Of a stretch of DNA of 57,088 nucleotides, positions 1 through 57,088 are shown one piece after another. Each line of letters starts with the position of its first letter. Position 1 is the stretch's first letter. This DNA is from Nitrosopumilales archaeon (GTDB taxonomy: Archaea > Thermoproteota > Nitrososphaeria > Nitrososphaerales > Nitrosopumilaceae): contig OMIR01000032.1 in assembly GCA_900299125.1 (NCBI GenBank), positions 1 to 57,088 on the forward strand. Reading direction: 5' to 3'. The notes beneath the pieces were generated by a model. That model did no database searches. It saw nothing but the letters and a program-made list of their open reading frames with translations, and was not told the DNA's origin. A program made the position numbers and the translations under genes.

Positions 1-84
1 AACCAAAACCAGAACCAAAACCAGAACCAAAACCAGAACCAAAACCAGAACCAAAACCAGAACCAAAACCAGAACCAAAACCAG
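1..84 (+). repeat. 12-bp perfect tandem repeat (at least 7 units)
   Basis: The unit AACCAAAACCAG is repeated without mismatch seven times from base 1 to 84 and probably continues upstream of the window. The unit is a multiple of three and lies in frame in the partial coding region, so each copy adds P-K-P-E. Copy-number change would lengthen or shorten the spacer without breaking the frame. Confidence 0.95.
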
Positions 85-353
85 AACAGAAAAGCGATGA
101 TCCTTTCGAGGGTATCTCTGACGAAGACATTTCTAAATATGTTGAACTATTCGAACTCTCTTCTCCAGAATCTGACGAAGAAGCATCTGAAATGGCAAAA
201 AAGATTAAGAAATGGATTTCTCGTGGACGCCCGAAAACAGAACAAGAAAATAAAATCGAAATAAATGATGATAAAGAAGAAACACAAGACATGTTAAAAG
301 AAAACGAAGAAAAACCAAAAAAGAAAGGACGTTTTGGGTGGTTTAAGAAATGA
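3..353 (+). CDS. C-terminal part of a charged PKPE-repeat protein (partial, start outside window)
   Basis: An open frame enters at the left edge and ends at TGA 351-353. The visible part starts with at least seven P-K-P-E repeats, then an acidic stretch around DDPFEGISDEDISKYVELF, a possible amphipathic helix around MAKKIKKWISRG, and a basic tail ending in GRFGWFKK. No catalytic motif is visible and I do not recognise the family. The Pro/Lys/Glu repeat looks like an extended spacer between an unseen N-terminal domain and the charged tail. Its stop overlaps the argF start (ATGA), so the two genes are probably co-transcribed. Confidence 0.8.
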   Translation, partial: PKPEPKPEPKPEPKPEPKPEPKPEPKPEQKSDDPFEGISDEDISKYVELFELSSPESDEEASEMAKKIKKWISRGRPKTEQENKIEINDDKEETQDMLKENEEKPKKKGRFGWFKK

Positions 354-1255
354 TTAAAGCTAAAGATGTCTTGACTTTGGACGAGTTAGATAAAAAAGAA
401 ATTTCACAAATAATTGAACTAGCAATCAATCTGAAAAAGGAACTAAAAAAAGACACTATGAAACCTCTTCTTAAAAATAAAACTTTAGCCATGATATTTC
501 AAAAGCCATCCACTCGTACACGTATTAGTTTTGAAACTGGAATGTTCCAACTGGGAGGACATGCGATTAATCTATCTGCACAAGATCTCCAGATTTCAAG
601 AGGTGAAACAATTCAAGATACTGCAAAAACTCTGTCTCGATATGTTGACGTAGTAATGGCACGAGTTTATGATCATGCTACTCTAGAATCATTGGCGCAG
701 AATGCATCTATCCCGATAATTAATGGATTGTCAAACTCTTATCATCCCTGCCAGATTTTAGCAGATCTTATGACTGTGAAGGAGAAAAAAGGAAAACTTG
801 ATGGCCTTCATCTTGCATGGATTGGTGATGGCAACAACGTCTGTAATTCAATGATGATTGGATGCTCTAAGGTTGGTATTTCGATGTCAATTGCAACACC
901 TAAAGAATTTGCTCCTGACTCAGCACTAGTTCGACAATGTAAGAAAAATATTTCGATAGACCTTGTTCAAGAACCAAAAATTGCCGCTAAAGGTGCAGAT
1001 ATCATAGTAACTGATACTTTTGTTTCAATTCATGATGACCCAAAGCGAATAAAAAAATTCCTTCCGAAGTTCCAAGTTAACTCAAAGTTAATGTCTTCTG
1101 CAAAAGACTCTTGCATATTCATGCATTGTCTTCCAGCAAAAAGGAATCAAGAAGTAACATCTGATGTAATTGATGGACCACAATCAGTAATATGGGATGA
1201 AGCTGAGAATCGTTTGCATTCTCAAAAAGCACTTCTTGCATCATTACGCATCTAA
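350..1255 (+). CDS. argF: Ornithine carbamoyltransferase
   Basis: Cytosolic enzyme of arginine biosynthesis that makes citrulline from ornithine and carbamoyl phosphate. The 301-aa length is normal for the family. The carbamoyl-phosphate loop S-T-R-T-R is at residues 54-58, H-P-C-Q at 132-135, and the H-C-L-P loop of ornithine-type transcarbamoylases at 259-262. Together these favour ornithine over aspartate carbamoyltransferase. The ATG overlaps the upstream stop by 4 nt. Downstream a separate TATA-like box precedes L18, so argF probably closes its own transcript. Confidence 0.95.
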   Translation: MIKAKDVLTLDELDKKEISQIIELAINLKKELKKDTMKPLLKNKTLAMIFQKPSTRTRISFETGMFQLGGHAINLSAQDLQISRGETIQDTAKTLSRYVDVVMARVYDHATLESLAQNASIPIINGLSNSYHPCQILADLMTVKEKKGKLDGLHLAWIGDGNNVCNSMMIGCSKVGISMSIATPKEFAPDSALVRQCKKNISIDLVQEPKIAAKGADIIVTDTFVSIHDDPKRIKKFLPKFQVNSKLMSSAKDSCIFMHCLPAKRNQEVTSDVIDGPQSVIWDEAENRLHSQKALLASLRI

Positions 1256-1257
1256 TC

Positions 1258-1266
1258 GTTTATAAG
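1258..1266 (+). promoter_or_regulatory. TATA-like box for the L18-secY-truB operon
   Basis: The motif GTTTATAAG lies directly after the argF stop and about 30 nt upstream of the L18 ATG (1296). This is the usual archaeal TATA-to-start spacing for a very short or absent leader. It would drive the ribosomal/secY gene string independently of argF. Confidence 0.55.
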
Positions 1267-1295
1267 AGCAACTTCAAGAGTTCACCAATATCGCA

Positions 1296-1778
1296 ATGGC
1301 TTATTCAGTAATACTACGACGATTACGTGAGGAAAAAACCAACTATAAAAAGCGTAAGCTAATGCTTATGAGCCGTGCAGACTTTATCACTGTTCAAATT
1401 TCAAATGAAAATACTTTGGTTCAAATCCATAAACCGCAATTTACTGGTGATAAGGTGATCGCATCAGCACATTCACGATTTCTAATTTCTAAGGGTTGGA
1501 AAGGTTCTCGAAAAAACGTACCGGCTGCATATCTTACAGGATACTTGGCAGGCAAAAAGGCACTAGCCTCAGGTACATCAAGTGCTATTTTGTATAGTGG
1601 GACTAGAAAATACACACAGAGGATGGCTGCAGCTCTTAAAGGAGTAATAGATGCAGGCTTGAAAATTCCCGCAAGTGAAGAAACGTTACCAGCTGAAGAA
1701 CGCATCAATGGACAGCATCTTAAAGTAAAAAATGACATTGCAAAAATCAAATCATCTATTGATAGTGGAGCAAAATAA
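1296..1778 (+). CDS. rpl18: 50S ribosomal protein L18 (uL18)
   Basis: Binds 5S rRNA in the central protuberance of the large subunit. The 160-aa product has the basic N-terminus typical of archaeal L18 (R-L-R-E-E-K-T-N-Y-K-K-R near residue 9) and the G-Y-L-A-G-K-K segment near residue 82. It is followed after one base by S5, then L30, L15 and secY, which is the conserved archaeal spc-operon order. This order makes the assignment firm. Confidence 0.95.
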   Translation: MAYSVILRRLREEKTNYKKRKLMLMSRADFITVQISNENTLVQIHKPQFTGDKVIASAHSRFLISKGWKGSRKNVPAAYLTGYLAGKKALASGTSSAILYSGTRKYTQRMAAALKGVIDAGLKIPASEETLPAEERINGQHLKVKNDIAKIKSSIDSGAK

Positions 1779-1779
1779 A

Positions 1780-2457
1780 ATGAGTCAAGTAGAAAACCAA
1801 AGACAAGAAAGACAACCGCGCGGGGATAGACCACCTAGACAAAGTCGTGGTCCTAGAAAAGAGGAAGAGGCACCATGGGTACCAAGAACTGAGCTTGGAA
1901 AAAAAGTCGCTGCAGGACTAATTACTGACATGAATGAAATTTATTCTCAAGGATTAAGAATTCAAGAAGCCGGTATTATCAAAAAACTACTACCTGATCT
2001 AAAAAGCGAGGTCATTGATGTCGGAATGGTTCAAAAAATGACACCAAACGGACAACAAACTAAATTCAAGGCACTCGTCGCAGCTGGAAATGAAAATGGC
2101 TGGCTTGGAATTGGACAAGGTAAATCAAAACAAATGAGAGTTGCAATTGAAAAAGCAACAACTAATGCTTATCTTAATGTGAGCCCAATCAAACTAGGCT
2201 GTGGAAGTTGGGAATGCAGATGCGACCAATCTCACTCTGTACCATTCAAGGTTAGAGGTAAGGGTGGAAGCGTTGTTGTTGAGATAGTTCCAGCACCGAG
2301 AGGTCTCGGTCTTGTAGCCGGTGGTAAAATTCGTAATCTGCTCAAGTTAGCTGGTCTCAAGGACGCATGGACTACTGCAAAGGGCTCTACTGCAACAATG
2401 AATTCTACGTCAAAGGCAATCCTAGAGTGCCTCAGACAGACATTTAGTCAAGGTTGA
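1780..2457 (+). CDS. rps5: 30S ribosomal protein S5 (uS5)
   Basis: Small-subunit protein that acts in decoding accuracy and at the mRNA entrance. The ATG at 1780 is chosen although the frame stays open to 1732, because upstream codons lie inside L18. The product of about 225 aa starts with a 30-residue Arg/Gly/Pro/Gln-rich extension before the conserved W-V-P-R-T-E-L-G-K segment. The double-stranded-RNA-binding half (G-N-E-N-G-W-L-G-I-G) and the C-terminal P-A-P-R-G-L-G segment follow. The basic extension is probably disordered and RNA-contacting. Confidence 0.95.
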   Translation: MSQVENQRQERQPRGDRPPRQSRGPRKEEEAPWVPRTELGKKVAAGLITDMNEIYSQGLRIQEAGIIKKLLPDLKSEVIDVGMVQKMTPNGQQTKFKALVAAGNENGWLGIGQGKSKQMRVAIEKATTNAYLNVSPIKLGCGSWECRCDQSHSVPFKVRGKGGSVVVEIVPAPRGLGLVAGGKIRNLLKLAGLKDAWTTAKGSTATMNSTSKAILECLRQTFSQG

Positions 2458-2462
2458 ATGAA

Positions 2463-2930
2463 ATGGTAAAAGCATATCTTGTTGTTAGAATGAGTGGACA
2501 AATCAACGTCCCACATTGGGCAAAAAACACTTTGACTCTATTAAAATTAGATAAAAAATTCCGAGCCACAATAATTCCCGCAAAAGATAACACATTAGGA
2601 ATGTTAAACAGAGTAAAGCACTATGTATCATGGCAAGAAGTAAGTGCCGATATAGCTAAAGAACTATTTAGCAAAAAAGGAAGAAAGGCAGGCTACAAAA
2701 AGATCACCAGTGAGGACATAACACCACTCGGCTTCAAATCCATTGACGATCTTGCATCATCTGTTTCTGAGGGTAAAACTTCTATGAACAAAATCAAACC
2801 AATAAAACCTTGGTTTGCACTCGCTCCACCAAAGAAGGGCTTCAAGCGAAGTACCAGAAAAACATACGGTGAAGGTGGAGTATTAGGACTAAACAAAGAG
2901 CTAGTTGAGCTCGTAAGGAGTATGATCTGA
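2463..2930 (+). CDS. rpl30: 50S ribosomal protein L30 (uL30)
   Basis: Large-subunit protein of the archaeal/eukaryotic L7/L30 length class (about 155 aa, versus roughly 60 aa in bacteria). The start at ATG 2463 gives M-V-K-A-Y-L-V-V-R, a typical L30 opening. A TTG at 2454 overlapping the S5 stop is an alternative that adds three residues. The short L30 fold sits in residues 1-65 and the archaeal extension with basic W-F-A-L-A-P-P-K-K follows. It lies between S5 and L15, as expected. Confidence 0.93.
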   Translation: MVKAYLVVRMSGQINVPHWAKNTLTLLKLDKKFRATIIPAKDNTLGMLNRVKHYVSWQEVSADIAKELFSKKGRKAGYKKITSEDITPLGFKSIDDLASSVSEGKTSMNKIKPIKPWFALAPPKKGFKRSTRKTYGEGGVLGLNKELVELVRSMI

Positions 2931-2931
2931 G

Positions 2932-3354
2932 TTGGCAACACGATTACGTAAAACAAGAAAATTCCGTGGTTCTAGAACTCACGGCTGGGGACAAATCGGC
3001 CAACACCGAGCAAGTGGACACAAGGGAGGACTCGGGCAATCAGGTATGCACAAACACTTGTTCAGCTCTTTACTAAAAGACAATCCAGATCACTTTGGAC
3101 ACGATTCTACTCATCCACCTCACCCGATCATCACCAAAAAGTGGACCAGTGTAAGAGACCTTGACGACATTTTCGCAAAACATGGCAAACAAGAAGGAGG
3201 CAAAAAACTACTTGATCTTGCAAGCCTTGGATACGATAAACTTCTTGGCGGTGGGCAAATCAAAAATGCCTACTCTGTCAAGATTGAAAGGTGCACTGAA
3301 TCTGCTGCAGAAAAAATCAAAAATGCCGGGGGCGAGGTGTTAACAGTTGAGTGA
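2932..3354 (+). CDS. rpl15: 50S ribosomal protein L15 (uL15)
   Basis: Large-subunit assembly protein of 140 aa. The N-terminal glycine/arginine/histidine-rich tail (R-G-S-R-T-H-G-W-G, then H-K-G-G-L-G-Q-S-G) is characteristic of archaeal and eukaryotic L15/L27a. The start is TTG 2932, one base after the L30 stop. A later methionine would remove the conserved tail. The 3' end overlaps secY by 8 nt. Confidence 0.93.
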   Translation: MATRLRKTRKFRGSRTHGWGQIGQHRASGHKGGLGQSGMHKHLFSSLLKDNPDHFGHDSTHPPHPIITKKWTSVRDLDDIFAKHGKQEGGKKLLDLASLGYDKLLGGGQIKNAYSVKIERCTESAAEKIKNAGGEVLTVE

Positions 3355-4777
3355 AAGTACTACAACTGGAATAATAAAACGTGTAGTAGAGAAAGCTGAA
3401 CCATATTTAGTACAAGTCCCTAAGCCAAAAAAGAAATTATCACTTTCTACTAGATTAATTTGGTCTGGTATTGCTTTATTGGTTTACCAAGTTATGGGTC
3501 AAACTCCTTTATTCGGAGCTACTGCACCACAATTTGATTTCTTACAATTTGCTAGGGTAATTTTTGCATCACAACAGGGTACACTAATTGAGCTAGGAAT
3601 TGGACCAATAGTTACAGCAGGATTATTGATGCAGTTACTAAAGGGCTCTGAAATTCTAAAATTTGATTTCACCAAACCTGATGAGAGAGGAGTTTTTCAG
3701 ACTGCAACAAAGCTTGTGACCTATATTGTAATAATTGTTGAATCAATTGTTTATGCTACAGCGGTCTATGGCCCCGGATTAGCAAATCCTAGTGTTTTGT
3801 ATGTGATAATTGGACAACTGATTTCTGCGTCGATTATAATCATGTTTCTAGATGAATTAGTACAAAAAGGATGGGGTCTTGGAAGTGGAATTAGTCTTTT
3901 CATCGCAGCAGGCGTTACTCAACAAATTCTGTGGAATTTCTTCAGTCCTTTGCCAGCTGGAGATGGTGGAATGATCGGCGTATTCCCATTCATAGGACAA
4001 TCATTCCTGCAAGGAGATATTTCTAATATTCTATTCAGACAAAATAATCTCCCTAGTTTGTTTGGTTTCTTCATAACTGCCGGCGTATTGCTAATTCTGG
4101 TATACACTCAAGGCATTAAGGTAGAAATTCCCATTGTATCAACAAAATATAGAGGATTTTCAGCAACTTACCCAATCAAACTAATGTATGTGTCGAACAT
4201 CCCTGTAATTTTGGCTTCAGCGCTTACTGCAAACGCTGTATTTATTGGACAAATGTTGTGGGCAAACTTCAATCCGAGAAACTCTAATGAGCTTTTCAAT
4301 ATTCTCGCACAGTTCAATCCTGCTAGCCCATCAACGCCGATTGGTGGAATTATTTACTATGTGACTCCACCTCGTGGAATCGGATTGGCTTTGATTGATC
4401 CAGTGAGAGCTGTCGTTTATGTTCTTTTTATGATTGGGATTGTGATAATCTTTGGTCGCTTATGGGTAGAACTAGGAGGATTATCTCCAAAGGCTGCCGC
4501 CAAAAACTTACTTGATGCAGATGTACAAATTCCTGGATTTAGAAAGTCTAATCAACCTGTTGAGGCACTACTTGCAAAATACATTCCGTCTGTTACCATA
4601 ATTGGTTCTGCAATACTTGGAGCATTGGCGGGAACCGCAGACGTTCTTGGTGTTATCGGTGGAGGTACAGGTATTTTGTTAATGGTTGATATCCTGATTA
4701 ACTATTATCAACAACTTGTTCGAGAACAAGTCGAAGTTGTAATGCCTCGTCTGGGTGCTTTACTTGGTAGAAAGTAA
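3347..4777 (+). CDS. secY: Protein translocase subunit SecY (Sec61 alpha)
   Basis: Channel-forming membrane subunit of the Sec translocon. The 476-aa product has about ten hydrophobic segments, as expected for SecY. The G-Q-T-P-L-F-G plug region after helix 1 and the loop V-S-T-K-Y-R-G-F near residue 265, a ribosome-contact loop in this family, are visible. The start is TTG 3347 inside the end of L15, giving M-S-E-S-T-T-T-G-I-I. Its place between L15 and adenylate kinase is the normal archaeal arrangement. Confidence 0.95.
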   Translation: MSESTTTGIIKRVVEKAEPYLVQVPKPKKKLSLSTRLIWSGIALLVYQVMGQTPLFGATAPQFDFLQFARVIFASQQGTLIELGIGPIVTAGLLMQLLKGSEILKFDFTKPDERGVFQTATKLVTYIVIIVESIVYATAVYGPGLANPSVLYVIIGQLISASIIIMFLDELVQKGWGLGSGISLFIAAGVTQQILWNFFSPLPAGDGGMIGVFPFIGQSFLQGDISNILFRQNNLPSLFGFFITAGVLLILVYTQGIKVEIPIVSTKYRGFSATYPIKLMYVSNIPVILASALTANAVFIGQMLWANFNPRNSNELFNILAQFNPASPSTPIGGIIYYVTPPRGIGLALIDPVRAVVYVLFMIGIVIIFGRLWVELGGLSPKAAAKNLLDADVQIPGFRKSNQPVEALLAKYIPSVTIIGSAILGALAGTADVLGVIGGGTGILLMVDILINYYQQLVREQVEVVMPRLGALLGRK

Positions 4778-5342
4778 AAAAGTAGTAATCGTAGGTATAC
4801 CCGGTGCGGGAAAAACAACTCTGGTATCAAAAATAGTTGAAATATTAAAAAACAAAAACAAAAGTGTGAGTGTTCACAGTTTTGGCACTGTGATGTTCGA
4901 GGAAGCAAAAAAACTTGGCATTGAAAATCGCGATGAACTACGAAAAATAGCAGTCGACGAACAAAAGCAACTTCAGGCATTAGCAGCCAAAAAAATTGCT
5001 GGGTTCTCTGATGAACTAGTAATTATTGATACGCATGCATTCATATCAACAAAAGAGGGCTTTTACCCCGGATTGCCTTACCCTGTTTTGGAACTACTTA
5101 AACCTGCAAACTTTATTGCAGTATCTGCTAGACCTGAGGAGATCTATAACAGAAGAATGAAAGACAGCACAAGAAGTCGAGATATAATATCGATTGACAA
5201 AATCAAAAAGGAACTCGCCGTACAGGACGCGATGCTTTCTAGTTGTGTTGTTCTTACTGGCTCTCCTATGAAATCCGTTTTGAATACTGAAGGAAAGGTT
5301 GAAGAGGCGGCTCTTGAGGTAATAAACGCAATAGGTCTTTAA
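4764..5342 (+). CDS. adkA: Adenylate kinase, archaeal type
   Basis: Converts AMP + ATP to 2 ADP in the cytosol. The product is about 192 aa and has the P-loop G-I-P-G-A-G-K-T-T at residues 11-19, right after the opening beta strand. I prefer TTG 4764 (M-V-E-S-K-K-V-V) because archaeal AdkA proteins start just before this strand. GTG 4755 would add three residues. The gene overlaps the end of secY, as in many archaea. Confidence 0.9.
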   Translation: MVESKKVVIVGIPGAGKTTLVSKIVEILKNKNKSVSVHSFGTVMFEEAKKLGIENRDELRKIAVDEQKQLQALAAKKIAGFSDELVIIDTHAFISTKEGFYPGLPYPVLELLKPANFIAVSARPEEIYNRRMKDSTRSRDIISIDKIKKELAVQDAMLSSCVVLTGSPMKSVLNTEGKVEEAALEVINAIGL

Positions 5343-5343
5343 A

Positions 5344-5958
5344 ATGGAATACGTAGTTTTACAATTTTTGCAATCGGTATTTCTTCAAGGTGATTTCTTT
5401 GGAATGAACAAAGGACCACTTGGGAGTGCCGATCCATTAGTTAAAGGAATCATTCCATCTATGTTTGGAATATTGGGGTTCTCGATTTTATTGAATTTAT
5501 TCAACGCTGTGGTCAGAAAGAAACTAGTTGATCAAGAAAAACTACAAAGAATAATGAAGGAAACTCGAGCATGGCAAAAAGAGCGAATGTCAGCCTTTAG
5601 ATCTAAGGATTCTGAGAAACAGGCAGAACTTAACAAGAAATCTGCATACATGAATCGCTTGAATCAAGAAATGATGCAAATGAACATGCGCCCAATGATG
5701 ATTACCTTTGTCCCACTCATACTGATTTTCTATTTTGTATTGCCACCACTCTTTGCTTATACTGTTGCGCTATCTCCAGTATCATTGAATATAATTCCGG
5801 GTGATTTCTTTTCAATAACCTGTCCAGCTGACAAGATTGATGGTAAAATTTGTCATAATGAACATGAGGTGTATTTTTGGGGTTGGTATTTTCTTGGTTC
5901 AATTGCGTTTAGTGGAATAATTATGAAGCTTACCAAGACGTCTATGGATCTAAGCTAG
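5344..5958 (+). CDS. EMC3/TMCO1/YidC-like membrane insertase (DUF106 family)
   Basis: 204-aa membrane protein of the archaeal DUF106 family, now grouped with the Oxa1/YidC/EMC3/Get1 superfamily that helps insert membrane proteins. Hydrophobic segments are near residues 37-57, 117-142 and 176-196. A charged, Met-rich cytosolic coiled coil lies between the first two (about residues 60-115). This three-helix-plus-coiled-coil layout is diagnostic. The gene sits one base after adkA, downstream of secY, which fits a shared role in membrane-protein biogenesis. Confidence 0.85.
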   Translation: MEYVVLQFLQSVFLQGDFFGMNKGPLGSADPLVKGIIPSMFGILGFSILLNLFNAVVRKKLVDQEKLQRIMKETRAWQKERMSAFRSKDSEKQAELNKKSAYMNRLNQEMMQMNMRPMMITFVPLILIFYFVLPPLFAYTVALSPVSLNIIPGDFFSITCPADKIDGKICHNEHEVYFWGWYFLGSIAFSGIIMKLTKTSMDLS

Positions 5959-5960
5959 CA

Positions 5961-6521
5961 TTGCAAAAATCAATTATCATCTCAGGACCTCCTGCAATTG
6001 GGAAAACAACTGTTGCAAAAGGGCTAGCAAAAGAATTTTCCATGAAAAATCTTAGTGGTGGTGATGTTCTCAAAGATATGGCTCAAGATGAGGGTTTTCA
6101 TACCAAAGGTGATGATTGGTGGGATACTGAAGAAGGCATGAAGTTCCTCTCTCAAAGAAAAAACAATTATGAGTTTGACAAAAAGGTAGATACGAAACTA
6201 AAAGAAATATTCCTTAAAGGCGGAGTAGTGATTACAAGTTATACGCTACCATGGCTAGTTTCTGGTGGTATCAAAATTTGGCTTGATGGGAGTAGGCAAA
6301 ATAGTGCAAAGAGAATGCAGACTAGAGATAATGTGGAATTATCAAATGCATTAGACATTGTCAAAACTAGATTTGAAGAAAACAAAATGTTATACAAAAA
6401 ATTGTATGGATTTGATTTTGGTGAAGATCTATCAGTTTTTGACATAATAATTAACACTGATGGCTTGGATGCGGAAACAGTACTAAATATGGCAAAACAA
6501 AAGGTAAGGGAGATTTCTTGA
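5961..6521 (+). CDS. cmk: Cytidylate kinase, archaeal type
   Basis: Phosphorylates CMP/dCMP using ATP. The 186-aa protein has a P-loop G-P-P-A-I-G-K-T-T at residues 9-17 and an N-L-S-G-G-D segment near residue 30 that matches the family's CMP-side region. The start is TTG 5961, two bases after the previous stop, because no ATG precedes the P-loop. Position between the DUF106 gene and truB is the classical archaeal arrangement, which supports Cmk over another small kinase. Confidence 0.88.
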   Translation: MQKSIIISGPPAIGKTTVAKGLAKEFSMKNLSGGDVLKDMAQDEGFHTKGDDWWDTEEGMKFLSQRKNNYEFDKKVDTKLKEIFLKGGVVITSYTLPWLVSGGIKIWLDGSRQNSAKRMQTRDNVELSNALDIVKTRFEENKMLYKKLYGFDFGEDLSVFDIIINTDGLDAETVLNMAKQKVREIS

Positions 6522-7513
6522 TTTTACCTCAATTACAAAACCTTGTTCAAATAGATCAAGATATCTCAAATGATGCATACGGTGTACGATATGATCAAAG
6601 AACTGTTAAAGAACTTCTCAATTACGGATTAATTCTTTTGGATAAGCCTCCAGGACCTACGAGTCATGAGACGGTTGCATGGGCTAAAAGAATTTTAAAA
6701 TTGCCAAAAATTGGGCATAGTGGAACATTAGACCCTCAAGTATCAGGAGTCTTGCCATTAGGATTAGGTGAGGCTACCAAGGCTTTGGGTGTATTATTGA
6801 TGGGTCCAAAAGAGTACTATGGACTCGGAAGACTACATTCTGAACCAAATAAAGAAAAGCTAAATTCCATACTCAAATCATTTATCGGTGAAATTTATCA
6901 GAAACCACCTCAACGTTCAGCAGTATTACGACAAACAAGAACTAGAAAAATTTACGAGCTTGAAGTAGTTGAACAAAAAGAGAGATTACTCTTGTTAAGA
7001 GTTTTATGTGAGGCAGGAACCTATATCAGAAAGCTATACTATGACATAGGAGAAATTTTGGGCCCTGGAGCCACCATGGTGGAATTAAGACGTTCACGTG
7101 TCCATCAATTTCATGAGGATCAGTTAGTGACTCTTCACGAAGTAGCAGAGGCATTTGCAACTTGGGAAGAAAAAAACGATGACTCAAAATTAAAAAAAAT
7201 AATCTTGCCGATAGAATTCGCACTGACCGAAATCAAATCAGTAATTATTAGAGATTCTGCTGTTGATGCACTATGTCATGGAGCACAATTGGCAATTCCA
7301 GGAATCTTGCAACTTTCATCAAATATTAAAAAAGGCGATCTTGTTGGAATCTACACTCAAAAAGGAGAAGTTGTTGCGTTAGCAGAGTCAATGATGAGTA
7401 CTGAAGAAATAAAAGATGCTGTTAAAGGATATGCATTTCAGACTCGCCGAATAATTATGGCGCCAAATACCTACCCAAAAAGCTGGCGAACAAAACCTAA
7501 AACAGAACAATGA
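6518..7513 (+). CDS. truB: rRNA/tRNA pseudouridine synthase Cbf5/TruB
   Basis: Catalytic subunit of H/ACA ribonucleoproteins in archaea. It isomerises uridine in rRNA and can make tRNA pseudouridine-55. The family motif G-H-S-G-T-L-D-P-Q-V-S-G is present with catalytic Asp at residue 72, preceded by the L-D-K-P-P-G-P-T-S-H segment. The C-terminal third (from about residue 235) resembles a PUA RNA-binding domain. The length of 331 aa fits archaeal Cbf5. The TTG start overlaps the cmk stop by 4 nt. Confidence 0.93.
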   Translation: MILPQLQNLVQIDQDISNDAYGVRYDQRTVKELLNYGLILLDKPPGPTSHETVAWAKRILKLPKIGHSGTLDPQVSGVLPLGLGEATKALGVLLMGPKEYYGLGRLHSEPNKEKLNSILKSFIGEIYQKPPQRSAVLRQTRTRKIYELEVVEQKERLLLLRVLCEAGTYIRKLYYDIGEILGPGATMVELRRSRVHQFHEDQLVTLHEVAEAFATWEEKNDDSKLKKIILPIEFALTEIKSVIIRDSAVDALCHGAQLAIPGILQLSSNIKKGDLVGIYTQKGEVVALAESMMSTEEIKDAVKGYAFQTRRIIMAPNTYPKSWRTKPKTEQ

Positions 7514-7947
7514 TTCCAAAAAGTCTAGCATTCTGTGTTGTAACCGGTATCGCGGCATCTGCAATTCTTGGAATCTATCTTCTACAACCTAACTCAAAAA
7601 ATATTGTGTATGTTCATGGGACTTCAATCACTGGATATGTTGAAAAAAATACTTACAAAATCGGTCAGACCATACCGATTTATTTAGTAAATTCAGGAAC
7701 TACAAAGATTGAATTTGCGTCAAATTCCCCGGGAATTTTAATTAGAGCATTAGATGGTACGACATTCTTTACACAAACACTATCTGGATTAAATTTAGAA
7801 CCTGAACAAAAACATGTTTTTGAGTGGGAACAACAAAAAAACGATGATTCCAAAATACTTGAGGGACGTTATGTAGTTGAAATTATTGCCTATGATGAAT
7901 CAGGTAAAAAAGTAGATGATAGCTTCACATTAGATCTACTCAAGTAG
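7510..7947 (+). CDS. Membrane-anchored protein with a beta-sandwich-like outer domain, unknown function
   Basis: 145-aa protein with one N-terminal hydrophobic segment (about residues 6-25) and no lipobox cysteine, so a signal anchor is likely. The rest is rich in predicted beta strands. The spacing Y-K-I-G-Q-T-I-P-I-Y-L-V-N-S-G near residue 50 and E-G-R-Y-V-V-E-I-I-A-Y near residue 121 resembles extracellular immunoglobulin-like or BsuPI-type domains. That resemblance is weak. It overlaps the truB stop by 4 nt (ATGA), so it belongs to the same transcript. Confidence 0.75.
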   Translation: MIPKSLAFCVVTGIAASAILGIYLLQPNSKNIVYVHGTSITGYVEKNTYKIGQTIPIYLVNSGTTKIEFASNSPGILIRALDGTTFFTQTLSGLNLEPEQKHVFEWEQQKNDDSKILEGRYVVEIIAYDESGKKVDDSFTLDLLK

Positions 7948-7985
7948 GAAAACTTAAAACGCGATTAAAAAGAACACTTTTTGAC

Positions 7986-9074
7986 TTGGCAAAAATTAAG
8001 GTGGGTCTTGTTGGTATAGGTAACTGTTTTTCAGGTTTAATTCAAGGAATAGAATACTATAGACAAAACCCAAAACAAAAAGTCATTGGAATCATGCATG
8101 AAAAAGTAGACAAATACTCTATTCATGATTTAGATTTTGTAGCAGGTTTTGATGTTGGTAATAATAAAATTGGTAAAACTATCAATGAGGCCATATATGA
8201 ATATCCAAACATGGTTAATTGGGTACCAAAAAACAAAATGCCCAAAACAAAAGCTGAGGTCTATGAAAGTCCAGCATTAGATGGTGTTGGAATTTGGGTA
8301 GAGAACAGAGTTAAACCGGTAAAATCTAGAAAATCTACTGAACAACTAAAAAAAGAAATAAAAAAAATAATTGAAAAAACCGGGGCTGAAATCATTGTAT
8401 CGTATTTACCAGTAGGTTCCGAAAAAGCAACTCAATTTTGGGCACAAATGTGTCTTGACACGAACACTGCATTCGTAAACTGCATTCCTTCGTTTATTGC
8501 ATCTGATAAAAAATGGGGTGCCAAGTTTGCAGCAAAAAAACTCCCTGTAGTAGGTGACGACATTAAGGGGCAAGTTGGCGCCACCATTGTCCACAGAACA
8601 CTTGCTAAACTTTGTGATGATAGAGGAACAAAAATAGAAAAAACATATCAAATTAACGTTGGAGGAAATACAGATTTCCTTAACATGAAAGAGCAAGAGC
8701 GTTTGATAAGTAAGAGAATATCAAAAACTGAAAGTGTTCAATCTCAATTGTCGCAGCGATTGGCAGATGATCAAATTTATGTTGGGCCGTCCGATTTTAT
8801 TCCATTTTTAGGTAATACAAAACTAATGTTTATGAGAATTGAAGGAAGACAGTGGGCTAATATCCCGTATAATATGGAAGTGAGATTGGAAGTGGATGAT
8901 AAAGCAAATTCTGCTGGAATTGTTATTGATGCAGCAAGACTTGCAAAAATCGCACTAGAGAGAAAAATGGGCGGACCAATAATTCCAGCTTGTGCATATT
9001 TGATGAAACATCCGCCTAGACAAATGAGTGATCCTCAGGCAAAATCAGCCCTTGAGGATTTCATTAAAGGATAA
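7986..9074 (+). CDS. ino1: Inositol-1-phosphate synthase
   Basis: Converts glucose-6-phosphate to L-myo-inositol-1-phosphate with NAD, feeding inositol polar lipids in archaea. The 362-aa length fits the short archaeal/actinobacterial class. The Rossmann opening K-V-G-L-V-G-I-G-N-C is at residues 5-14. The conserved G-D-D-I-K-G-Q-V-G-A-T segment lies near residue 190 and N-V-G-G-N-T-D-F-L near residue 224. The start is TTG 7986; a TATA-like GATTAAAAAG about 25 nt upstream supports leaderless initiation there. Confidence 0.92.
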   Translation: MAKIKVGLVGIGNCFSGLIQGIEYYRQNPKQKVIGIMHEKVDKYSIHDLDFVAGFDVGNNKIGKTINEAIYEYPNMVNWVPKNKMPKTKAEVYESPALDGVGIWVENRVKPVKSRKSTEQLKKEIKKIIEKTGAEIIVSYLPVGSEKATQFWAQMCLDTNTAFVNCIPSFIASDKKWGAKFAAKKLPVVGDDIKGQVGATIVHRTLAKLCDDRGTKIEKTYQINVGGNTDFLNMKEQERLISKRISKTESVQSQLSQRLADDQIYVGPSDFIPFLGNTKLMFMRIEGRQWANIPYNMEVRLEVDDKANSAGIVIDAARLAKIALERKMGGPIIPACAYLMKHPPRQMSDPQAKSALEDFIKG

Positions 9075-9125
9075 TCACCTATTATATAATGAATTAATTG
9101 TTAGAATTTTTGTCGTAAGACTTGT

Positions 9126-9224
9126 GCCGGGGTCGCCTAGCCTGGTAGGGCGCGCGCCTGGAAATTAGACAACCATAAAGCGCGTTCTCGCAAGGGATCG
9201 TGAGTTCAAATCTCACTCCCGGCG
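9126..9224 (+). tRNA. tRNA-Ser(GGA) with a 15-nt intron
   Basis: Acceptor arms GCCGGGG (9126-9132) and TCCCGGC (9217-9223) pair, with discriminator G at 9224. The D stem is GCCT/GGGC. The anticodon stem is CGCGC (9153-9157) with GCGCG (9180-9184). The loop between them is 22 nt instead of 7, so a 15-nt intron sits after the anticodon GGA (9160-9162), approximately 9164-9178, the usual archaeal 37/38 site. The long variable arm TCTC-GCAA-GGGA is that of a class II serine tRNA. A run of six T follows the gene. Confidence 0.93.
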
Positions 9225-9267
9225 CTTTTTTCATAATTAATTAATGATTGTCATGTTTTTGTGAATC

Positions 9268-10545
9268 ATGAGGTATGATATAGTAATAATCGGTGGAGGA
9301 ATACTCGGAACAACTATCTCATATTGGTTATCTTCATTATCTAATCATAATGTATGTGTGATTGAAAAAGAAAATAGAGTTGCAGCACATGCAAGTAGTA
9401 GAAATACAGGCGTTGTGCATTCACCGTTCTATCTAGACCCAGAAAAAAAAGGAAAAATCGCTAAGGCAGCTTTTCAGTCACACAGTTTATGGAAAAATTT
9501 TGCAAAAATTCATAATATTCCTTGGTTGGATGTTGGAACTATTGAGATAGCTCTTGATGATTCTCAACATCAGACACTAGAAAAATATCTCAAATGGGGC
9601 ATGACAAATGGTCTTACTGAATATGATCTAAAATTGCTTACCTCAGAAGAAATTACAAAAAAAGAACCAAACGTTAAGTGCTATTCTGGAATTTACTGCA
9701 AAAAGGATGCGTCTACTGACTATGGAATGCTTACTGAAAAACTTCAATTAGAATCTAAACAACACGGAGCAGAATTTCTTTTTAAAGAAAAAATCAGTAA
9801 AATAAAAGGCAACAAAATATTTCTCGCTAATGAAAAATCAATAGATTTTAAATTTTTGATAAATTGTGCAGGTGGGCACTCGCTACAAATTGCAAAACAA
9901 TTTGGAGTAGCTAGGGAATATTCTAATCTTCATTTTAGGGGGGAATATTGGAAAATTAATCCTAATTATGAGAATTTAGTTAATACGAATGTTTACACTG
10001 TCACAAAATTTCCAAATTTCCCATTTTTAGATCCACATTGGATAAGACGTGCAAACGGAACAGTTGAGATTGGACCAAATGCGGTTCCAGTGCTAGAACC
10101 AGAAGCATATGCTGGTATTGGAAAAGTATCTAAAATCTTATCCAAATTTGGGGAGATCATGTCTGGAAGCTCAAAAAAACTATTATTAAATTCAGAATTT
10201 CTTTACTTGGTTTCAAAAGAATGGAGAAGTTCATTATCAAAAAAAACCATGGTAAATAGAGTAAAAGAATTCATTCCAAAAGTTAAACCAGAATATTTCA
10301 CTCTGCGAGGAACTGCTGGAGTGCGTACACCAATTATAAACAAAAATGGTGCATTCTTACCTGAAACTTTGGAAATTCAAACTGAGAGTTCTTTACATAT
10401 AATTAATTATAATTCTCCGGGAGCTACTGGAGCACCTGCGTATTCGGCACAACTAGTGAAAAAATTATCTGATTCTGGTATAGTGAAACTAAATAAAACA
10501 CCTTACTCACAATTTTGGAATTTTGATGATATAATTTCGAATTAA
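9268..10545 (+). CDS. FAD-dependent oxidoreductase, L-2-hydroxyglutarate oxidase-like
   Basis: 425-aa flavoprotein of the D-amino-acid oxidase/glycerol-3-phosphate dehydrogenase fold. The FAD-binding G-G-G-I-L-G is at residues 9-14. The segment S-S-R-N-T-G-V-V-H-S near residue 43 resembles the N-S-G-V-I-H signature of L-2-hydroxyglutarate oxidases. A C-terminal G-A-T-G-A-P segment closes the FAD site. The best guess is oxidation of L-2-hydroxyglutarate to 2-oxoglutarate, a metabolite-repair reaction. Another 2-hydroxyacid substrate is possible. Confidence 0.75.
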   Translation: MRYDIVIIGGGILGTTISYWLSSLSNHNVCVIEKENRVAAHASSRNTGVVHSPFYLDPEKKGKIAKAAFQSHSLWKNFAKIHNIPWLDVGTIEIALDDSQHQTLEKYLKWGMTNGLTEYDLKLLTSEEITKKEPNVKCYSGIYCKKDASTDYGMLTEKLQLESKQHGAEFLFKEKISKIKGNKIFLANEKSIDFKFLINCAGGHSLQIAKQFGVAREYSNLHFRGEYWKINPNYENLVNTNVYTVTKFPNFPFLDPHWIRRANGTVEIGPNAVPVLEPEAYAGIGKVSKILSKFGEIMSGSSKKLLLNSEFLYLVSKEWRSSLSKKTMVNRVKEFIPKVKPEYFTLRGTAGVRTPIINKNGAFLPETLEIQTESSLHIINYNSPGATGAPAYSAQLVKKLSDSGIVKLNKTPYSQFWNFDDIISN

Positions 10546-10599
10546 TTTTTTTATTCGAGGGTTACATTTACATAGACTTTGAAAGAATTCTGACTGTTG

Positions 10600-10878
10600 A
10601 TGCCAGATAGATGTTCAATTAAAGAACAAGGAAGACAATGCGTAAATCCACCAGAATTTGTAATTTCCATCTTATCAGAAAAAGACGAGTACATGGTAGG
10701 CGTAACATGCTCAAGGCATAAAAATACAGTTCACCAAAAATTATCAGAATTACAAAAAATTAATTCAATTCCACTCGGATTGATCAAATTTGATAAACTA
10801 AAACCTATTGGGACAGATTGTGTTAAAGCGGATCCAGAAGATTTGATTCAGCTAAAATCGATACGTGAGATGTTATAG
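10600..10878 (+). CDS. Small protein with zinc-binding-like Cys/His pattern, unknown function
   Basis: 92-aa soluble protein starting at ATG 10600; a TTG directly before it is a weaker alternative. Cysteines at residues 5 and 13 and a C-S-R-H-K motif near residue 36 could form one metal site. No known family is recognised. It ends exactly where the convergent dehydrogenase gene ends, with no spacer between the stops. Confidence 0.7.
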   Translation: MPDRCSIKEQGRQCVNPPEFVISILSEKDEYMVGVTCSRHKNTVHQKLSELQKINSIPLGLIKFDKLKPIGTDCVKADPEDLIQLKSIREML

Positions 10879-11835
10879 CTATATAGAATAAACCATTTTC
10901 TTTTTTTGCAATCCTAAAACTAGATTTTGTACTGTTATTGATGCCATTTTTTTTCTGGTCTCAGCAGAAGAACTTCCAATATGTGGTGCTAATACAGTAT
11001 TTTCAATTTTAGTTAGTTCATGACTTTTTTTAATTGGTTCCTTTTCAAATACGTCCAATCCTGCACCTGAAATAATTTTTCTTTTCAGTGCTTTAACAAG
11101 ATCAACCTCATTTACAATCTTACCGCGCGCAGTATTGATCAACACTGCAGTTTTTTTCATTTTTTTCATCGTTTTAAAATTTATCAAATGATGAGTTTCT
11201 GGGTTATATGGTGCATGTATTGTTAAAATGTCACTACTCCTTAACAGTGTATCAAAACTAACAAATTTAATTCCAAGAAATTTTTCCTGATTTTTCGATA
11301 GTCTTTTTCTAGAGTTATATTGTATGTTCATCTCAAAACCTCTCGCCCTTTTTGCAACAGCCTGACCAATTCTACCAATCCCAAAAATCCCTAATGTCTT
11401 TCCTTCTAAATCCACACCAACATAATCACTAGCTCCAAATATTTGATGCCAACTCCCTCTTCGAATGACCCTATCACCTTCGGTAATCCTTCGCATTACA
11501 TCTAAAATCAATCCTAAAGTAAGATCTGCAGTTGCTCCAGTTAATACATCTGGAGTGTATCCTATTCTGATGTTTTTCTTTTTCGCTGCTGCTAAATCTA
11601 TGTGATCATACCCAACACTGTATGTACTAATTACTTTGAGATTTCTAGCCTTCTCTATAACCTCTCTATCTATCAAATCATAAGGAAAACAGATTAACCC
11701 CTCAACATTTTTGATTTTTTCCATTAGCTCTTTTTTTGGGATTGGAATTTTCCCATCATGAATAGAAACTGTATAATATTTTTTTAGTTCCTTAATTGCA
11801 AATTTATGCAGTTTTCTTGTGAGTAGTATTCGCAT
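10879..11835 (-). CDS. D-isomer-specific 2-hydroxyacid dehydrogenase (glyoxylate/hydroxypyruvate reductase-like)
   Basis: 318-aa NAD(P)-dependent oxidoreductase. The Rossmann motif G-I-G-R-I-G is at residues 152-157. The catalytic triad is complete: Arg237 (T-A-R-G), Glu266 (E-K-E-P) and His285 (P-H-I-G-S-S-S). The length and H-I-G-S-S-S signature fit glyoxylate/hydroxypyruvate reductase better than 3-phosphoglycerate dehydrogenase, which usually carries an ACT domain. The exact 2-oxoacid is not determined. The ATG at 11835 is preferred over TTG 11838. Confidence 0.85.
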   Translation of the reverse strand: MRILLTRKLHKFAIKELKKYYTVSIHDGKIPIPKKELMEKIKNVEGLICFPYDLIDREVIEKARNLKVISTYSVGYDHIDLAAAKKKNIRIGYTPDVLTGATADLTLGLILDVMRRITEGDRVIRRGSWHQIFGASDYVGVDLEGKTLGIFGIGRIGQAVAKRARGFEMNIQYNSRKRLSKNQEKFLGIKFVSFDTLLRSSDILTIHAPYNPETHHLINFKTMKKMKKTAVLINTARGKIVNEVDLVKALKRKIISGAGLDVFEKEPIKKSHELTKIENTVLAPHIGSSSAETRKKMASITVQNLVLGLQKKKMVYSI

Positions 11836-11889
11836 CAAAGCAAAACTAGATCAAATCTTTATAAGATTTGTTGCAGAAGAAACTACACC

Positions 11890-12033
11890 TTGGTTGAAAA
11901 AAAAGGTGAAGAAGAATTTGCTTTGTGTATAGAATGTGGAAATGCAATTGAAAAATGCATTTGTGTTTGTCCATATTGTGGGGAACGAGATAAGTGTGAG
12001 TGTGCTCTATTTGAGGCAGCGACTGGCGGGTAG
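11890..12033 (+). CDS. 8-cysteine zinc-ribbon-like miniprotein
   Basis: A 47-aa reading frame from TTG 11890 to TAG 12033 in the gap before korA. It has eight cysteines arranged as C-I-E-C, C-I-C-V-C-P-Y-C-G and K-C-E-C. The C-P-Y-C-G knuckle is typical of zinc ribbons, and two zinc sites or one cluster site are plausible. No catalytic residues are evident. A TATA-like segment (TCTTTATAAG near 11854-11863) lies about 30 nt upstream, which supports expression. Function unknown. Confidence 0.65.
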   Translation: MVEKKGEEEFALCIECGNAIEKCICVCPYCGERDKCECALFEAATGG

Positions 12034-12073
12034 GAAAATTAATCTATATTCTTAAAAATACACGATATTTACA

Positions 12074-13984
12074 ATGATTATGGATACTGATATCTCTTGG
12101 CTAATTGGTGGACCACAAGGGAGTGGAGTAGAATCAGCGGCGAATATTTTTTCTAGAGCTTGTGCATCAATAGGATATCAGATCTTTGGTAAAAGAGAAT
12201 TCTATTCAAACATCAAAGGTGAACATAGTTATTTCATGGTCAGAGTATCTGATAAAATCATTCATTCCAATGTTGATGGTATTACAATGATGGTAGCTTT
12301 TGACGCAGAGACAATTTTTCGCCATTATTCAGAAGTAATTGAAGATGGAATCATCATCTATGATTCAGAAATCGTTCAAACGAAGGTGGATGAAGTACAT
12401 ACAATTGACTCACAATACAAAACTAGACTGGAAAAGAAACTAAAACCCATGCCTACTGTTCAGGATGCTTTAGATTATGCCCAAAAAAACGGTGTAAGAT
12501 TATGTCCTATTTCCTTCAAAAATGTTCTGTCAACTCTAGCAGATGAAACTAACAATCCAAGATTAAAAGCAATGATAAGAATGTACAATGTACTAGGTGT
12601 TTCTTTTTCTTTAGGAATACTTAGAATTTCGCCTCAGACTTTATTAGATTCAATTGACACCATATTTTCAAAAAAGAAAACAATTGCTGATCTAAACAAA
12701 AATGCGGCCACATTCTCGTATAATTTTGCAAATGCAAAATTTCCAGATTTCAAATTTACACTAAAATCAACAAACAAAACACCTGATACAATACTCGTTC
12801 AGGGCTATCAAGGAACTGCTCTTGGAAAAATGGCTTGTGGATGTAGAGTTCAACCCTATTATCCAATCACTCCGGCTTCTGATGAAAGTGTATTTTTGGA
12901 ATCAAATGAAATAATCAGTGTCAAAGAGAATCGTCCCGGTTCTACACTAGTTATTCAAACAGAGGATGAAATTTCTGCAATAGGTATGACAATAGGTAGT
13001 GCATTAACTGGAACAAGATCTGCGACATGTACTTCCGGACCAGGTTTTTCATTAATGTCAGAAGCATTAGGTTGGGCTGGAATCAATGAAGTTCCTATAG
13101 TAGTAACACTCTATCAACGAAGTGGACCATCAACTGGTTTACCTACGAGACATGGGCAGGATGATTTAATGTCTGCAATTTATGCAGGACATGGAGAATT
13201 TCCAAGAATTGTATATGCTTCTGGTGATATTGAAGAAAGCTTTTACGATACTGCTCAATGTTTTAACTATTCTGAACAATATCAACTACCTGTAATTCAC
13301 ATGATGGATAAGTTTCTAGCTAGCTCGGTAGTTACCTGTAAAAAATTCGATATGGATAAGATAAAAATTCATCGGGGAAAATTACTCGATAAGCTTTCAC
13401 CCGATACACTTTACAAGAGATTTGCATTTACTGATGATAACATATCTCCAAGATCTAGAATAGGTCTTGAAAATGGAATATTTTGGAATACGGGTGATGA
13501 AAGTGATGAATCTGGACATATTACTGAGGACCCAGAATTAAGAATCAAAATGATGGATAAACGTCAATCAAAGTTAGACTATGTTCTCAAAACTATGCCT
13601 GATCAAGAACAGGCTGTGTCTTTTGGGGTTGAGCAGATATGTGTGATTAGTTGGGGTTCACCAAAAGGACCAATTCTTGATGCAATTCAACTACTAAGTG
13701 AGGAAAAGATCAAAATTGGTTTTATTCAGATTAAATTACTCCATCCTTTCCCAAAGGACTATTTGGGATTCTTATTAAAAGATGTCAAAATCATAATAGA
13801 CATAGAGGCAAATCATGGTGGTCAACTAGGGGAGTTATTAAAACAAAACATGCAAAGAAAACCTGATTACTATATTCTAAAATATACTGGAAGAACTATG
13901 ACTAGTACGGAAATATACCAATCCATTAAAAATATAGTAGAAAATAAAGCCGAACATAGGCAGGTCTTGACTCATGGAGCTTAA
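12074..13984 (+). CDS. korA: 2-oxoacid:ferredoxin oxidoreductase, fused gamma-alpha subunit
   Basis: Larger subunit of a two-subunit 2-oxoacid:ferredoxin oxidoreductase, which interconverts 2-oxoacids such as 2-oxoglutarate or pyruvate with acyl-CoA and CO2 using reduced ferredoxin. The 636-aa protein opens with a gamma domain (G-G-P-Q-G-S-G near residue 12, residues about 1-185). The alpha domain carries Y-P-I-T-P-A near residue 260, the signature of the broad-specificity 2-oxoacid type. It overlaps korB by 11 nt. A TATA-like CTTAAAAATAC ends about 14-24 nt before the ATG. Confidence 0.92.
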
Positions 13985-14930
13985 GTTAGGTGATTACAAA
14001 ACTGAGGTGCACAATGACTGGTGCCCAGGTTGCGGAGATTTTGGCATAGTAAATGCAATTCAAATGTCGTTAGCTGAAATGCAGATTCCAAGACACAAGG
14101 CAGCCATCTTCTCTGGAATTGGATGCTCTGGAAAAACCTCTCACTTCATCAATGTTAATGGAGTTCATACGTTGCATGGCAGAGTGCTTACATTTGCACA
14201 AGGTGCAAAGCTCGCAAATCCTGAAATTACTATAATTGCAGTCGGTGGAGATGGTGACGGACTTGGTATAGGTGCAGGACATTTTGTTGCTGCTGGAAGA
14301 AGAAATATCGATATGACTTATATCATTTTTAATAATGGTGTTTATGGACTTACAAAAGGACAAGCTTCTCCAACATTGAAGTTAGGAGAAAAAACAAAAT
14401 CGCTTCCAACACCTAACACAAACTATAATGTTAATCCAATAGGCCTTGCTATAACTAGTGGATTCACTTTTGTAGCACGAAGCTATGCATATGATGTAAG
14501 ACACCTCAAAGATACCATCACAGCTGCTGTAAGACATAAGGGTCTATCATTCATTGATGTATTACAACCATGTCCAACATACAATGACATTAACACAAGA
14601 GATTGGTATGCGGGATTTGATGAAATCACAAAAATGTCAAAACCTAGAATCTACAAGCTTGAGGATACTGGATATGATCCCGTTGTACACTATGACGAAG
14701 AAAATGAGTTAAACAATAAACTTACACAGGCACTGATTAGGTCTTTAGAATGGGATACAAAAATTCCAATTGGCGTATTCTACAAAAATGAGATTATTAG
14801 CCAATTTGATAAGAGAATTACAGATAAAATTCCAAACTATGTTGATAACCCACCGGCATTACAGACAATCTCGATGAATGGAAAACCATCTACCGACCTA
14901 TCAGAGATTCTTGATTCGTTATCTGTTTAG
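13974..14930 (+). CDS. korB: 2-oxoacid:ferredoxin oxidoreductase, beta subunit
   Basis: Thiamine-diphosphate- and [4Fe-4S]-binding partner of KorA. Cys17 and Cys20 (C-P-G-C-G), Cys51 (G-I-G-C-S-G) and Cys200 (Q-P-C-P-T) are the four expected cluster ligands. The TPP motif begins at G-D-G-D-G (92-96) and ends at Asn120-Asn121. The 318-aa length is normal. Electrons would pass to a ferredoxin, and two ferredoxin genes lie about 17-22 kb downstream in the same window. Confidence 0.93.
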
Positions 14931-15024
14931 ATGTGTATCTCTATAACCTAGTGGAAAAATTACCTCAAATTGGCATTTTACTAACCGAAATTAAAATAAC
15001 CTCAATTAATTATCTGAACTATAA

Positions 15025-15459
15025 TTGAATCTGACAGAAGCAAATAAAATATTTAGAAAATCTATAATCAAGGGATATTTTGAACCACACTTGCTAAATC
15101 TTGATTTTAGTAAATCCAATATCAAGCATCCTAATATCCCAGATGATGGTTTAATGCAATCTAGTTTATTACACATTTTTTTTGATGTAGATACTGGTTC
15201 AGACTATCCAGATGGTGATGAATGGTTTATTGCAGAATATTTGTTTCCATACAATATCAAAATTCCAGATTCCGTTAAAGGTCCTGATTATTTTACAACC
15301 CTGTCACTAAATGACGGAAAAAATTTTTGGCATCACCGCGAACTAATTCGATTCAAATATGGAAAATCAAAAAAACTTGTAGAGTCGCTTGAATTCTTAG
15401 ATTCAAAATATAAAGAATTTCATTCGATGTTAGAACCGCTTGAAAAAGATATCAAATAG
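15025..15459 (+). CDS. Hypothetical protein
   Basis: 144-aa soluble, acidic protein starting at TTG 15025. An A/T-rich TATA-like box (AATTAAAATAA near 14989-14999) lies about 30 nt upstream. The region S-D-Y-P-D-G-D-E-W-F-I-A-E-Y is rich in acidic and aromatic residues. No signal peptide, membrane segment or metal motif is visible, and I do not recognise the family. Its 3' end overlaps the convergent neighbour by 8 nt. Confidence 0.7.
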   Translation: MNLTEANKIFRKSIIKGYFEPHLLNLDFSKSNIKHPNIPDDGLMQSSLLHIFFDVDTGSDYPDGDEWFIAEYLFPYNIKIPDSVKGPDYFTTLSLNDGKNFWHHRELIRFKYGKSKKLVESLEFLDSKYKEFHSMLEPLEKDIK

Positions 15460-15985
15460 TCATTCTCCAATTATTGTTTACCAAGAGAAATTTTTTATTG
15501 TTTGCAAATAATGTGTGCATTTTCCATTTTCGTGTATCGACATCAAATTTGTAAATAACCTTTGAAACATCATCTATGCTTTCGAAATTCAAATGATATG
15601 TTAATAATTCTATGACAAAATCAAGCTTTTCTAATGCGCTATCAAATGTGTCCTTTTGCTCTGAATCCAAAAGAAATTCTATTTTCGGTCTTCCAAAAAA
15701 CTCAATTCCGATTTTCAGGGAATTCTTTCGACCTCTTCTTCTTTTCATCTCCTTGAAAATATACTTAATCTTATCCCATCTGTGATACTCAAACCACTTG
15801 AAAAATTCCTCATTAAATGATAGTGGTACACTGATCTCAATAACGCTAACAAAATTTGGATCTCTATCAAAGATCTCATTTTGAATAATTTTGAATCTTT
15901 CAGCTAATAATCCGTATATTACTTCGACTTCCCAAGGAGATACTCCGTAATGTCTTAATTCAATAGAAAGAAATTCCTCGCTCAT
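15452..15985 (-). CDS. Hypothetical protein
   Basis: 177-aa soluble protein with no signal peptide or membrane helix. The central K-E-M-K-R-R-R-G-R-K-N patch is strongly basic (around residue 80) and might contact nucleic acid or acidic lipid. The C-terminal half alternates hydrophobic and charged residues as in an alpha/beta fold. No family is recognised. It is in the same orientation as the next unknown and cofE, separated by short gaps of about 30-40 nt. Confidence 0.7.
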   Translation of the reverse strand: MSEEFLSIELRHYGVSPWEVEVIYGLLAERFKIIQNEIFDRDPNFVSVIEISVPLSFNEEFFKWFEYHRWDKIKYIFKEMKRRRGRKNSLKIGIEFFGRPKIEFLLDSEQKDTFDSALEKLDFVIELLTYHLNFESIDDVSKVIYKFDVDTRKWKMHTLFANNKKFLLVNNNWRMTI

Positions 15986-16023
15986 ATTCTTATTTGGTAA
16001 AAAATTCTAATTAAGTTTTCAAT

Positions 16024-16575
16024 TTAGAAAATCGTATCTAGATATTTCCATAAATAAAATATGCCTACCGTACCAATAAAAAATATCATCGGCTTCCAAG
16101 CGAATACTGGAATATTGGGCGTAGCCAGTATTATTTTGTAATTGTCAATCACAGAATTTACATAATTACTGATTTTTTTATGCCATATCTTGTATTCGAT
16201 TTGATGCTTTTTTAGTAGTGATTCAATTTCATAAATAACTGGAGTTCGTTGACAGAACAAATGTTGAAGATAATCACGAGAAACTTCAACTTCGGCCTCT
16301 ATTCCTATCTCACCATTTGTTCTATCAAATAAGCGTAAATGCATTTCCCATGGCTTTTTTAATTTCAGAGATAAGCCATCCCAAATCTGTGATTCTTGTT
16401 TATGTTCAAATTTTACTTTTGTAAATCCTTCCCTGAGCATGATATTGTAAAGTTCTTCCGCACTTTTTTTTACAATTATTGTTAATTGCTCAACCCCTTT
16501 AGAATCAATATTGACAGAATGATTATTTCCATCACCGAACGAAATTGTCTTGGGATATCTAGTCAAATATTGCAT
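16024..16575 (-). CDS. Tail-anchored membrane protein, unknown function
   Basis: 183-aa protein whose only clear hydrophobic segment is at the C-terminus (F-F-I-G-T-V-G-I-F-Y-L-W, about residues 165-178), so it looks tail-anchored with a cytosolic domain of about 150 residues. The cytosolic part shows a strand-rich pattern (L-T-I-I-V-K, I-G-I-E-A-E-V-E-V) that could be a ligand-binding or START-like fold, but this is a guess. It lies between an unknown gene and cofE on the same strand. Confidence 0.65.
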   Translation of the reverse strand: MQYLTRYPKTISFGDGNNHSVNIDSKGVEQLTIIVKKSAEELYNIMLREGFTKVKFEHKQESQIWDGLSLKLKKPWEMHLRLFDRTNGEIGIEAEVEVSRDYLQHLFCQRTPVIYEIESLLKKHQIEYKIWHKKISNYVNSVIDNYKIILATPNIPVFAWKPMIFFIGTVGIFYLWKYLDTIF

Positions 16576-16605
16576 CGAAAAAGTTTCAATCCTGTTTAAT
16601 TTAAA

Positions 16606-17361
16606 TTAGTTTGTAAAACCGCGCATATACACGCATAGATCTGATGATATTGACATCTCATCAGGATTAATTTTGCGTGAAGTTAATTTTGTACCTGATT
16701 TTTTAATTATTACAATCGGAGTAGATTCTGAACCTTCTCCCATTGCGTGATTTGCAATTGTAGCTAAATTATCAGCAGTTGCTTTCATTGTGACTCTCAA
16801 AGGATTTCCATCCAAGTCTTTCTGTCCTCTGATGTCTTGTATTGGCTCCAATCCGGAAACGGCTATGGCAATTCCAGTGGTACCGGTTCGTGCAGGCATC
16901 AATCTACTGTCTACTAGAATTATTCCAACATGTATTCCTAGTTCAATCAGAATTTTTTTTCTAAGATTTTCTGTTATTTTGTATGGTAAATCTGGATACA
17001 AAATCACCATACCTTTTTTTACATTTGATTTATCTATTCCAGCATTTGGTGCTAAAATATAATCAGCTGACGTAAGAACAAATCCAGTCACACCACCTAG
17101 TATTTTATCTGATTCACGTAAAATTATCTCTGCGAACTTATTATCGATTTTATACTTTTTTGATAATTCGATTGCATGCTTTGTCGGTGTTGCATGTATA
17201 ATTTCTAATACTCTTCCCTGAGAATTTGCTACATACTTGCTTGATATTACAACTATGTCACCATTTTCCAAATGGTTTGGTTTTATGGACTCTACCAGAT
17301 CTAGATAAAGGTCAAATTTAGAATTCTTTCTTGATGTCTTTATGGGAATTATGTTTATCAT
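16606..17361 (-). CDS. cofE: Coenzyme F420-0:L-glutamate ligase
   Basis: Adds glutamates to F420-0 in a GTP-dependent reaction, producing coenzyme F420. The 251-aa length matches archaeal CofE when the ATG at 17361 is used (M-I-N-I-I-P-I-K-T). The frame is open further upstream but would run into the divergent leuC-type gene. The P-A-R-T-G-T-T-G-I-A-I-A segment near residue 158 and the G-D-I-V-V-I-S-S-K segment near residue 34 are characteristic. A putative F420-dependent reductase lies at 49877-50191. Confidence 0.9.
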   Translation of the reverse strand: MINIIPIKTSRKNSKFDLYLDLVESIKPNHLENGDIVVISSKYVANSQGRVLEIIHATPTKHAIELSKKYKIDNKFAEIILRESDKILGGVTGFVLTSADYILAPNAGIDKSNVKKGMVILYPDLPYKITENLRKKILIELGIHVGIILVDSRLMPARTGTTGIAIAVSGLEPIQDIRGQKDLDGNPLRVTMKATADNLATIANHAMGEGSESTPIVIIKKSGTKLTSRKINPDEMSISSDLCVYMRGFTN

Positions 17362-17434
17362 GTAATTACTACGTTTTTCGTATTTTTTATCCTTCTCCAA
17401 AGCTTTTAATCTCAAATAACTAAATCTTTGTTCT
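17362..17434. promoter_or_regulatory. Divergent promoter region, cofE / archaeal-type leuC
   Basis: The 73-bp gap between the two divergent starts holds a rightward TATA-like TTTTAA at 17404-17409, about 28 nt upstream of GTG 17435. That spacing supports a leaderless GTG start for the dehydratase. A leftward box for cofE is not obvious among the several T-rich stretches. Confidence 0.45.
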
Positions 17435-18703
17435 GTGAATATAACAGAAAAAATACTTGCACGAGCGTCTGGGAAAACAAGCGTGGCTCCAGATGATATA
17501 ATATTTGCAAATGTCGATAAAGCCATGATTCATGATGTGTCCGGTCCAGGCGTAATCAAAGTGTTTGAGAAACTTCAAAAACAAGGAATCTCGACTGATA
17601 AACTCTGGAATTCATCAAAAGTATGGGTTGCAGAAGATCATTTTGTTCCTTCAGCAGAAAAAATCTCCGCGGAAAATATTGTCAAATTAACCAAGTTCAC
17701 TAAACAATATGGAATTGAAAAGCATTTCAAGTATGGAATGGGACAATATGGAATATGCCATACTCTCTCACATGAAGAGGCCATGGTTTTACCTGGTGAA
17801 GTCTATGTTGGAGGAGATTCACACACTAACACGACTGGAGCCCTAGGTGCTTTTGCTTGTGGTTTGGGTCATACTGATGTCGCGTATGTTTTGTTAAATG
17901 GTAGAATCTGGTTTAAAGTTCCCGAAACACTATACTTCAAGTTAAATGGTAAATTACCGGAACATATGATGGCAAAAGATTTGATTCTAAAGATTATTGG
18001 GGATATTGGAACAGAAGGAGCCGCTTATTATGCAATGCAGTTTGGTGGTAGCGGTGTTTCAGCAATGTCTGTTGAATCAAGATTAACTCTGTGCAATATG
18101 ACTACAGAAGCTGGTGCCAAAAATGGAATCATTGAGCCTGACCAAAAAGTCTTTGATTATTTGGCACAACGTGGAGCAGCAAATTATACTCCTGTTTACG
18201 GTGATACTGATGCACAATATGCTAAAGTTCATGAGTATGAGGCATCTGAACTTGAGCCAACTATCGCAAAACCATACTCACCTGAAAACATCACAACTGT
18301 TCGAGACATAGCTGGCATTGAACTAGATAAATCATACATTGGATCTTGTACGGGTGCAAAATACGAAGACCTTGAAGCAGCTGCAAAAATCCTCAAAGGA
18401 AGAACCGTAAAGATTAGAACTGAGGTACTCCCAGCTGCAATTTCGATATACAAAAGAGCTATGGAAAATGGTTTGATCAAAATATTTCTAGATGCGGGCG
18501 TAACTGTAGGACCGCCAACATGCGGTGCGTGTTGTGGTGCACACATGGGTGTTTTAGCCAAAGATGAAATTTGCATAAGTACAACTAATAGAAATTTTCC
18601 AGGAAGAATGGGACATGTTGAATCTCAAACTTATTTGGCATCTCCACTTGTAGCTGCGGCCTCTGCAGTAACTGGCAAAATAACTGATCCGCGTGATGTG
18701 TGA
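17435..18703 (+). CDS. 3-isopropylmalate dehydratase / homoaconitase family large subunit, archaeal type
   Basis: Aconitase-superfamily large subunit of 422 aa, the length of the archaeal/short LeuC branch. Iron-sulfur cysteines are visible in G-S-C-T-G (near residue 304) and P-T-C-G-A-C-C (near residue 365). The S-H-T-N-T-T-G segment near residue 131 is a family signature. The start is GTG 17435, with a TATA-like box 28 nt upstream. It is paired with the small subunit that overlaps its stop. The substrate could be isopropylmalate, homocitrate/citrate-type acids or methylcitrate; the sequence does not decide. Confidence 0.88.
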   Translation: MNITEKILARASGKTSVAPDDIIFANVDKAMIHDVSGPGVIKVFEKLQKQGISTDKLWNSSKVWVAEDHFVPSAEKISAENIVKLTKFTKQYGIEKHFKYGMGQYGICHTLSHEEAMVLPGEVYVGGDSHTNTTGALGAFACGLGHTDVAYVLLNGRIWFKVPETLYFKLNGKLPEHMMAKDLILKIIGDIGTEGAAYYAMQFGGSGVSAMSVESRLTLCNMTTEAGAKNGIIEPDQKVFDYLAQRGAANYTPVYGDTDAQYAKVHEYEASELEPTIAKPYSPENITTVRDIAGIELDKSYIGSCTGAKYEDLEAAAKILKGRTVKIRTEVLPAAISIYKRAMENGLIKIFLDAGVTVGPPTCGACCGAHMGVLAKDEICISTTNRNFPGRMGHVESQTYLASPLVAAASAVTGKITDPRDV

Positions 18704-19185
18704 TGGGTAAAGTAATCAAATACGAAAAAGATAACATCGACACAGATGTAATTTTGCCAGGACAATATCTAAAATTACATGATTATGATGAAATTGCAAA
18801 ACATGCCATGGAGGGAATTGATCCTAACTTTCGCTCCAAAGTACAAAAAGGAGATTTCTTGGTTGCAGGTCGTAACTTTGGCTGTGGTTCGTCCAGAGAA
18901 CACGCACCAATTGCACTGAGTCAATGTGGAATAAAGGGTGTGATCGCAGTAACTTTTGCCAGAATATTTTACAGAAATGCAGTAGACGGTGGATTCTTAC
19001 TTCCAATCGAAGTTGATGACGAAACCTACAAGAAAATTTCCGACGGAGATGAAATTGAAGTAGATATAACAAAAAATCAGATCAAGAATTTAACAAAAAA
19101 CCAAACATATGCCATGAAACCATTTTCAAATATCGTGGCAAAAATAATTGAGGCTGGCGGTCTCTTCAAATACAAACCTGATTAA
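18703..19185 (+). CDS. 3-isopropylmalate dehydratase / homoaconitase family small subunit, archaeal type
   Basis: 160-aa swivel domain that completes the active site of the upstream large subunit. N-I-D-T-D-V-I-L-P-G-Q-Y-L and G-C-G-S-S-R-E-H are the diagnostic motifs. The substrate-recognition loop reads Y-L-K-L. From memory, archaeal homoaconitases carry Y-L-R-T and archaeal isopropylmalate isomerases Y-L-V-Y here, so the loop matches neither and the substrate stays open. The ATG overlaps the upstream stop (TGATG). Confidence 0.87.
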   Translation: MGKVIKYEKDNIDTDVILPGQYLKLHDYDEIAKHAMEGIDPNFRSKVQKGDFLVAGRNFGCGSSREHAPIALSQCGIKGVIAVTFARIFYRNAVDGGFLLPIEVDDETYKKISDGDEIEVDITKNQIKNLTKNQTYAMKPFSNIVAKIIEAGGLFKYKPD

Positions 19186-19220
19186 TTTACAATTTTATAC
19201 CTAATTGTACTGATTAAATT

Positions 19221-20627
19221 ATGGCAAAGACGCTTTTTGAGAAAATCTGGGATTCGCATAAAGTATCTGAAATCAATGGTAGGTCTCTAATCTATGTTGA
19301 TAGGCATTTGGTGCATGAGGTAACTTCTCCTCAGGCATTTGATGGACTTAGAATGAATAAACGAAACGTCCGTAGAAAAGACCTTACCTTTGCTACTATG
19401 GATCATAACGTCCCCACGACAAATAGAAAATTACCTATAGTGGATCAAATATCTGAAACACAAATCAAAACACTTGAAAAAAATTGCCACGAATTCGGAA
19501 TACCGCTATTTGGATTAGATTCCCCATATCAAGGAATAGTCCATGTTATAGGACCTGAACTTGGTATCACTTTGCCTGGAACAACAATTGTATGTGGGGA
19601 TTCTCATACTTCTACACACGGTGCCTTTGGCGCATTTGCACTAGGAATTGGCACATCTGATGTGGAACATGTTTTGGCAACTCAATGCATTGTTTTGGAT
19701 AAACCAAAGACCTATGAAATTAGAGTGGATGGAAAGCGTAAAAACATTCATGCAATCACTGCCAAGGATATCATACTATCTATAATTAAAAAAATTGGAA
19801 CAGCTGGAGGTAATGGGACCGTACTTGAATATCGTGGTCAAGCTATCTCCGATCTATCTATGGATGAACGTATGACTATATGCAATATGTCAATTGAGGG
19901 TGGTGCGCGTGCAGGATTAGTAGCGCCTGATGCAAAAACATTTGATTATCTTAGAGGTAGACAATATACCCCAAAAAATTATGATGATCTAGTAGAAAAA
20001 TGGAAACAAACACTAAAAACCGACATTGGCGCAAAATTCGACAAATCATTTGTTATTGATGCCGAACAAATTGTTCCTCAAGTAAGTTGGGGAACAAATC
20101 CGGCCATGACTGCAGATGTAACTGAATCAATACCTGATCCATCTGAATTTGCAAAAGGTGACTCCAGTCAAGAAATTGCAGCGAAAAATGCATTACAATA
20201 CATGGATCTTAAACCCGGAACTCCGATGACTGATATCAGAATTGACCGAGTTTTTATTGGTTCATGTACAAATGCTAGGTTGCAAGACTTGATAGAAGCC
20301 GCCAGTATAATCAAGGGTAGAAAAGTTTCATCAAATGTGCGTGCCATGGTTGTACCGGGTTCTCAACAAGTAAAAATGAAAGCTGAGCAAATGGGACTGG
20401 ACAAAATTTTCCAAGAAGCTAATTTTGAATGGAGGGAATCAGGATGTAGCATGTGTTTAGGAATGAATCCTGATATTCTTGCAAGAGGAGAGCGATGCGC
20501 TAGCACATCAAATAGAAACTTTGAAGGGCGACAAGGAGCTGGCGGAAGAACACATTTAGTTAGCCCAATCATGGCAGCAGCTGCAGCTATAGCGGGACAT
20601 TTTATTGATGTTCGGGAATGGATCTAA
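19221..20627 (+). CDS. leuC: 3-isopropylmalate dehydratase large subunit, bacterial type
   Basis: Catalyses isomerisation of 2- to 3-isopropylmalate in leucine biosynthesis. The 468-aa length is that of the bacterial LeuC branch, clearly longer than the 422-aa paralog just upstream. Iron-sulfur cysteines are in G-S-C-T-N (near residue 348) and S-G-C-S-M-C-L-G (near residue 410). M-D-H-N-V-P-T near residue 59 is a LeuC signature. It starts at ATG 19221 after a 35-nt gap that could hold its own promoter. Confidence 0.92.
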
Positions 20628-21200
20628 TTGGAAAAACTGATCACTGTCTCTAGTATTGTTACACCACTGGATAAACCTAATGTCGATACTGATCAAATTG
20701 TACCAAAACAATTTCTCAAGTTAATACAAAAAACAGGATTTGGAAATTATCTATTTTTTGATTGGCGCTTTGATCAAAATAACAAACCAAGAAAAGATTT
20801 TGTGTTAAATAACTCCAAATATTCATCATCTAAAATTTTGATTAGTGGTGATAACTTTGGGTGTGGTTCTAGTAGAGAACATGCTGCTTGGGCAATCAAG
20901 GATTATGGTTTTGATGTTGTAATTGCTCCTTCATTTGCAGATATTTTTTATAATAATTGTTTCAAAAATGGAATTCTTCCAATTTCTCTTTCAAAAGATA
21001 TTGTGGATGAATTGATGAACACTCAATCTTTGGTAAGTGTAGATCTCTCATCACAAACAATACGATATGACTCAAAATTGATTCATTTTGACATTGATGA
21101 ATCTAGAAAGAAAACATTAATGGAAGGTTTAGACGATATTGCGATAACTCTTCAACACGAAGATGAAATCACTTTATTTGAAAAAAATCACCCTCTTTAA
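20628..21200 (+). CDS. leuD: 3-isopropylmalate dehydratase small subunit, bacterial type
   Basis: 190-aa partner of the bacterial-type LeuC. The N-V-D-T-D-Q-I-V-P-K-Q-F-L-K motif followed by T-G-F-G-N-Y-L-F-F-D-W-R-F is the typical bacterial LeuD opening. G-C-G-S-S-R-E-H-A-A-W lies near residue 77. The start is TTG 20628, immediately after the leuC stop. Its C-terminus overlaps the end of the convergent nucleotidyltransferase by 4 nt. Confidence 0.92.
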   Translation: MEKLITVSSIVTPLDKPNVDTDQIVPKQFLKLIQKTGFGNYLFFDWRFDQNNKPRKDFVLNNSKYSSSKILISGDNFGCGSSREHAAWAIKDYGFDVVIAPSFADIFYNNCFKNGILPISLSKDIVDELMNTQSLVSVDLSSQTIRYDSKLIHFDIDESRKKTLMEGLDDIAITLQHEDEITLFEKNHPL

Positions 21201-21904
21201 TTAATTGAATTAATTATTGTTTTAACTTCTTTAGATTTTCTTTCCAAAATATTAGGTGATTCTACATCAACCCAGGGAATTCTTCCAATATCAAAAGAGG
21301 ATACTTGTCCTTTTTTTGATAATTCTTGTAAAATATCAAATGATAAATTGAGAACCTTATTTGATTTTGTTTTTACAATGTCTATAATTTTATTCGACAG
21401 TATGTAGATTCCTGTGCATTCACAATCATTCATTTTAATAGTTGGTTTTTCAATAAATTGGTTGATTATTCCATCATTTACTTTGGCAAAACCAGTTTCT
21501 TCTTTGCGCAAATCTCTTGTCGCAATACATGCCAAGCTATTTTTTTTTCTAAATTGGTTGAACATTTTTTTTAAATCTAGTGCACAAAGATTGTCAGCAA
21601 ACCACAAAACGAATGGTTCTTTTTTTATTATATCTGCGACATAAATTAAATCTCCTGCAGTGCCATTTCCAGAATCTTGAACGAATCGAATTTTTGAATT
21701 TTCAAAGTAATTTCTTATCTGTCCTCCAAATCCTTTAAGGTCACAGACTACAATTATTTCAGATATAATGTCAAACTTGGAAAGATGTTTAATTATGTGA
21801 AAAATTAGCGGTTTTCCGTGAACTGGAATCATAGCTTTTGGAAAGTAATCAGTAAAAGGTCTAGCACGCGTTCCTTTACCGCCTGCTAAGATTACTGCTT
21901 TCAA
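21197..21904 (-). CDS. Sugar-phosphate nucleotidyltransferase
   Basis: 236-aa nucleotidyltransferase-fold enzyme that would activate a sugar phosphate with an NTP for glycan, S-layer or lipid head-group synthesis. The signature G-G-K-G-T-R-A-R-P-F-T is at residues 8-18 and is followed by F-P-K-A-M-I-P. The frame is open upstream, but TTG 21904 begins right after the S9 stop and places the strand-loop motif at the N-terminus as usual. Substrate unknown. Unusually, it forms the tail of a ribosomal-protein operon. Confidence 0.82.
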   Translation of the reverse strand: MKAVILAGGKGTRARPFTDYFPKAMIPVHGKPLIFHIIKHLSKFDIISEIIVVCDLKGFGGQIRNYFENSKIRFVQDSGNGTAGDLIYVADIIKKEPFVLWFADNLCALDLKKMFNQFRKKNSLACIATRDLRKEETGFAKVNDGIINQFIEKPTIKMNDCECTGIYILSNKIIDIVKTKSNKVLNLSFDILQELSKKGQVSSFDIGRIPWVDVESPNILERKSKEVKTIINSIN

Positions 21905-21905
21905 T

Positions 21906-22352
21906 CTACCTGTATGATTTTTGTTTTCTTCTTCTTGCGCCAGGTCCACCAAACTTCTTTGGTTCTTTTCTTCTGGCATCTCCACTAAGTAGGTGTTTAT
22001 CAAAATCGTTTAGTCTTTTTCTTAGATCTGTTCTAGTCTGCTTTGGAAATGGGTGCTCTCTTGGCTCTTTTTTGGATTTTGTCCAACCTGTTAATGCTCG
22101 AGAAATTGCAGTAGCTGCTGCATATGATTGACCCATAAATCCACCGCCTTTGACTCTAACTGAAATATCAACCTTAGATCTAAGGTCGCCTGCGATTTCT
22201 AAAGGTGATAAAATCACTTCACGTGCTGATTCTTGATTTATCATCTCTGCTGGGACGTTGTTAATTCTAACTCGACCAGAACCCTTTGCTATGTATACAT
22301 GAGCGCGAGATGTCTTTCTAGTTGCAAAATAAATTTCCGTCTTTGGAGTCAA
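21906..22352 (-). CDS. rps9: 30S ribosomal protein S9 (uS9)
   Basis: 148-aa small-subunit protein whose C-terminal tail reaches the P-site tRNA. The tail ends in K-S-Y-R, the universally conserved terminus, preceded by a basic A-R-R-R-K-Q stretch. G-G-G-F-M-G-Q near residue 70 is the family core. The start overlaps L13 by 4 nt. Order L18e-L13-S9 after rpoD is the archaeal standard. Confidence 0.95.
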   Translation of the reverse strand: MTPKTEIYFATRKTSRAHVYIAKGSGRVRINNVPAEMINQESAREVILSPLEIAGDLRSKVDISVRVKGGGFMGQSYAAATAISRALTGWTKSKKEPREHPFPKQTRTDLRKRLNDFDKHLLSGDARRKEPKKFGGPGARRRKQKSYR

Positions 22353-22792
22353 TTATTCCATCCTACTTCTTTTGCCAAGTCGGACATACTAGTATAGTTT
22401 GCTAATGGCCTAGTTATCTTTGCAGAGTCAAAGCTTGTCTTTTTTGTAGTACCAATTCCGCTTGGTACGCCTACATATGTTCTGAGTCTTCGCAAGGCTT
22501 CACTTCCTGATGGTTTTTTCCTTGGAAGCATCCCCCTAATCATTCTTGCAATGATTGTATCTGGTCTGCGTGGGTGGTATGGTCCGTGTTCTGGATGTAA
22601 AATGCTGGAAATTCCGAGGAAATTTTTATAATTTTGAATGATGTTTCTTCTGTTGCCACTAATCAGAATTTTTTCACAATTAATAATTGTCACATGATTT
22701 CCCTGCAAAAGAAGTTTTGCTACATTTGACGATAATCTTCCTGCTAAAAGATTGGTTCCATCAACTACTACGTTTTGTGTTTGCTCAGCCAA
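22349..22792 (-). CDS. rpl13: 50S ribosomal protein L13 (uL13)
   Basis: 147-aa early-assembly protein of the large subunit. The opening V-V-D-G-T-N-L-L-A-G-R-L, the H-G-P-Y-H-P-R-R-P segment near residue 69 and M-I-R-G-M-L-P-R-K near residue 84 are typical of archaeal L13/L13a. It overlaps both neighbours by a few nucleotides, which indicates translational coupling. Confidence 0.95.
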   Translation of the reverse strand: MAEQTQNVVVDGTNLLAGRLSSNVAKLLLQGNHVTIINCEKILISGNRRNIIQNYKNFLGISSILHPEHGPYHPRRPDTIIARMIRGMLPRKKPSGSEALRRLRTYVGVPSGIGTTKKTSFDSAKITRPLANYTSMSDLAKEVGWNN

Positions 22793-23132
22793 TTATTCGT
22801 ACTCCTTTTCCAGTTGGAAATTTAGATATCAAATCTGAATATGAGATAATTTTACCGCCAGCACCTTTGATTTTCTTGGCAGCTGCAGTGGATATTGCAA
22901 ATGAGCACAAAGTTACCTTGTGAGAAATATTTCCAGTTCCAAGGACTTTACCTGGAACTATGATTACCTCATTATCTAATGTTACTTGATTAATTTTGGT
23001 GACGTTGACTAGTCTTTTAGCTATCTTTGGTTTTAGTGCCATTTCTGCAAGCTCTGCCCAAATTGGAGCCTTGTTTTTTGTTGACGCGGTCTTTAAGTCT
23101 TTAACCATTAAATGCACTAGCTGATTAGTCAT
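22785..23132 (-). CDS. rpl18e: 50S ribosomal protein L18e (eL18)
   Basis: 115-aa archaeal/eukaryotic-specific large-subunit protein related to L15. V-P-G-K-V-L-G-T-G near residue 59 and the A-A-A-K-K-I-K-G-A-G-G segment near residue 83 are typical. It is located between rpoD and L13, as in most archaea. The ATG at 23132 is the first start after the rpoD gene. Confidence 0.93.
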   Translation of the reverse strand: MTNQLVHLMVKDLKTASTKNKAPIWAELAEMALKPKIAKRLVNVTKINQVTLDNEVIIVPGKVLGTGNISHKVTLCSFAISTAAAKKIKGAGGKIISYSDLISKFPTGKGVRIIG

Positions 23133-23170
23133 AGATATTGCGCTTTAAGAACCCAAATATAATGTTATGA

Positions 23171-23836
23171 TTAGGCTTTTAGCTCTGAAATAACTTGCTT
23201 GAACTCTTCAAGTCTATTGGCAAGCTCATCTACACCTGCAGTTACTATTTGTTCTGGGGATAGTGCACCAGTACTCTCTATTGTTAGAATAAATTCATCA
23301 GGTTTGTCAGTGTGTGTTAAAACTGAGACGTTCGAGGAATTCCATTTTGCATGTGTTGTACCACGTCCTAATCTTGCATACGCTTCAAGTTTGACCTTTT
23401 GACCAGGAGCTATCTGGACAATTGGAACTTTATCTGATACTGGTTTCACTGTTTGATCCTCTGAGCTTAATTCTGACGATATGATTGTTCTTGTTGTATC
23501 TGTGTCTCCAGAATCGATTACTAACATCACTCTACAATTTGAACATCCTGCTTGACTCTTACAAGAACACAAATGTGGTTCTGAAAATCTCTTCAAATCT
23601 GTCTTTATGGGTATTAGTCCCAATCTGTGAGCTAAACCTTCATCAGACATTACGGATGAATTATCAATGACATCTACAGTGTCAATAGCAAATACTGGAA
23701 CCCCGTTCAAACAAATACGTCTTAGTGCATTAGCGTATTGGAGGGCTACGCCTTTAAGTTTGACAGAAATTCGGTTTTTATCTTGTGAAATTATCTCTAA
23801 AGAAGGCAATTTGAAAAAATTTTTCCAAGTCCACAT
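23171..23836 (-). CDS. rpoD: DNA-directed RNA polymerase subunit D
   Basis: Archaeal counterpart of Rpb3/alpha that nucleates RNA polymerase assembly. The 221-aa product has the A-L-Q-Y-A-N-A-L-R-R-I-C dimerisation motif near residue 31. Cysteines 90, 92, 98 and 101 form a C-x-C-x5-C-x2-C loop like the zinc loop of Rpb3. A separate ferredoxin-like Fe-S domain, present in some archaeal D subunits, seems absent. ATG 23836 has a TATA-like box about 29 nt upstream. TTG 23809 (M-P-S-L-E-I) is an alternative start that matches usual D-subunit N-termini. Confidence 0.93.
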   Translation of the reverse strand: MWTWKNFFKLPSLEIISQDKNRISVKLKGVALQYANALRRICLNGVPVFAIDTVDVIDNSSVMSDEGLAHRLGLIPIKTDLKRFSEPHLCSCKSQAGCSNCRVMLVIDSGDTDTTRTIISSELSSEDQTVKPVSDKVPIVQIAPGQKVKLEAYARLGRGTTHAKWNSSNVSVLTHTDKPDEFILTIESTGALSPEQIVTAGVDELANRLEEFKQVISELKA

Positions 23837-23903
23837 AAAAATCTAGCGTGGGTTTTGAGCCTTATTTGACAGAGATAAATACCAATATTTGATAAACCAA
23901 CCC
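23837..23903. promoter_or_regulatory. Shared divergent promoter region for rpoD and SBDS-exosome operons
   Basis: A 67-bp gap separates the two operons. A rightward TATA-like GATAAATA at 23874-23881 lies about 27 nt upstream of ATG 23904. A leftward CAAATAAG (complement of about 23861-23868) lies about 29 nt from ATG 23836. The boxes are close enough that initiation in one direction could interfere with the other. Confidence 0.5.
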
Positions 23904-24590
23904 ATGACTGATGTAACGGTAATCCGACATTCTGTCGCCGGAGAGAAGTTTGAGATCCTAGTCAAGCCAGATCCAGCTTTGGAATACAAACTAGGTAAAA
24001 GAAAAGACATATCCACTATTTTGGTATCTGATGAAGTTTATACTGACTCCAATAAAGGAACTAGGGCGTCAACTGAAAAACTACTCAAATCATTCAAAAC
24101 TCAGGACGTTAATGCCATTATGGAAATTATATTAAAAAAAGGCGAACTAAATCTTACCACTGATCAGAGGCGCAAAATGGTCTCTGAAAAAAGAAAACAA
24201 ATCGTTGAATTTATTGCAAAGACATTCGTCGATCCTAGATCCCATCTTCCACATCCACCACTCAGAATTGAACAAGCATTAGAGCAAGCCAGAGTCTCAA
24301 TTGATCCTTTCAAAAATACTGAAGAACAATGCAAAGATGTAGTTGAGAGTCTAAGAAGCATAATACCATTAAAATCTGAAAACATGTTGCTAGAAATTTT
24401 GGTTCCAGCACAATATGCCGGTCAGTCTTATGCGGTTCTCAAATCCACTGGAACACTAAAAAAAGAAGAATGGCAAAATAACGGATCACTTAAAGCAATA
24501 CTAGAAATACCTGCGGGGGCAAGGGCAAGCGTGATTGACAGATTAGGTTCTATTACTAAAGGCTCTGCAACAGTGGAGATGGTAAAGTAA
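23904..24590 (+). CDS. Ribosome maturation factor SBDS/Sdo1
   Basis: Archaeal SBDS protein that helps release anti-association factor aIF6 from 60S-like subunits. The product of about 228 aa has the N-terminal SBDS domain (F-E-I-L-V-K-P, then K-R-K-D-I-S-T-I-L-V near residue 33), the central helical domain with H-L-P-H-P-P near residue 112, and a C-terminal ferredoxin-like domain. ATG 23904 is chosen over TTG 23889 because it follows the TATA-like box at leaderless distance. It is the first gene of the exosome superoperon. Confidence 0.92.
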   Translation: MTDVTVIRHSVAGEKFEILVKPDPALEYKLGKRKDISTILVSDEVYTDSNKGTRASTEKLLKSFKTQDVNAIMEIILKKGELNLTTDQRRKMVSEKRKQIVEFIAKTFVDPRSHLPHPPLRIEQALEQARVSIDPFKNTEEQCKDVVESLRSIIPLKSENMLLEILVPAQYAGQSYAVLKSTGTLKKEEWQNNGSLKAILEIPAGARASVIDRLGSITKGSATVEMVK

Positions 24591-25273
24591 TGGATGATAT
24601 CAAAAGAAAATATGTAATTCCTGGAGATGTCATCACAACTGGTCCATTTAGGGCGGAAGAAAATGTTCATTTATTTGGTGACAAAATTATTGCTACAACT
24701 GTTGGGATTTCAGAAATTTTTGATAGTGGTGTTCGTGTAATTCCTCTTACTGGAATGTATATTCCAAGAATTGACGATTTCATCATTGGTATTGTAAAAT
24801 CTCACACATCGTTGTCTTGGGAACTAGACATAAATTCTTGTTATGCTGGTATTCTACCTGCACAGGATGTTTTTGGGAGAGACTTTAATCCAAAAGTTCA
24901 TGATATGACATCAAGGTTAAAGACAGGTGACTTGATTGCGGCACGAGTAGCTAATTCTGAGAGATCTCGTGATCCATTAATTACAATAGCGGACAGGGAC
25001 TTAGGAAAAATTGATGAAGGTGAAATGCTCAAAATATCTCCAAGTAAAGTCCCTAGATTAATTGGAAAACGTGGTTCCATGATTCAAACTATTGAGAGTG
25101 CAACTAAGGCAATTATCACGATTGGTCAAAATGGATATGTCGTGGTGACATCCGAAGAGCCTGATGGATTATTAAAGGCCATTGAAGCAATTAAAATGGT
25201 CGAAGAACAAGCACACGTTCCAAATCTGACTGAAAGGATACAACAAATGTTAGGATCAAATAGTGAACAATAA
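24590..25273 (+). CDS. rrp4: Exosome RNA-binding cap subunit Rrp4
   Basis: 227-aa cap protein that recruits RNA to the exosome ring. The opening V-I-P-G-D-V-I-T-T-G-P is typical of Rrp4. An S1 domain spans about residues 60-140. A KH domain carries L-I-G-K-R-G-S-M-I near residue 157. The ATG overlaps the SBDS stop by one base (TAATG), and the stop overlaps rrp41 in the same way. Confidence 0.93.
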   Translation: MDDIKRKYVIPGDVITTGPFRAEENVHLFGDKIIATTVGISEIFDSGVRVIPLTGMYIPRIDDFIIGIVKSHTSLSWELDINSCYAGILPAQDVFGRDFNPKVHDMTSRLKTGDLIAARVANSERSRDPLITIADRDLGKIDEGEMLKISPSKVPRLIGKRGSMIQTIESATKAIITIGQNGYVVVTSEEPDGLLKAIEAIKMVEEQAHVPNLTERIQQMLGSNSEQ

Positions 25274-26004
25274 TGGGTGTAAAAAAAACAGACATAGTGT
25301 TATTAGATTCAAATGGAATTCGTTGCGACGGTAGAAAAATTAACGAACCTCGTAAAATAATGATTAAAGCAGGCGTACTCAAAAATGCTAACGGTTCAGC
25401 ATACATTGAATTTGGGGAAAATAAAATTTTGGCTGGAGTGTTTGGACCAAGAGATGTTCACCCAAAACATCTTGCAAACACCGATCGTGGAATTTTACGA
25501 TGTAGATATCACATGCAACCGTTTTCGGTAGGTGAAAGAAAAAATCCTGCTCCTTCTAGAAGAGAGATTGAAATTTCCAAAGTTATCAAGGAGGCATTAG
25601 AACCTGCACTTATGTTGGAGAATTTTCCACGAACTGTAGTTGACGTATTTATAGAAATACTTCAAGCAGACGGTGGTTCTAGATGTGCAGCACTAGATGC
25701 CGCAGCTGTTGCTTTAGCAGATGCTGGAATTCCTATGAGGGATATGGTATCTGCATGTGCTGCTGGCAAAGTAGCTGATACTATTGTTCTTGATATCAAT
25801 AATGAGGAAGATCAGGAAGGTCAAGCTGACATGCCTGTAGCTTACATGCCAAACTTGGGTAAGGTAACACTAATTCAGCTTGATGGCGTACTGACTCCAC
25901 AAGAATATGAAAAATGCGTTAATACCGCACTCGAAGGTTGCAAAATCGTATATGATTATCAGAAAAAAGCATTACAAGAAAAATTCTTTGGTGATTCAGA
26001 ATGA
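25273..26004 (+). CDS. rrp41: Exosome 3'-5' phosphorolytic subunit Rrp41
   Basis: Catalytic RNase PH-fold subunit that forms a hexameric ring with Rrp42 and degrades or tails RNA. The 243-aa protein has the R-C-D-G-R-K opening and the phosphate/RNA-binding G-G-S-R-C-A-A-L-D segment near residue 136. The acidic Q-A-D-M-P-V-A segment near residue 187 contains the expected catalytic aspartate. It overlaps rrp42 by 4 nt, so the ring subunits should be made in balance. Confidence 0.94.
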   Translation: MGVKKTDIVLLDSNGIRCDGRKINEPRKIMIKAGVLKNANGSAYIEFGENKILAGVFGPRDVHPKHLANTDRGILRCRYHMQPFSVGERKNPAPSRREIEISKVIKEALEPALMLENFPRTVVDVFIEILQADGGSRCAALDAAAVALADAGIPMRDMVSACAAGKVADTIVLDINNEEDQEGQADMPVAYMPNLGKVTLIQLDGVLTPQEYEKCVNTALEGCKIVYDYQKKALQEKFFGDSE

Positions 26005-26810
26005 ATGTAACGATACTCGATGATCTAAAAAAGAAAAAAATTCTAGCCCTCCTCAAGGAAGGACAGAGAGTTGATGGACGTGCATTTGATGAATCTCGAC
26101 AACTGATTATTGATACTGGTGTAATTCCAAAAGCAGAAGGTTCTGCACGAGTAAGGCTGGGAGATACTGAAGTAGTGTGCGGTGTAAAGGTTCAACCAGA
26201 TAAACCATTTCCAGATTTAGGTGATAGAGGAATTTTCATTTGTACTGCTGAGATATTACCTCTTGCTGATCCTACCGCCGAACCTGGTCCACCAGGAGAA
26301 GATGTGATTGAGTTAGCACGTGTAGTAGATAGAGGAATCAGAGAAAGTGGAATGGTAGATCTAAAACAATTAGTATTAGAAAAAGACAAATCAGTAATTG
26401 GGATATTCATTGATAATTCTGTTACTGATTATGATGGTAATCTCTTTGATGCTTGCTCCTATGCATCTGTGGCCAGCGTCTTATCATGTAAAATTCCAAA
26501 ATTCAATTACACTGAAGGCGTAGTAACAAAAGTTGATGGGGAATTCACTGCTCCTCCAATCACCACTATACCAGTATCTATCACTATGGCAAAAATAGGC
26601 GATTACATTATCGTTGATCCAAATGCAGATGAATGGGCATGTATGGATGCTAGAATTACAATTACCACTAATGCTGCGGGTAATATCTGTGCAATACAAA
26701 AGGGCGGTCACGATGGATTTACTCCAGAGCAACTTGTCCAATGCGCAAAAATATCAATTACCACCGGAGCAAAAATAAGGGACATACTAAAGAAGGCTGG
26801 TGGAACATAA
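26001..26810 (+). CDS. rrp42: Exosome ring subunit Rrp42
   Basis: Non-catalytic RNase PH-fold partner of Rrp41, 269 aa, a typical length. R-V-D-G-R-A-F-D-E-S-R near residue 22 and the R-L-G-D-T-E-V-V-C-G-V-K-V segment near residue 52 identify it. The R-G-I-R-E-S segment near residue 113 is also typical. The G-G-S-R-C and A-D-M-P motifs of Rrp41 are absent, as expected. The stop overlaps the L37Ae start (TAATG). Confidence 0.94.
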   Translation: MNVTILDDLKKKKILALLKEGQRVDGRAFDESRQLIIDTGVIPKAEGSARVRLGDTEVVCGVKVQPDKPFPDLGDRGIFICTAEILPLADPTAEPGPPGEDVIELARVVDRGIRESGMVDLKQLVLEKDKSVIGIFIDNSVTDYDGNLFDACSYASVASVLSCKIPKFNYTEGVVTKVDGEFTAPPITTIPVSITMAKIGDYIIVDPNADEWACMDARITITTNAAGNICAIQKGGHDGFTPEQLVQCAKISITTGAKIRDILKKAGGT

Positions 26811-27022
26811 TGCTCAAAAAAGGTGCGTCTCTCAAAGGACTTCGACAAAAATATGGAATTAAACATAGAAAAAAATTCTCAGCAGTCCACTCTGTTCTAA
26901 AACAAAAAAGAAAATGCCCAGAATGTGGATCTCTAAAATTTGGAAGAGAGGCAGTTGGAATATGGTCTTGTAAAAAATGCGGATACAAAATAGCAGGAAC
27001 CGCATACGATGTCACAATTTAG
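26810..27022 (+). CDS. rpl37ae: 50S ribosomal protein L37Ae (eL43)
   Basis: 70-aa zinc-ribbon ribosomal protein. Cys36 and Cys39 (C-P-E-C-G) and Cys54 and Cys57 (C-K-K-C-G) form the zinc site. The ATG at 26810 overlaps the rrp42 stop. The open frame continues upstream but those codons lie inside rrp42. Its place after the exosome genes is conserved in archaea. Confidence 0.93.
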   Translation: MLKKGASLKGLRQKYGIKHRKKFSAVHSVLKQKRKCPECGSLKFGREAVGIWSCKKCGYKIAGTAYDVTI

Positions 27023-27254
27023 TGCAATAATATCAATACAAGAAAGAGGCAAAGTAAAGGCAGTATTTGATTCAATATCTGCTGATAATATGTTTTATCC
27101 GGAAAATCCGACCAAAACAAAAATCTCTTTAAAAAAAGATACTATGAAAATTGAGATTTCGTCAGATGAAATTGCCCACTTGAGAGCAAACATCAATTCT
27201 ACTCTGAGATTAGTACAAGCTAGTTCAGACTCAATTGAAACGCTAAAGATATAA
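27009..27254 (+). CDS. pcc1: KEOPS complex subunit Pcc1
   Basis: 81-aa subunit of the KEOPS complex, which makes the t6A modification at position 37 of ANN-decoding tRNAs. The short beta-alpha-beta pattern and the C-terminal N-S-T-L-R-L-V-Q-A-S segment are typical of Pcc1. There is no catalytic motif; Kae1 and Bud32 are not in the window. The ATG overlaps the end of L37Ae by 14 nt. Gene order L37Ae-Pcc1-prefoldin beta is a recognised archaeal string and carries much of the assignment. Confidence 0.83.
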   Translation: MSQFSAIISIQERGKVKAVFDSISADNMFYPENPTKTKISLKKDTMKIEISSDEIAHLRANINSTLRLVQASSDSIETLKI

Positions 27255-27276
27255 GAAATTCAAAATCATAACACTC

Positions 27277-27648
27277 ATGTCGCAAGGTCAACAAATTCCT
27301 CCGTGGTTACAAGAACAATTGATGAAACTCCAACAATCTCAACAAAATCTTCAATCAATAATGGCTCAAAAGCAACAACTGGATATGGAACTAATGGAGT
27401 CTGATCGTGCATTGGAAGAATTAAGGAAGGCATCAGAAACTGATCCTGTTTTCAAGCATGCCGGAACAATTCTCATTAAATCCACTAAAGCCGCACTGAT
27501 TACTGAACTTGAAGAGAAAAAAGAACTTGCAAATACAAGGTCTACTGTTCTTGCAAAACAAGAAACAAGAATTAAGGAAAGTATCAAAGAGCAAGAAACA
27601 AAAATAAACGAAATGATTCGCGGTGCCCAAAAACCACCATCTCAATAA
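27277..27648 (+). CDS. pfdB: Prefoldin subunit beta
   Basis: 123-aa chaperone subunit that holds unfolded proteins for the thermosome. It has two long heptad-like helices (about residues 10-50 and 75-115) around the conserved hairpin K-H-A-G-T-I-L-I-K near residue 67. Glutamine-rich heptads (L-Q-Q-S-Q-Q-N-L-Q) start the first helix. It lies between pcc1 and the XPF nuclease on the same strand. Confidence 0.9.
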   Translation: MSQGQQIPPWLQEQLMKLQQSQQNLQSIMAQKQQLDMELMESDRALEELRKASETDPVFKHAGTILIKSTKAALITELEEKKELANTRSTVLAKQETRIKESIKEQETKINEMIRGAQKPPSQ

Positions 27649-27674
27649 ATATCCACACGTTATTCTAAAAAAAG

Positions 27675-28358
27675 ATGAAGATAGAAAATCTTCGAATAGT
27701 AGTCGATGAGCGCGAAAAAAAAAGCGGCATACCGGATTTGTTACGAGCGGTAGGAATCAATCTCGAAATTAAGACACTTCCTATTGGGGATTATATTGTA
27801 GCATCAGAAACAATCGTAGAGCGTAAATCCGTATCGGATTTAATATCTTCAATATTTGATGGGCGACTTTTTGATCAGTGTAATCGACTTAAGGAGAACT
27901 ATTCAAATCCAATTATCTTAATGGAGGGAAATGTAGCCGAGATTGAAAAAATAGTTGAGAATACGCTTGTTTTTTATGGTGCTCTCGCAACTATAGCGAT
28001 TGATTTTAAAATACCGATAATTCCTACACCGAGCGCTACGCATACTGCCAAGATGCTGATCTCTATGTGTTCTCGCAAGGACTCCTCAAGAGGACCGTTT
28101 CTAAAAAAAATCAAAAAATCTGATGATTTGTCTAGACAGCAGCTATCAGTTCTATGCAGTCTACCTGGTATAGGAGAAAAACTTGCTTCCAGAATGCTAG
28201 TAAAATTTGGTTCTCCGAACAAAACACTAAATGCATCTCTTGCTGAACTAGCAAAAGTTGAAGGGCTTAGTGAGATTCGTGCTAAAAAAATAAAACAAAT
28301 ACTTGAAGAGAAAAGTAAATCATACAAAGAATCAAATCAAAAAACATTGGATATCTAA
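27675..28358 (+). CDS. xpf: XPF/ERCC4-type DNA repair nuclease (short, helicase-less)
   Basis: Structure-specific endonuclease that cuts branched DNA next to ss/ds junctions. The 227-aa protein has the nuclease motif D11-E-R, G-D39-Y and E49-R-K-x3-D55, then a (HhH)2 domain around L-P-G-I-G-E-K near residue 160. No helicase domain is present, as in crenarchaeal XPF. The C-terminus ends Q-K-T-L-D-I, which looks like the start of a PCNA-binding motif lacking its usual final aromatic pair. Confidence 0.9.
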   Translation: MKIENLRIVVDEREKKSGIPDLLRAVGINLEIKTLPIGDYIVASETIVERKSVSDLISSIFDGRLFDQCNRLKENYSNPIILMEGNVAEIEKIVENTLVFYGALATIAIDFKIPIIPTPSATHTAKMLISMCSRKDSSRGPFLKKIKKSDDLSRQQLSVLCSLPGIGEKLASRMLVKFGSPNKTLNASLAELAKVEGLSEIRAKKIKQILEEKSKSYKESNQKTLDI

Positions 28359-28361
28359 AAC

Positions 28362-29120
28362 ATGTTTGTGACATACAGTTGGTTGTTAGAACATTTAGAC
28401 GATCAAAACACAGTAATTATCGATACTAGGCCAAAAATATCCTATTCATATGGACATATACCTAATTCTATATCTCTCACAGTAGAACAGATAATTGAAA
28501 TCAGTTCTACTGGGGCACATTTTGCACCAAATCCAGAAAAGGCATCTTTACAATTAGGTGAACTTGGAATTGATAATGAAAAAATTGTGGTGGTTTGCGG
28601 TGATCTAATGGATCCTTCTGTATTCAGAGTTGCTTGGACATTACAATATTTGGGGCAAAAAAATACAAAAATTCTGAATTTAAGCATAGGTTCATGGCAT
28701 GGCATGGGTCTCAATATGACAAGAGTACAAAAAAACTCACCGATAACAAAATTTATTCCTAATGTCCAAAATTCGATTAGAATTGAATCTGAAGAGCTAT
28801 TTCAGTTAATCGATGATTTGATTATTTTAGATGCAAGAACTCCACAAGAATATTTTGCAGGACATATTCCAAGATCTATATTATTTCCATTCACTGATGG
28901 TATTGGTCAAGATGGGATGTTATTGGAAACAAAAGAATCGCTAGAAAATCTCTTTGTACAAAAACAAATTCCAAGGAATAAACCATTAGTTTGCTATTGC
29001 ATGCATGGACACCGTGCATCTAGTCTGTATTTTCAGGCTAAGATGGCAGGTTTTGAAAATGTACGTCTGTATGATGGTTCATTCCTAGATTGGTATTCAA
29101 AAAAATTACCTCTTGAATAA
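28362..29120 (+). CDS. Two-domain rhodanese (thiosulfate/3-mercaptopyruvate sulfurtransferase-like)
   Basis: 252-aa protein with two rhodanese domains. The C-terminal domain has D-A-R-T-P-Q-E-Y near residue 157 and the active loop C-M-H-G-H-R with catalytic Cys213. The N-terminal domain has D-T-R near residue 21 and only C-G-D-L-M-D at the loop position, so it is probably structural. Transfer of sulfane sulfur to thiols or cyanide is the likely reaction, with an uncertain physiological acceptor. It starts 4 nt after the XPF stop. Confidence 0.85.
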   Translation: MFVTYSWLLEHLDDQNTVIIDTRPKISYSYGHIPNSISLTVEQIIEISSTGAHFAPNPEKASLQLGELGIDNEKIVVVCGDLMDPSVFRVAWTLQYLGQKNTKILNLSIGSWHGMGLNMTRVQKNSPITKFIPNVQNSIRIESEELFQLIDDLIILDARTPQEYFAGHIPRSILFPFTDGIGQDGMLLETKESLENLFVQKQIPRNKPLVCYCMHGHRASSLYFQAKMAGFENVRLYDGSFLDWYSKKLPLE

Positions 29121-29585
29121 TTTTCTATTTAACTTGTTACCACAATTTGGACAAAATTCATTAACTGTGAATTCCATTTTACAGCCTGAACAATAATGAA
29201 TCCATTTCCCTATGTCGCGAATTCCATTGGTCATTATTGGTTGAACCTTAAGTTTGAGGTTTTTTGCAAGATTTGAAACAGCAAAATCATCTGTAATTAA
29301 TATTGCATCTATTTGGTATGATAGAGCTAATGCCGAGATATCCGCTTTGGATAGTTTTTGAAAATCACCTGTTTTTTTCGCCTCCATTGAAATGAATTCA
29401 ACGTTTGATGAGTCAGCATCAATTATTTTCAACCTCCCAGTTTCCAATAATGTATCCAATACACCGTGACTTTTTTTTATATGTTTTATTTCATTATAGA
29501 TTAGAGTTGTCGTAAGGCCGATTTCAGGTGATGCAAATGGAATTCCTGCGTAAAACGCACTAGCATCGTAAACCCTAGACGCCAA
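29106..29585 (-). CDS. nob1: Nob1-like endoribonuclease (PIN domain plus zinc ribbon)
   Basis: 159-aa protein expected to cleave the 3' end of pre-16S rRNA in late small-subunit maturation. The N-terminal PIN domain begins V-Y-D-A-S-A-F-Y with the first acidic residue at Asp7, and further acidic residues are at K-A-D near 82 and T-D-D near 99. A C-terminal zinc ribbon has C-S-G-C near residue 132 and C-P-N-C-G near residue 147. The start is TTG 29585 inside the end of nadK, so the pair is translationally coupled. Confidence 0.88.
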   Translation of the reverse strand: MASRVYDASAFYAGIPFASPEIGLTTTLIYNEIKHIKKSHGVLDTLLETGRLKIIDADSSNVEFISMEAKKTGDFQKLSKADISALALSYQIDAILITDDFAVSNLAKNLKLKVQPIMTNGIRDIGKWIHYCSGCKMEFTVNEFCPNCGNKLNRKLFKR

Positions 29586-30402
29586 GCTTGCTCATCTGTC
29601 TGAGACCCCTCTTTTTGAGTCGAACAAAAACTGCCCGTTTGGGATATTTTTTGATAACTATGGGTTCCTCAAATCCCGCAGTTTTGATCACCTGAGCATC
29701 CATCACAATATTGGTATCGTGAGAACAAATTACTTCAATTTTCTCATCAGGCACAACAATTGATGGTAATAATCTTAGAACTGGAGCTATTGGAGTAATT
29801 ATCAAAATATCCAAACTTTCATGTAAGACAGGACCACCTAATGAGAACGAGTGTCCAGTGGAACCGCTTGGAGTAGAAATCATAACTCCATCCATTTTAT
29901 GTTTAACAATGTCGTTCTGGAATTTGATTTCAAATTCTGCAGTTTTGGTCATGTTTTGTCTGTTTATGTAAATCTCATTTAATGCGGGTGGAAACTCTTC
30001 TCCACCGGATGACGCAACAACTCGTGTTCTTTTATCAAACCAAATCTTATTTGATTTCATATCTGTAATCGCAGTGTCTATTTTATCAATAGTTATTTCT
30101 GATAAAATGCCTCTATTTCCTCCAACATTTATGGTCAAAAGAGGAACTTCATTTGTGAGACTTCTGAATGTTCGTAATGTTGTACCATCACCGCCTAATG
30201 TAACTACCAAATCTAATTTCTTATCATTAAGTTCCTCTACTGATTCAACTTTTTTTGCACCCTCAACTGATACTGGAGCGATGGTAAAGACTTCCGCTTT
30301 GCTAGAAATAAATTTTTTAGCTACTTTTTTTGCAGCATTTTCAGATTCCTCAGAACCGAATTTTGAGACTATTCCAACTCTGTTAATCTTCACTCTTTTC
30401 AA
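29575..30402 (-). CDS. nadK: NAD kinase
   Basis: Phosphorylates NAD to NADP. The 275-aa protein has the diagnostic G-G-D-G-T-T-L motif near residue 70. Further family segments are N-E-I-Y-I-N-R near residue 139 and the glycine-rich S-T-P-S-G-S-T-G near residue 172. The start is TTG 30402; a GTG at 30390 (M-K-I-N-R-V-G) is a plausible shorter form. It overlaps nob1 by 11 nt. Confidence 0.92.
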   Translation of the reverse strand: MKRVKINRVGIVSKFGSEESENAAKKVAKKFISSKAEVFTIAPVSVEGAKKVESVEELNDKKLDLVVTLGGDGTTLRTFRSLTNEVPLLTINVGGNRGILSEITIDKIDTAITDMKSNKIWFDKRTRVVASSGGEEFPPALNEIYINRQNMTKTAEFEIKFQNDIVKHKMDGVMISTPSGSTGHSFSLGGPVLHESLDILIITPIAPVLRLLPSIVVPDEKIEVICSHDTNIVMDAQVIKTAGFEEPIVIKKYPKRAVFVRLKKRGLRQMSKLGV

Positions 30403-30480
30403 TTATGTTAATTGTTTAAAAAATGTAGTTCTTATCAGATAGAAAAAATTAATTAAACAATAGTTTTCTAAAAAAATGAG

Positions 30481-31326
30481 ATGAATTACGCACACCCTGA
30501 GGTTCTAACAGATACTGACTTTGTTTCAAAAAACTCGTCATCTGATGATCTGAAATTAGTTGAGGTTGACTATGACCCGGAAAATGGTTATAGAAAAGGC
30601 CACATTGCTGGTGCGACATTGATATGGTGGAGACGTGACATAAATGATCCAATAACTCGAGATATTGTTGATAAAAAACAATTTGAAGCTTTGATGTCTC
30701 GTAATGGAATAACTCCAGAGGATGAAGTGATTCTTTATGGAGATTTTAACAACTGGTTTGCGGCTTTTGCATTTTGGGTATTCAAGTATTATGGGCACAA
30801 AAATGTCAAAATAATGAATGGTGGTCGTAAAAAATGGGAGCTAGAAAAAAAACAATATGTTTTAGAAGAACCGAAAATTCATCCTACAAATTATGTTGCT
30901 CAACCACCAGATGAGGGACTAAGAGCATATCTGTTTGATGTAAGACGAGCATTAAGCAAAAAGGAGATTGGTTTAGTAGATGTTAGATCCCCGAAAGAAT
31001 TCACCGGCGAAATTACTGCACCTCCGGAATATCCTATGGAACATGCACAAAGAGGCGGACACATTCCAAGTGCACAAAACATACCTTGGGCAACCGCAGT
31101 TAATGATTCTGATGGCACATTCAAAAGTGTTGAAGAAATAAAACAAAATTACATTCCGAAAGGAATTACACCTGATAAAGAAATTATTTGCTATTGTAGA
31201 ATTGGAGAACGATCATCACATTCATGGTTTGTCCTAAAATATTTACTTGGATATCCACAAGTCCGAAATTATGATGGCTCTTGGACAGAATGGGGAAATA
31301 TGATAGGTAATCCAGTAGAAAAATAA
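30481..31326 (+). CDS. Thiosulfate sulfurtransferase (two-domain rhodanese)
   Basis: 281-aa tandem rhodanese. The C-terminal domain has V-D-V-R-S-P-K-E-F near residue 166 and the active loop C-R-I-G-E-R-S with catalytic Cys239. C-R-x-G-E-R is closer to true thiosulfate sulfurtransferases than the C-M-H-G-H-R loop of the first rhodanese in this window. The N-terminal domain lacks a loop cysteine (Y-G-D-F-N-N). The stop overlaps the start of the next gene (TAATG). Confidence 0.87.
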   Translation: MNYAHPEVLTDTDFVSKNSSSDDLKLVEVDYDPENGYRKGHIAGATLIWWRRDINDPITRDIVDKKQFEALMSRNGITPEDEVILYGDFNNWFAAFAFWVFKYYGHKNVKIMNGGRKKWELEKKQYVLEEPKIHPTNYVAQPPDEGLRAYLFDVRRALSKKEIGLVDVRSPKEFTGEITAPPEYPMEHAQRGGHIPSAQNIPWATAVNDSDGTFKSVEEIKQNYIPKGITPDKEIICYCRIGERSSHSWFVLKYLLGYPQVRNYDGSWTEWGNMIGNPVEK

Positions 31327-31637
31327 TGAGTCAAGATCCAACAATTCTAAAAAAAGGCTCCTTTTACTATATCCGTGAAACTTCCTCGGATCTTATTTTG
31401 GAGGATAGAACTAAACGCGGTCTAACTGTTCGAGAAAAAAGTCTTGATGACACATACCGTATCTTGGCAGATAAAGGAATGATTCACGACATGGATGGAA
31501 TTGGACATTGGGTTTCAATTAGGTGGTATTATTCTAAAAAAGATCATAATTTGGCTCAAGTCATTGATCATGCAGAAAAAATGGAACGAAAATACACAGA
31601 ACTTCGTGAATTAACCTGCCCTGACGACTCTGAATAA
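31326..31637 (+). CDS. Hypothetical protein coupled to rhodanese
   Basis: 103-aa acidic soluble protein overlapping the rhodanese stop by one base, so probably co-translated with it. It is rich in aromatic residues in the middle (H-W-V-S-I-R-W-Y-Y near residue 63) and ends in a helix with L-R-E-L-T-C-P-D-D. A single C-terminal cysteine might serve as a sulfur acceptor for the rhodanese, but this is speculative. No family is recognised. Confidence 0.75.
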   Translation: MSQDPTILKKGSFYYIRETSSDLILEDRTKRGLTVREKSLDDTYRILADKGMIHDMDGIGHWVSIRWYYSKKDHNLAQVIDHAEKMERKYTELRELTCPDDSE

Positions 31638-31652
31638 ACAAGATTTAAAAAT
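31638..31652 (+). promoter_or_regulatory. TATA-like promoter of ferredoxin gene 1
   Basis: ACAAGATTTAAAAAT ends about 21 nt before the ferredoxin ATG at 31673. A closely similar ACAAGATTTTTAAAG precedes the second ferredoxin gene, so the two promoters share both the TATA core and the flanking ACAAGAT. Confidence 0.5.
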
Positions 31653-31672
31653 CATTTCCACCAATTAAGGCC

Positions 31673-32626
31673 ATGTCGCTTTTACTAAAAGATCGAGTCT
31701 ATACAATGGAATCCCCTACTGCAAAGAGAGGTGTTTATCCACTACACGGTTACAAACTCGGTTTATACAGAATGCCAATAAAGCTTGAAGATCCTTTAGA
31801 AATTAAATCTATTTTTGACGGATTAAAAAAGACGTTTATTCTTGATATGTATGCTGATAGAATTTTTGTTACATACAATTGGTTTGAAGAAAATATGCCT
31901 GACCATGACGCAAAGGGATACGAAAAGGCAGATCTTTCAGTTACTGTAGAAATAGTAACTGGAGAAGTCGTGGATTTGATTTACCAGATTTTTCCAATTG
32001 AAAAATTTGGTGATAAGGAATGGATAAAAGATTATAGAAAAAAGGCCGATTATTATGCTAAAATGATCATTGATAGTGTTTTACGAAATACAATTTTGGC
32101 TGATAAATTAATTGAATATTACATCAAAACAGAAAAACTTGAACAAGACGATGCAATTTTAAAATTAGAACAATTAACTCCATTTGCAAAAATCATACCT
32201 GATGCAAAACCAAAACCTAAGCTTGAAGTTGAGGTTCAAACAACTGGACCTGTTGTAGCTGCTACTCTTGATGGTCCCAAACAAGGACCAATCGACGTCG
32301 AGTACAAAGCTCACATGGTTCAAACAAATCCATTCATTGTTTCTTCTAACAAGAATGTCATAAAAACTTGGGGTCGTGCAGGTTCTGATAACAAGAATAT
32401 GGGGGTCTGGGGCGAATTTGTTTCAGTTGATTATGACATATGTATAGCAGATGGTGCGTGCATTGATGCATGTCCTGTTTCTGTATATGAGTGGTTTGAT
32501 ACACCTGGAAATGTCGCTTCGGAAAAAAAACCACTTATGGCAAGAGAACCTGATTGCATATTTTGTTTAGCATGTGAAGGTGTTTGTCCTCCACAGGCAA
32601 TCAAAATCTTCCAGAGAAAATCATAG
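31673..32626 (+). CDS. Long ferredoxin (dicluster domain with N-terminal extension), copy 1
   Basis: 317-aa electron carrier. The last ~90 residues are a dicluster ferredoxin of the archaeal zinc-ferredoxin type: C-I-A-D-G-A-C-x3-C-P for cluster 1 and C-I-F-C-L-A-C-x3-C-P for cluster 2. The first ~220 residues are an extra domain, rich in beta strands and charged helices and of unknown role. The histidines that bind zinc in the Sulfolobus-type extension are mostly absent. It is likely an electron partner of 2-oxoacid oxidoreductase and of the ferredoxin-NADP reductase nearby. Confidence 0.87.
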   Translation: MSLLLKDRVYTMESPTAKRGVYPLHGYKLGLYRMPIKLEDPLEIKSIFDGLKKTFILDMYADRIFVTYNWFEENMPDHDAKGYEKADLSVTVEIVTGEVVDLIYQIFPIEKFGDKEWIKDYRKKADYYAKMIIDSVLRNTILADKLIEYYIKTEKLEQDDAILKLEQLTPFAKIIPDAKPKPKLEVEVQTTGPVVAATLDGPKQGPIDVEYKAHMVQTNPFIVSSNKNVIKTWGRAGSDNKNMGVWGEFVSVDYDICIADGACIDACPVSVYEWFDTPGNVASEKKPLMAREPDCIFCLACEGVCPPQAIKIFQRKS

Positions 32627-32680
32627 ATCTTTTCTAATTCACTGTAAAAACTTAAATTTTAACTAGGGATGATTATTTTG

Positions 32681-33346
32681 TTGTCTGAAAACCAAGATGT
32701 GCCTATGAAAAACAAAGAATCGGGCGCTATTGGCCTAGTACAATCCGCAACTAATAAAGTAGAAATCACTGCAACAAAACTTGCAGCATTAAAATCAATT
32801 CTAGAGGTAGCAGAAAAAGAGCATGAAATAGCTTTAGATGAATTAGCAAAGGCAGCTACTGATGCTGAAAAAGAATACGCAGCAATAGCAAAAGCTTCTT
32901 CCAAGGCATCTGAATCTGCAAAACCACTCACGAATAAAAGAAACGAAGAGAGAATTTTTAGAAGGGAAATGGGAGAGCCTGAATTTTTCCGTTCTAAAAA
33001 AGATATTTTGCCAAAGAGGGTTATTCTTAGTGAAGAAGAGCAGGAAGAACTATCTAGAAAAGTAGAAGAATTTCCAATCGACGCAACACCGCAATACAAA
33101 CCGTTGCACGTTCTCAGCCCTGAATACAAGGGAACATCAAACTATGAATCTGGAATATCTGACCTTGTAATACAAGCAAAACAGAAACTCTTTGATCTTC
33201 AAAATAATCCAGATGCACCAAAAGAAGAGATCAGTCGTGCAGAACAAGAACTTGAATATCTTGATTCTTTATACGAGAGTTATTACTATAGCATGAATGT
33301 ATTTCGTAATGCTCAAAAAGGAAGGGCCAAAATAGAACACAAGTGA
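32681..33346 (+). CDS. Helical (coiled-coil) protein, unknown function
   Basis: About 221 aa, almost entirely charged helix. An Ala/Lys/Glu-rich coiled coil runs over residues 15-85 and a second helical pair near the C-terminus (A-E-Q-E-L-E-Y-L-D-S-L-Y-E-S-Y-Y-Y). TTG 32681 is chosen because a TATA-like CTTAAATTTT lies 25 nt upstream. ATG 32669 in the same frame would sit too close to that box. It directly precedes hemA by 6 nt, so it may be co-transcribed with it. Confidence 0.7.
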   Translation: MSENQDVPMKNKESGAIGLVQSATNKVEITATKLAALKSILEVAEKEHEIALDELAKAATDAEKEYAAIAKASSKASESAKPLTNKRNEERIFRREMGEPEFFRSKKDILPKRVILSEEEQEELSRKVEEFPIDATPQYKPLHVLSPEYKGTSNYESGISDLVIQAKQKLFDLQNNPDAPKEEISRAEQELEYLDSLYESYYYSMNVFRNAQKGRAKIEHK

Positions 33347-33352
33347 TTTTTG

Positions 33353-34588
33353 ATGACAAGTACTTTCAATATAATTAATGTTCGAGTGACTTTTCGAAAC
33401 CTACCGTTGCATAATCTAATTAAATTCTCATTTAAAGATCTAGCTGTAGCATCCGAATCTTTTAAAAAAATACCGGGAATATCAGAGTGTGTTATAGTAC
33501 AAACACAAAGTAGAGTTGAAATTTTTACTGTTAATGAATTAGAATCAGATTCACCAGACTTGAGAACACAAGAAGGAAAAAACCTCATCATCAAAAAAAT
33601 TCAAGATGTATGGAAATCCTTATCTGAACTTGATCAATATGATATTGATCATTTTGATCAAATTCTTGAAGTATATGTCAATAATGACGTGTATTTACAT
33701 TTGCTAAGACTTGCATGCGGTTTGGAATCTGTAGTTGTAGGTCATGATGCAATACTGGAAGAAATAACCAATGCAATTAATGGTGCCAAACAAGCAAAAA
33801 CCTCTGGAGTTATGCTCAACAAGCTTTTTGATACTGCCATTATGACTGCTACTCGCATTAGAAATGTTACTCAGATTAACAAATACGCAGTATCTTGGGG
33901 AGAAATATCTGTTAAAATTGCAGAACAAAATGCAGGACTGGATTCCAAGAAACAAATTCTCTTAATGGGAACTGGTGAAATAGCTGCAATGGTAGCAAAA
34001 ACTTTGAACAAAAAAGGTTACCCGTTTGAAGTTTGTAGTCAAACTATAGAGCGTGCAACCGGATTCTCAAAATTATTGGGTGGAAAACCACGTGCATTCA
34101 AAGAAACATTAAAAGATTTTACTAAATTTGATATTATTTTCGTTGCAGGAACTGCGGATTATTTTGCGTTGACATATGATAATCTTAGAATGTCTATGGA
34201 GAATAAAACCAAGGGTACAATGATTCTGGATATTTCTGATCCTAGAATTGTTCATGACTCTGTTTCCGGTTTTCTAGGTACCAAACTAATGTTCAGAGAT
34301 CAAATCACTGAAATGGAGGAGCGAAATATTAAGGCTAAAGAAGAAACAATTGCGGCAGTTGAGACAATAATTACTAAAGAAATATCTGTGATGGCAGCTA
34401 CCATGAGACTCATTAGCTCAGGACCTCAAATATCAGATGTATTTGCAAGTGTTGATGCGATTCGTCAAAGAGAACTTGATAAAGCACTTGTTTCTCTAGG
34501 AGAAACTGATCATAAAAAGATCCAAATTATAACAGATCTAACTAAATCAATCGTTGAAAGCATTTTGCCAAAACCCTTAGTCAAATAA
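33353..34588 (+). CDS. hemA: Glutamyl-tRNA reductase (catalytic Cys replaced)
   Basis: First step of C5-pathway tetrapyrrole synthesis: reduces glutamyl-tRNA(Glu) to glutamate-1-semialdehyde. The ~411-aa protein matches the family in length. It has the V-G-H-D-A-I-L-E segment near residue 123 and the NADP-binding M-G-T-G-E-I-A near residue 203. The dimerisation helix is at the C-terminus. At the active site the usual Q-T-C-N-R-V-E reads Q-T-Q-S-R-V-E, so the nucleophilic Cys is Gln52. Cys46 is nearby. ATG 33353 is preferred over TTG 33350. Confidence 0.88.
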   Translation: MTSTFNIINVRVTFRNLPLHNLIKFSFKDLAVASESFKKIPGISECVIVQTQSRVEIFTVNELESDSPDLRTQEGKNLIIKKIQDVWKSLSELDQYDIDHFDQILEVYVNNDVYLHLLRLACGLESVVVGHDAILEEITNAINGAKQAKTSGVMLNKLFDTAIMTATRIRNVTQINKYAVSWGEISVKIAEQNAGLDSKKQILLMGTGEIAAMVAKTLNKKGYPFEVCSQTIERATGFSKLLGGKPRAFKETLKDFTKFDIIFVAGTADYFALTYDNLRMSMENKTKGTMILDISDPRIVHDSVSGFLGTKLMFRDQITEMEERNIKAKEETIAAVETIITKEISVMAATMRLISSGPQISDVFASVDAIRQRELDKALVSLGETDHKKIQIITDLTKSIVESILPKPLVK

Positions 34589-34660
34589 TCATACTTGGTG
34601 GTAATTTTTTTTTACAAAAATCAAGAAATAGATAAATAACTTCTAATCCACAAATAAAAT

Positions 34661-34825
34661 ATGATTAGACTAGTTTGCAGAGATTATGGTTTTGAATGTG
34701 AATTTGTGGCTAGTGGTAATGATGTCAAACAAGTAGTCGATGATTTCGGTAGGCATTCAGCTGAAGAGCATGGAATAGAATATTCAAAAGAAGCATTGAT
34801 GCAATTTATAATGCGAAAAGGTTAG
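34661..34825 (+). CDS. DUF1059-like small protein
   Basis: 54-aa frame from ATG 34661 to TAG 34823-34825. The sequence R-D-Y-G-F-E-C-E-F-V-A-S-G and the H-S-A-E-E-H-G-I-E-Y segment match the short DUF1059 family (C...C...H...EEH). A TATA-like GATAAATAA lies about 25 nt upstream (34631-34639). Cys6, Cys13 and two His residues could bind a metal. Role unknown. Confidence 0.75.
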   Translation: MIRLVCRDYGFECEFVASGNDVKQVVDDFGRHSAEEHGIEYSKEALMQFIMRKG

Positions 34826-34847
34826 CTTAATTAAAAATAATTATTGT

Positions 34848-35696
34848 TTATCCATAAGACTCGTATTTAACTTCAAAACTATCATCATCGCGTTTATCAT
34901 GATACGTCACAAAACCTAAAGGTTTCAAAAATTCCATCACTCCATCAATTGTACCTTGCCAACCACAAATGTAAAAACTGGTATTTTCTCTGGTAATCTT
35001 TTCGCCAACCAGTTCCTCTAGTGGTGACTTACCACCATCTTTGGACTTCAAAAAATTCTCAACCCTTCCTGTAGGACCTCTCCAAGATCTGTTAAACCAT
35101 TCCTGTGGACGACTAACAGCTGCACGATACTTGAAATTCCATTTATCCATACCTCTATCAATACTCTCATTTTCCAAGTCAGTAAATAATCCTCTATAAC
35201 TTAACTCATCAACATAACTGGCACCATGAAGTACAACTACTTCGCGTTTATCATTAACCGCATGAAGATGTTTTGCAAAGCTTACAAATGGCGCAATACC
35301 AGTTCCACCACCAATGCAGACAATTCTTCGCTCATCCTTACGACCATCTGGAAGTGTATCATTGATAGTTAATGCATTGCCTGTTGGATTTCCAATCGTA
35401 ACTTCATCCCCTTCGCTAGAATAGAATAATTGAGTTGTTACTCTTCCGGGAAGTGGTTTTCTAACCCACCTAATAACAAATTCATAATAGTCTCTATTCT
35501 CAGGATGTGATGCAATTGAATACGCCCTTCGAACAGTTTTAAAGTCCTCATTTGCCACAGAAATTCCAAGTGTTAGAAATTGACCTGCCTTGTATTGAGG
35601 TATTTTACCATCTTCTGGAACGATTCTAAAAATGGCAAGATCCTCTTTTAAAAGATTGACATAAGAAATTCTTGCCTTGTTTGATGCAGCTACCAA
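34848..35696 (-). CDS. Ferredoxin-NADP reductase family flavoprotein
   Basis: 282-aa FAD/NAD(P)-binding reductase. R-A-Y-S-I-A-S near residue 58 binds FAD, G-G-G-T-G-I-A-P near residue 129 binds the nicotinamide nucleotide, and a C-G-W-Q-G segment lies near residue 248. This layout fits bacterial-type ferredoxin/flavodoxin:NADP reductase. It is transcribed divergently from the second ferredoxin gene, so the natural partner is one of the two long ferredoxins. It starts at ATG/GTG near 35696 with an A/T-rich upstream region. Confidence 0.87.
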   Translation of the reverse strand: MVAASNKARISYVNLLKEDLAIFRIVPEDGKIPQYKAGQFLTLGISVANEDFKTVRRAYSIASHPENRDYYEFVIRWVRKPLPGRVTTQLFYSSEGDEVTIGNPTGNALTINDTLPDGRKDERRIVCIGGGTGIAPFVSFAKHLHAVNDKREVVVLHGASYVDELSYRGLFTDLENESIDRGMDKWNFKYRAAVSRPQEWFNRSWRGPTGRVENFLKSKDGGKSPLEELVGEKITRENTSFYICGWQGTIDGVMEFLKPLGFVTYHDKRDDDSFEVKYESYG

Positions 35697-35833
35697 CTTT
35701 ATTTAATCTGCTTACATATGTTAAATATTTTATGATAAAATTGAACGATTTACCTCATCCAAAATTGATAATGGCATATTTGCAATTATTTTTGTACATT
35801 TCGCCACGATCATGAATTTCAAAATCGAAATCG

Positions 35834-35850
35834 ACAAGATTTTTAAAGAT
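35834..35850 (+). promoter_or_regulatory. TATA-like promoter of ferredoxin gene 2
   Basis: ACAAGATTTTTAAAGAT lies about 27-43 nt upstream of the ATG at 35877. It resembles the box in front of ferredoxin gene 1, including the flanking ACAAGAT, which suggests duplication of gene plus promoter or common control. Confidence 0.5.
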
Positions 35851-35876
35851 ATGAATCTGGCTCAAAAAATAGCATC

Positions 35877-36836
35877 ATGTCACTTTTACTTAAAGACCGA
35901 GTATACACAATGGAGTCTCCTACAGCAAAAAGAGGCGTTTATCCATTACATGGATTCAAGCTTGGTTTGTATCGATTACCGATAAAATTAGACGATCCAG
36001 CTGAAATAAAATCCATCATCGAGGGACTCAAAAAAACTTTCATTATGGATACTTTTGCAGACAGAATATTTGCCACTTATACTTGGACTGAAGAAAACAC
36101 ACCCGATGCAGAATCTAATGAATATCAAAAAGTAGATTTGTCTATAACAGTAGAAATTGTGACAGGTGAAGTCGTCGATATACTGTATCAAATTTTTCCA
36201 ATTGAGAAATTTGGTGATCCTCAATGGGTTACAGATTATAGAAAAAAGGCGGATTACTACGCTAAGATGATTATTGATACAATACTAAGAAATACTATTT
36301 TGGCAGATAAAATGACTGAAAGTCTAGTAAAGAATGAAAAAATCGAACATGATGCTGCAATTCAAAGACTGGAAGAACTTACTCCATTAGCAAAAATAAT
36401 ACCAAATGCAAAACCAACTCCAAAACCAGAAATCATAGACACATCAAGCATAACTTCAACCCAATTAGTTGAAGTTCGAGACGGAGCTAAACCTGGACCC
36501 ATAGATATAGAATACAAATCAAACATGCCTTCCACAATACCATATACAGTTTCATCTAACAAAAATATTATCAAAACTTGGGGTCGACAAGGTACAGACA
36601 ATGGAGTTATGGGAGTTTGGGGAGAGTTTGTCTCAGTTGATTTTGATATTTGCATAGCGGACGGAGCTTGTATTGAAGCATGTCCTGTAGATGTATACGA
36701 GTGGTTTGATTCTCCTGGAAATCCTGCTTCGGAAAAAAAACCACTTATGGCAAGAGAACCTGATTGCATATTTTGTCTAGCCTGCGAAGGTGTTTGTCCT
36801 CCACAGGCAATCAAAATCTTCCAGAGAAAATCCTAA
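35877..36836 (+). CDS. Long ferredoxin, copy 2
   Basis: 319-aa paralog of the ferredoxin at 31673, with the same architecture: N-terminal domain of about 220 residues, then C-I-A-D-G-A-C-x3-C-P and C-I-F-C-L-A-C-x3-C-P. The first 25 residues are nearly identical to copy 1; the middle linker (residues about 178-210) differs strongly. The last 108 nt are nearly identical even at synonymous positions. Divergent placement next to the ferredoxin-NADP reductase suggests that this copy feeds NADP reduction. Confidence 0.87.
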   Translation: MSLLLKDRVYTMESPTAKRGVYPLHGFKLGLYRLPIKLDDPAEIKSIIEGLKKTFIMDTFADRIFATYTWTEENTPDAESNEYQKVDLSITVEIVTGEVVDILYQIFPIEKFGDPQWVTDYRKKADYYAKMIIDTILRNTILADKMTESLVKNEKIEHDAAIQRLEELTPLAKIIPNAKPTPKPEIIDTSSITSTQLVEVRDGAKPGPIDIEYKSNMPSTIPYTVSSNKNIIKTWGRQGTDNGVMGVWGEFVSVDFDICIADGACIEACPVDVYEWFDSPGNPASEKKPLMAREPDCIFCLACEGVCPPQAIKIFQRKS

Positions 36837-36860
36837 ATTGTCAATATAAATTCGATTAAT

Positions 36861-38876
36861 ATGGCAATAAACCCATTCACATCTTTTATTTTTTCTATTT
36901 TTATTATATCTGCGATAATTCTGACTGCTTATACCTTTAATTTCTATTATCTTGCAGTATTGGCTATTCGTAAAAAAGTTAAACCTCTGAAAAAAAATAT
37001 AGGCTCTCCATCAATTACAATACATCTCCCGTTATACAATGAGAAATATGTTGCAAAGAGACTTGTAGACTCGATATGTAGCATGGACTATCCAAAAGAC
37101 AAAATGAGGATTATGGTTTTGGATGACTCTGATGATGACACAACAACCATCTTGCATGAACAAATCATCGCTTATCAAAAATCTGGATTTGATATTTTGC
37201 ATATTCGGAGAGGAACAAGAAAGGGCTACAAGGCTGGAGCTCTCAAATACGCAATGTCGATTACGGATACTGAATATGTTGCTATTTTTGATGCGGATTT
37301 TATTCCGCCAAAATGGTTTCTCAAAAGATCTATGCCTTATTTTACAAATAAAAAAATTGGTTTAGTCCAATGCCGTTGGGGTCACGTAAACGAGAATTAT
37401 TCACAAATGACACAAGCTCAAGCACTAAGTCTTGATTTTCATTTTCTTGTTGAGCAAAAAGCAAAAAGCGACTCTCATCTATACATGAATTTTAATGGGA
37501 CAGCTGGTATTTGGAAAAGAGATTGTATTGATGATGCTGGTGGATGGCACACTGCTACTTTAGTTGAGGATCTTGATCTAAGCTATCGTGCCCAAATGAA
37601 AGGATGGAAGTGTCTTTTCATAGAAGACATTGTTGTAAATGCAGAGCTTCCAGTACAAATGAATGCAGCAAAAAGACAACAATTTCGATGGGCAAAGGGA
37701 GCAATACAATGTGCTGTGAAATTACTTGGCGAATTACTTCTCAAAAGACATGTTCCTATTGAGACTAAGATTCAGGCATTTGTACAGCTCACTAGACATC
37801 TATCATATCCTCTTTTACTAATACAATTTTTAGCCTTGCCAATCATTTTGGCTTCGGAGATTAATCTTAATGTGTTGAAGTTTCTTCCGGCTCTCACAAT
37901 TGCCACTTATTTAGCAATGGGACCATTCGCATATCTGGTAATTATTTACAATCTATGGGGTCATGATTGGAAGAAAAAAGCAAAAGTCTTACCGTTTTTG
38001 CTAATTTATTCCGCAGGACTATCTGTCAATAATACTGTAGCAGTATTTGATGGGCTATTTGGTAAAAAAAATGAATTTCTTCGAACACCGAAATATGGTA
38101 TTGTAAATAATGATGATGATTGGCGTGATAAGGCATACAATTTACCATTCACAAAGACTACATTGCTAGAAATTTTCTTTGGAGTGTATGGATTGTTAGG
38201 AGTTTTGATAGCGATTTTTTCACTAAATCCGCTGTTTGCACCGATAATTGCTATTCCTACGATTGGATTTTGGTATGTTGCATACCAAAGCCTATCCCAT
38301 TCTAGATTTAAAAGAAATAAATCAGACCACTATAAACCAAAAGCAGAAAAAATGGCAAATACTTACTATAAACTTGCTTTGATTGGAATGTTTGCAATAA
38401 TTATTTTTGGAGCATACATGTCTTATCAGGGATACAAAACTGATGTTTATCCGTTAGATCTAACAAGAGGTAATCTTGATAGGATTGCATCTGGAGGTTC
38501 TCCAGAATCACTACTAATCTACGCCAATGAGATTAAGGAATTATTGCCAAAGCAAGGTAATCCAGTATGGATCTTTGCAACTTCTTCGACTGACTTTGGA
38601 TTAATCCAAAAAGACGTAGATTCTCTAATAGACTCTATCGAGGCAATTCAAAATGAACCAAAGAATTCACCTGCTTATACTACCGCAATGACTGATATTC
38701 ATGATAGAGCAATTAATTTGCGACTTAACATTATGGATGCAACCCCCTACATGTATGCGAGTTTTTCGAATATTTTGTTTAGCTCAATATGGATTGCCAC
38801 AATACTCGGAATTTTTGCCGTTCTCAAAAGGAAAAAGGAACATCTCAAAGCATACGATTTATCTGAAGACATTTAG
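36861..38876 (+). CDS. Membrane glycosyltransferase family 2 (cellulose-synthase-like)
   Basis: 671-aa processive-type glycosyltransferase. An N-terminal helix (about 10-35) precedes a GT-A domain with D-D-S-D-D near residue 92, F-D-A-D-F near residue 140, V-E-D-L-D near residue 236 and Q-Q-F-R-W near residue 273. The last motif is the Q-x-x-R-W of cellulose/hyaluronan synthases. Several membrane helices follow, then a ~130-aa outer loop and a final helix. It probably makes or exports a cell-surface polysaccharide or glycolipid; the sugar is unknown. Confidence 0.87.
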   Translation: MAINPFTSFIFSIFIISAIILTAYTFNFYYLAVLAIRKKVKPLKKNIGSPSITIHLPLYNEKYVAKRLVDSICSMDYPKDKMRIMVLDDSDDDTTTILHEQIIAYQKSGFDILHIRRGTRKGYKAGALKYAMSITDTEYVAIFDADFIPPKWFLKRSMPYFTNKKIGLVQCRWGHVNENYSQMTQAQALSLDFHFLVEQKAKSDSHLYMNFNGTAGIWKRDCIDDAGGWHTATLVEDLDLSYRAQMKGWKCLFIEDIVVNAELPVQMNAAKRQQFRWAKGAIQCAVKLLGELLLKRHVPIETKIQAFVQLTRHLSYPLLLIQFLALPIILASEINLNVLKFLPALTIATYLAMGPFAYLVIIYNLWGHDWKKKAKVLPFLLIYSAGLSVNNTVAVFDGLFGKKNEFLRTPKYGIVNNDDDWRDKAYNLPFTKTTLLEIFFGVYGLLGVLIAIFSLNPLFAPIIAIPTIGFWYVAYQSLSHSRFKRNKSDHYKPKAEKMANTYYKLALIGMFAIIIFGAYMSYQGYKTDVYPLDLTRGNLDRIASGGSPESLLIYANEIKELLPKQGNPVWIFATSSTDFGLIQKDVDSLIDSIEAIQNEPKNSPAYTTAMTDIHDRAINLRLNIMDATPYMYASFSNILFSSIWIATILGIFAVLKRKKEHLKAYDLSEDI

Positions 38877-38945
38877 CCATAATACCTCGAGTTTTTCTTT
38901 TCTGTCTCCGGGCACGAGTAATTATGAAATAACCACTATCTTATT

Positions 38946-38967
38946 AGTACGGTAATAGTACCGTACT
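38946..38967. promoter_or_regulatory. Perfect inverted repeat overlapping a putative start region (operator-like)
   Basis: AGTACGGTA and TACCGTACT form 9-bp perfect arms with a 4-nt spacer. The repeat ends 2 nt before the ATG of the 35-aa zinc-finger-like gene. With a leaderless transcript it would cover the core promoter and transcription start, a typical repressor position. With a leadered transcript it would be a hairpin hiding the start codon. Confidence 0.6.
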
Positions 38968-38969
38968 AT

Positions 38970-39077
38970 ATGATTACATGCGAATATTGCACAAAACAGT
39001 TCGTCGAATCAATGACTGGACTGACCGAAAAAACACTTCATGAAATACTCCATGGCCCTGAACTGGTCAACGAGTAA
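38970..39077 (+). CDS. 35-aa zinc-finger-like miniprotein
   Basis: Short frame from ATG 38970 to TAA 39075-39077. It has C-E-Y-C at residues 4-7 and H-x3-H-like spacing in T-L-H-E-I-L-H-G near residues 25-29, which is a single C2H2-type finger. Tiny C2H2 proteins occur in archaea and some bind DNA. The perfect palindrome immediately upstream makes autoregulation an attractive guess. Coding status rests on the motif and start context only. Confidence 0.55.
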   Translation: MITCEYCTKQFVESMTGLTEKTLHEILHGPELVNE

Positions 39078-39085
39078 TTACCTTT

Positions 39086-39106
39086 TTTATATTTTAAAAA
39101 TATAAA
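39086..39106. repeat. A/T palindrome with TATA-like core
   Basis: TTTATATTTT and AAAATATAAA are 10-bp perfect arms around a single A. It lies 9 nt after the miniprotein stop. It may act as a terminator hairpin or a symmetric TATA element; A/T richness makes chance formation easier than for the GC-containing palindrome upstream. Confidence 0.45.
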
Positions 39107-39125
39107 TCTCTCAAAAAGTGATTGT

Positions 39126-39170
39126 ATGACTCTACCAAGTAGTTCACCTTATTTTAGCTCCAAATTTTAG
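39126..39170 (+). CDS. Possible 14-aa leader peptide upstream of the coiled-coil gene
   Basis: ATG 39126 to TAG 39168-39170 encodes 14 residues rich in Ser and Pro. It begins about 25 nt after the centre of the A/T palindrome, the right distance for leaderless initiation, and ends 24 nt before the coiled-coil ATG. Too short for coding statistics, so this is a candidate only. Confidence 0.2.
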   Translation: MTLPSSSPYFSSKF

Positions 39171-39194
39171 TATCTTTAGGATCTGATAAAATCA

Positions 39195-40550
39195 ATGTCG
39201 ATAAAGAAAACCGCTAAAACTACTGATGCCTCCATGACAAAAAGAGACACAACTAATCTAGCAAAAAAAGTGGCTGCCGTATCTGACTCTACCAAATCAC
39301 TTTCCAAAGAAATCAAATCCATGACAAAAGTATTTTCAGATAATCAGAAGGTATTGCTATCGATGAAAGATATGATTGACACACTAATAGATACACTAGA
39401 GCACATACAAAGGCAGTCAAAACAACTAAACATAATAGAAGAGGACAATCACAGGCTCTTTGCAGGTCTAAATCAAGTGCGTACACAGGCAAATACCATT
39501 TCAAGTGTTGGCGAACACGCAAATAAACTGCAGGAGCAGGTTGATCGACTAATCCAAGCGCAAAAAGATACTCCAGCACCTGAGGAAATTATGAAGGCTG
39601 TGACAGATAATCAAAATTCCATTCAAAACAATACTCATATGATAATTAAGATTGCTCAGCGAATAGACACAATCAAGGATGAAATTGTAAGTATATCCTC
39701 TAAACCTGATAAAACATCAGATATTGAGTCAGAACTATCGACAATAAAAGAGAAATTACGAACATTGTTGGAGAATGCACCTAAAACCAGCCTAGAAAAA
39801 GAAATCCCACAACTAAAAGACGCATTGGAGACATTACAAAACCAACTAGCGGAGAATACTGTGAAAACAGAATCAATGATTAGTCTCAGGGGAGAAATAT
39901 CCAAAATTGTATCTCAAATCGACTCGCTGATTCATAGAGCTGACTCGACTGCATTTGTAGGTGAGGAGCTAAAATCTGTCCAGTCTGAATTTGACTCCTT
40001 TAAAGATAATATTCTCGGTAAGACTAATACAATTGATCAAAAAATCTCCTCGATATCAGAATTATTAAAACGAGCAGATTCTACGTCATCAGAATTTAAC
40101 AAAAAAACAGATCATCTTATTCAAGAAGTTCAACACATCAAAAGTACTACTAACAAATCTTCTTCGAATACTTCAAAAGAAGTCATCGCATTATTGAAAC
40201 TCTCAGAATTCCAATCCAACATACGCATCTTATCAGAGTCGAAATATGGTGATCTAAAAGATATTGAGAAAATGAGTGAACAAACATCCGAAATTGTGAA
40301 TCTATTCGATAGAGTATCAATAGAATCTCAGGAAAAAATATCACTTCCTCAGGAAATACGTCAATGGGCAATATCCAAAATGCTTGACTGTGCTGATAAA
40401 TGGGAAATAAGATTCTCTGATCTGTTTAATGTACTAATACACAAGCTTGGAAAAGAATTAGTCAAAGAAAACATTAGAATCAATCAAGTGAGAGATATTT
40501 TTGGAATTAGGGGCGTGGATGAAATAAGAAAAGAACTTGGATTAAATTGA
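39195..40550 (+). CDS. Long coiled-coil protein with a C-terminal globular domain, unknown function
   Basis: 451-aa soluble protein. Residues 1-30 are basic and Thr-rich. Residues about 35-320 are an almost continuous heptad-rich coiled coil broken at prolines (D-T-P-A-P near 125, S-K-P-D near 170). The motif R-A-D-S-T occurs twice, near 248 and 290. The last ~120 residues form a helical globular domain ending R-G-V-D-E-I-R-K-E-L-G. No signal peptide or membrane helix is present. The shape resembles tethers or SMC-like/cytoskeletal rods, but no ATPase is present. Confidence 0.75.
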   Translation: MSIKKTAKTTDASMTKRDTTNLAKKVAAVSDSTKSLSKEIKSMTKVFSDNQKVLLSMKDMIDTLIDTLEHIQRQSKQLNIIEEDNHRLFAGLNQVRTQANTISSVGEHANKLQEQVDRLIQAQKDTPAPEEIMKAVTDNQNSIQNNTHMIIKIAQRIDTIKDEIVSISSKPDKTSDIESELSTIKEKLRTLLENAPKTSLEKEIPQLKDALETLQNQLAENTVKTESMISLRGEISKIVSQIDSLIHRADSTAFVGEELKSVQSEFDSFKDNILGKTNTIDQKISSISELLKRADSTSSEFNKKTDHLIQEVQHIKSTTNKSSSNTSKEVIALLKLSEFQSNIRILSESKYGDLKDIEKMSEQTSEIVNLFDRVSIESQEKISLPQEIRQWAISKMLDCADKWEIRFSDLFNVLIHKLGKELVKENIRINQVRDIFGIRGVDEIRKELGLN

Positions 40551-40770
40551 TTTTAAGCAGTCAGATACCCCAGGTCTAATTCCACATAAAATTCAGACGA
40601 CCTAATCATCACTCTGCAAGAAATATTCCGTCTAATCACTAATAATTCTTCATGGTGTGACATCACTCCTAAAACAATATTACAACTCAAAAGTCTGTTG
40701 AAATCATAGCAAAAATAATGACTATTGAAAAAACCAAATCATTTTAATCATTTTAATTTATGTATAATTA
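40551..40770. other. Intergenic region without a recognisable gene
   Basis: The 220 bp between the coiled-coil gene and the antiporter gene hold no credible frame. The last 50 bp are very A/T-rich with a short direct repeat (ATCATTTTA twice, near 40740-40757) and a TATA-like TTTAATTTA about 20-25 nt before ATG 40771. The two CTAATCA copies near 40602 and 40634 may be chance. Confidence 0.5.
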
Positions 40771-42054
40771 ATGGATACATTTTTTCTAGAGTCTGGAATC
40801 CAATCTATAATTGAAAAGATAACTCCTGGAATTCCTCACTCTTCGTTCATTACTGATTTGGCGATAATAATGATTTTGGCCTCAGTAGTAACACTTGCAT
40901 TTTTCAAAATGCGACAACCGCTTATCATTGGATATTTGTTTGCTGGGATGCTTATAGGACCTCTATCACCACTATGGACATCTCTTTTACCTGAAGGACA
41001 AAATATTCTTGGTCTCGGTCAAATTGGTTTATTATCTGATCTTGGATTGCTTAATATTTTTGCAGATTTGGGAGTTGTTTTACTTTTATTTGTAATAGGA
41101 ATCGAATTTCCATATTCTAAAATACGTTCGATAGGTAAGGTCGCAGTCGGTGCGGGAACAATTGGATTATTCTCTACACTAGGTGCAGTATTTTATGTAT
41201 CAAATCTAATTGGGTTGAATTTTATGGACTCACTTTTTTTAGGCGCGGCATTATCTATTACAAGCACTGCAGTAATTGTTAAAATTTTAGAAGATAGCGG
41301 AAAAATAAAAAAAGAATCCTCGATTCTTGTTTTGGGAGTTCTAATTGTTGAAGATATAATTGCTGTAATACTAATTGCCACTCTTGAATCAGTCGCATTG
41401 GCACAAACAGTATCCTATGAGAGTATCTTAACGGTCATTGTGGTAGCAGCGACATTGATTGGTGGTACACTAACTATTGGAACTAAATTAATTCCAAGAT
41501 TAATTGACAGAGTAGCGGCTACTGAGCATAAAGAAATTTTGTTATTGTCTGTACTTGGACTATGTTTTGGTTATGCATTATTTGCAAATATTGTCGGATT
41601 GTCAGTAGCGATAGGCGCGTTTTTAGCAGGAGTTCTAGTTGCCGAATCTAAATCTGCAGAGGTATCAAAGATTTTATCCAGTCCGATTAAAGATATGTTT
41701 GTAGCAATATTTTTTGTATCTATTGGGGCCCTCATGAATATCACAGAATTAGAAAACTACATCTATCTGGCATTTGCAATTATAGCATTATCTGTTTTAG
41801 TCAAATTCGGAGGCGTCTTTCTTGGGACATTTTTGTTTGGACAGGGAAAAGTACAATCAATTCGTTCTGCTTTTGCACTTGCTGGTCCTCGTGGAGAGTT
41901 CTCTATTGTGATGGTGAAAACTGGTGTGGATATTGGTGCGGTGAGCAGCTTCATGTTCCCATTAATAGGAATAATTTCAATAATTTCTGCATTTATCTCG
42001 CCTTTTTTAATTCAAATCAGTGATAGAATCATAGTTAACGCAAAGGAGGAGTAA
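40771..42054 (+). CDS. CPA2-family cation:proton antiporter (Kef/NapA type)
   Basis: 427-aa membrane protein with about 12-13 hydrophobic segments and no C-terminal TrkA-N domain. P-L-I-I-G-Y-L-F-A-G near residue 50 is the typical CPA2 opening. S-I-T-S-T-A-V-I-V near residue 167 and the following acidic residues (E-D near 175 and V-E-D near 193) lie in the ion-binding core. It probably exchanges Na+ or K+ for protons in pH or salt homeostasis. The downstream 141-aa gene starts 1 nt after its stop and may regulate it. Confidence 0.87.
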   Translation: MDTFFLESGIQSIIEKITPGIPHSSFITDLAIIMILASVVTLAFFKMRQPLIIGYLFAGMLIGPLSPLWTSLLPEGQNILGLGQIGLLSDLGLLNIFADLGVVLLLFVIGIEFPYSKIRSIGKVAVGAGTIGLFSTLGAVFYVSNLIGLNFMDSLFLGAALSITSTAVIVKILEDSGKIKKESSILVLGVLIVEDIIAVILIATLESVALAQTVSYESILTVIVVAATLIGGTLTIGTKLIPRLIDRVAATEHKEILLLSVLGLCFGYALFANIVGLSVAIGAFLAGVLVAESKSAEVSKILSSPIKDMFVAIFFVSIGALMNITELENYIYLAFAIIALSVLVKFGGVFLGTFLFGQGKVQSIRSAFALAGPRGEFSIVMVKTGVDIGAVSSFMFPLIGIISIISAFISPFLIQISDRIIVNAKEE

Positions 42055-42055
42055 A

Positions 42056-42481
42056 TTGAATGATGAAATGAAAGAACTCTTGAAACGTGTGCATTCTAAC
42101 ATCACATCAATTGAATATGGGGGAAATGATATACCGTGTATTGTTTTAGAAGAGAAAAAATTTAATGAAATAATTAAAAATGTCGCAGGTAAACCATTAT
42201 CTGTTTTTACGAATCTAAACATTTTGCATAATGGTTTAGGAAATGTTTTCGTGGAGATAGTTTTGATATTTTCTAATAGTGGCATGGAAGAAAAAATATT
42301 GATTTATGCAAATGAATCAATTGGTTTTTTTGAATTATTAAAAAATACTTCGATTCTTGCAATATCTTCACCCAATTTTAGTATGGGTAACAATAAAGTG
42401 TTTATGATTCAGCTTCCAAATCCTCAAAAAATCAATGACGCACTTGAAATTATTAGACAGGGACTAAAACCAAGAAGGTAA
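42056..42481 (+). CDS. Hypothetical protein coupled to the antiporter
   Basis: 141-aa soluble protein from TTG 42056, one base after the antiporter stop. The pattern of strands and helices (I-P-C-I-V-L-E-E-K-K-F, V-F-V-E-I-V-L-I-F, I-L-I-Y-A-N-E-S) suggests a compact alpha/beta domain. It has no recognisable nucleotide-binding motif. Tight coupling to a CPA2 antiporter that lacks a regulatory domain makes a regulatory or ligand-binding role plausible, but this is inference from position only. Confidence 0.7.
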   Translation: MNDEMKELLKRVHSNITSIEYGGNDIPCIVLEEKKFNEIIKNVAGKPLSVFTNLNILHNGLGNVFVEIVLIFSNSGMEEKILIYANESIGFFELLKNTSILAISSPNFSMGNNKVFMIQLPNPQKINDALEIIRQGLKPRR

Positions 42482-42547
42482 ATTCCAATTTTTAATTTAT
42501 ATTCACGCGAAATTATGGTGTTTTTTATGCACTTTGAGAATTTCTAA

Positions 42548-42620
42548 TGCGGCTGCCGGGATTTGAACCCGGGTCACAGAATTGGCAATCCCGCGTACTA
42601 CCAGGCTATACTACAGCCGC
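42548..42620 (-). tRNA. tRNA-Gly(GCC)
   Basis: Read on the minus strand: acceptor GCGGCTG/CAGCCGC with discriminator A, an anticodon arm CGGGA-TTGCCAA-TTCTG with anticodon GCC, and a T arm CCGGG-TTCAAAT-CCCGG. No intron is present. A TATA-like element TTTAATA (complement near 42646-42652) lies about 25-30 nt upstream. Confidence 0.95.
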
Positions 42621-42691
42621 ATGATTGATTAGACTAAACAAAGTCTATTAAAATGAATTGTTTATCACAAACTGCTGGAACATATTGTACC

Positions 42692-42955
42692 ATGGATAAA
42701 ATTTTAGAAGAAAAAATTAATCAAAAAATTATGGATGTTCTTTCAAACATTTCAGAAATTAATACAACTGCACAAAAAATTTATGATAACAATGTCAGTA
42801 TTGATTTCAAATATGGTATTATAGTTGGAAGACTATACAACTCATTTTTTTATCAAAGCAAAAGAATTCTCAAACGCCAACCTACCAGCGAAGAATTTTC
42901 AGATTTTTTAGAAATATTGTCTCGTAGGAAGAATGAAATTTTTGAGAAACTTTAG
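42692..42955 (+). CDS. Hypothetical small helical protein
   Basis: About 87 aa when started at ATG 42692, which lies 25 nt after a TATA-like GTTTATCAC. ATG 42653 would add 13 residues but has no box at the right distance. The protein is predominantly helical and charged and ends S-R-R-K-N-E-I-F-E-K-L. No family is recognised. It is convergent with L10e, and the two overlap by 4 nt at their stops. Confidence 0.6.
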   Translation: MDKILEEKINQKIMDVLSNISEINTTAQKIYDNNVSIDFKYGIIVGRLYNSFFYQSKRILKRQPTSEEFSDFLEILSRRKNEIFEKL

Positions 42956-43452
42956 TTTTTTAGAACTGGCATAACTTTAATCGTTGGAGTGATAGGCAAT
43001 TTTACACAAGCGCCAACAAGTGCTTTTTTTGCAGCCTCTAAGTGTTCTTTTTTGACGTGCATCTCCATAATGCATTGCCCACCTCTAACTCTAGCTGCTA
43101 AGCTTACTGCTTTTCCAAATGCCCGTCTCATTCCCTCTTGAAGTCTATCTGCTCCCGCAGTTGCAATCATCTTGTTTTCTCTGAGTAAAATGTGTGGGTA
43201 TATCCTCAGAACAGAAAAGTATCCTGTCTCGCCAGTGGTTTGCTCTAACGTTTTGTTTGCAGCTAATCTAGCTGATTCTATGGCCATATGACGAATCTGC
43301 ATCTTTTCATTTGAACATAATTGAACAACAAAATCATATTCCCCACGTTTCCCGCCTTGGTATTTTGCGATTTTTGGTTGTGGTTTACCCTTAATGAATT
43401 CCTTACGGGCATAAGGTTGTCCATTTCCTATTCTATAGCATCCACCGTGCAT
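42952..43452 (-). CDS. rpl10e: 50S ribosomal protein L10e (uL16)
   Basis: 166-aa large-subunit protein near the A-site tRNA elbow. The start at ATG 43452 gives M-H-G-G-C-Y-R, matching the family's short N-terminus; the frame is open to 43521 but upstream codons lack conservation features. K-P-Q-P-K-I near residue 24 and R-G-G-Q-C-I-M near residue 122 are characteristic segments. Its promoter region is shared with the divergent tRNA endonuclease gene. Confidence 0.92.
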   Translation of the reverse strand: MHGGCYRIGNGQPYARKEFIKGKPQPKIAKYQGGKRGEYDFVVQLCSNEKMQIRHMAIESARLAANKTLEQTTGETGYFSVLRIYPHILLRENKMIATAGADRLQEGMRRAFGKAVSLAARVRGGQCIMEMHVKKEHLEAAKKALVGACVKLPITPTIKVMPVLKN

Positions 43453-43547
43453 TTTATTACCTGTTAAAACTCCCCAGTTCCCATATTTTAACGGTGAAGC
43501 ATTTTCGACGCTTCTGATCACGCTTATATGGAATTTTGCGGGATTTT

Positions 43548-44129
43548 ATGCAAATGAGTTCTGATGTGGAGCCAAACATAGAGGGCATCTTGTTTGAAGA
43601 TCATACCATTATACTTGCTAAAGAAATGCAAAATCAACTTGAATCCAAAGGTTATGGTGAGACTAGACAAGAGAAATTTCTCTTAAAACCATTTGAAACA
43701 CTATACTTCCTGTTTTACAAGAAACTTGATTTGTTGATGGGAAAAAAGAAAATTACATTTGAACAGATGTTGACAATTGCCTCAAATAAAGATGAAAACG
43801 CCCTGACCAAATTTCTGATATATCGTGATTTACGAATTCGTGGTTATACTGTAAAGGATGGTTTTGGGTTTGGTGCAGATTTTCGTGTATATGAACGTGG
43901 ACAGTTTGGAGAAAAAGGTGCTAAATACCTAGTTTTTGGTCTGGCCGAAGGAAAACAGGAAAAAATGGGAACTTTACAAAAAAACATTGAAGAAATTACC
44001 AAGATGGGAAAAGAACCCATTTTAGCTGTTATAGAAAGAAGAGGAGAGGTGATTTACTACAAAATCTCTAATGTAAAATTCCTACAAAATACCAAAAATA
44101 TTGACTCTGCTGGATTTATTTTTAGCTAA
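43548..44129 (+). CDS. endA: tRNA-splicing endonuclease family protein (catalytic His not seen)
   Basis: About 193-aa EndA-fold protein; this enzyme cuts introns at bulge-helix-bulge motifs in tRNA and rRNA precursors. The C-terminal nuclease domain contains Y-R-D-L-R-I-R-G-Y-T-V-K near residue 92 and G-A-D-F-R-V-Y-E-R-G with the catalytic Tyr115. The usual G-x-G-H-S/A-x-Y-L-V is G-E-K-G-A-K-Y-L-V, so His is replaced by Gly near 124. Lys155 may be the third residue. It could be the structural subunit of a two-subunit enzyme. ATG 43548 or 43554 fits the TATA-like CTTATATG near 43522. Confidence 0.8.
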   Translation: MQMSSDVEPNIEGILFEDHTIILAKEMQNQLESKGYGETRQEKFLLKPFETLYFLFYKKLDLLMGKKKITFEQMLTIASNKDENALTKFLIYRDLRIRGYTVKDGFGFGADFRVYERGQFGEKGAKYLVFGLAEGKQEKMGTLQKNIEEITKMGKEPILAVIERRGEVIYYKISNVKFLQNTKNIDSAGFIFS

Positions 44130-44781
44130 GTGTTTCTATAGCCCAACCTGAATCATACTTGAGAAGATTGTTCTGATATGCATATGTAAAGTCATAAACT
44201 TGAACATATTTTGTTTCATTACTCCATAACTTTTCAAAATCTGCAATCTTGATATCTACTCTCGGTCTATCATTCCATGAAGTAAATACATCAATTGATT
44301 CAAAATTTCTATTTTCAGTGTTGAAGGTTTCATTGGATGTTCCAGTATATGCAACCATCTCACCTTGTTCATCACGAAATATTCCTATTCTTTCAGAAAA
44401 CGAACCATCTACGTGTTCCGATCTAGGTATTGCAATTTTAATCTGGATTTTGTTTTTTTGCACTAGTTTTTGCAAAATGTCGAGTTTGTAACCGTGTATT
44501 GAACTAAATGAAAATGCTCCATTCTTTTTATTGAAAATTTTGCCCAAAATATCAAGGTCTTTTGTAGAATATCTATCTCCTGTAATGATTCGAATTTTTC
44601 CATCATTTTCTGCAAAGTTCTGCAATCCCAAAGATAAAGTCGATATACTCTTTAATGTGATGTACTGAACAGATCTATCGTACTCTATAGAGTTTGATAG
44701 ACAAGGAATAAAAAATTCCGAGACCAAATTATCTGCATCAGTGCGATATTGTAATTTGAGCGAGAGATCCTTTAATACCAC
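44122..44781 (-). CDS. Stand-alone PLD-like domain resembling the N-terminus of DEAD/DEAH helicases (degenerate)
   Basis: 219-aa protein. F-F-I-P-C-L-S-N-S-I-E-Y-D-R-S-V near residue 23 and the segment from R-I-G-I-F (131) to T-S-N-E-T (148-152) and F-E-S-I-D-V-F (160-166) match the PLD-like N-terminal domain found in large helicases of defence-type operons. Here the protein stops where the helicase would begin. The H-x-K pair reads S129-x-R131, so catalysis is unlikely. Its 3' end overlaps endA by 8 nt. Possibly a relic or a repurposed binding module. Confidence 0.65.
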   Translation of the reverse strand: MVLKDLSLKLQYRTDADNLVSEFFIPCLSNSIEYDRSVQYITLKSISTLSLGLQNFAENDGKIRIITGDRYSTKDLDILGKIFNKKNGAFSFSSIHGYKLDILQKLVQKNKIQIKIAIPRSEHVDGSFSERIGIFRDEQGEMVAYTGTSNETFNTENRNFESIDVFTSWNDRPRVDIKIADFEKLWSNETKYVQVYDFTYAYQNNLLKYDSGWAIETLS

Positions 44782-44910
44782 AAATTTTAATCACATTGTA
44801 GTTATTTAAGTACAAATTTTTTCATCACTTTCATTATGTTAATTGGATTTTTGATATGGCTAATATTCAATTTTGATATGACGAGTGATTTTAATGAAAA
44901 AATCTATCGA

Positions 44911-44986
44911 TGCTCCCGCCGGGATTTGAACCCGGGATCCCTGCCTTGAGAGGGCAGTATGCTTAACCGGACTACACCACAGGAGC
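44911..44986 (-). tRNA. tRNA-Glu(CTC)
   Basis: Read on the minus strand: acceptor GCTCCTG/CGGGAGC with discriminator A, an anticodon arm CTGCC-CTCTCAA-GGCAG with anticodon CTC, and a T arm CCGGG-TTCAAAT-CCCGG. No intron. The flanking 44782-44910 and 44987-45086 stretches hold no credible gene. Confidence 0.95.
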
Positions 44987-45092
44987 TTCAAAAAAATTGC
45001 AAATAATAGCAATTTAAAGGAATGCTATTCTATTGATTTGTTAAAAAATAATCATTAAAACATTTAAGAAAATAAAAAATAATTTTTTGTTA

Positions 45093-45968
45093 TTGCTTCC
45101 GAACAATTTAGTTGAAAAACTGTCATTATCTAATATTCCAGTTGGTCTTGGAGGTTGCAAATCTCATGATATTTCACTTGATTGCTGTGAATATGATATC
45201 ACTGTCTTTGATGATAAGATTGGTAGTGAATTGAGAGTAGTAGATGACGTCCTAGTGAGAATCCATCATGGGAGAATTGACGAGACGGATTTAGAAATTT
45301 TACAAAAATATGATTCTATGAAAATACTATCTGACCCTTCATGGAAACTCTTGACGTTTTTATCTAAAATCAAGGAAAAACAAGAAAAAATCCGTAATTC
45401 TGTGGCAAAAAACTTTCTAATACAAGCATCATTTTTTGCAACAAAGGCTAAACAAAATATCGAAGAAGATTTTGCACCTGTCTGGATAAAATGTTCTGCA
45501 TATTTGATTTGTGATGGGTTAGTTCTACTCAATTCAAAGTCTTGCAGTCCAGCACACATGCTTGAAACAATACGTAGTTTAGAGAAAAATAAAACAAACC
45601 AGTATTTTGCAAATCTTGCGGAAATTCTTGGACTAGAACGTGCAACATCATCTTTGTTAGAAAGAATGATGAAATCCACAATTGGTTTTTCTGATATGAT
45701 AAAGAATAATTCCGATGGGGAGATTATTAGCAAAAAATATGAATACTTGAAATCACATTCACTTTTATCTGATTGTTATTTTTATTTGGGTACTTTAAAC
45801 AAAAATATTATTCTGGAAATAAAAGACTCGATTCATAAGAATCCGGAATTAATACACATTCTTAAAACTGCATTTGATTTAGAACATGACAAAATTAAAC
45901 TTGAATCGCAATCTGCTTTGTTACTTAAAATTGTAAATGATCTAATTCATATTCAAAATCATGCATGA
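45093..45968 (+). CDS. Hypothetical protein
   Basis: About 291 aa from TTG 45093; TTG 45087 adds two residues and both fit the TATA-like ATTTAAGAAAATAAA near 45062-45076. It has cysteines in G-G-C-K-S-H-D near residue 21 and D-C-C-E-Y near residue 30, followed by a strand-rich stretch and then a mostly helical second half. The helical part (residues 90-290) may resemble a nucleotidyltransferase-associated helical domain, but no active-site motif is visible. Family not recognised. Confidence 0.7.
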   Translation: MLPNNLVEKLSLSNIPVGLGGCKSHDISLDCCEYDITVFDDKIGSELRVVDDVLVRIHHGRIDETDLEILQKYDSMKILSDPSWKLLTFLSKIKEKQEKIRNSVAKNFLIQASFFATKAKQNIEEDFAPVWIKCSAYLICDGLVLLNSKSCSPAHMLETIRSLEKNKTNQYFANLAEILGLERATSSLLERMMKSTIGFSDMIKNNSDGEIISKKYEYLKSHSLLSDCYFYLGTLNKNIILEIKDSIHKNPELIHILKTAFDLEHDKIKLESQSALLLKIVNDLIHIQNHA

Positions 45969-46024
45969 GTGTTTTATTCTTCAATTCTGGCAACCTTTAA
46001 AACCCTCTCAATGATTTTAATTCT

Positions 46025-46171
46025 ATGGCAGATCAAGCTTGCGGATGCGAAACCCCAACAGGCGATCCAGAGTTTCAATGTGATTGCGAGATGCAGGGTC
46101 ACTGTTTGTGTAGCGCTGACTGTAAATGCAAATCCTCAGTTTGCAAAGAAGCAGTATCAGAGTTAAGATAA
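46025..46171 (+). CDS. Metallothionein-like Cys-rich miniprotein
   Basis: 48-aa frame from ATG 46025 to TAA 46169-46171. Nine cysteines occur mostly as C-x-C pairs: C6/C8, C19/C21, C27/C29, C33/C35 and C40, with one His. This density is typical of metallothioneins, which sequester Cu, Zn or Cd. A TATA-like CTTTAAAAC lies about 29 nt upstream (45994-46002). A longer frame from 45969 in another phase is a shadow. Confidence 0.7.
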   Translation: MADQACGCETPTGDPEFQCDCEMQGHCLCSADCKCKSSVCKEAVSELR

Positions 46172-46203
46172 ACTTAACCTACTTTTTGTTTTTATTTTTT
46201 GTA

Positions 46204-46380
46204 CTAAATTAATTTCTCATCTTCAGGGTCTAGACCCCATGATTTAACTAGTTCTTTCTGGAACTTTTCTAATTGACTTTCATTTAGTGCGTTACCACAA
46301 TTTTTGTGAGTTGGTATAACAGTCATTCCAGCCAGTTTGTATTCGATTTCAAACATGTGTACTTTGGCACATTCGCACAT
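46204..46380 (-). CDS. Small Cys-containing protein, unknown function
   Basis: 58-aa frame on the minus strand from ATG 46380. It opens M-C-E-C-A-K-V-H and has a T-H-K-N-C-G segment near residue 28, so C2, C4, H8, H30 and C33 could form one metal site. The C-terminal half is an acidic helix ending D-P-E-D-E-K-L-I. It is convergent with the metallothionein-like gene. Confidence 0.6.
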   Translation of the reverse strand: MCECAKVHMFEIEYKLAGMTVIPTHKNCGNALNESQLEKFQKELVKSWGLDPEDEKLI

Positions 46381-46464
46381 TTTAATATCAAAAACAGATT
46401 GCCTCTATATTTGCTTAGCTCACATGAATAACGTTTAACTAACCAAAATTACCAATTAATTCAG

Positions 46465-47958
46465 TTGAAGACATTATTAGTCATATTGCTGGTAATATCA
46501 ATACTAGTCTCAGGTTTTACACATACTGCAAATGCTCAACTTCAGGCCGGCGGTGTTAGTAAAGAAGGTTCATGGTATGTTGGTGAGGGACTCAAAAAAG
46601 GTGATCAATTTAGTTATAATTTATGTCATGTTTACTACAAGGATTGTACTCAATTCAAAATTGATTTTTGGGTAGAAGGAAGTGAAAAGGTAGGAACCGA
46701 AGATCAGTGGAAACTTCAAGTTGTTGTGTATGACGGTGGCAAAGTTCACAAAGGAACTATTAATTTAGGAAAAGTCGCCGCTGAACCAATTGGAAGTACT
46801 AAGAATTTAATTCCTTACGCTGCTGCATTCAAGTCTTCACTTTCCTGGCTCTCAGCTTATGCAACTGCTGATACTCAGGGTCTCACTGGTAAGGGTCCTA
46901 AAAAATTCTCAATGCCATCGTGGGGTAAAATCGGAAATATTGGCGGCGAACAAATCATACCCGGAAGCGAAGAAAAGGTTGCTGTCCCAGCTGGTATGTT
47001 TGATACCGTTAGAGTTACTTGGAAGACTGGGGGTAAAGTAAACAACGTATACATTGTTGATGAGTTTCCTTTCCCAGTTAAGGCAGATACATATGCACAT
47101 GTTGCGGAAGGTGTTCCACCTCAAGAATATAGATTTGAATTACTTGACTATGAACGCAATGTCACCATGAATCCTTTTGAAAAAATAAAGGATACTGGTA
47201 TTGATGCTTTTGGTAGTAATTGTCCAAGAGTTACCGATGATTTTACTCAAGTTAGCAAAAATACTAACACAAATACAATGATAATTAACTTGAAGTATTC
47301 TCCCAAAAATCCAAAACAAGGTTGCCCGATGGATATGATTATTGATTTTAAGCGTAAAGTCAATCAGGAAGAATTTGAGAATGAAGTTCATTATGATATT
47401 CTTGTAGTAAAGCCAACCAGTTCAGGCATTCCAGAAGTATTACGCTCACTTGCAGAAGAGGATAACCGAAACTCATTCTTTACTACTTCTGGACAAGTAA
47501 GAACTAGTATTGATCTTAAAGAATCTGGAAAAACTACCTATGCGATATTTGTTAAAGGAACTGGACCTGAGACTAAACCAGATCCTGCAAAAATCGGTTT
47601 TATTACATTTGATGTTGATGTTCAGGCAGGAACTATTAATCAAAAACCAGAATCGACTACAAAACCGACTCCCTCATCAGGAGAACTATCAATTCCATCA
47701 TGGATCAAGATTACTGCTAAATTCTGGGCGACTGATAAAATCACAGACAAAGACTTTGTCACAGGAATTCAATATCTGATTAAAAACAAAATTGTCAAAG
47801 TACCTCTAGGAAAACTAACAGATTCCAAAACTAATATGATTCCTGACTGGGTTAAGAAAAGTGCTGGTTCTTGGGCTGATGGAAAGATTACTGATAATGA
47901 ATTTGCCAATGGTCTACAATTTCTAATTTCTAACGGAATAATCAAATTAAAGTCTTAA
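46465..47958 (+). CDS. Secreted protein with two C-terminal I-P-x-W repeats
   Basis: 497-aa exported protein. TTG 46465 gives a clear signal peptide (K-T-L-L-V-I-L-L-V-I-S, cleavage probably after H-T-A-N-A near residue 25). A large domain starts with S-W-Y-V-G-E-G and contains I-V-D-E-F-P-F-P-V-K-A near residue 194. The C-terminus has two ~40-residue repeats, P-S-W-I-K-x2-A-K-F-W-A and P-D-W-V-K-x2-A-G-S-W-A, each with an I-T-D-x-[DE]-F segment. Such repeats are frequent in secreted thaumarchaeal proteins. A TATA-like CGTTTAACT lies 28 nt upstream. Confidence 0.82.
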   Translation: MKTLLVILLVISILVSGFTHTANAQLQAGGVSKEGSWYVGEGLKKGDQFSYNLCHVYYKDCTQFKIDFWVEGSEKVGTEDQWKLQVVVYDGGKVHKGTINLGKVAAEPIGSTKNLIPYAAAFKSSLSWLSAYATADTQGLTGKGPKKFSMPSWGKIGNIGGEQIIPGSEEKVAVPAGMFDTVRVTWKTGGKVNNVYIVDEFPFPVKADTYAHVAEGVPPQEYRFELLDYERNVTMNPFEKIKDTGIDAFGSNCPRVTDDFTQVSKNTNTNTMIINLKYSPKNPKQGCPMDMIIDFKRKVNQEEFENEVHYDILVVKPTSSGIPEVLRSLAEEDNRNSFFTTSGQVRTSIDLKESGKTTYAIFVKGTGPETKPDPAKIGFITFDVDVQAGTINQKPESTTKPTPSSGELSIPSWIKITAKFWATDKITDKDFVTGIQYLIKNKIVKVPLGKLTDSKTNMIPDWVKKSAGSWADGKITDNEFANGLQFLISNGIIKLKS

Positions 47959-47970
47959 TCATACATTTCA

Positions 47971-48645
47971 TTGGCTCAAAAAATTCTCATCATACCTTTA
48001 GCCATCATGCTTGGTGCTGCTGTAATTGGACTGACATATCCTTTTTGGAATGGTGTTCCAGGCTCGGAACAAAATGTAATACCTAGATTTGCAAATCAGT
48101 GGCATATAGGAGAAGGCTCTGAAAATCATCCTGTTTTACAATACGTGATAAATTACTCAGACAAAGAATTTCTGGCCACAATAGAATTCATGGAGAAAAA
48201 TGGAGATAATGAAAAAATTTACCTGTTAATTGATGATAAAAAATCTGGAGTACATTTGGAACAACAATTAGAAATCGGTGAAGCCTTTGTATTTATCGGC
48301 GTAAATGATGATCTAAAACCCTATGTACAAGCTTTGGATAAGACGGTTTTTTCAGTTAGAGATACAATTACTGGTTCCAAATACCTAGTTGTTGGTGCGG
48401 AATGGGGCACAACTTTTGTAGGAAAATTCAATCCGAAGCTCAAGGTCGTAGATTATTTGGATACAAAATTTCAATTTGGTGAACTCAAAACATTCGTTGT
48501 ATCTTATGAAATAAATCAAATCCAGAATAAGCTTTGGATTGTAGACAATATGCCGTTACCTGTTAAGGCTGAGTATTTTACAATAGATGGAAAACCTGAT
48601 TATTCTTATGAACTAGTTGATATCAAATCAGGTCCTCTGTCGTAA
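47971..48645 (+). CDS. Membrane-anchored or secreted paralog of the preceding protein
   Basis: 224-aa protein with an N-terminal hydrophobic segment (I-L-I-I-P-L-A-I-M-L-G-A-A-V near residue 5). It shares the main domain of its upstream neighbour: W-H-I-G-E-G near residue 45 and I-V-D-N-M-P-L-P-V-K-A near residue 191 line up with W-Y-V-G-E-G and I-V-D-E-F-P-F-P-V-K-A. It lacks the I-P-x-W repeats. TTG 47971 is 13 nt after the neighbour's stop, so they are likely one transcript. Its 3' end overlaps the convergent gene by 40 bp. Confidence 0.78.
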   Translation: MAQKILIIPLAIMLGAAVIGLTYPFWNGVPGSEQNVIPRFANQWHIGEGSENHPVLQYVINYSDKEFLATIEFMEKNGDNEKIYLLIDDKKSGVHLEQQLEIGEAFVFIGVNDDLKPYVQALDKTVFSVRDTITGSKYLVVGAEWGTTFVGKFNPKLKVVDYLDTKFQFGELKTFVVSYEINQIQNKLWIVDNMPLPVKAEYFTIDGKPDYSYELVDIKSGPLS

Positions 48646-49100
48646 ACTTTAGCTAAAAGCCAATTGCAAAAATTATTGACTCTCTCATCAAAAATACACC
48701 AAATATGCAGAGAGTGAGGCAGAATATCAATGCGTCCACCCTCGAATGTCACCCTTACGCCTTCTTTACCTTCATACATATATGCATCATCAATCTTTGC
48801 ATTGACAAAAGTCTCACTAGCTTTATTTTTTATAATTTGTCTAGGAATTGGAAAATTTTTTTTCAGCATATCTACGATTATAGATAAATCACGTTTTCCA
48901 TATAGCTCAAACTCATTAATCTTATTTTCATGTGGAAAATTAACTAGTAACTGAACTTTGTATTTTTTTCCAACACTGATTCCGATTTCAGCAATTTTTG
49001 TATATGCCGTCGCTGGATTTTTTCTTAATAACATCATGATTTGTGGCAAATTAGATTTTAGTTCTTTTTGCAAACCACCTGTCAGTAAAGAAAAACTCAT
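48606..49100 (-). CDS. Hypothetical protein
   Basis: 164-aa soluble alpha/beta protein from ATG 49100. No signal peptide or membrane helix. Segments such as V-Q-L-L-V-N-F-P-H near residue 50 and G-V-R-V-T-F-E-G-G-R-I-D near residue 115 suggest a compact sheet. Not recognised. Its final 40 bp overlap the end of the opposite-strand secreted-protein gene, an unusually deep tail-to-tail overlap. Confidence 0.65.
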   Translation of the reverse strand: MSFSLLTGGLQKELKSNLPQIMMLLRKNPATAYTKIAEIGISVGKKYKVQLLVNFPHENKINEFELYGKRDLSIIVDMLKKNFPIPRQIIKNKASETFVNAKIDDAYMYEGKEGVRVTFEGGRIDILPHSLHIWCIFDERVNNFCNWLLAKVYDRGPDLISTSS

Positions 49101-49172
49101 CAACTTTTCATAATTGATTATAGATATATTTTTTCAAGATTAGTTTTTTACCGGCTGAATGATTTTGATTTC

Positions 49173-49817
49173 ATGGCAATGCCTGCTGATTATGATGGTA
49201 TGCGTATTGATGAAGCCTCAGAACGCGCCAATAGTGTCGATGATTATAAACTCACATGCATTCAATTCATTGAAGATATTTCAAAGGACTACCTTGCTTG
49301 GGTTGATAGATATCAACTAGATCCTGAAGAGGATAAAAAACGAAGAGACAGAATAGCAGCGGTTATTCAAAAAAGTAATGAGTGGATTGCTAAGGTTTCT
49401 CAGACAATAAAAGGCGTAGATGTTGCGATGAATGATGGCATTCAAAAAATGGCAGAATCAACTGCAGGACAGCCATTTCAATTGGGAGTATTTGTCAATA
49501 AACAATCTGGATATACAAATTCTAAACCAGGAATTATTGATGTTAACGTGAAAGCATCAGGTAGGAATGAAAGGAAAACAAAGATAATTGAACATTACAA
49601 AGGACAACAGTTTAGAATAGAATCTACAGCTAAGGTATTCATACATGAATCAAACATTCCTCAAAATGAGTTTGAACTTATGGATGTACACCTTAATCTG
49701 GATGCAACACAGGCAAAACAGAGAGATCTTATTTCTTTCACAATAACTGTCGCTGAAATTGAAAATGGATATGAAACTGAAAAACGTGGCGTTTCTACTA
49801 TAATTCATATAATTTAA
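49173..49817 (+). CDS. Hypothetical protein
   Basis: 214-aa soluble protein. An acidic N-terminal helical half (D-Y-L-A-W-V-D-R-Y near residue 39) is followed by a strand-rich half (I-D-V-N-V-K-A-S-G near residue 121, then V-H-L-N-L-D-A). No motif or family is recognised. It is isolated between convergent neighbours and starts at ATG 49173; a T-rich TATA-like stretch is at 49139-49150. Confidence 0.65.
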   Translation: MAMPADYDGMRIDEASERANSVDDYKLTCIQFIEDISKDYLAWVDRYQLDPEEDKKRRDRIAAVIQKSNEWIAKVSQTIKGVDVAMNDGIQKMAESTAGQPFQLGVFVNKQSGYTNSKPGIIDVNVKASGRNERKTKIIEHYKGQQFRIESTAKVFIHESNIPQNEFELMDVHLNLDATQAKQRDLISFTITVAEIENGYETEKRGVSTIIHII

Positions 49818-49876
49818 TTAATTTTAACCCGAGAGATATTAGATCTTTTTACGAAATTTTTTTAAAAATATTTTGA

Positions 49877-50191
49877 TCAATTTATTAGCTTAACCTGTAA
49901 AACTATTCGCGCATCTTCGGCGCGTTGCTCACCTGGATATTTTAACTCTGAAATTTTTCTTGCTAGTGATTCATCTGTTACTAAGGAAGATAATCCTGAA
50001 TGACTTTTACCATTAAATTGAATTAGGACATCTGGAGTCACAATGGCATTTTTTAACCAATCTGAATTTTCATTTCTTCGTGAAAAATATACCATTTGAT
50101 TATAAAATACGGCACGAAGCATAACAGAATGTGGCTTTCCGGTCTTTCTTCCCTTTGTGGTAAATATGACTCTGATTGAGCTTTCTGACAT
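49877..50191 (-). CDS. Putative F420-dependent Ddn-like reductase (short)
   Basis: 104-aa protein. T-T-K-G-R-K-T-G-K-P-H near residue 11 is the opening of the Ddn/deazaflavin-dependent nitroreductase family, and S-D-W-L-K-N-A near residue 42 and P-D-V-L-I-Q-F near residue 52 continue it. It is shorter than typical members, so substrate binding may be simplified. Use of F420 would fit cofE in this window. Its substrate (quinone or another acceptor) cannot be read from the sequence. Confidence 0.72.
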   Translation of the reverse strand: MSESSIRVIFTTKGRKTGKPHSVMLRAVFYNQMVYFSRRNENSDWLKNAIVTPDVLIQFNGKSHSGLSSLVTDESLARKISELKYPGEQRAEDARIVLQVKLIN

Positions 50192-50279
50192 GTGGCATGA
50201 TTGAAGTCAAGTAATTTAATCTGTTTGATTGAAAGTTATAGTTTTTAGTTTCAATAAACTAATTTTCTAATCTAACCTT

Positions 50280-50729
50280 ATGGAATTACTAGAAGAAAGT
50301 CAAAAAAATGATTGCGTTGCTGATGACTTCGTTGGCAAGCGTGTCATTGATAGAGAGGGAATAAAATATGGTGAGATTAAGCATATACACATCAACTCAA
50401 AAACCTTGACAGTTTCCGGTGTCACAATTCATCAAGGATTTCATAATGATTATTTTCTTTCTGCTGACTACATAGATAATTTCACCAATGAGTCGTTACT
50501 TCTTTCCAGATCTCCTGTTAGAAACAACGTTCAGGTAGTGGATATTGATGGGCATAAGATTGGTAAAATAAAACGACTAGTCAAAGATCCGTTAACAAAT
50601 GAACTAAATTCTATCGAGGTCTCAGATGGTTTTATTCACTCCAAAATTGTGAGCAAACAAGATATCTGGGGAGTTGGGGAAAAAGTCATCCTCAGAATGA
50701 CAAGAGAAGAATTCAAAAAAATACACTAG
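50280..50729 (+). CDS. PRC-barrel-like domain protein
   Basis: 149-aa protein with two barrel-type repeats: F-V-G-K-R-V-I-D-R-E-G-I-K-Y-G-E-I near residue 18 and V-Q-V-V-D-I-D-G-H-K-I-G-K-I near residue 84. PRC-barrel domains bind partners in photosynthetic reaction centres, RimM and archaeal cell-division proteins (CdpB). The protein lacks other domains. CdpB-like function is possible, but not supported beyond the fold. Confidence 0.7.
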   Translation: MELLEESQKNDCVADDFVGKRVIDREGIKYGEIKHIHINSKTLTVSGVTIHQGFHNDYFLSADYIDNFTNESLLLSRSPVRNNVQVVDIDGHKIGKIKRLVKDPLTNELNSIEVSDGFIHSKIVSKQDIWGVGEKVILRMTREEFKKIH

Positions 50730-50733
50730 TTTT

Positions 50734-50832
50734 TTATTTTGATTTAGATTGGCAATCGGCACAAATGGGAAATCCATTTTGTATGGTTACTTCGACATTT
50801 GAAGAATTACAAACATGACATAGTCCTTTCAT
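50734..50832 (-). CDS. 32-aa zinc-ribbon-like miniprotein
   Basis: Minus-strand frame from ATG 50832 to TAA 50734. It contains C-H-V-C near residue 5 and C-A-D-C near residue 24, a single four-cysteine zinc knuckle. An A/T-rich TATA-like segment (complement near 50856-50865) lies about 25-30 nt upstream. Function unknown. Confidence 0.55.
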   Translation of the reverse strand: MKGLCHVCNSSNVEVTIQNGFPICADCQSKSK

Positions 50833-50918
50833 AACATACAAAAAAATTTGTTATTTTTAATTTTTATCATATCATTGAAAAACCTATCATTTTATACTAA
50901 TGTAATTTCAAATATCTC

Positions 50919-51926
50919 ATGTACTCAATTCAAACTAAAAAACTCAAAAAAATATACAAATCTGGGACTGTTGCTGTTGATGAAATATCCTTCGATGTGG
51001 AAGAGGGAGAGATCTTTGGTTTTCTTGGACCAAACGGCGCAGGAAAGAGTACCACTATGATGATTCTGACCACTCTTCTAAAACCATCTGGGGGTCAAGC
51101 TTTTGTATCCGGATTTGACATTACCACTCAACAAAAAAATGTTCGACAGAGTATAGGATATGTTCAACAAGATGTCACAATAGATGAGTATCTCACTGGA
51201 AGAGAAAATCTTTTACTTCAAGCACGACTCAATCATATTCCTAAAAATCTGATCTCATCTAGAATAGATGACTTGTTGAATTTAGTAGAATTAAATGAAA
51301 AAGCTGATGATCCCACAATAACTTATTCGGGTGGAATGAGAAAAAGACTAGAAATCGCAGGCGGGCTTTTACACAGACCTAAAGTATTGTTTCTCGATGA
51401 ACCTACCGTCGGATTAGACATTCAAACAAGACAAAAAATCTGGGAATATATAAAAAAAATTCATACTGAATACAAAATGACTATTTTTCTGACAACTCAT
51501 TATATGGAAGAGGCCGACAAATTGTGTGGTAGAATAGGAATTATCGATAACGGTAAAATTCAAACAATAGATTCCCCTTCTAATCTAAAAAATACTCTTG
51601 GTGGAGGGATAATTACTCTAATTGTGGATGACAGCCCATCAAAAAATGATCTTATATCAAAAATCAAACAAATTCAATTTATTCAAGACGTGACAATCAC
51701 GGAAAATAAAATAACTATTTTTACTTCAAAAGGTACCGATGTCGCTCCATTGATCTTTTCAATGTCTTCAAATTTTGGAGTGACAATTCGCTCAATATCA
51801 ATTACACAACCTACACTTGATGATGTTTTTTTATCGTTTACTGGACATGATCTTAGGGATGATAACACTAAGAAATCTTACGATCGGAGAAAAGAATATC
51901 GAAAAATCCAGAGGATGAAATCATGA
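50919..51926 (+). CDS. ABC transporter ATP-binding protein (DrrA-type)
   Basis: 335-aa ATPase of an ABC-2-type exporter. Walker A G-P-N-G-A-G-K-S-T is near residue 38, the signature S-G-G-M-R-K-R near residue 135 and Walker B L-F-L-D-E-P-T-V-G-L-D near residue 157. A C-terminal extension follows the ATPase core, ending in a basic tail. It overlaps the permease gene by 4 nt (ATGA). The substrate is unknown; drug, lipid or polysaccharide export are possible. Confidence 0.92.
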   Translation: MYSIQTKKLKKIYKSGTVAVDEISFDVEEGEIFGFLGPNGAGKSTTMMILTTLLKPSGGQAFVSGFDITTQQKNVRQSIGYVQQDVTIDEYLTGRENLLLQARLNHIPKNLISSRIDDLLNLVELNEKADDPTITYSGGMRKRLEIAGGLLHRPKVLFLDEPTVGLDIQTRQKIWEYIKKIHTEYKMTIFLTTHYMEEADKLCGRIGIIDNGKIQTIDSPSNLKNTLGGGIITLIVDDSPSKNDLISKIKQIQFIQDVTITENKITIFTSKGTDVAPLIFSMSSNFGVTIRSISITQPTLDDVFLSFTGHDLRDDNTKKSYDRRKEYRKIQRMKS

Positions 51927-52699
51927 TGTTATATGATACTTACACTATATTTTGGCGAGAGTTAAAACGTTACAGAAAATCTAGAAGCGGCGTTTTAATT
52001 CGATTAATACAACCAGCAATTTGGATAATTGTAATCGGTCATACATTTGCTGGAACTAAACCATTAATCCAATCTGTTGGATTTAATGGTAGTTACCTGG
52101 AATTCATGGCTCCGGGTGTCATCATATTAACTGCCATATTTACGAGTATTTTTGGTGGCGTCAACACATTATGGGATAGAAGATATGGATTCATGAATAA
52201 GGCGCTTGTATCTCCAGTTTCTAGATCATCAATTGCTCTTGGAAAAATGCTTGCAATTTCAGTAATATCTGCAATGCAGTCGGCCATGATTATAGGTATA
52301 TCTATAATTATTGGTGTTACATTTTCGAATTTTTTAGTTATTGTCCCCATCATGGCAATTGTCATATTGTTTTCATTGGGATTTTCTGGAATTTCAGTAA
52401 TTGTGGCCGCCACAGCGAAATCTCAAGAAACATTCTGGGGAATAATCAATTTCTTAGGAATGCCTCTGTTCATGCTCAGTCCTGCACTCTTTCCCTTGGA
52501 ATTACTTCCTGACTGGCTAGCAGGAATTGCCAAACTAAATCCTGTGACCTATACTGTACTACTGGTAAGAGAAATGATGACAGGAGTTACTGAGGGAGTT
52601 TCTACTTTCATGAGTATGGGAATAATTGGTATTTTTGTAGTTTCGATGCTCGCTTTGGCAAGCTATGTTTTTACTCGTGAAGTGAACAAACCTTTCTAG
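51923..52699 (+). CDS. ABC-2 type transporter permease
   Basis: 258-aa membrane protein with about six hydrophobic segments. The N-terminal R-E-L-K-R-Y-R-K-S-R and the S-P-A-L-F-P-L-E-L-L-P segment near residue 190 are typical of ABC-2 permeases of the DrrB/NodJ type. Together with the preceding ATPase it forms a complete exporter. The next gene downstream encodes a large secreted repeat protein, but a shared role is not shown. Confidence 0.9.
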   Translation: MMLYDTYTIFWRELKRYRKSRSGVLIRLIQPAIWIIVIGHTFAGTKPLIQSVGFNGSYLEFMAPGVIILTAIFTSIFGGVNTLWDRRYGFMNKALVSPVSRSSIALGKMLAISVISAMQSAMIIGISIIIGVTFSNFLVIVPIMAIVILFSLGFSGISVIVAATAKSQETFWGIINFLGMPLFMLSPALFPLELLPDWLAGIAKLNPVTYTVLLVREMMTGVTEGVSTFMSMGIIGIFVVSMLALASYVFTREVNKPF

Positions 52700-52773
52700 G
52701 TTTAAAAAATTGACCTGAACTTCAAAAATTTCTAACTAGGTAGATCTTGTGTAGATACAGCCAAAACTTTATC

Positions 52774-55700
52774 GTGCAAGGTAAAATAGTTACACTAATC
52801 GCATTTCTTGCTATATCTGCATTCTCATTCCAAACCGTGATGGGTTATGCGAGTTACCCATATGTCTTAAGCTTTGGGACACAGGGGTTGGTTAAGACTG
52901 GGGTTTTCACATATCCTCAACATGTTGCGGTTGATGATTCTGGGAATGTATACGTGACAGATCTAGGAAATGCTCGAGTTCAGAAATTTGATAATGATGG
53001 ACAGTTCTTACACTCATGGGGATCCAAAGGAACCGGTAAAACTGAATTTCATGCACCAGAAGGAATAGCCGTGGGTAAAGGATATGTCTATGTTGTTGAT
53101 CACGAATTGAATGTAATTAAAAAATTTGACACTAATGGAAATTTCATAACCTCATGGGGTGGAACAGGCGTTGATAATGGATACCTAAAACTTCCTACCG
53201 GCATTGCAGTTTCAAAAGATAACTTTGTTTATGTTGTAGATACTGGCAATTCAAGAATACAAAAATTTGACACTAATGGCAAATTTGTATCAGTTATAGG
53301 TTCAAGTGGTACAGGAGACGGTCAATTCTTAACACCATTAGATGTTGCTATAGATTCTAATAACAATATTTTTGTTACTGATAATGGATACAAAAAAATT
53401 CTCAAATTCAATTCAGATGGTGTTTATTTATCTAGTTATACGTCATCATTTGGTGGAATAAAACTATCACCTGATGGGATTGATATTGATTCTGATTCAA
53501 AAATGATAGTTGCCGATTCAGGAAATAATAGAATAGTCGTATTAGATGGTGACGGTAAAACAGTTGCCAGCTTTGGCAAAACAGGAACAGGTAACTCACA
53601 ATTTAAGATGCCCAAAGGGATTGCCACTGATCTTGACGGTGATCTATTTGTCGTAGATTCAAGTAATCACAGAATACAAAAATTTGGATCTCAAGATAAC
53701 ATGACAGAAAGTATTTCTGTTTCCACAACTCAAACTACTAAAATTAATTCTAAATCTATCGAGTCTGAGCAAAACAACCCAGTAACTGTGACTAGAACTA
53801 TAGTAAATGATCTCAAAAAACCCAATATTAACCCCCCAAAGGATCTATATGTTGAGGCCACTGGTGGATTAACAAGAATTTCTATAGGTCAAGCAATAGC
53901 AATTGATGACTCTGGTATTAAATCGCTAACAAATAATGCCCCTAATGAGTTTCCTTTGGGTACGACTACGGTGATATGGACTGCTATTGACAATTCAGGA
54001 AATGTCGGAATTGCTACTCAGACAATCACTGTAGTGGATTCTACACCTCCACTGATATATGGTTTGAGTGATATCTCTCAGGAAACAAAAGGTCTGGAAA
54101 ATTCAGTGAATCTTGGGTATCCAAAAGTAGATGATTTAGTTGGTGTTTTATCAATTACAAACGATGCACCAGAAACATTCCGTTTGGGAGAAACCGTTGT
54201 TACTTGGACTGCTGTTGATGTTGCAAAAAATGAAGCAACTGCAATACAAACCATAACAATTATTGATACTAAACCACCTAAAGTTATTGCTCCAGCTGAT
54301 ATTAATTCAGAAGCTACAAGTCTTGATAAAAATATGATTATTTTAGGCGAGCCAATAATTTCTGATGATTCTGAAATCTATTCAATAACTAATGATGCAC
54401 CGGAATTCTTCCCACTAGGTGAAACAACCGTTACCTGGACAGTATCTGATGTGTCTGGAAATTTAGGTTCGGCAAAGCAAAAAGTGACTATCGTCGATAC
54501 TTCAAAACCGAAAATTTTGCCAATGGATAGTGCTGTGGTTGAGGCAATATCTGAAAAAAATAATTCTGTCACATTAATTCCTCCAAATGTGACTGATGTT
54601 CAAATCGTAAAAATAACTAATGATGCACCGGAATTCTTCCCACTGGGTGAAACCATAGTGACCTGGACCGCTACTGATTTATCTGGAAATAACTCTACGA
54701 CTCTTCAAAAAATTAATGTTGTAGATACTACAGCACCAAATTTGATTACACCACCTGATATAATTCAAGAGGCAAAAAGTAAGACTGGTAATATTGTATC
54801 TCTTGGAGAATCTTTGACTACTGATACAACAGGTTTTACATCTACTGTTAATGATGGACCTTCCGAATATTCCTTAGGTACAACAATTGTTACTTGGACT
54901 GCTTCTGATAATTTTGGAAATACTGTGTCAAAGATTCAAAATGTCACAATAATTGATACTACGGCACCAAAAATATCGTCTCCTGGGAAAATAGTTTTTG
55001 AGGCAACAAGTTTATTTGAAAACATCATTGATTTAGGAATCCCAAAGACGTCTGATTCGGTGGAAGTATTGGCAATAACTAACGATGCACCAGAATTTTT
55101 CCCACTAGGTGAAACAACCGTCACCTGGACCGTATCTGATACTTCGGGAAACACTAACACTGCCGCTCAGATTGTATCTGTAGTGGATACAACCGCACCT
55201 ATAATTACAATACCTGAAAATATCATTAAAGAAGCAGATAGCCTCAACACTACAAAATTTTCAATTGGGGATGCGGTAGCTAATGATCTCAACAAAGTAG
55301 AATCAATAACTAACGATGCACCAGAATTCTTCCCACTAGGTGAAACCATAGTGACCTGGACTGCTACTGACGGAGCTGGAAACACAAGTACAGCTACTCA
55401 AAAAATAACAATTGTGGATACAACTAAACCAGAGATTTCCAAACCATCTGACATCACTCAAGAGGCAATATCTAAACTAGAAAATACAGTGACTTTAGAA
55501 ACTCCATTAGCATCAGATAATGTCGGAATAGAATCAATAACTAACGATGCACCAGAATTCTTCCCACTAGGTGAAACCATAGTGACTTGGACTGCTACTG
55601 ACTCTGTGGGATTATTGACAACTGCATCACAAAAAGTGATTATTGTAGATACAACCAAACCAGAAATACACATTTCTAATGTAGAAGTTGAAGCCACTAG

Positions 55701-57088
55701 TGAAAGTATGAATACGGTTGATCTTGGGGAGATCAAGACCACTGATAAGGTTGAAGTTACATCAATAACTAACGACGCACCTGAAAATTTTAAACTTGGT
55801 GTGACAATTGTTACTTGGACAGTTACAGACGAATCTGGTAATTCTGCAAGTGTACAACAGTCAGTGACGGTCCACGATTATACATCACCAATTATTACAC
55901 CACCATCAGATATCTCAACTGATGCAAAATCATCTGATAAAAATATTATATTGCTTGGAAATCCTATTGCGCGAGATACAGTAAGTAATGTATCAATAAC
56001 TAACGATGCACCAGAATTCTTCCCACTCGGTGAAACTACAGTGACCTGGACCGCGACTGACTCTTCAGGTAATGCTGTGAATGCCACACAAAAAGTCATA
56101 CTCACTGATATGACTAGTCCAATCATAAAATCCCCCGTGGATGTGATTCAAGAAGCTACATCACTATCAAATAATCTGGTAAACCTTGGTGACGCACAGG
56201 CTGAAGATGCAATTGGAATAGAATCAATAACTAACGATGCACCAGAATTCTTCCCACTAGGTGAAACCATAGTGACTTGGACTGCTACTGACGGAGCTGG
56301 AAACACAAGTACAGCTACTCAAAAAATAACAATTGTGGATACAACTAAACCAGAGATTTCCAAACCATCTGACATCACTCAAGAGGCGACATCTAAACTA
56401 GAAAATACAGTGACTTTAGAAACTCCATTAGCATCAGATAATGTTAGAATAGAATCAATAACTAACGATGCACCAGAATTCTTCCCACTAGGTGAAACCA
56501 TAGTGACTTGGACTGCTACTGACGGAGCTGGAAACTTGGAATCAATAAGTCAAAAAATTATAATTCAAGATACAATATCTCCTAAATTTGCAAAAATATC
56601 TGACGCAGTTGTAGAAGCGACCAGTAAAGACTCTAACAGTATTAGTCTACAACCACCTGTTGTCACAGATATTTCTGATATTAAATCCCTGATTAACGAT
56701 GCCCCAGAGAAATTTTCATTAGGAGAAACCATGGTAATCTGGACTGCTGCTGATGATGCAGGAAATGAATCTTTTACATCACAAAAAGTTACAGTGATCG
56801 ACACTTCATCACCTGTTCTAACTATACCTGATGATGTTGTTACAGATTTGATATCTATTAGAACCCCAGTGATAGTAGGTCTAGCAACAGCAACCGATCT
56901 AACTGATGATCATCCTAAAATTACCAACGACGCACCAGATACATTTCCAATTGGGCAAACAACTGTGACATGGATAGCTCAGGACAAATTCGGTAACTCT
57001 ATGAATAAAACACAAATCGTGACAATTCAGGCATGTGGTAAACCAGAGTCTACCTACAATCTAATAATTGGTACAGAAGATGATGATA
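52774..57088 (+). CDS. Very large secreted NHL/HYR repeat protein (partial, continues past window)
   Basis: Open for at least 1,438 codons from GTG 52774 (in-frame stop at 52741) to the window edge. A signal peptide (T-L-I-A-F-L-A-I-S-A-F-S-F, residues about 6-18) precedes about six NHL-type repeats (A-V-D-D-S-G-N-V-Y-V-T-D ... R-V-Q-K-F), forming a beta propeller near residues 30-310. After a Ser/Thr linker come 14 HYR-type repeats of ~77 residues, each with T-N-D-A-P-E-F-F-P-L-G-E-T and T-W-T. The last residues, Y-N-L-I-I-G-T-E-D-D-D, look like the start of a Ca-binding repeat. Probably cell-surface. Confidence 0.88.
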   Translation, partial: MQGKIVTLIAFLAISAFSFQTVMGYASYPYVLSFGTQGLVKTGVFTYPQHVAVDDSGNVYVTDLGNARVQKFDNDGQFLHSWGSKGTGKTEFHAPEGIAVGKGYVYVVDHELNVIKKFDTNGNFITSWGGTGVDNGYLKLPTGIAVSKDNFVYVVDTGNSRIQKFDTNGKFVSVIGSSGTGDGQFLTPLDVAIDSNNNIFVTDNGYKKILKFNSDGVYLSSYTSSFGGIKLSPDGIDIDSDSKMIVADSGNNRIVVLDGDGKTVASFGKTGTGNSQFKMPKGIATDLDGDLFVVDSSNHRIQKFGSQDNMTESISVSTTQTTKINSKSIESEQNNPVTVTRTIVNDLKKPNINPPKDLYVEATGGLTRISIGQAIAIDDSGIKSLTNNAPNEFPLGTTTVIWTAIDNSGNVGIATQTITVVDSTPPLIYGLSDISQETKGLENSVNLGYPKVDDLVGVLSITNDAPETFRLGETVVTWTAVDVAKNEATAIQTITIIDTKPPKVIAPADINSEATSLDKNMIILGEPIISDDSEIYSITNDAPEFFPLGETTVTWTVSDVSGNLGSAKQKVTIVDTSKPKILPMDSAVVEAISEKNNSVTLIPPNVTDVQIVKITNDAPEFFPLGETIVTWTATDLSGNNSTTLQKINVVDTTAPNLITPPDIIQEAKSKTGNIVSLGESLTTDTTGFTSTVNDGPSEYSLGTTIVTWTASDNFGNTVSKIQNVTIIDTTAPKISSPGKIVFEATSLFENIIDLGIPKTSDSVEVLAITNDAPEFFPLGETTVTWTVSDTSGNTNTAAQIVSVVDTTAPIITIPENIIKEADSLNTTKFSIGDAVANDLNKVESITNDAPEFFPLGETIVTWTATDGAGNTSTATQKITIVDTTKPEISKPSDITQEAISKLENTVTLETPLASDNVGIESITNDAPEFFPLGETIVTWTATDSVGLLTTASQKVIIVDTTKPEIHISNVEVEATSESMNTVDLGEIKTTDKVEVTSITNDAPENFKLGVTIVTWTVTDESGNSASVQQSVTVHDYTSPIITPPSDISTDAKSSDKNIILLGNPIARDTVSNVSITNDAPEFFPLGETTVTWTATDSSGNAVNATQKVILTDMTSPIIKSPVDVIQEATSLSNNLVNLGDAQAEDAIGIESITNDAPEFFPLGETIVTWTATDGAGNTSTATQKITIVDTTKPEISKPSDITQEATSKLENTVTLETPLASDNVRIESITNDAPEFFPLGETIVTWTATDGAGNLESISQKIIIQDTISPKFAKISDAVVEATSKDSNSISLQPPVVTDISDIKSLINDAPEKFSLGETMVIWTAADDAGNESFTSQKVTVIDTSSPVLTIPDDVVTDLISIRTPVIVGLATATDLTDDHPKITNDAPDTFPIGQTTVTWIAQDKFGNSMNKTQIVTIQACGKPESTYNLIIGTEDDD
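52900..53695 (+). repeat. NHL repeats (about six) forming a predicted beta propeller
   Basis: Within the large secreted protein, units of roughly 42-47 codons repeat the pattern hydrophobic-V-A-V-D-x-x-G-N-[VI]-[YF]-V-[TV]-D-x-x-N-x-R-[VI]-Q-K-F-D. Positions with R-[VI]-Q-K-F occur near 52975, 53255 and 53670, with diverged forms in between (I-K-K-F, I-L-K-F, I-V-V-L). Six such units are enough for a closed propeller. Confidence 0.8.
55300..55602 (+). repeat. Internal 303-bp near-identical duplication, copy A
   Basis: This segment matches 56221-56523 with only five mismatches by eye (near 55357, two near 55464-55466, two near 55524-55525). The offset is 921 bp, equal to four HYR units, so a recent duplication or gene-conversion event within the array is likely. 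Confidence 0.9.
56221..56523 (+). repeat. Internal 303-bp near-identical duplication, copy B
   Basis: Second copy of the segment at 55300-55602. Flanking units on both sides have diverged, so identity is limited to about 1.3 HYR units. Confidence 0.9.

What the first reader, a model, noticed from the sequence alone, without database searches (positions are those of the whole stretch)
52774..57088. Giant secreted NHL-propeller/HYR-array protein
Signal peptide, about six NHL repeats and at least 14 HYR-like domains in one frame of more than 1,438 codons. The combination suggests a long surface stalk with a propeller head, possibly for adhesion or cell-cell contact. It lies right after an ABC-2 exporter.
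Basis: partly seen in the sequence, partly recalled or inferred. Interest (0 to 1): 0.65.

Follow-up and report, generated by a model that had tools for sequence, protein, structure and literature searches.

The report
Archaeal propeller-on-a-stalk surface protein
This gene of an ammonia-oxidising archaeon encodes a large exported protein with a six-bladed propeller, a stalk of 14 repeated domains and a calcium-binding-type end cap; its relatives, at the same chromosomal place across the family, keep both ends but have stalks of 1 to 25 repeats.

Summary
A 1,438-codon frame (GTG 52774) runs off the contig; the window is the whole contig. Its end lies on another contig of the same genome (exact 121-bp overlap): 1,535 aa = N-terminal export signal (read by eye) + 6-bladed NHL propeller + Ser/Thr-rich linker + 14 HYR units (76-77 aa) + an RTX cap.

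Relatives at the same locus (PRC-barrel, ABC pair, gene, hemL) in about 40 genomes of the family keep both ends, while HYR number is 1, 9-19 or 25. Long arrays look ancestral; one two-genus clade shrank to one HYR. Four acidic residues per HYR are nearly invariant, even in a lineage that lost half its other acids, suggesting calcium ligands between stalk domains. Models give a confident propeller and HYR rods, resembling cadherins and RTX-adhesin extenders.

The adjacent ABC-2 exporter is probably incidental: five genomes keep the gene without a close copy of it.

Most likely: a secreted, surface-held protein presenting a binding propeller on a calcium-stiffened stalk of evolvable length. Location, anchoring and ligand are inferred. 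I found no description in open literature; the parts are known, the conserved family with variable stalk looks new.

The parts
52774..57088 (+). Giant secreted protein gene, 5' 1,438 codons; the remaining 97 codons lie on contig C103 (L023, ending at 412-414)
   Evidence: Open frame; exact 121-bp overlap of the contig ends, joined frame 1,535 aa
52774..52845 (+). N-terminal export signal (basic residue, hydrophobic stretch; AxA-type cleavage site clear in relatives)
   Evidence: Sequence read by eye in the window and relatives L012, L055, L056; no signal-peptide predictor was available
52846..53688 (+). Six-bladed NHL beta-propeller
   Evidence: PF01436 E=1.8e-35; six blades; AlphaFold model mostly above pLDDT 85; best fold matches Drosophila Thin and TRIM NHL domains, TM 0.88-0.91 over the target
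53689..53811 (+). Flexible Ser/Thr/Asn-rich linker between propeller and stalk
   Evidence: pLDDT below 50 over model residues 284-345
53812..57033 (+). Array of 14 HYR domains (76-77 aa each), the stalk
   Evidence: PF02494 E=6.5e-73; unit list and spacing; 231-bp tandem array at 55298-56535; three-unit AlphaFold model pLDDT 95.7
53812..54039 (+). HYR unit 1, the unit that keeps its place across the family; the single HYR of the short forms mostly resembles it best
   Evidence: Unit-by-unit identities
57034..57087 (+). Start of the C-terminal RTX cap (CGKPESTYNLIIGTEDDD...); continues on L023:64-411, stop 412-414
   Evidence: PF00353 twice above cut-off; PDB sequence matches to RTX regions; four-cysteine pattern
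52700..52773 (+). Intergenic stretch with about 50 bases conserved across the genus: candidate promoter of the gene
   Evidence: Upstream alignment of seven genomes
51923..52699 (+). ABC-2 permease (DrrB-like), neighbour, probably not the exporter of this protein
   Evidence: PF01061; ortholog absent in five genomes that keep the giant gene
50919..51926 (+). ABC transporter ATPase (DrrA subfamily), neighbour
   Evidence: TIGR01188 above cut-off
50280..50729 (+). PRC-barrel protein, conserved upstream neighbour
   Evidence: PF05239; synteny

Best explanation
A secreted surface protein that presents a ligand-binding NHL propeller on a stalk of HYR beta-sandwich domains. It leaves the cell by its N-terminal signal, folds outside, and is held at the cell surface, probably through its C-terminal RTX cap, which four cysteines staple. 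Calcium bound by four conserved acidic residues per HYR stiffens the stalk. Stalk length changes by unequal recombination between near-identical units, while the propeller, HYR unit 1 and the cap are kept; the core machine is propeller plus one HYR plus cap. Shown: architecture, common locus, fixed ends, variable number, near-invariant acids and cysteines, predicted folds. Inferred: export route, surface retention and its end, calcium binding, disulfides, and binding or adhesion as the propeller's job.
For: Domains and full length. About 40 loci in the family, nearly all in the same gene order (PRC, ABC pair, gene, hemL), with constant ends and HYR number 1, 9-19 or 25. Long arrays in all deep branches, one HYR only in the clade g5+g15. 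Units keep their order within the genus; exact intra-array repeats of up to 1,036 bp in a complete genome show recent unit duplication. Four acids per HYR are present at 1,292 of 1,298 sites outside genus g16; in g16 they are retained at 88% while other acids fall from 8.1% to 3.7%. Structure models and matches to cadherins and to the extender of an Aeromonas RTX adhesin, whose linkers bind Ca2+ (PMC7493085). The cap's cysteine pattern recurs in other large exported-looking proteins, as expected for a shared anchoring or folding module.
Against: No C-terminal membrane anchor is apparent, so the protein could simply be released. No localisation, proteome or binding data. Propeller residues conserved across the family are mostly the blade motif itself, so no ligand site stands out. 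One large clade has a single HYR, so reach is not essential. The RTX cap lost most of its aspartates in g16, so calcium binding by the cap can hardly be essential in that lineage. Overall TM-scores of the HYR rod to cadherins are low (0.3-0.4), so the match is of domain type, not of rod shape.
Confidence: 0.55

Rival explanations
1. The propeller is an enzyme or nutrient-capturing domain (NHL propellers include the peptide-amidating lyase), and HYR plus cap only keep it near the cell; it is not an adhesin.
For: The propeller matches peptidyl-glycine alpha-amidating monooxygenase weakly (E=1.4e-9); short forms with one HYR suit a cell-bound enzyme.
Against: No invariant histidines or other catalytic-looking set among the near-invariant propeller residues; closest sequence and fold matches are binding propellers, Thin and TRIM proteins.
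Confidence: 0.2
2. A structural component of the S-layer or outer matrix: the rods link or decorate the lattice through the RTX cap, without a specific distant ligand.
For: Wide presence across most genera of the family; shared cap type on other large exported-looking proteins; more glycosylation sequons and fewer acids in the likely acid-soil lineage, as expected for an envelope component.
Against: Apparently missing from genus g11 and several others; a single-copy gene of widely variable length is unusual for a lattice part.
Confidence: 0.2
3. A substrate of the neighbouring ABC-2 exporter, working as a unit with it.
For: Immediate neighbours on the same strand in most relatives.
Against: Own N-terminal signal; 74-bp gap with its own conserved upstream block; permease ortholog absent in G006, G210, G209, G201 and G186 while the gene is kept.
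Confidence: 0.05

Closest known systems
RTX adhesins of Gram-negative bacteria (MpIBP/MpAFP, SiiE, AhLap, MhLap)
   Same: Long tandem beta-sandwich extender, RTX repeats at the C-terminus, conserved acidic positions; the AhLap extender 6xi1 is among the best fold matches
   Different: N-terminal export signal instead of type 1 secretion; no outer membrane; HYR family units; NHL propeller at the N-terminus; no sequence match in the stalk
[quoted passage not shown] 2002, cited in PMC10811736)
   Same: Archaeal surface protein design of propeller plus Ig-like domains
   Different: From my own knowledge those are Methanosarcina proteins with other propellers and PKD domains; not compared here by sequence
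[quoted passage not shown]
   Same: Both domain types are reported as present in these archaea
   Different: Only named as domains; no single family, architecture, synteny or stalk variation described in the passage read
TRIM/Thin NHL propellers and PknD sensor propeller
   Same: Same fold and NHL repeat family
   Different: Intracellular RNA or protein binders, or kinase sensor; no HYR stalk or RTX cap

Membership tests
HYR domain family (PF02494) | Match above the curated cut-off | tested here: met
   241.5 bits against 21.7, 13 stretches; all 13 single matches over cut-off
NHL repeat family (PF01436) | Match above cut-off and six blades closing a propeller | tested here: met
   119.7 bits against 20; six blades; propeller model
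RTX / HemolysinCabind repeats (PF00353) | GGxGxDxUx nonapeptides above cut-off | tested here: met
   Two matches, 37.1 and 28.8 bits against 23; on contig C103, beyond the window
Gram-negative RTX adhesins | Type 1 secretion without N-terminal signal peptide | tested here: not met
   N-terminal signal present by eye in window and relatives
Gram-negative RTX adhesins | Ca2+ coordinated in linkers between extender domains | tested here: inconclusive
   Four near-invariant acids per unit, selectively retained in g16; geometry not measured
ScyF (NF035926) | Score above 350 bits | tested here: not met
   168.6 bits
Surface adhesin (functional class) | Located on the surface and binds a target | not testable with these tools
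   Needs localisation and binding experiments

The most novel reading that the evidence does not exclude
A family-wide archaeal surface organ with fixed ends and a tunable stalk: propeller and cysteine-stapled RTX cap are conserved across most genera of the ammonia-oxidiser family (probably Nitrosopumilaceae), while the calcium-stiffened stalk is lengthened, shortened or nearly deleted, and the whole protein is re-tuned for low pH, to set how far from the envelope the head works.
Probability: 0.45. Interest if true: 0.68.

Novelty: new variant of a known kind. Interest (0 to 1): 0.5.

Why it matters
Ammonia-oxidising archaea are very abundant, yet apart from the S-layer little is known of what sits on their surface. 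A gene at one conserved locus, with constant ends and a stalk that ranges from 1 to 25 domains, gives a natural series for asking what surface reach does. The lineage in which most acids are lost but four per domain remain points to the stalk's ligand residues and makes calcium stiffening testable.

Tried and rejected
ABC-2 exporter as the dedicated secretion system: weakened by loss of the permease ortholog in five genomes with the gene. ScyF membership: below cut-off. Assembly artefact or premature end: no stop in frame; the frame continues on C103 with a 121-bp overlap. HYR stalk relatives by sequence in the PDB: only chance matches. An equivalent outside the family: in the 12 more distant genomes searched, none of the listed matches joins propeller and HYR array. 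Catalytic signature in the propeller: none seen. Literature search for the architecture gave only domain mentions.

Full report
Observation. The frame from GTG 52774 has no stop up to the last base of the window, and the window is a whole contig, C32. Pfam finds HYR (E=6.5e-73) and NHL (E=1.8e-35). Unit spacing gives 14 HYR domains of 76-77 aa, and a model built from the window's own blades gives six NHL blades. HYR occurs nowhere else in this genome. The N-terminal export signal was read by eye in the window and relatives; no predictor was run.

The missing end. RTX repeats in this genome lie only at the start of contig C103. Its first 121 bases equal the last 121 of the window, the frame continues, and it stops at L023:412-414, giving 1,535 aa. 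The downstream genes are hemL, hemC and on, as in the uninterrupted relative L012. The protein is therefore signal, propeller, linker, 14 HYR, RTX cap.

The family. A protein search of 250 family genomes gave matches in 205, many of them partial or paralogous. I took about 40 loci and read them. Nearly all show the same gene order (PRC-barrel, ABC ATPase, ABC-2 permease, this gene, hemL); L063 keeps none of the neighbours, and some lack the ABC pair or have no hemL within reach. In complete copies the propeller and cap are constant while HYR number is 1, 9, 10, 11, 12, 13, 15, 17, 19 or 25; three loci are split by frame breaks. In a tree of the head and neighbours rooted on genus g16 (a root chosen from background knowledge), long arrays occupy all deep branches and the single-HYR form is confined to g5+g15, so contraction is the simpler reading. 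Genus g11 and some others appear to lack the gene.

How the array evolves. Within genus g1 each unit mostly matches the unit at the same place in relatives; the window lacks counterparts of units 8, 15 and 16 of L055. Across genera, unit 1 almost always finds unit 1 and the last unit often finds the last, while inner units lose their positional match (L055 against L061). The single HYR of the short forms mostly resembles unit 1 best, by a modest margin. Exact repeats of up to 1,036 bp lie inside the array of a complete genome (L065); in the window the longest is 110 bp. Such repeats can break or collapse short-read assemblies, so the number 14 is the assembled one.

Structure. The propeller is predicted with confidence and matches Thin and TRIM NHL domains. 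The linker is disordered. Three HYR units give a model with mean pLDDT 95.7, whose best matches are cadherin ectodomains and the extender of an Aeromonas RTX adhesin, although overall TM-scores are low. In such extenders calcium sits in the linkers and stiffens the rod (PMC7493085).

Conserved acids. Four acidic positions per HYR (14, 32, 60 and 76 of the unit) are acidic at 1,292 of 1,298 places outside genus g16. In g16 the other HYR columns drop from 8.1% to 3.7% acid, yet these four keep 88%. The cap's aspartate content is 6% in g16 against 14-20% elsewhere, and glycosylation sequons are 48-59 per protein in three g16 examples against 2-25 in six others. One g16 genome has the size (1,805,304 bp) and local GC (37.4%) of Nitrosotalea devanaterra (1.81 Mb, 37.07%; PMC5817080), an acidophile with extra surface glycosylation clusters (PMC4836417). 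This pattern suggests that the four acids are ligands, but I could not measure geometry.

Cysteines. Nearly all complete orthologs have four cysteines in the cap, at 0, +45, about +100 and +111 to +114, and almost none in the mature part elsewhere; two g14 members lack the third. The same layout closes other large, exported-looking proteins in relatives (L105-L108, L110, L112-L114 and others) and one protein of another family of the order (L117). A shared folding or anchoring module is the likely reading; disulfides are inferred.

The ABC-2 neighbour. It adjoins the gene in most relatives, but four g16 loci and L063 lack it, and whole-genome search of those five genomes found only 26-36% relatives, against 77% in G179. 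The gene also has its own conserved upstream block. I do not regard the transporter as its exporter.

Verdict. Function as a binding or contact protein at the surface is the best guess and is not shown. Searches of open-access papers gave only mention of the domain types in these archaea, so the family as described seems not to have been reported there; subscription literature was not searchable.

Noticed in passing
L105, L106, L107, L108, L110, L112, L113, L114 (other loci of relatives), L117 (another family): Other large exported-looking proteins end in, or contain near the end, the same four-cysteine RTX module, with different domains in front.
   Followed up: partly
L065, L066, L067, L085, L086, L087, L090, L091 (genus g16): The RTX cap has lost most aspartates (6% against 14-20%) in favour of asparagine, while its cysteines stay; looks like adaptation to low pH.
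   Followed up: partly
window 52700-52773: About 50 intergenic bases upstream of the gene are strongly conserved across the genus.
   Followed up: partly
L024:3405-6050 (contig C85, minus strand): A second NHL-repeat protein of this genome, at least 881 aa, without HYR or RTX, next to alcohol-dehydrogenase-like and luciferase-like genes (names judged by eye).
   Followed up: no
window 46465-47958 and 47971-48645: Two neighbouring proteins with N-terminal signals and no Pfam family are kept in the same order in many relatives.
   Followed up: no
L069, L089, L091: In three genomes the giant gene is split by frame breaks, either real decay or assembly errors in repeats.
   Followed up: no
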